In this document: piece by piece, positions 1-20,184 of the stretch | Layout: every line of letters starts with the position of its first letter | Numbering within the stretch: position 1 is the stretch's first letter | Origin: a virus | DNA length: 20,184 nucleotides | IMG/VR virus record: IMGVR_UViG_3300025849_000287 | Coordinates: 1-20,184 of that record | Reading direction: 5' to 3' (one strand) | Program-made: the position numbers and the translations under genes | The notes under the pieces: model-generated | Database searches by the model: none | Seen by the model: only the letters and a program-made list of their open reading frames with translations | Told to the model about the DNA's origin: nothing

Positions 1-2485
1 TTTCTTTGATCTTAGTGTCTTCTACAGGTTTAGCAGCTTCTTTTTTCTTAGCTAATCTTATTTTTGTTTCTAAATTAGTTTTAGTTGTTTGAAAATCCAC
101 CTCATTATCAAAATCAAATTCATCTAAGTTGTCTAATTGCTCTTGCAATTCTAATGACTTACTAGCCTTAATATCAGTTTTAATTTCAGGATCTATTTTT
201 TCTTTAACTAATTTTCCTTTAGCTTGTTTTTCTGTAATTGCTTTTTGAGCTTTAGTTAATTTACCTTTCTCTATACTTTTATTGTAATCTTTTACAAAAT
301 TGTAAACATCTTTGCCGCTATTAAACTTTATACCTGTGAGTCCAGCGTTTTGTAAAGCTCTACGAATTACATCACCAATTTTTGTAAATACGTTTTCATT
401 AAATTTTATATCGCCAGTAGCGATAGCATCTGAGAATAAAGTCAAAACCTCTTCGTTTTGAGTAGCTTCATCTAATTCTTTATATCGCTTTAATCTATTA
501 GCAAACTCACTGTTTTTAATTTGATTAGCATCAATTTTGTTTATATATTCGTTTAAAGACGTGCCTAAAGCTATTTGTGTTTCAGGTGAGTCTTTTACTG
601 TTTGAAATAAAGTAGCATGTAGAAATTCATGAGCAGCTACATTCACAGCAAAATCCTTATTAGCTATTTCTTCGTTTATAACTATGGTTTGCTTACCGGT
701 TTTAGAATCTTGCAGTACATAACCCTGTTCTGAAGCCGCTTTTTTTATCAAGTTTCTATCTTTAACTATTTGATCCGCTTGCTTCTGATCTTTAGCTATC
801 TCTATGTTTACAGATTTAACGTCTTCAGCAATTTTCATTACTTTTTCTGTAGTATTTCTAACCACAGTAGCAGCAAGTTCGTTGTCTATAGTTTTTACTC
901 TTTCTATTTGAGGAGTAGTTAAAGCCTTGTCATTTACTCTCTTTATTTCAGAGTTTAATTTTGCTTTTTCTTTTTGTAGCTCAACAACTTTTATCTCATT
1001 ATTTTCAGTTAAATTTAAAGGTTTTATCCTGTTTAAAATACCTTGAGTTTCTGCAGCATTAGTTTTTATTTTGTCAGCTTGTTCAGAAGTAATTTCTCCA
1101 TTGTTAAGCTTTGTATTTAACTCTTCATTAAGTATTTTTTCAGAGTTTTTAATTTTAGATAAATTAATTTCTATAGCGTCAGTTTTTGTTTCAGGATTAA
1201 AAACATCTACTATATTGCTATAATCACTATTCTTTACTTGTTTTTTTATTTTTACTCTATCGATATTTGTTTTTAAATTACGTAACTGAAGAGCCATACT
1301 TAAAGGCGCACCTGCTTTTCCAACAACACCTTCAGATATTATATCTTTAGCGTTCATTTCTTGACCAGCTACAAATCTTCCAGCTACTTCACCTGTACTA
1401 CCACCTATCATCTCTATAGCTCCAGTAGAAGTTGCACCGGCAACAGGAGCACCTCTAAACCCAGCTTTAGCTATTTTACCGCCAACTCCTTTAGCTACAC
1501 CGAAAGTAGCTAGTTCAACAGCAGATATAGTAAGCCCTCTACCAATTGCTTTATTTTTTAAGTCAGCTAATCGTTCAGGATCTTGTAATATTTTTTTAAT
1601 TTCCGTAGGATCTAATCCACCAGCCTCTTCTTGTAGTAGCTCAGAAAAAGTAAGACCTGTTTCCATAGCAGCCATAGATCCAGCCATTATACCCGGAGCC
1701 ACACCAGCACCGCCAAAAGCAAGACCTGTTGCTCCTCCTGCAGCCGCCGCAGCTCTAACTTGCCCGGAATTAAATATAGATCCTGCTTGACTAGCTACGG
1801 AGCTAACCAACATACTAGGAAGTACTGATGGGTTTTCATAAGCTCCTTTAATAAAGCCCCAAAACCCTCCACCTGCTTCTTCGTATGTTTTATCAAACTC
1901 TTTCATTTCAGCGGAGCCTAAATTTTTTCTTGCTATTTCTTTGTTTTTATTTACAAAGTCTAAAACTTCTTTATCAGTAGAATCTCCTCCTGAAGATAAA
2001 AGATCAAAAGCAGGATCAACTACTTCGCTTTGTTTCCACCCTTCTTTAGCGGAACGCCACATATCACTATAAAAGTCTACATATCCAGGTATACTAAAAA
2101 AACTTTCGTTTTCTTCAATCTTATCTTGATTAGCTAGGTCTTGTTCGTATTGCTTAAACTCTTCTTCAGTAACTTGGTAACCATTTACAGAAAAAGGGAA
2201 AGAAGGTTGCAGCTCTAAAGATGGGTCAGCTGGTACCAAAGGAACATCTTTGACCTGCTCATTTTCTTGTGATTCCGATGGAGCATCTACCGAAGGTGAT
2301 TCCGTAAAACCTGCTTGTGATGCTGTCATTGGTTGCTGCACTGCATCCGCATCCTCTACAGTGCTTGTTGGAAAATCCTGTGGTTCGTCTTCAATGATTG
2401 TGGCATCTGGAAATTGTTGTAAAAATCCTTCAACCTTATCCTCAGGTAAATTATAAGTCTTATCGTTTACTTTATATCTTGGCAT
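1..2485 (-). CDS. Internal virion / cargo protein with putative HExxH metallopeptidase domain (3' partial)
   Basis: An open frame starts at the ATG at 2483-2485 and is still open at the left edge; 828 codons are visible. The N-terminus (MPRYKVNDKTYNLPEDKVEGF) resembles the short start seen in large internal proteins of Bacteroidota phages. Residues about 35-95 are acidic and low in complexity. Residues about 205-400 are rich in Ala and Gly with hydrophobic stretches, as in phage proteins that cross or line an ejection channel. Residues 410-600 are charged and helical, probably coiled coil. HEFLH lies at 619-623 (bases 617-631), and a candidate third zinc ligand is E678 or E679 in NEEVLTLFSDAI. 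This HExxH-plus-downstream-Glu layout is typical of zincin peptidases in phage polyvalent proteins. After residue 726 the chain is Lys/Glu-rich. It is the last of three cargo-type genes in a row. The virion role is inferred; the peptidase motif is seen directly, but activity is not proven. Confidence 0.72.
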   Translation of the reverse strand, partial: MPRYKVNDKTYNLPEDKVEGFLQQFPDATIIEDEPQDFPTSTVEDADAVQQPMTASQAGFTESPSVDAPSESQENEQVKDVPLVPADPSLELQPSFPFSVNGYQVTEEEFKQYEQDLANQDKIEENESFFSIPGYVDFYSDMWRSAKEGWKQSEVVDPAFDLLSSGGDSTDKEVLDFVNKNKEIARKNLGSAEMKEFDKTYEEAGGGFWGFIKGAYENPSVLPSMLVSSVASQAGSIFNSGQVRAAAAAGGATGLAFGGAGVAPGIMAGSMAAMETGLTFSELLQEEAGGLDPTEIKKILQDPERLADLKNKAIGRGLTISAVELATFGVAKGVGGKIAKAGFRGAPVAGATSTGAIEMIGGSTGEVAGRFVAGQEMNAKDIISEGVVGKAGAPLSMALQLRNLKTNIDRVKIKKQVKNSDYSNIVDVFNPETKTDAIEINLSKIKNSEKILNEELNTKLNNGEITSEQADKIKTNAAETQGILNRIKPLNLTENNEIKVVELQKEKAKLNSEIKRVNDKALTTPQIERVKTIDNELAATVVRNTTEKVMKIAEDVKSVNIEIAKDQKQADQIVKDRNLIKKAASEQGYVLQDSKTGKQTIVINEEIANKDFAVNVAAHEFLHATLFQTVKDSPETQIALGTSLNEYINKIDANQIKNSEFANRLKRYKELDEATQNEEVLTLFSDAIATGDIKFNENVFTKIGDVIRRALQNAGLTGIKFNSGKDVYNFVKDYNKSIEKGKLTKAQKAITEKQAKGKLVKEKIDPEIKTDIKASKSLELQEQLDNLDEFDFDNEVDFQTTKTNLETKIRLAKKKEAAKPVEDTKIKE

Positions 2486-2507
2486 AATTTTATTTTATTT
2501 AATTATT

Positions 2508-3968
2508 TTACTCTTCAAACTGTGAATAATCTATTACAGCTTCTCCTGCAATTCCGTTAGTCTTAAGCACTCCTTTGGACTCAGGAAGGGCTCCCGCAAA
2601 TCCAATTCCTTTTTGTCCTTTTTCTAATGGTTTAGTAGATTCTTTTGCTTCATCAATAGTATAACCTAATACATCAGATAAATACTTTATATTTGAATAA
2701 CCACCTTCGCTAACATCTAAAAACTTGCCTTGAGCGCTTTTTTGCTGAAGGAACCATCTTTTGTTTCCGTCATTGTCTTCTTTACGTATTGCTTGAATAT
2801 TAGGATCGTTTAAACTATATATAATTGGAACATCACCTTTAACACCTTCTTTGATAGTTTTATTAAAAACCTTTATTCTTCTTTTTTCTTCTTGTAATTG
2901 TTTTTGCTGAGGAAATGTTAACTCAGCGCCTGTAGAACCTTTTTTTGTAGGAATCTTTGATTCAACAATATTACCTAGAACTTTAGTAACAGCAGGTTGC
3001 TTCATCATATAGTTTAACAAAGCTTCCTGCGCTTTATTCTTTTGATCATCAGATAATGGCGTATCATAGCTAAAATCTGTGTCGCCTGGATTTAGTACGT
3101 TATTGTATAACGACGCTAGCTTTCTATCTGAAAACTGTGATAAAGTACTTTTAGATTGTACTTTCAGCTTGTTTTTAAAATCCTCAGAGTTAACTCTTCT
3201 ACCGAATTTATCTTGATGATATAGTATTTCGCTTTTATCATTATTTAAAACCGGAGATAATTCACTTGTTGGATCTACTAGGTTAATAGTGTTTTGTATA
3301 TTCTGATCAATATCTTTTGATATATTAGGTACAACAGTAGGCATTTGTGTAGTTGCCACGTTGTCATTGATAACGCTACCTACAAATTTTTCACCGTCTT
3401 TTGTTTTTTGATATACATCTAAAGAGAAAACAATCTGACCATTTTTATTAGTTTTATACCTAGCCTTTGTTCTTCCTTCTGTTTGATTCGCTAATACTGA
3501 AAGCTTTGCATATTGCTCTGGATTAGCTTTAGGATCAATAGCTCCCATAGTACCAGGTATTTTATTAACCTGCTCCATCATAGCTTCTTGAGACATAGCG
3601 GTATTCTTTAACATGTTAGCCATGTTATCTCCTATGTTTTCCATACTGTTGATGAATGTTTTTTCTTCAGCGGTTCTTTTAGCTGGATCTTTCATTAACA
3701 ATTTATTCATTAAGTCAAGTTGCGAATCTAGGTCTCCAAAATCTGCGGTAGGATTTTTAGATTGCGTTTGCATTATAGAGTTTTGGGCGTCAGCAACTCT
3801 TTTGTCAGCTTCAGCTCTAATAGCAGCCGTCTTAGCCGCATTATCAGCATGTATTTTGTTTATACTGGCGACAACACCTGTCCCTATACCTGCTAAAGTT
3901 TTTTGCAAGTTTTGTTCAATCTGTCCAGATTGTCTGTCTATATATTGTGTTGGATTTCTATAACTCAT
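2508..3968 (-). CDS. Internal virion / cargo-type structural protein, function unknown
   Basis: This 486-residue protein has no motif I can tie to an enzyme. Residues about 15-75 are Ala/Lys/Asp-rich and probably form a coiled coil (HADNAAKTAAIRAEADKRVA). Residues 80-135 are helical and Met-rich, and the rest is mixed charged sequence with many Lys and Gln. There is no signal peptide and no convincing membrane segment. It lies 11 bases after the preceding gene's stop and 22 bases before the next start, between two other internal-type proteins, so the three are probably expressed together and may form the material carried in the head or ejected into the cell. The start is ATG in an A-rich leader (AAAAAAATATAAG) without a Shine-Dalgarno sequence. 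The role rests on position and composition only; a minor tail or head component is an alternative. Confidence 0.7.
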   Translation of the reverse strand: MSYRNPTQYIDRQSGQIEQNLQKTLAGIGTGVVASINKIHADNAAKTAAIRAEADKRVADAQNSIMQTQSKNPTADFGDLDSQLDLMNKLLMKDPAKRTAEEKTFINSMENIGDNMANMLKNTAMSQEAMMEQVNKIPGTMGAIDPKANPEQYAKLSVLANQTEGRTKARYKTNKNGQIVFSLDVYQKTKDGEKFVGSVINDNVATTQMPTVVPNISKDIDQNIQNTINLVDPTSELSPVLNNDKSEILYHQDKFGRRVNSEDFKNKLKVQSKSTLSQFSDRKLASLYNNVLNPGDTDFSYDTPLSDDQKNKAQEALLNYMMKQPAVTKVLGNIVESKIPTKKGSTGAELTFPQQKQLQEEKRRIKVFNKTIKEGVKGDVPIIYSLNDPNIQAIRKEDNDGNKRWFLQQKSAQGKFLDVSEGGYSNIKYLSDVLGYTIDEAKESTKPLEKGQKGIGFAGALPESKGVLKTNGIAGEAVIDYSQFEE

Positions 3969-3979
3969 CTTATATTTTT

Positions 3980-4885
3980 TTAGTTCCTAGTCCATGAAGG
4001 TCTGTAGCTAGTGTCTATGCTAGGCGTGCCTGTTTCTATCGCATCTGGTAATTCTGTTGCGACAACCATATCTCTAGATTCAGTATAAGCATTTGCTTGC
4101 TGAGAAGCTAATCCAGTTAATAAGTTTCCTCCAATAGAAGCTAAACCTCCCATAAGTCCAGCTTGGTTTGCTCTTCTATCAGCAGACGCTTGCATAGCTC
4201 TACCTTGAGCACCACTTAATTGTGCTGATACTCTGTCTAGTTGCTGCATTTCTCTGGCTTCTTGGGCACCAAACATAAATTGTTTTCCAGCTGCTTCTAA
4301 CCCCTGCACTCTTCCGCCTTCACCTATTTGAATACCTTGAACTCTTGCAGCTTCTTGCATTCTCATTCTATCTAGTTGTTGCTCTCCTTGCGCTCTTAAC
4401 CTTTCATTATTTGCTTCTTGTTGTTCTATACTAGCTGATACACCTTTTTTACTTTGCAAGGCTGCTTGAGCTAAAGCAGTTGCACCGCCAGCTCCAGCGC
4501 CTGTAGATCTTATAGTATCTAAAGTATTTGCTAATGATATGTCTGCTTGTTCCATTTGTATTTCCGCTGCTTGAGTAGCTACACTTAAATTAGCATACGG
4601 GTTAGAAAGTGATGAGCTAAGATCTTGAGCTAAACCGCTTAAATCCCTTACACCTGAATATGGATTTGTTATCTGTTGTCTACTAGCTTCTAACGTACTT
4701 AGTTTTCTTTGTAGCCTAGCTTGCTCTTGTTGAGCCTGTCTTTCAGCCCTTCTTCTTCTACCACTTCCAAATATAGACCCTATTATTTGAATACCGCCAG
4801 ATATTAAAGCAGCACCAACTACAGGAGCTATAGCCATTTGAACATTATCTTGTCCAAAGAAAAATATTTCTAAAAATTCTATCAT
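3980..4885 (-). CDS. Ala/Gln-rich internal virion protein (DNA-ejection type)
   Basis: This 301-residue protein has a hydrophobic Gly-containing segment at about residues 17-40 (MAIAPVVGAALISGGIQIIG), then a basic run (GRRRRAER, 42-49) and long Ala/Gln/Glu/Arg helices (47-70 and 105-240). The block NTLDTIRSTGAGAGGATALAQ (from residue 120) followed by QSKKGVSASIEQQE is one I recognise as recurring in internal virion proteins of uncultured and Bacteroidota phages. A second small hydrophobic Gly-rich patch is at 243-260 (GLMGGLASIGGNLLTG). Short hydrophobic segments plus long helices fit a protein packed in the head and inserted into the envelope during DNA ejection; that function is inference. 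The ATG at 4885 leaves a 12-base gap to the upstream stop. Met17 (codon 4835-4837) begins the part that looks conserved and is an alternative start. Confidence 0.72.
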   Translation of the reverse strand: MIEFLEIFFFGQDNVQMAIAPVVGAALISGGIQIIGSIFGSGRRRRAERQAQQEQARLQRKLSTLEASRQQITNPYSGVRDLSGLAQDLSSSLSNPYANLSVATQAAEIQMEQADISLANTLDTIRSTGAGAGGATALAQAALQSKKGVSASIEQQEANNERLRAQGEQQLDRMRMQEAARVQGIQIGEGGRVQGLEAAGKQFMFGAQEAREMQQLDRVSAQLSGAQGRAMQASADRRANQAGLMGGLASIGGNLLTGLASQQANAYTESRDMVVATELPDAIETGTPSIDTSYRPSWTRN

Positions 4886-4897
4886 GTTATTTGTTTT

Positions 4898-6286
4898 TTA
4901 TCTTCCATAAGTTGCACCGACTGCAAATAATTCTTTTAATCCACCAGGATCTGTTGTAGCATCTGTTTTCATAGTTACTGTAGCATAGTAAGCTTTTATA
5001 CCTGTACTACTAGGTCCCATTATTACTTGACCGGCTATAGGCGTAGGCGAATTGTTCTTTATAGCTGCTACATAGTTGTTCTGCTTTCTATCAAAACCAG
5101 CTCTGTACTTTATGTTGTTTTGAACGTACAACCCCTCATTATAACTCCATATTTTAGTATAAGTATTAGGAGTAGCTGGAGTAGTAACATCTACTGTTGC
5201 TTGATTAACATTATTAGTCCAATTGCCGTTTAACTCATCAGCCCCAGTGTTGTCCGAAATTAAAGATGTTACTTCCCAACCATTACTACCCTCATAGCTT
5301 ATGGTTTTAAACGTTTTAACTCTAGTAGGGTCTGGATTGATGATTAATTTAACAGAAGAAGAGTTGTCTTCTCCATAAAAATTACCTCTATCAACATTGT
5401 CTGAATAATGTTTCCATACTGTTTTGCCATTTGTAGTAAAGAAGCTGCCTTGAGAGCTGAATCCAAAGCTAGGCTTATAGTCATAAAAACTAACCCAACC
5501 GTTCGTTGCTTCCTCAAAACTTAGAGTATTGTAATTGTTATCAGATTGTTGTAAGGATATTACGTAGTTTTTATTATGTATATCGTAAGCACCTATTATT
5601 TTTCCTGTACTATTTACGGCAGCTAATTTATCTCTAAAAAAGTCAACCATGCCATAACTTGATATTTCAGTTATACCGTCCATAGATAATCTAAGAACAG
5701 CATTTCTGTTTCTATCTGTAAAATACTTTTGATACCCATAAACAGCAAATGATTCAGGGTTTGTAGATATACCATATTCACCAGCGTAAGGTACTATTTG
5801 ACCTATAACTAAATTAGCAGATGTTGTTATAGCTCCACCTTCAGCTGAGTATATAGCGTCTTTGTCTATTAAAGCTCTATTTACTTTATCTTCTTGAAAT
5901 ATTATTAAGTTAGTATCTTCTGCGTATAGTTTTTGTATACTACCAGCTATAGGATCAACGCTTCTAGTTATTTCTTCAGCAACGCTAAATTGATTTGATT
6001 GGTTTACGCCAGTTCTAGAGTTTAAAATGCCTGAATAGATCAATGAATTTGATCTATGTTGTTGACTATCGTTCTCTTCTACTATATAAGCTTTTACACC
6101 TAAATCTACAGAAGTATTATTATAACCTCCTCGTATTCTTGATTCCTCGATATACCAATCCTCATGTACAACTGGTTGTGTAGGTGCAGTGTATGTAGTA
6201 TTAGTTGTTCCATCTCCTTTAGGTAGACCAGCTAATCTCTTCATATAAAATGAGTTAAAATATCCTACTTCTATTGTTATTGGCAT
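4898..6286 (-). CDS. Tail structural protein resembling the C-terminal part of the stabilization/muzzle family
   Basis: This 462-residue protein carries a chain of motifs that I associate with the C-terminal half of long structural ('stabilization' or muzzle) proteins of crAss-like and related phages: WYIEESRIRGGYNN (44-57), LIYSGILNSRTGVNQSNQFS, IQKLYAEDTNLIIFQEDKV, IYSAEGG, GEYGISTNPESFAVYGYQKY, AVLRLSMDGITEISSYGM, and later WVSFYDYKP and FYGEDNSS. In those relatives the block usually belongs to one protein that also carries the N-terminal region; here it has its own ATG, 30 bases after the stop of the 1379-residue gene. The sequence is rich in Asn, Ser, Thr and Tyr, as expected for beta-rich tail parts. 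There is no frameshift-like overlap at the junction, so a real separate gene is more likely than a sequencing break. It probably sits at the distal end of the short tail. Confidence 0.68.
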   Translation of the reverse strand: MPITIEVGYFNSFYMKRLAGLPKGDGTTNTTYTAPTQPVVHEDWYIEESRIRGGYNNTSVDLGVKAYIVEENDSQQHRSNSLIYSGILNSRTGVNQSNQFSVAEEITRSVDPIAGSIQKLYAEDTNLIIFQEDKVNRALIDKDAIYSAEGGAITTSANLVIGQIVPYAGEYGISTNPESFAVYGYQKYFTDRNRNAVLRLSMDGITEISSYGMVDFFRDKLAAVNSTGKIIGAYDIHNKNYVISLQQSDNNYNTLSFEEATNGWVSFYDYKPSFGFSSQGSFFTTNGKTVWKHYSDNVDRGNFYGEDNSSSVKLIINPDPTRVKTFKTISYEGSNGWEVTSLISDNTGADELNGNWTNNVNQATVDVTTPATPNTYTKIWSYNEGLYVQNNIKYRAGFDRKQNNYVAAIKNNSPTPIAGQVIMGPSSTGIKAYYATVTMKTDATTDPGGLKELFAVGATYGR

Positions 6287-6316
6287 ACTTTATCTATTAC
6301 TTGTTTTTATCGCTTA

Positions 6317-9300
6317 TTACGCTGGTGAATTTTGGCAATCAGTAAAATTATCATCTCCAAAGTTAAATATTAATTCTGTAGTGCCTTCTCCAGCCGTTCC
6401 ACAAGCCTCACTTGTTATTGGTAATGTCAACACTCTATATTCACCTGGTTGTGTAAATGTGTGTTTAGTTCCGGTGGTTGTTCCATTTGTACCTACGTTA
6501 AGAGTAACATTATATATAAACGTGTTAGTCGTTGTGTCTGTAGCTTGCTGCCATCCACCGCCTGAATCAGGTTTAACTTGCACTGTATACTTTGTAGTAA
6601 AATCACTACCAACTGAAGCTCCGTTGTTTGTAAACGACGCTTCGATATACAAAGTTCCCTGCTCTAATTTACCAGTAGTTGGGGTGAAAAACTCTGTAGT
6701 AGCTTTATTTGCCACGTTGTAAGTGTCTTGAACTGGTATTGCTCCGTAAACAACTGTTGATCCTCCTCCTGTAACTGTAGTGTTTCCAAATGTAGGTGTA
6801 GTTGTGCTGCTATCTAAAAACTGCACCTGTAAAGCATCGCCACATCCCGTTGATGGTAAACTTCCTTGCCAACCTAAGCAAAGAGCTCTATTTACTCTTT
6901 GAGTTCCCGCTGTGAAAGTAACTCTACATTCTCCACTTAATCCGTTACCATTGACATCAGTAGCTAATACACCTACATCGTAGCTCTGACTATCAACTAA
7001 ATTGTATGATGACTTGACGGTTAAAACACCTGTTGATGAATTAATTTCGAATTGATTATTAACAGTACTGTAATTAGAAGCGTTAGGATCTAGTGACCAT
7101 ACTATTTGGTCAGTGCTATTTCCTCCAGTTGGATTGCTACCGTTTACAGCTGAAAATGAATGTATCGTTGTAGTACCTGTTGTTATACCTGTTAACTGTA
7201 TTTCTGGATTACCAGTAATAACTGGCTGAACGTTTGATAAAGAGAATGGATTTAGAATTATATCATCAGTCTCTCCATTATACGTGACATTAGCCGTCAT
7301 TGTATAAACACCTGTTGATGGTGTTGCTGCTACGTTTGTATTGTAGAAAAAATACTGGTTCGCACCTGTTTTTATTTCCCAAGTAGTAGCTCCTCCTGAA
7401 GATTGCTCTAACACAAATGTTCCTGATGGTAATGGAGTAGAGCTAGTTTGATCAATAACACTTATACTATTAATTACTAAACCAGTAGTTATATCTGTTC
7501 CACCTCCTGTTTGAAAATTAAAAGGATTTCCAATAACATCACCAGGACTAGCACTCTCTGGAAAAGAAGCAGTAACAAAGTCAGCTCCAATAACACCAGC
7601 GTATTGGCTATCTATCAAACTATTAATTACAGATAGTTCGCCTGATAGTGATGTTTCCCAATATATATCTAACAACGAATAAACTGGTTGCGTTTCTGCC
7701 ACTGACAAAAAAGGAACCATGCTATACACTTCCTGCACTGTACCTGGCGGTGTTGTTGTAGTTTCAAAAGTTGTTACGTAAGCACCTATTGGATTTCTTA
7801 CTTGATCTGATTGATTACACTTTATTACAAATGGATTTGTATCTGCATTGTATAAAGGGGCATTTGCAGGAGTAGTACCCCAAGGTATTCTACCTGTTGG
7901 TTCTGGTACTTCATTAACAGTACTTATACCGCTAGTGGCATCTCCAGGAGTATTGTATACGTATGTTTGTAGTACAGCAGATTCACCATACTCTCCACTC
8001 GGAACACTTGGCTTGAAAGGTATAGATTGTATTTCCATATCTCTAACAGTGGCTATCTGTATAACTTCTTGAGAAGAATTTCCTGGAAAGTATTGAGCAT
8101 TCCAAGGTATGTTGCTAGGAAAAGGGTTTTTTGGTGATACTACATTATTATCTATAAGTTTGTTATTTACTCTTACTGATAATAATTCACTGCTTGTATA
8201 GTCTTTATCCGTAGGGCCCACCTCTGATAAATCTCTAGGTATTTTATTTATATTATCACCCAGAGTAGTTGTAAAAAAACTTTTGTTTCTTTCAGAAGCA
8301 CCTCCAATAACTGGATAACCGTTCACAAACCCAGGTAAGTACACGTTGTAGTATTCTTGCTCTTGTTGTTTCACTACTACCTTATAAGAAAACCAACCAA
8401 GAGGATTTGTGACAGCGTTGTATAAACCAGGTGTACCTGTTGTTAAGTTTTTTGTTGAGTTTATAGCTGAATCTAATTGAACTTTTAGTGAATCCCCTAG
8501 CCAATCGGTTAACGGGCTAGATGAATCTTGATCTGTAGGTGTGTTGTAAGCATTAAATACAGTTGATCCTGCTATATCTGAATCACCATCATACGATGAA
8601 AGTATAACGTCGGATTGTCTACCGTATCTATCAGATAAAACAAATCCTACTTGATATGTTCTATTTTGTTTTAATTGATGAAAAGGGTATTGAGTATAGT
8701 TATCAAAGCTTTTAGACTTATCACCAATTATTGCTCTAAACTGTATTGAAGAAGGCGCTGTATGTCTATCCCTATAATTACCGTAAACAACTCTATTACC
8801 TATAACTTCCTGAGCTAAAGCTCTAACAGGTACTTTATCTGACACTCTAGTGACTTGGTTGTTGGGTAAAGTTTTATATGGTTTAGTGGAGGAATAGCTA
8901 TAGTCTAAAAAGTGCTTGTCACCATTACCGTGTATTGGGTCATTAAAAGAAATACTACTAAAAGTTTTATTATTTACGGGTATAGTCTCTAATACTTTAA
9001 CAGCTAAAGCGTCGGATTCTTTGTAAAGAATATCCACGTTAGTTATTTTCATTAAACTAAACATGTTTAAACCACTATCTTTTTCCATTGGTATTTTTAA
9101 CAATATATTGTTTATATTGTTTTCAAACCAAGAAACTATTGTTGATTTATAAGCGTCATTCATATCTTCATCAGGAGATACTAAACCTCCTCCAAACTGA
9201 CTATATTGTTTAGGTATAAACATTATTTGACTCCATGGAGCCATTAATGAATATTCGTTGTCTTCAAATTTAAATCTATAACTAAATCTTATAAATTTAT

Positions 9301-10456
9301 CTTCTAAAAACTTTTCATCACCTTTCCAAGAAGAGTCATAATTAGGGTTTGCTCCTATCAATATATTGTCACCAACAATCAAAGTAGTTTCCTTACTTAG
9401 CTTTACTATTATTTCTTGAGTAATTGAGACAGGAGGACCTGCTGCTGTGGAATCAATAACCTGAACCTCAACAACTGTTGTGTTAGCTGGAACACCTGTA
9501 CCGGTAACTAAATCACCTAGTCGAGGTATACCGTTTTCTCCGTCATATAAAAATTGATCACCACTTGGGCCACCGCTAAAAGCGGGTATGGTATACAACC
9601 TATCAGTACCTGTTCCAGTTATAGTTTGAATGCTTCCACTAGACTTATTAGACATGTTAACATCTTTAGCGTTAGTCATAGTAGGTCTACTGAAGTCTAT
9701 ATAGGTTCCGTCTGGCACTGTAATACTTGAAGAAAGTAATAACGTAGAAGTTGCAGTTATACCTATAACCACAACAAGATCACTTATATTTTGACTGTCT
9801 ACTTTATTATTATCCGTTACAATATCACCAACTTTAATTCCTGTAATACTAGCAGGTGTAATTACACTTGACCCACTACTAGCTCCTGTTATAGTAGTAG
9901 TATTTCTATCCATAACTAGTATTGGCTCCCAAGGCGCAAACTTAGCTACAGATATTTGATCTTCATTTGTGTAATAACCAGAAGTCAACGCATTTATTAC
10001 GTTTATTTTTCTAGGCTGGTTTAAATTATCTGTAAAAAACAATAAGTTCTCTACTAAGTTTATTCCAAAAAATGGGAAGGATTTATTAAAGTTTAAAAAA
10101 TAACCCTCAACAAGTACAGTAGGCGGGTTTACAGCGCTTAAATCTACGCTGACTATATAACATTCAGCACTACTAGGAGCTATAGTTCCGTCAACAGCGT
10201 CCCAATCAGTAGCAAATAAATAAGCTGTATTAGAGTTGTTATCTATAAAGTACCCAATTATCTCTGTTTGAGCTGAGGCATTTATAGTAGATATAGCTGT
10301 ATTACCTAGTACATTTTCAAACTCACCTACAGTAGAACTTTCTGATCTACTTATTGATAAGTTTCTAGCCTCTCTATATTCACCATTAGGTATTATACGA
10401 GGATCAAGATCTTGATTCATCTTGCCTTTGAGAAATGTATTTTTAATTTCAGCCAT
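6317..10456 (-). CDS. Large tail protein, stabilization/muzzle type N-terminal part, with Ig/cadherin-like C-terminal domains
   Basis: This 1379-residue protein is the largest gene here. The start FLKGKMNQDLDPRIIPNGEY (residues 8-27), followed by REARNLSIS, is the hallmark opening of the phage stabilization/muzzle family. Family-like motifs continue through about residue 950: FGINLVENLLFFTDNLNQPR (130-149), RFSYRFKFEDNEYSLMAPWS (390-409), VVYGNYRDRH, YQVGFVLSDRYGRQSDV (601-617) and LLDIYWETSLSGELSVINSL (928-947). Residues about 960-1075 look like a beta-sandwich linker. Residues about 1080-1182 look like a cadherin or Ig-type repeat: IVWSLD, FEINSSTGVLTV and YDVGVLATDVNGNG are the typical strand pattern. 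The last 190 residues are Thr/Gly-rich with four or five Cys. It probably forms part of the tail tip; the Ig-like array may contact the host surface. The start follows the upstream stop by 6 bases. Family assignment is by recognition. Confidence 0.75.
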   Translation of the reverse strand: MAEIKNTFLKGKMNQDLDPRIIPNGEYREARNLSISRSESSTVGEFENVLGNTAISTINASAQTEIIGYFIDNNSNTAYLFATDWDAVDGTIAPSSAECYIVSVDLSAVNPPTVLVEGYFLNFNKSFPFFGINLVENLLFFTDNLNQPRKINVINALTSGYYTNEDQISVAKFAPWEPILVMDRNTTTITGASSGSSVITPASITGIKVGDIVTDNNKVDSQNISDLVVVIGITATSTLLLSSSITVPDGTYIDFSRPTMTNAKDVNMSNKSSGSIQTITGTGTDRLYTIPAFSGGPSGDQFLYDGENGIPRLGDLVTGTGVPANTTVVEVQVIDSTAAGPPVSITQEIIVKLSKETTLIVGDNILIGANPNYDSSWKGDEKFLEDKFIRFSYRFKFEDNEYSLMAPWSQIMFIPKQYSQFGGGLVSPDEDMNDAYKSTIVSWFENNINNILLKIPMEKDSGLNMFSLMKITNVDILYKESDALAVKVLETIPVNNKTFSSISFNDPIHGNGDKHFLDYSYSSTKPYKTLPNNQVTRVSDKVPVRALAQEVIGNRVVYGNYRDRHTAPSSIQFRAIIGDKSKSFDNYTQYPFHQLKQNRTYQVGFVLSDRYGRQSDVILSSYDGDSDIAGSTVFNAYNTPTDQDSSSPLTDWLGDSLKVQLDSAINSTKNLTTGTPGLYNAVTNPLGWFSYKVVVKQQEQEYYNVYLPGFVNGYPVIGGASERNKSFFTTTLGDNINKIPRDLSEVGPTDKDYTSSELLSVRVNNKLIDNNVVSPKNPFPSNIPWNAQYFPGNSSQEVIQIATVRDMEIQSIPFKPSVPSGEYGESAVLQTYVYNTPGDATSGISTVNEVPEPTGRIPWGTTPANAPLYNADTNPFVIKCNQSDQVRNPIGAYVTTFETTTTPPGTVQEVYSMVPFLSVAETQPVYSLLDIYWETSLSGELSVINSLIDSQYAGVIGADFVTASFPESASPGDVIGNPFNFQTGGGTDITTGLVINSISVIDQTSSTPLPSGTFVLEQSSGGATTWEIKTGANQYFFYNTNVAATPSTGVYTMTANVTYNGETDDIILNPFSLSNVQPVITGNPEIQLTGITTGTTTIHSFSAVNGSNPTGGNSTDQIVWSLDPNASNYSTVNNQFEINSSTGVLTVKSSYNLVDSQSYDVGVLATDVNGNGLSGECRVTFTAGTQRVNRALCLGWQGSLPSTGCGDALQVQFLDSSTTTPTFGNTTVTGGGSTVVYGAIPVQDTYNVANKATTEFFTPTTGKLEQGTLYIEASFTNNGASVGSDFTTKYTVQVKPDSGGGWQQATDTTTNTFIYNVTLNVGTNGTTTGTKHTFTQPGEYRVLTLPITSEACGTAGEGTTELIFNFGDDNFTDCQNSPA

Positions 10457-10462
10457 TTAATT

Positions 10463-11665
10463 CTAGTGTTTTATCCATTTAGATTTACCTCTCATTACTT
10501 GAACTATTTCATCAAGTTTTATATTTGATAATCTTAATTTAGCGTTTCTTAATTTAGCGCTTCTCTCTTGCTTTAATCTTCTAACTATATATTCAGGTTG
10601 GTTTATTCTAGAAGCTACGATAGCGTGGCTTATATGAGCATATAGAGCCTCTTCTGCTAACTTAGGAACTTTAGTGTCCATATCAGAAGCTAATCCGTCA
10701 GAAATATACTCTAAAACTATTAATGATCCCGCTAAGTTACTCGAAAAAGACATTTTTCCTTCCCTATTGTTTATAGTAAACCATCCGTTTACTTGAGCAT
10801 ACTGAGGGTCTATTCCGTAGTTCTGACCTAAAAGCTGTTCATCCCAACCCCAACTGTCATAACCTTCATTGTATAGATCTTCTAAATCACCTTGATTTAT
10901 TAAAGTGTCTTCTGCTGTTCGCCATCTTTCTTCTGTTATCGATGTTCCTTCGATATTGTTTCCAAAATTGTCTTGTGTCGGTACACCTTTTGAATCTTGT
11001 ACAGGGTTTTCAAACGGGTTTGTAGTTAAATTGTTTGCGGGATATATAGGTCTTTTTACACCTAATTTATCTATCCAAGATACTTTAGTGTAGTTTACGT
11101 AGTCTTGAGGTATCACTACACTTAATTCAGGGGGTATACTTAATTCCTGTGACTTGATACTTTTTAACGTATCATAGCTAAACTCTTGCATTCCACGTTT
11201 CGCGTGAAATATAATATCTGTTCTTTTACAGCTAGGTATTAATTTACCTGTTCCAACATAAGCTATTTGAAAATTGTTTATTACATCTTCTAATGATATA
11301 TAACTATAACTTCCATAGTTTTCTTCAACAGTGTTACCATAAGCATCTCTGTTTCCGTATTCACCACCACTTAATATTTTTAATTGAACAACTATACTTG
11401 TGTTAGCTGCTAAGTTACCTGTAAATGTAATTGTGTTACCACTAACTGTATATGCTGACGTGTATTCTGTATATGTTAAAACACCAGCATTAGCGGTGTA
11501 TAACTTAAAGTTGTTTAAAGCGTAGTTTGGTTGAAGAGGATCATAACTACCAAGTATTAAATCTGTATCAAAAGTAGTTGTAAAGGCTTGCCCAGTACCG
11601 GCTGCAGATAAAAACTTTTGTACACCTGCGTAGTATTGCTGATTATTTTCTGTAATTAAGCCCAT
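10463..11665 (-). CDS. Head-tail connector / ring or tail-tube-like structural protein
   Basis: This 400-residue protein has two parts. Residues about 15-100 form a beta-rich domain whose pattern (LNNFKLYTANAGVLTYTEY, then AYTVSGNTITFTGNLAANTS) is like small beta domains common on phage tail proteins. Residues about 120-215 form a conserved core: ISLEDVINNFQIAYVGTGKL, DIIFHAKRGMQEFSYDTLKS (150-169), then PQDYVNYTKVSWIDKLGVKR. I recognise this core from connector, ring or tail-tube proteins next to the muzzle gene in crAss-like and related phages. The C-terminal third has a helix with many Lys and Arg (RRLKQERSAKLRNAKLRLSN). The genes on each side are 6 bases away, which implies tight co-translation. 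The exact ring position cannot be told from sequence alone; a tail hub or a tubular A-like protein are alternatives. Confidence 0.72.
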   Translation of the reverse strand: MGLITENNQQYYAGVQKFLSAAGTGQAFTTTFDTDLILGSYDPLQPNYALNNFKLYTANAGVLTYTEYTSAYTVSGNTITFTGNLAANTSIVVQLKILSGGEYGNRDAYGNTVEENYGSYSYISLEDVINNFQIAYVGTGKLIPSCKRTDIIFHAKRGMQEFSYDTLKSIKSQELSIPPELSVVIPQDYVNYTKVSWIDKLGVKRPIYPANNLTTNPFENPVQDSKGVPTQDNFGNNIEGTSITEERWRTAEDTLINQGDLEDLYNEGYDSWGWDEQLLGQNYGIDPQYAQVNGWFTINNREGKMSFSSNLAGSLIVLEYISDGLASDMDTKVPKLAEEALYAHISHAIVASRINQPEYIVRRLKQERSAKLRNAKLRLSNIKLDEIVQVMRGKSKWIKH

Positions 11666-11671
11666 GTATTA

Positions 11672-12367
11672 TTAAGATTTTTCGTTTATGTCTTCTTGTT
11701 GTATTTTTTGCGCCGCTACTTGTATGATGGTAGGGTCTTGTATTATGACTCCTGAGTATAATAATATACCTGTAACAACATCAACTTGTTCAGATGGATG
11801 TAATTCAAAGTTTACTGAAGAGCTAGCATCATAAATATATTGTCCTAAGCTACCAACTGAATATCCCCAATTTATCATTGCAGGTTGTTTCAAGTAAGAT
11901 ACTTGAATATCAGATGTTATACTTGTTGGATATACACTTATCTTAGTGTCTTCGTATAAAAATACAGGTTGTTTTTTAGTTGGCGCAAGTAATGGTGCTC
12001 TCTTTATTTTGTACCATTCGTTTCTTTCTACCATTTGAGCTTCAATAGTATCGTTGTATATAACGGTACCTAGCCTATAAAAGTTTGGCAATGAAGCAGT
12101 TGTGAAGTGATCTGTTGAAAATGTAGGTGTGGCTATAGTTTTAAATATATCTATTTTTTCTTCTAGGTTTTTAACTCTGTTTGCATACTCGTTATCATTT
12201 TCAGGTATACGCAGCTGTTGATTCAAGTCGCTCATATATTTTTCAAATATACCTTGCTGAACTTGATTACCTACTTTATTAAACTCGTCTGGGGTTATAT
12301 AACCTCTTTGTTGTTGGTTAAGTATTAATAAGACAGTTTTATAAACTAAATCTACATTTATAGCCAT
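11672..12367 (-). CDS. Connector/ring-type structural protein
   Basis: This 231-residue protein has a helical N-terminal part (NVDLVYKTVLLILNQQQRGY, then ITPDEFNKVGNQVQQGIFEK, residues 4-43) that I recognise as a recurring opening of small head-tail connector or adaptor proteins in Bacteroidota phages. A charged helix (NRVKNLEEKIDIF, about 63-75) follows, then a beta-rich part with ERNEWYKIKRAPLLAPTKKQ and FLYEDTKISVYPTS, and a C-terminal helix. Its place, after the capsid and unknown-protein genes and before the 400-residue connector gene, fits an adaptor bound to the portal ring. Its stop is 6 bases before the next ATG. A long hairpin lies in its leader. The function is inferred from pattern and order, not from a catalytic or binding motif. 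Confidence 0.7.
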   Translation of the reverse strand: MAINVDLVYKTVLLILNQQQRGYITPDEFNKVGNQVQQGIFEKYMSDLNQQLRIPENDNEYANRVKNLEEKIDIFKTIATPTFSTDHFTTASLPNFYRLGTVIYNDTIEAQMVERNEWYKIKRAPLLAPTKKQPVFLYEDTKISVYPTSITSDIQVSYLKQPAMINWGYSVGSLGQYIYDASSSVNFELHPSEQVDVVTGILLYSGVIIQDPTIIQVAAQKIQQEDINEKS

Positions 12368-12384
12368 TATTTATTTTTTTATTA

Positions 12385-12423
12385 TAATACCAGCCAGCCA
12401 CCCAAGGTGACCAGCTAATATTA
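12385..12423 (-). promoter_or_regulatory. Long intergenic hairpin between the unknown protein and ring-type genes
   Basis: In the 66-base gap, the minus-strand transcript can fold into an 18-pair stem (13 Watson-Crick and 5 G-U pairs, counted by hand) with a 3-base loop. The G/C-rich upper part pairs AGCTGGTCACC with GGTGGCTGGCT around the loop TTG. The 3' side continues into an A-rich, not U-rich, stretch before the ATG at 12367, so it does not look like a standard intrinsic terminator. An mRNA end-protecting or processing hairpin, or a translation control element, is more likely. The G/C content stands out against an otherwise almost pure A/T gap. Confidence 0.6.
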
Positions 12424-12433
12424 ATATTACATG

Positions 12434-13276
12434 TTATTCTAAGTTTTTCTCTACTGACCTATAAACTTCTACACCCTCGTCGGTTTTAAAGTAAGCTGCC
12501 ATTGCAGAGTATGGGTTTTCATCAAAAGGTACAGTCATTAATTTTCTACCGTTTGATCCCCAAGTAAATGTTCTTTGATCTTGTGATAACTTGATAATAC
12601 CCATTTCAGAAGCTTTTATAGCTATATTCCTTAATTGTACATTATCATCATTTGCTAACTCCATAAATAAATCTGGATTTCTCTTTGCAAATAATAAAAG
12701 ATCTCTCTTTAATTCTTTAGTTGTCATGCTCGAAACTTTAGACCCTAATTCAACACGAAGTATAGCTTCAGCGTCGTCAACATCCATTGTTCTAGCTGCC
12801 ATCATTGCATCTATTTGAACTTCTAAATCTTCTAATTCATCTTCAGCTATAGCTACCGGATTGTGTTCGTAGTATTTATTGCCTAATAAAGGATGATACA
12901 AAGATAGTAATTTTTGTAAATTTTGTTGTTCTTTTTTAACATATAAAGCACCGTCTTTAAACATTATATGTCCTAATGTTGCTTGACCGTTCTGCTCATC
13001 TATGAAAGGAGAATTTTGATTTGTTGCGTATCTAAGTTCTCTTTGAAGACCTTTTTCTTTATCAAAATATAATAAAGGGTGTCTTGATGTGTGTTTTGAT
13101 GAAATTGTTAATGTTAATGGTGCTTGACCTATAACTATATACATTCTATCTTTTATTTCCCAACTTGGTTTTGCTGGTTCTTGTTTCTTTGGAGCAGTCA
13201 TTACTTCTTGCTCTTGTACTACTTCTTTATTTGCTACAGGCTTTTTAGCTGTAGGCTTTTTTGCATTTGCTGCCAT
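12434..13276 (-). CDS. Conserved phage protein of unknown function, encoded after the capsid gene
   Basis: This 280-residue protein opens with a basic Lys/Ala/Pro tail (MAANAKKPTAKKPVANKEV) and an acidic/Gln linker up to about residue 38. The core begins near residue 43. Conserved-looking blocks are LTISSKHTSRHPLLYFDKEK, RELRYATNQNSPFIDEQNGQ, MFKDGALYVKKEQQNLQKLL, LKRDLLLFAKRNPDLFMELA and AAYFKTDEGVEVYRSVEKNL. I recognise this overall pattern from unnamed proteins near the capsid genes of several aquatic phage groups, but know no function for it. No enzyme motif, signal peptide or membrane segment is visible. It is bracketed by two strong hairpins, so its mRNA may be processed or dosed separately. 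A capsid-associated or head-completion role is possible from position only. Confidence 0.72.
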   Translation of the reverse strand: MAANAKKPTAKKPVANKEVVQEQEVMTAPKKQEPAKPSWEIKDRMYIVIGQAPLTLTISSKHTSRHPLLYFDKEKGLQRELRYATNQNSPFIDEQNGQATLGHIMFKDGALYVKKEQQNLQKLLSLYHPLLGNKYYEHNPVAIAEDELEDLEVQIDAMMAARTMDVDDAEAILRVELGSKVSSMTTKELKRDLLLFAKRNPDLFMELANDDNVQLRNIAIKASEMGIIKLSQDQRTFTWGSNGRKLMTVPFDENPYSAMAAYFKTDEGVEVYRSVEKNLE

Positions 13277-13289
13277 AATATAATATAAT
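13274..13289 (-). repeat. Copy 1 of a 16-base start-site leader repeat
   Basis: Read on the minus strand, ATTATATTATATTATG ends in the start codon of the 280-residue protein. The identical 16 bases precede and include the start of the scaffold-like gene (15978-15993). It contains no Shine-Dalgarno sequence. It may be a translation leader or part of an A/T-rich late promoter; chance in AT-rich DNA is possible. Confidence 0.45.
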
Positions 13290-13305
13290 AAAATTTTTAA
13301 TAAGA

Positions 13306-13346
13306 GTAATAATTACCCCTGTCAGTTCAACAAGGGTAACTACTAC
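13306..13346 (-). terminator. Strong hairpin just after the major capsid gene (partial terminator or mRNA-stability hairpin)
   Basis: Seventeen bases after the capsid stop, the minus-strand transcript can form a 17-pair stem without bulges (14 Watson-Crick and 3 G-U pairs by hand) with a 7-base loop, TGAACTG. The arms are GTAGTAGTTACCCTTGT and ACAGGGGTAATTATTAC. It is followed by TCTTATTAAAAATTTT, which is U-containing but not a clean U-run. It could end part of the transcription after the abundant capsid mRNA, or protect the capsid mRNA's 3' end after cleavage. The next gene starts 29 bases downstream. Confidence 0.65.
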
Positions 13347-13362
13347 ATTAATTTAATCGGTA

Positions 13363-14826
13363 CTAGTCTGTGAATAACACAAAGTTGTTAGCCGCTTGAG
13401 TCACTAAACATCTTTCAGATAAGAAGTGAACTTCCATAGCATCTAAATCAGAAGTAGCTGCGCCACCTACAGATCCAGTGATCCAGTTTTTCATTCTTCT
13501 ATCATCAGCTTGAGAAGCTCTATATCTTACGTGTAAGAAAGGTCTTCTGATGTTAGTTCCTAATATTTGATCGTAAACTGTAGAAGTTCCAGCAGGTACT
13601 AATACTCCTTCGATTCCAGAATCAGCAACACCTCCACGAGTAGAAGCGTCGTTTAAGTATTTCCAGTCAGTTTTGTAGAAGTCATAAGAACCTCTTCTGA
13701 ATCCAGAAAAACCTAAGTTTAATGCCATTTCTTCAGAATTTTCAAATACACCAAAAGAACTACCACCACCGTAGTAAGCACCAGCTCCAGCCGTTTGCCC
13801 TACACCAGCTAACATATCGTCAAAATCTAGAGAAGTTTCTCTGTTTAAGAATAACATGTTTTCTTCGATTGCTCCTTGAGTATCTAAGTTTTTAAGAATT
13901 GAATCAAACTGAGTTAAACCAGTTGTTGCAGTAAAGTCTACTAATACATTTCCACGGCTTTTAACAGCAGCGAAAAGACCTTCAGTACCTCTAGCAGTTG
14001 TAGTTGAACTTCCAGATTTTAATTCACCTTCTACCATAGACATTTCTAAGTAATCTTCAAAACGTAATCTTGTTTCAGATTCAGCTTTTAAGTACCATAA
14101 GAAACCTCCTTGACCAGACTCAGTAGCTACTTCAACCCATCCAATCTGAGCAGTGTCAGATCCATTGATTGCATACTTATCTTTAATGATAATAGGAGAG
14201 TTAGAGTATTGAGTGAAAGAAGGTGTTACAGAAATTCTGTTAGCATCTCCAGTTCCTTTTCCATACTCAGATCCATATACAAAGATTTTAAGGTTTGGTC
14301 CACCGGTTACTAAATCAACATCGCTTCCTACGTTTTGATCTAATGCTTCTTGAGTATAAGGAGCAACAGTTAATACACCAGCGCCTAAAGCACTACCAGG
14401 GGTAGCTCCAGAAGCAACAACGTAACAGTTTAATTCTGCTCCATTTGCTGGATTCATCACTACAATTGTAGAACCAGGAGATACAACGTTCTCAATACCA
14501 GTTCCTACAGGTATAGTTAAAGTAGACACTTTTGCAGGACTGACTCCAGCTACAGTTGCTATTACATTCTCGTAAGAAATGTGTAATCTATTTTGTTCAG
14601 ACCATACTACTTGGTCAGAAGTCATTGGCATTTCAGCTCCTACCATTCTTAAGAAACCACCTAAGGTTCTATTTCCATAACGCTCTACTTCAGCTTCATA
14701 GATTTCCGGTAAGTACTGTTGCGCGAAGTCACTCGTTCCATCAGTAAAGTTTAAATAATTGCCTTCTAAGGCTTGTTTTTTTGGCGTTGGAACTAAACTT
14801 CCAAACACCGGGCTTACATTTGCCAT
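13363..14826 (-). CDS. Major capsid protein
   Basis: This 487-residue protein has the length, position (portal, scaffold, then this gene) and composition of an HK97-fold capsid protein. It is rich in Gly, Ala, Ser and Thr, with an N-terminal helical arm (TDGTSDFAQQYLPEIYEAEV, residues 28-47, then GGFLRMVGAEMPMTSDQVVW) and a beta-rich middle. The part around SEQNRLHISYENV and the C-terminal FGVFENSEEMALNLGFSGFR and FLHVRYRASQADDRRMKNW resemble capsid proteins of crAss-like and related phages. No protease-type delta domain is obvious. Codons look more uniform and slightly less AT-rich than in the neighbours, as expected for a highly expressed gene. The gene ends in TAG and is followed by a strong hairpin. 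I am confident of the role and less sure of the lineage. Confidence 0.85.
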   Translation of the reverse strand: MANVSPVFGSLVPTPKKQALEGNYLNFTDGTSDFAQQYLPEIYEAEVERYGNRTLGGFLRMVGAEMPMTSDQVVWSEQNRLHISYENVIATVAGVSPAKVSTLTIPVGTGIENVVSPGSTIVVMNPANGAELNCYVVASGATPGSALGAGVLTVAPYTQEALDQNVGSDVDLVTGGPNLKIFVYGSEYGKGTGDANRISVTPSFTQYSNSPIIIKDKYAINGSDTAQIGWVEVATESGQGGFLWYLKAESETRLRFEDYLEMSMVEGELKSGSSTTTARGTEGLFAAVKSRGNVLVDFTATTGLTQFDSILKNLDTQGAIEENMLFLNRETSLDFDDMLAGVGQTAGAGAYYGGGSSFGVFENSEEMALNLGFSGFRRGSYDFYKTDWKYLNDASTRGGVADSGIEGVLVPAGTSTVYDQILGTNIRRPFLHVRYRASQADDRRMKNWITGSVGGAATSDLDAMEVHFLSERCLVTQAANNFVLFTD

Positions 14827-14840
14827 AATCTTTTAATTTT

Positions 14841-15980
14841 TTAGTTAAATTTTTTTGTTTTAATTCTAAGTTTAGAAGAATCAGGGCCTGTTATTGACTT
14901 AATTTTTATTCCGTTTACGAATTCACCTGAGCCAGTTTGCCTTGGCTCTGTGCTAGGATTTTTAGACTTGTTAACTATTTCTTTAGTAGCGTCTGTTCTT
15001 CCTTGTTCGTAAAAATGATTAATAATCTTGTCAGCATTTGAAGCAATGTAAATAGCTTTGTGATAACCTTTCGTGTCTTTTATATTACCGCTTTCGTCAA
15101 GAAACTTTCCTACGAAATTGTTAATACTTGATTGGTTCTCTGCAACTTTATTAGGATCTTGTAAACCATATCTAAACTTCTTTTCACCTACATTGAAGTC
15201 AAAACCTTTGAATTCATTAGTAAAGTAATCATTTGTTTTTGATTTAAAGTCCGAATGCTGTTGCTCAGCTATCTTCTGATCTTCTTGATATCGGTTGAAA
15301 AACTCCATTGCTTTTTGTTGTTCCTGAGTAACGCCGGGTCTCAACTTGATTTCGTCGTAATATTTACTCTTGGTATTTTCCAAAAAGCCTTTTGCTTTTG
15401 CAACTTCTTCTTTAAACGCAATTTTCTTTTTGCGTATATCTCTTTCCTCATCTAAGTCTTCGTCATAGTCGTAGTCTTCTAATAGTAGGCTAACGTCATC
15501 TGATTCTAAATAAGGTTTTGTTTGTTTGTAATATTCTTTTAATAGTGTTTTATCATCAACACTTGAGTAGTCTGCATTCAACCTAACATAGTCTTCTAAT
15601 GATCCACCGGTTTCTTCCATAAAAGAAACTAGCTTTTCAATGTTTTCTGGTAATTTAGCACCTGTTTCTTCGTTGTTAGTTAAAGCGTTATCAAATTGTT
15701 CTTCTAAAACCTCTACTTCATCTTGAACTTCTTCATCCACAATTTCTATAATACCATCTTTTACAGTATCATCTGGTGTATCATTAACAACCACCACAGG
15801 CTCTCCAACTCCACTTTCTTCAACTTCTGGTATTACTACCTTAGCGACTTCTTCAGCTACTGGTTCTTTTACTTCATCTATGTTAACCTTTATAGGCTCG
15901 TTAGATTGATTGCCTAATTGCTTAGGACTTGTTTTCTTGGATTTGATTTTAAAATCCCCTTCTTGTTTTACTTCTGACAT
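14841..15980 (-). CDS. Acidic scaffold-like head assembly protein
   Basis: This 379-residue protein has a Lys-rich start, then a very acidic, Val/Glu/Asp-rich and probably disordered region (about residues 33-110), an acidic stretch DDVSLLLEDYDYDEDLDEER near the middle, and a charged helical part (KKKIAFKEEVAKAKGFLENT and onward). The C-terminus is basic (SSKLRIKTKKFN), as in scaffolds whose tail binds the capsid shell. The place between portal and capsid genes is the classic scaffold position. No catalytic residues for a head-maturation protease are visible. The gene is 14 bases before the capsid start and 27 bases after the portal stop. The leader carries the 16-base A/T repeat. Scaffold is the best call; it rests on composition and order, not on a specific motif. 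Confidence 0.75.
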   Translation of the reverse strand: MSEVKQEGDFKIKSKKTSPKQLGNQSNEPIKVNIDEVKEPVAEEVAKVVIPEVEESGVGEPVVVVNDTPDDTVKDGIIEIVDEEVQDEVEVLEEQFDNALTNNEETGAKLPENIEKLVSFMEETGGSLEDYVRLNADYSSVDDKTLLKEYYKQTKPYLESDDVSLLLEDYDYDEDLDEERDIRKKKIAFKEEVAKAKGFLENTKSKYYDEIKLRPGVTQEQQKAMEFFNRYQEDQKIAEQQHSDFKSKTNDYFTNEFKGFDFNVGEKKFRYGLQDPNKVAENQSSINNFVGKFLDESGNIKDTKGYHKAIYIASNADKIINHFYEQGRTDATKEIVNKSKNPSTEPRQTGSGEFVNGIKIKSITGPDSSKLRIKTKKFN

Positions 15981-15993
15981 AATATAATATAAT
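15978..15993 (-). repeat. Copy 2 of a 16-base start-site leader repeat
   Basis: The same 16 bases found at 13274-13289 (ATTATATTATATTATG on the minus strand) end in the scaffold gene's start codon. The flanking bases then differ. The two genes that carry it lie on either side of the capsid gene. Confidence 0.45.
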
Positions 15994-16007
15994 TAAATAA
16001 TTGTTTA

Positions 16008-18416
16008 TTAGCTAGGGCCGAACTCTTCTATTCCAAATCCACCTAACACATCATTACCTGATGATTCAAAGTTTTTAGGCAACCCTTCTGTTTGTCTTTG
16101 TTGTATCAACTCAGACTGTTGGGATCCCTGCATTTTTATTCTTTTATCTTTTCTATCTTCAATTTCTTTCTCTTTAGCTCCTTCTGCGTTTGCTCTTACT
16201 TGAGCTAGCTGCATATTGAAGTTAAATTCCTCAGCCATTAACTCTCTTTTTATTTGAGCTTCAGTTTGCATTCTTTGTATTTCAAACTGCGACTTAGCTT
16301 GTTCTATACTTACTTTTTCCTGAGTGAGTGCTTGTTGTTTCTGTACTTCAGCCATTGCTGCTTTTTCAGACGCTTCAGCATTTGCTTGGGCCTGTGCTTG
16401 AATATTAGCTTGTTGTTGTTCTTGCTCTCTTTTTATTTTCTGAGTCTGTCTAAGCTTTAAGAATTGATTGGCTAACTTTATGTTTTTTATTTGTCTAATA
16501 TCGATAGCGTCGGATAAAGCTATTGCTTGTGTTTGTAAAGCTACTTGTATGTTCTGCTCTAACAAAGCTTTTTCTTCCTCTTCAGGTTCTAGCTCTAAGT
16601 AAATACCAAAGTCATGTAGCTGTAAGTTCATCAACTCTTCAAGAGTTTTTGTATTGAACGTGCTTATAGCATTTGTTAAAGCATTTTCTGTTAAAGGATT
16701 TTCAATAACATCAGCTACTTTCAAACTTATATTCTCGCAAGTTCTAACTGTTAAGTATAATAAAGAGTCTAACACGTGTTTAGTTGCAATGTTAGAAGCG
16801 TTAGCAGCCATCTTTTGTAAACCTACAAGTGAATCTTTAGCCGGTGTACTACCGTCTCTTGCTTCATTTAATCCGGTTACATCTCTTATCATTTGTAAAT
16901 AATACTGGTATGTACCAATTAGACTTTGTATTTTTGCTTGACCACTTGAAGATGATAATTCCTGTACAGGCACTTTACCTCTATTTAATTCACCGTCTTG
17001 CGTAAGTGATCTACCTACAACAGAACCTGTTTGAAAGTACATGTTCAATGCTTCAGCTGGATTGTACGTTGTACCGTTGCCTAAATCAACTTCTGCTAAC
17101 CCATCCATATCTAAGAATACACCATCTGGTACTATTCTAGACATCACTTGTTGTAATTTAAGATGTGTTATTTGGATCATATCAGCAAAGCTAGTAATTT
17201 TACTAACTATAGACTCTATACGTCCTTTATACATCCTAGGTGCAGATATACAGTAATTCATCATTACCTTTGTAGTATCAGCTGTTGGTCTAGTCATATT
17301 CTCAGCCAACTTCCACTCTAGCATTATATTTGTACCTAACACTTTAGCTCCAGTATATAAAACTTCTATTGTTCTAGATATTCTTTCAAAGTTATCATTA
17401 GCTGGAGGATTAAACGTGTCAGGCTTTTCTAATGTTTTTTCTAATCCTTGATCTGTTTTCTTTATTTTAAATACTTGGTCTGAATACGTTTTGTACTCAA
17501 AATACAATACTTGTATTGTATTTTCATCATAATTACCCCAGTTAGTTACATACTGCGAATTGCCAGGCATATCCTGTATTTTTTCTAATTCAGCTGGTGA
17601 TAAATTTGGAAACTGCTTTTTAAGCTCTGCTAAAGAAATTGATTTAACTTCACCTACATAATATATATCCTCAAAGTTTGGATCCTCTGTATATGAATAA
17701 ATCATATTAGCTGGATCAACATAATCAGTAACTATACCTTCTGCTTTGTTAAACGATGTTTTAACAGCTCCGATACCTATAGTAGTTAAATCATGAGCTA
17801 ACCGTTTTTTTGTTTGCTCATACTTATTAAAAGCTAATACATTATTTATAACCTCCTCTTCTGCAATTTCTACATTCTGCTTAGGAGTCATTTGTAAATG
17901 TATATCTAACTCTTCTCTATTTTCAGGTAGACTTTCTAAATCGCCTGTTGTTGAAAAGTCCATACCTAAGTTTTGCTTTATGTTTAACAAAGCTTTTTTG
18001 GTATTCATATCTTTTTCAACAGCCGCTGCGTAATCAGTTCTGCTTTTTACAGAAAATGGATCTTGAGCAAAAGCATTTATATCGTATGACTTATTTGACA
18101 TACCGTTTACAACGATATCAACAAATTTTGATATAACCGGTATTGGTTTCCAATCTAAATTAAGATAAGATAAATCACCGTTTATAGATAATTCATCTTT
18201 ATACTTTTGTATTGATTGCTCACCTCTAGCGTATAAACGTAGTGAGTGAAAACTATTCCAATTGTTTAAGTATCTATTACCGTTACCTCTTCCTTGATTG
18301 AACCATTCTTGTTCAATAGCTCTAGAGACTTGTAAGCCGTAATCATAACTAGCTTTTACTTCGTCGCTAACAACCTGGTTAGGGAAAGAACTATCGGTAT
18401 TTGTTTGTATTTTCAT
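16008..18416 (-). CDS. Portal protein with long C-terminal helical barrel-type extension
   Basis: This 802-residue protein follows the terminase directly (stop and start abut as TAAATG), the usual portal position. The N-terminal part includes WNSFHSLRLYARGEQSIQKY, then WKPIPVISKFVDIVVNGMSN (about 89-108), a typical portal opening. The middle has EEEVINNVLAFNKYEQTKKR, TTIGIGAVKTSFN, VDPANMIYSYTEDPNFEDIY and VTGLNEARDGSTPAKDSLVG, matching portals of podovirus type. The region from about residue 630 to 770 is a long Gln/Ala/Glu/Lys-rich helix (for example KREQEQQQANIQAQAQANAE), like the barrel helices of P22-type portals. The acidic/Gly end is FGIEEFGPS. It would form the dodecameric ring for DNA entry and exit. 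The function is clear from context and pattern; I cannot assign a precise portal subfamily. Confidence 0.85.
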   Translation of the reverse strand: MKIQTNTDSSFPNQVVSDEVKASYDYGLQVSRAIEQEWFNQGRGNGNRYLNNWNSFHSLRLYARGEQSIQKYKDELSINGDLSYLNLDWKPIPVISKFVDIVVNGMSNKSYDINAFAQDPFSVKSRTDYAAAVEKDMNTKKALLNIKQNLGMDFSTTGDLESLPENREELDIHLQMTPKQNVEIAEEEVINNVLAFNKYEQTKKRLAHDLTTIGIGAVKTSFNKAEGIVTDYVDPANMIYSYTEDPNFEDIYYVGEVKSISLAELKKQFPNLSPAELEKIQDMPGNSQYVTNWGNYDENTIQVLYFEYKTYSDQVFKIKKTDQGLEKTLEKPDTFNPPANDNFERISRTIEVLYTGAKVLGTNIMLEWKLAENMTRPTADTTKVMMNYCISAPRMYKGRIESIVSKITSFADMIQITHLKLQQVMSRIVPDGVFLDMDGLAEVDLGNGTTYNPAEALNMYFQTGSVVGRSLTQDGELNRGKVPVQELSSSSGQAKIQSLIGTYQYYLQMIRDVTGLNEARDGSTPAKDSLVGLQKMAANASNIATKHVLDSLLYLTVRTCENISLKVADVIENPLTENALTNAISTFNTKTLEELMNLQLHDFGIYLELEPEEEEKALLEQNIQVALQTQAIALSDAIDIRQIKNIKLANQFLKLRQTQKIKREQEQQQANIQAQAQANAEASEKAAMAEVQKQQALTQEKVSIEQAKSQFEIQRMQTEAQIKRELMAEEFNFNMQLAQVRANAEGAKEKEIEDRKDKRIKMQGSQQSELIQQRQTEGLPKNFESSGNDVLGGFGIEEFGPS

Positions 18417-20184
18417 TTATCTTAATATTTTAGACGTAGAACCTCTATTGTCATATCTTTTAATTCCTAAATCGTAAACCTTTTTTTGCACTGGACTAAC
18501 TGGTGAATATAGGTTTTTGTTACAAGCCATTATTGCTAAACCAGAACTTATAGAAGCATCATGCTTTGTTCTATTGTTTATATTGAATTTACCCCAGTCT
18601 TCTAATGTTCTTTGAAAGTACATATCTCCATAACCAGCTTCTGTTCGTCCAACACAAGTTTCTATATATGATTCTATAGCCGCAGCGTGTGCTTGCTTTA
18701 TATCTTCACTGGAGTTTGGTATACCGCCTATCTCTCTTTCAGTTACAGATAATTTGTTTAATCTTTTGTCGGGTCTATTCATTGAAAAGCCTCTATAGCC
18801 TCTTCTTTTGAAATGATACAGTAATCTAGGTTTGTTATTTTCAGCAAGTATTGGCATACCATAAAATATGCAAGCCATTAATACATCTTCAAAAAATATC
18901 TCAGCAGTTTGTGGTCTAGCTATATATTCTAAAAAGAATCTGTTAGGTGGAACATCCTCCATACTAAACTTAGTTAAACCGTGTAAAGCTCCGTTAGAAC
19001 CTCTTTTATCAACCGTACCTGATATATCATAACTGTCACAGCCAAAAGCGCCACAGTGTTCGTTACCTGGATATTTTGTATTACCTTTTGTTATAACTCT
19101 ATTTTGCATTTGCACAGGTGGTACCCAACTAACGTTGAACCTACCGTTTTTATTTGGTACAAATATTACCTTAGTATCTTTTATACCGTTTTCCCACATA
19201 AAACTTCCAGTGGTTATTATCGATGTATTTCTAAGGTCTTCATTATAATCTATTTGTTCATATATCTTCGTTAAATTAAACAAAGATTGTTTTGCTTCAT
19301 CTCTAAAAGCGTGTTGTTCTGTTCTCGGAAATTGACGATAGTATTCATTTAAACCATCTTGATCTCCTTTTAATCCTTCAACTTCATTTGTCCAGTATTC
19401 AATTACACCTTGCTTTATAGGCGATCCATCAGGTCCTTCAGCTGGTTTTTTTGGCGTTTCAAATACAGGAAATCCATAAGAATCAATGTAGCCTTCGTAG
19501 TTCCATTCCATAGGAATGAACAAGCTATAGAGTCCCGAACGAGTCTGTCCATTTGCATTTCTTTTTGTTGCGTCGGAGTCATAGTATAGTTTTTTAAAGT
19601 TCTCACCACCTTTGTCTAAAGCATTTGATGTACTACCCATCATACACTTACCTATAATTTTTGAACCTAACCTTAAACAAGTTTTTGTAACTCTCCAGTT
19701 ATTTAATATATTTGTAGGTCTTTCCCATTTACCACTTTCATCGTGGACTAATAGTTTTAATTTTTCACCGTCGTACGAGTTGTCCCCGGTGTTCTTCCAG
19801 TCGATCGTTGTATCGAGACCGGTGATTTCCTGTAGCTTCTCATTGGTGTCAAGCTTTTTTCTGGTAAATTTGGACGCTGGTACCCTGTACGCAAGTTCTG
19901 TCTTCGGCCTGTCCATACCGTCCTGGATGGGCTTGAAGAAAAAGGGGTAATTAACTGAGATGGGTACGACCTTATCAGTAAACATCTTTTTGGCGTCTGG
20001 CCCGGACTTTGATAAAATGCCAAATCTTGAATCTGTGGATATTGTTGCTTGATTAACCGTCTCGCCTGATGCCATGAAAGAGAAACCTGAACGTCGGTTT
20101 TTAAGATAACACATTCCGTAACACCGTACATCTGCTTTACAGGCTTCCCAGAATATAAAGAATAATCTGTTTGATTCCCTAAAG
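18417..20184 (-). CDS. terL: Terminase large subunit, ATPase plus nuclease (5' partial)
   Basis: The frame is open from the stop at 18417-18419 through the right edge. The ATG at 20112-20114 is internal, because meaningful codons continue upstream (WEACKADVRCYGMCYLKNRR). Numbering from that Met: a deviant Walker A, LKNRRSGFS, is at 4-12; Walker B with the catalytic Glu, LLVHDESGKW, at 121-130; a coupling-type motif, MMGSTSN, at 158-164; and the FPRTEQHAFRDEA motif at 262-274. The C-terminal RNase H-fold nuclease has likely metal ligands D360 (FGCDSYDISG), E425 (ILAENN) and D519 (KHDASISSGLAI). The protein cuts the concatemer and drives DNA into the head through the portal. The 5' part, from about 19765 to the edge, is richer in GC and uses different codons from the rest. 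The start and the first N-terminal residues lie outside the window. Confidence 0.9.
   Translation of the reverse strand, partial: FRESNRLFFIFWEACKADVRCYGMCYLKNRRSGFSFMASGETVNQATISTDSRFGILSKSGPDAKKMFTDKVVPISVNYPFFFKPIQDGMDRPKTELAYRVPASKFTRKKLDTNEKLQEITGLDTTIDWKNTGDNSYDGEKLKLLVHDESGKWERPTNILNNWRVTKTCLRLGSKIIGKCMMGSTSNALDKGGENFKKLYYDSDATKRNANGQTRSGLYSLFIPMEWNYEGYIDSYGFPVFETPKKPAEGPDGSPIKQGVIEYWTNEVEGLKGDQDGLNEYYRQFPRTEQHAFRDEAKQSLFNLTKIYEQIDYNEDLRNTSIITTGSFMWENGIKDTKVIFVPNKNGRFNVSWVPPVQMQNRVITKGNTKYPGNEHCGAFGCDSYDISGTVDKRGSNGALHGLTKFSMEDVPPNRFFLEYIARPQTAEIFFEDVLMACIFYGMPILAENNKPRLLYHFKRRGYRGFSMNRPDKRLNKLSVTEREIGGIPNSSEDIKQAHAAAIESYIETCVGRTEAGYGDMYFQRTLEDWGKFNINNRTKHDASISSGLAIMACNKNLYSPVSPVQKKVYDLGIKRYDNRGSTSKILR

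Follow-up and report, generated by a model that had tools for sequence, protein, structure and literature searches.

A predicted zincin metallopeptidase domain within a giant, probably packaged polyvalent-type phage protein

Zincin-type metallopeptidases are the commonest domains of phage polyvalent proteins, and their role there is unsettled. A 20,184-nucleotide viral contig (IMGVR_UViG_3300025849_000287; its full length is called the window here) poses the problem in a concrete form: what would a metallopeptidase do inside a giant protein encoded at the end of a set of virion genes? A preliminary description of this DNA had proposed a zincin-type metallopeptidase within a probable virion cargo protein, and that proposal is well supported by an invariant HExxH plus E679, a predicted fold, and synteny with a giant detected by MS/MS. 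The explanation that we favor, with a probability of roughly 0.55, is that of a giant polyvalent protein that would be packaged in the head and ejected with the DNA, and whose metallopeptidase would most likely cut its own polypeptide, either during packaging or after ejection. Such self-cutting would let domains that act in different places separate from one another.

The giant gene and its surroundings

The open reading frame lies on the minus strand, starts at position 2485 and leaves the contig edge at base 2 without a stop, so that only its first 828 residues are present in the window (Table 1). HEFLH is found within it at residues 619-623, as previously reported. Judged from the relative L002, whose giant is 2,737 aa long, about 1,900 further residues lie past the contig edge; full-length giants in three other relatives (L003, L004 and L006) have 2,364-2,575 residues. 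In L002 the giant is followed by an apparent M15-type peptidase gene (cf. annotations of peptidase M15 and of carboxypeptidase in related phages).

Table 1. Features of the window, from the giant gene and its parts to the far end of the virion gene run
Feature	Position	Strand	Basis or remark
Giant polyvalent-type virion protein, 5' part (828 aa)	2..2485	-	ORF without stop; L002 91% identical over 1-828
N-terminal leader, ~81 residues	2243..2485	-	parts common to relatives with an unrelated next domain
N-terminal domain, residues 131-572 (PHROG 32588, no assigned function)	770..2095	-	phrog_32588 E 3e-35
Ala/Gly-rich, mildly hydrophobic segment, residues 201-400	1286..1885	-	composition and Kyte-Doolittle peaks
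Predicted zincin-type metallopeptidase domain, about residues 549-760	206..841	-	59-sequence alignment, AlphaFold2, structural matches
HEFLH, active-site helix, residues 619-623	617..631	-	H, E, H invariant in 50/50 non-redundant relatives
E679, candidate third metal ligand, later core helix	449..451	-	invariant 50/50; model helix 125-142 = residues 673-690
486-aa gene directly upstream of the giant, no assigned function	2508..3968	-	close relatives only
301-aa protein, hydrophobic N-terminus then Gln/Ala-rich helical body	3980..4885	-	homologue in 58/78 giant loci
Muzzle-type tail protein, C-terminal part (462 aa)	4898..6286	-	PF25729 crAss_MUZ_C E 2e-11; phrog_14478 positions 923-1237
Muzzle-like tail protein, larger part (1379 aa)	6317-10456	-	phrog_14478 positions 1-177
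Major capsid protein	13363-14826	-	in virion gene run, then further head-tail proteins
Likely scaffold	14841-15980	-	named from gene order
Portal	16008-18416	-	named from gene order
Terminase	18417-20114	-	in virion gene run

The N-terminal part of the giant had been credited with a hydrophobic, Ala/Gly-rich segment of roughly 200 residues. Its composition holds up, with Ala and Gly accounting for a fraction of 0.25-0.42 per 60 residues and reaching 35-42% between residues 201 and 400. The hydrophobicity is only mild; because the strongest hydropathy peaks are 1.24-1.34 (Kyte-Doolittle, 19 residues), the segment is not clearly transmembrane. The leader in front of it is more constant in places: residues 27-78 are 85% identical to L003, and from there to about residue 300 similarity is absent, while the leader of another relative, L014 (residues 1-81), is 71% identical to that of L016. 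Leaders come in interchangeable types, either YKVNxKTYNLPEDKVExFLxxFPDA or MYIYDGFKYSEEEI..., and a common DFPTSTVEDADAVQQPMTASQAG stretch comes after them. The leader of the window giant (residues 1-81) is possibly a packaging or ejection signal.

The giant gene is the last in the run of minus-strand virion genes. By terminase and capsid, the nearest phages are a metagenomic podovirus from Manatee Spring, an Elemovirus that grows on Flavobacterium, and Cellulophaga phages; the window's single tie to Crassvirales is the muzzle domain PF25729. The muzzle-like tail protein is split here over two genes, the 1379-aa part including a weak cadherin-like stretch, and homologues of the 462-aa part occur in 69 of 78 loci, each locus being a giant plus its upstream DNA. 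The 301-aa protein encoded between the muzzle genes and the giant is likely an ejection or cargo protein. The 486-aa gene found a tblastn match in 8 of the 78 loci.

Packaging of the giant is likely because it follows the muzzle genes and because a syntenic, distantly related giant, phi18:3 gp123 from a Cellulophaga phage, carries a virion-protein annotation with the note 'experimental MS/MS proteomics'. The window giant is thus quite probably carried in the virion of a Flavobacterium/Cellulophaga-type podovirus, and the same synteny and annotation suggest that it would be ejected into the host along with the DNA. Like it, phi18:3 gp123 and phi38:1 gp101 are the last genes of their virion operons; unlike it, they are shorter (1,691-1,935 aa) and have no HExxH. 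The N-terminal similarity between the window giant and gp123 is transitive only, running via L007 and Elemovirus, and an iterative profile did not reach gp123. An identification of PHROG 32588 as the phi38:1 family was abandoned when a direct scan matched the phi38:1 and phi18:3 giants to phrog_22602, so the phi38:1 link is transitive as well. Further afield, the cargo proteins gp45-gp50 of phiCrAss001 are likewise encoded beside a muzzle gene, large, stored in the capsid and ejected (PMC10172136); those giants, in contrast, are related to RNA polymerase, and a zinc protease does not figure in that paper.

The Cellulophaga phages also bear on the suggestion that the enzyme is a head maturation protease, which would cut scaffold or capsid proteins. 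The earlier observation that the window has no separate head protease agrees with family searches of this genome fragment, in which head-protease families went unmatched (Pfam, 8 proteins; PHROGs, 9 proteins), and this counts in favor of the suggestion. Yet phi38:1 and phi18:3 share the capsid and portal module, with homologous major capsid proteins in the same gene order, and their giants do without HExxH. Moreover, the giant gene is grouped with those for muzzle and cargo proteins and lies outside the portal-to-capsid interval, and its zincin is one domain of a polypeptide of ~2,700 residues. The proposed role in head maturation therefore finds little to recommend it and is very improbable.

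Conservation of the motif and the predicted fold

A motif of five residues could be a chance occurrence in a helical structural protein, and the domain indeed reaches the cut-off of no curated Pfam or NCBIfam family (SprT-like, 15.8 bits against 25.6). His makes up just 0.2% of the 828 residues, in which ~0.0005 HExxH motifs would be expected by chance. Across 50 non-redundant relatives (below 80% identity), every position varies except G588, H619, E620, H623 and E679. When IMG/VR was scanned with the alignment of the domain, 80 loci were recovered; HExxH is present in every one, and more than 30 of them were reached without the HExxH-type seed, through the other seed only.

A stronger demonstration than any conservation within an alignment comes from giants gathered independently through their C-terminal module, which holds no protease. 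Exactly one HExxH is present in 62 of 63 non-redundant full-length giants assembled in this way, where shuffling predicts 0.34. Among the control motifs, HDxxH and HExxxH each occurred once in the 63 giants, and HKxxH, HNxxH, HAxxH and HExH did not occur. Three short ORFs from the same scan proved to belong to split genes whose upstream portion has the HExxH. Loss of the motif in homologs, named beforehand as the result that would speak against a protease, is confined to a single case in 101 giants. That case, L144 (L144:5636-12265), is the only full-length giant without HExxH, and in it the N-terminal domain is fused straight to the module that normally follows the protease, a clean natural deletion of the zincin. 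Together with the predicted fold, the invariance and the 62 of 63 rule out a chance origin for HEFLH.

The Manatee Spring podovirus giant (L010:142-11721; MW202828, UOF82488.1), a protein of 3,859 aa annotated as a reticulocyte binding/rhoptry protein, has two HExxH motifs, at 1615 and 2500.

For the third metal ligand, two adjacent residues had been put forward. The stretch NEEVLTLFSDAI begins at residue 677 of the giant and so spans both E678 and E679; the latter is the candidate because it is invariant among the 50 relatives, whereas E678 gives way to K, Q or V in some of them. An AlphaFold2 model of residues 549-809, built from an alignment of 59 sequences (pLDDT 84.7, pTM 0.80), runs in the order strand, helix, two strands, active-site helix (616-630), more helices, and a Glu helix (673-690). 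In the model, HExxH and E679 both fall on core helices that lie behind the beta core of one compact domain, in line, at the level of the fold, with the structural check proposed earlier, and its order of strands and helices is close to that given for polyvalent metallopeptidase (MPTase) domains by Iyer 2017 (PMC5512222).

Structural comparisons point in the same direction. Foldseek returned no significant match for the model in the PDB, but when its PDB candidates were realigned, zincins of several families ranked first, among them the lethal factor catalytic domain (Z 5.0-5.2) and its paralogous N-terminal domain (5.4), YbeY-type AQ_1354 (4.4), ArdC of plasmid R388 (4.2), a SprT-type protein (4.0) and CapP (3.3), the highest of these scores, 5.4, being middling by the tool's own scale. 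Lethal factor is also the structure by which Iyer et al. united the N4 domain with zincins (PMC5512222), and matches in a viral structure library include proteins named 'large polyvalent protein associated domain'. ArdC and the SprT/Spartan-type zincins (Z 4.0-4.2) share the zincin core with HExxH, and differ from the giant in context and in having no significant sequence similarity to it.

Assignment to a curated peptidase family was given up, as SprT-like, M78 and DUF3267 all matched below cut-off; no NCBIfam family matched, and a profile sequence search of the PDB gave nothing useful. By tblastn against annotated phages, the window protein was unmatched, and three further queries found nothing even at E 10: the N-terminal domain of the window protein, the complete L002 protein and the C-terminal module. 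A profile did find the zincin of the Elemovirus (E 1.6e-8), which aligns with the window domain. We are nearly certain that the domain has a zincin fold, and sequence and model together suggest that H619, H623 and E679 would coordinate a metal and that E620 would serve as general base.

A new lineage of polyvalent proteins

Since the contig ends within the gene, only the zincin is visible in the window, and effector domains are seen in relatives. Full-length relatives share one module order: leader, N-terminal domain, zincin, small middle module, variable region, and a conserved C-terminal helical module of ~650 residues. Regular expressions, whose counts are approximate, detect HAD motifs in 50, P-loop motifs in 10 and PD-(D/E)XK-like motifs in 13 of 101 giants in the variable slot, and profile searches add Zeta_toxin/AAA_33 in 2 of 18 relatives and polynucleotide kinase matches in one or two members. 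Examples of this slot, which lies between the middle and C-terminal modules, are seen at residue 1344 of L014 and in L018, L037 and L059.

The middle module, which comes right after the zincin (residues 826-985 of L014 and their equivalents, beyond the window edge), bears some likeness to sigma-70 region 2. This identity was dropped, the single Sigma70_r2 match having an E value of 0.0024 in 1 of 18 proteins.

The C-terminal module matched no Pfam family and, by sequence, no LPD model at the Pfam cut-off. Its predicted structure (pLDDT 79), on the other hand, resembles those of many phage PolyVal/LPD proteins (Foldseek E 1e-11 to 1e-4), and this puts the polyvalent assignment on firmer ground than a general likeness would; matches to T7 ejectosome and core chains (Z 4.8 and 4.0) were set aside as noise-level. 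With several disparate catalytic or effector domains in its relatives, an MPTase domain, and a module that is LPD-like by structure, the giant is best filed with the phage-type polyvalent proteins of Iyer 2017, as a new lineage that had not been modelled before. Zincins had been said to be known in phage polyvalent proteins, and rightly so, as this class carries MPTase domains.

The giant shares with the polyvalent proteins described by Iyer 2017 its great length and multidomain build, an MPTase in which HExxH is followed by a Glu on a helix further on, effector-like domains joined to it in one polypeptide, a late or virion gene neighborhood and a PolyVal/LPD-like C-terminal structure. It differs from them in three respects: the protease is near-obligate (100 of 101), as opposed to present in about 36% of proteins (PMC5512222); the zincin and C-terminal parts fall below the cut-offs of Pfam, PHROG and NCBIfam; and the N-terminal domain and protease are exchangeable as a block. 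The kind of protein is thus already known, and the lineage, the near-obligate protease and the block replacement are new in that they are not described in the openly searchable literature. The family is widespread, with at least 566 IMG/VR stretches encoding the C-terminal module, and it is absent from current family libraries.

What the protease might do

The lineage supplies contrasts that bear on function, namely a protease fixed in 100 of 101 giants, block replacements such as that between L099 and L100, and the one deletion in L144. That the protease is constant while the effectors vary favors a function that concerns the giant itself. Self-processing is what Iyer 2017 proposes for the MPTase class, pointing to phage P1 DdrB, which is processed before it is packaged (PMC5512222). 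On the other side, the virion RNA polymerase of phage N4, which has an HExxH domain, is packaged unprocessed (PMC5512222), and structural work examined it at full length, free of degradation (PMC12633501). The clean loss of the zincin in L144 weakens the case for self-processing, and the giant has yielded no identified cleavage site, which also counts against it. Weighing these points, we put the odds that self-processing is the main role of the zincin at about even.

The N4 polymerase suggests another possibility, that of a silent folding or regulatory unit. Gp50 of N4 is an ejected virion protein of great length, as the giant would be, and like the giant it has a membrane-type N-terminal part, HExxH and a large helical C-terminus; its C-terminal region, which includes the HExxH subdomain, inhibits the polymerase, with cutting not reported in the accessible part of the source (PMC12633501). 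In N4 the HExxH (C1 subdomain) comes after the polymerase; here the zincin follows the N-terminal domain. A T7-like RNA polymerase module found no family match in L002, L003 or 18 relatives, in a search that a divergent polymerase could escape. A structural unit would sit poorly with the pattern of conservation, the ligands and general base being, apart from one Gly, the only side chains invariant in 50 divergent sequences; such a unit is improbable.

A target in the host is possible because the block formed by the N-terminal domain and protease diverges fast and is replaced wholesale. In several pairs of giants (L099/L100, L123/L124, L158/L165) identity is 74-89% over the last 900-1,250 residues, while the first 1,000-1,250 residues or more, zincin included, show little similarity or none; each of the swapped blocks keeps an intact HExxH. 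Chimeric assembly is an unlikely source of these swaps because each type recurs in two or more independent contigs (L099 and L078; L100 and L163). An ejected metallopeptidase that cuts a host cytoplasmic, envelope or defense protein early in infection, an option listed by Iyer 2017 (PMC5512222), would be expected to diversify as in an arms race, and the swap at 89% identical C-termini (L099/L100) has this appearance. That said, the protease is missing from only one giant in 101 while the effector-like domains beside it vary, and an optional effector should be lost at a higher rate. A host-directed role is the main rival, conceivable but on the unlikely side.

Swapping of N-terminal blocks between near-identical C-termini fits diversifying pressure on a host-directed protease, and it also fits an exchangeable cassette in which N-terminal domain and zincin move as one, flanked by a short leader and a C-terminal half that both stay constant. 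The cassette is a tentative idea that we rate as rather doubtful. If it were true, the protease would be a co-adapted partner of an envelope-crossing domain, unlike a protease that separates effector domains; it could free that domain once a path had been opened, or act on a host envelope factor. Self-processing, the reading preferred here, and its competitors are directly testable in a cultured relative with the zincin domain, the Elemovirus of Flavobacterium sp. BAL314.

In a wider comparison of L099 and L072 with L100 and L163, the C-terminal parts are 76-89% identical, residues 88-1202, including the zincin, have no similarity, and the first 87 residues are 56% identical.
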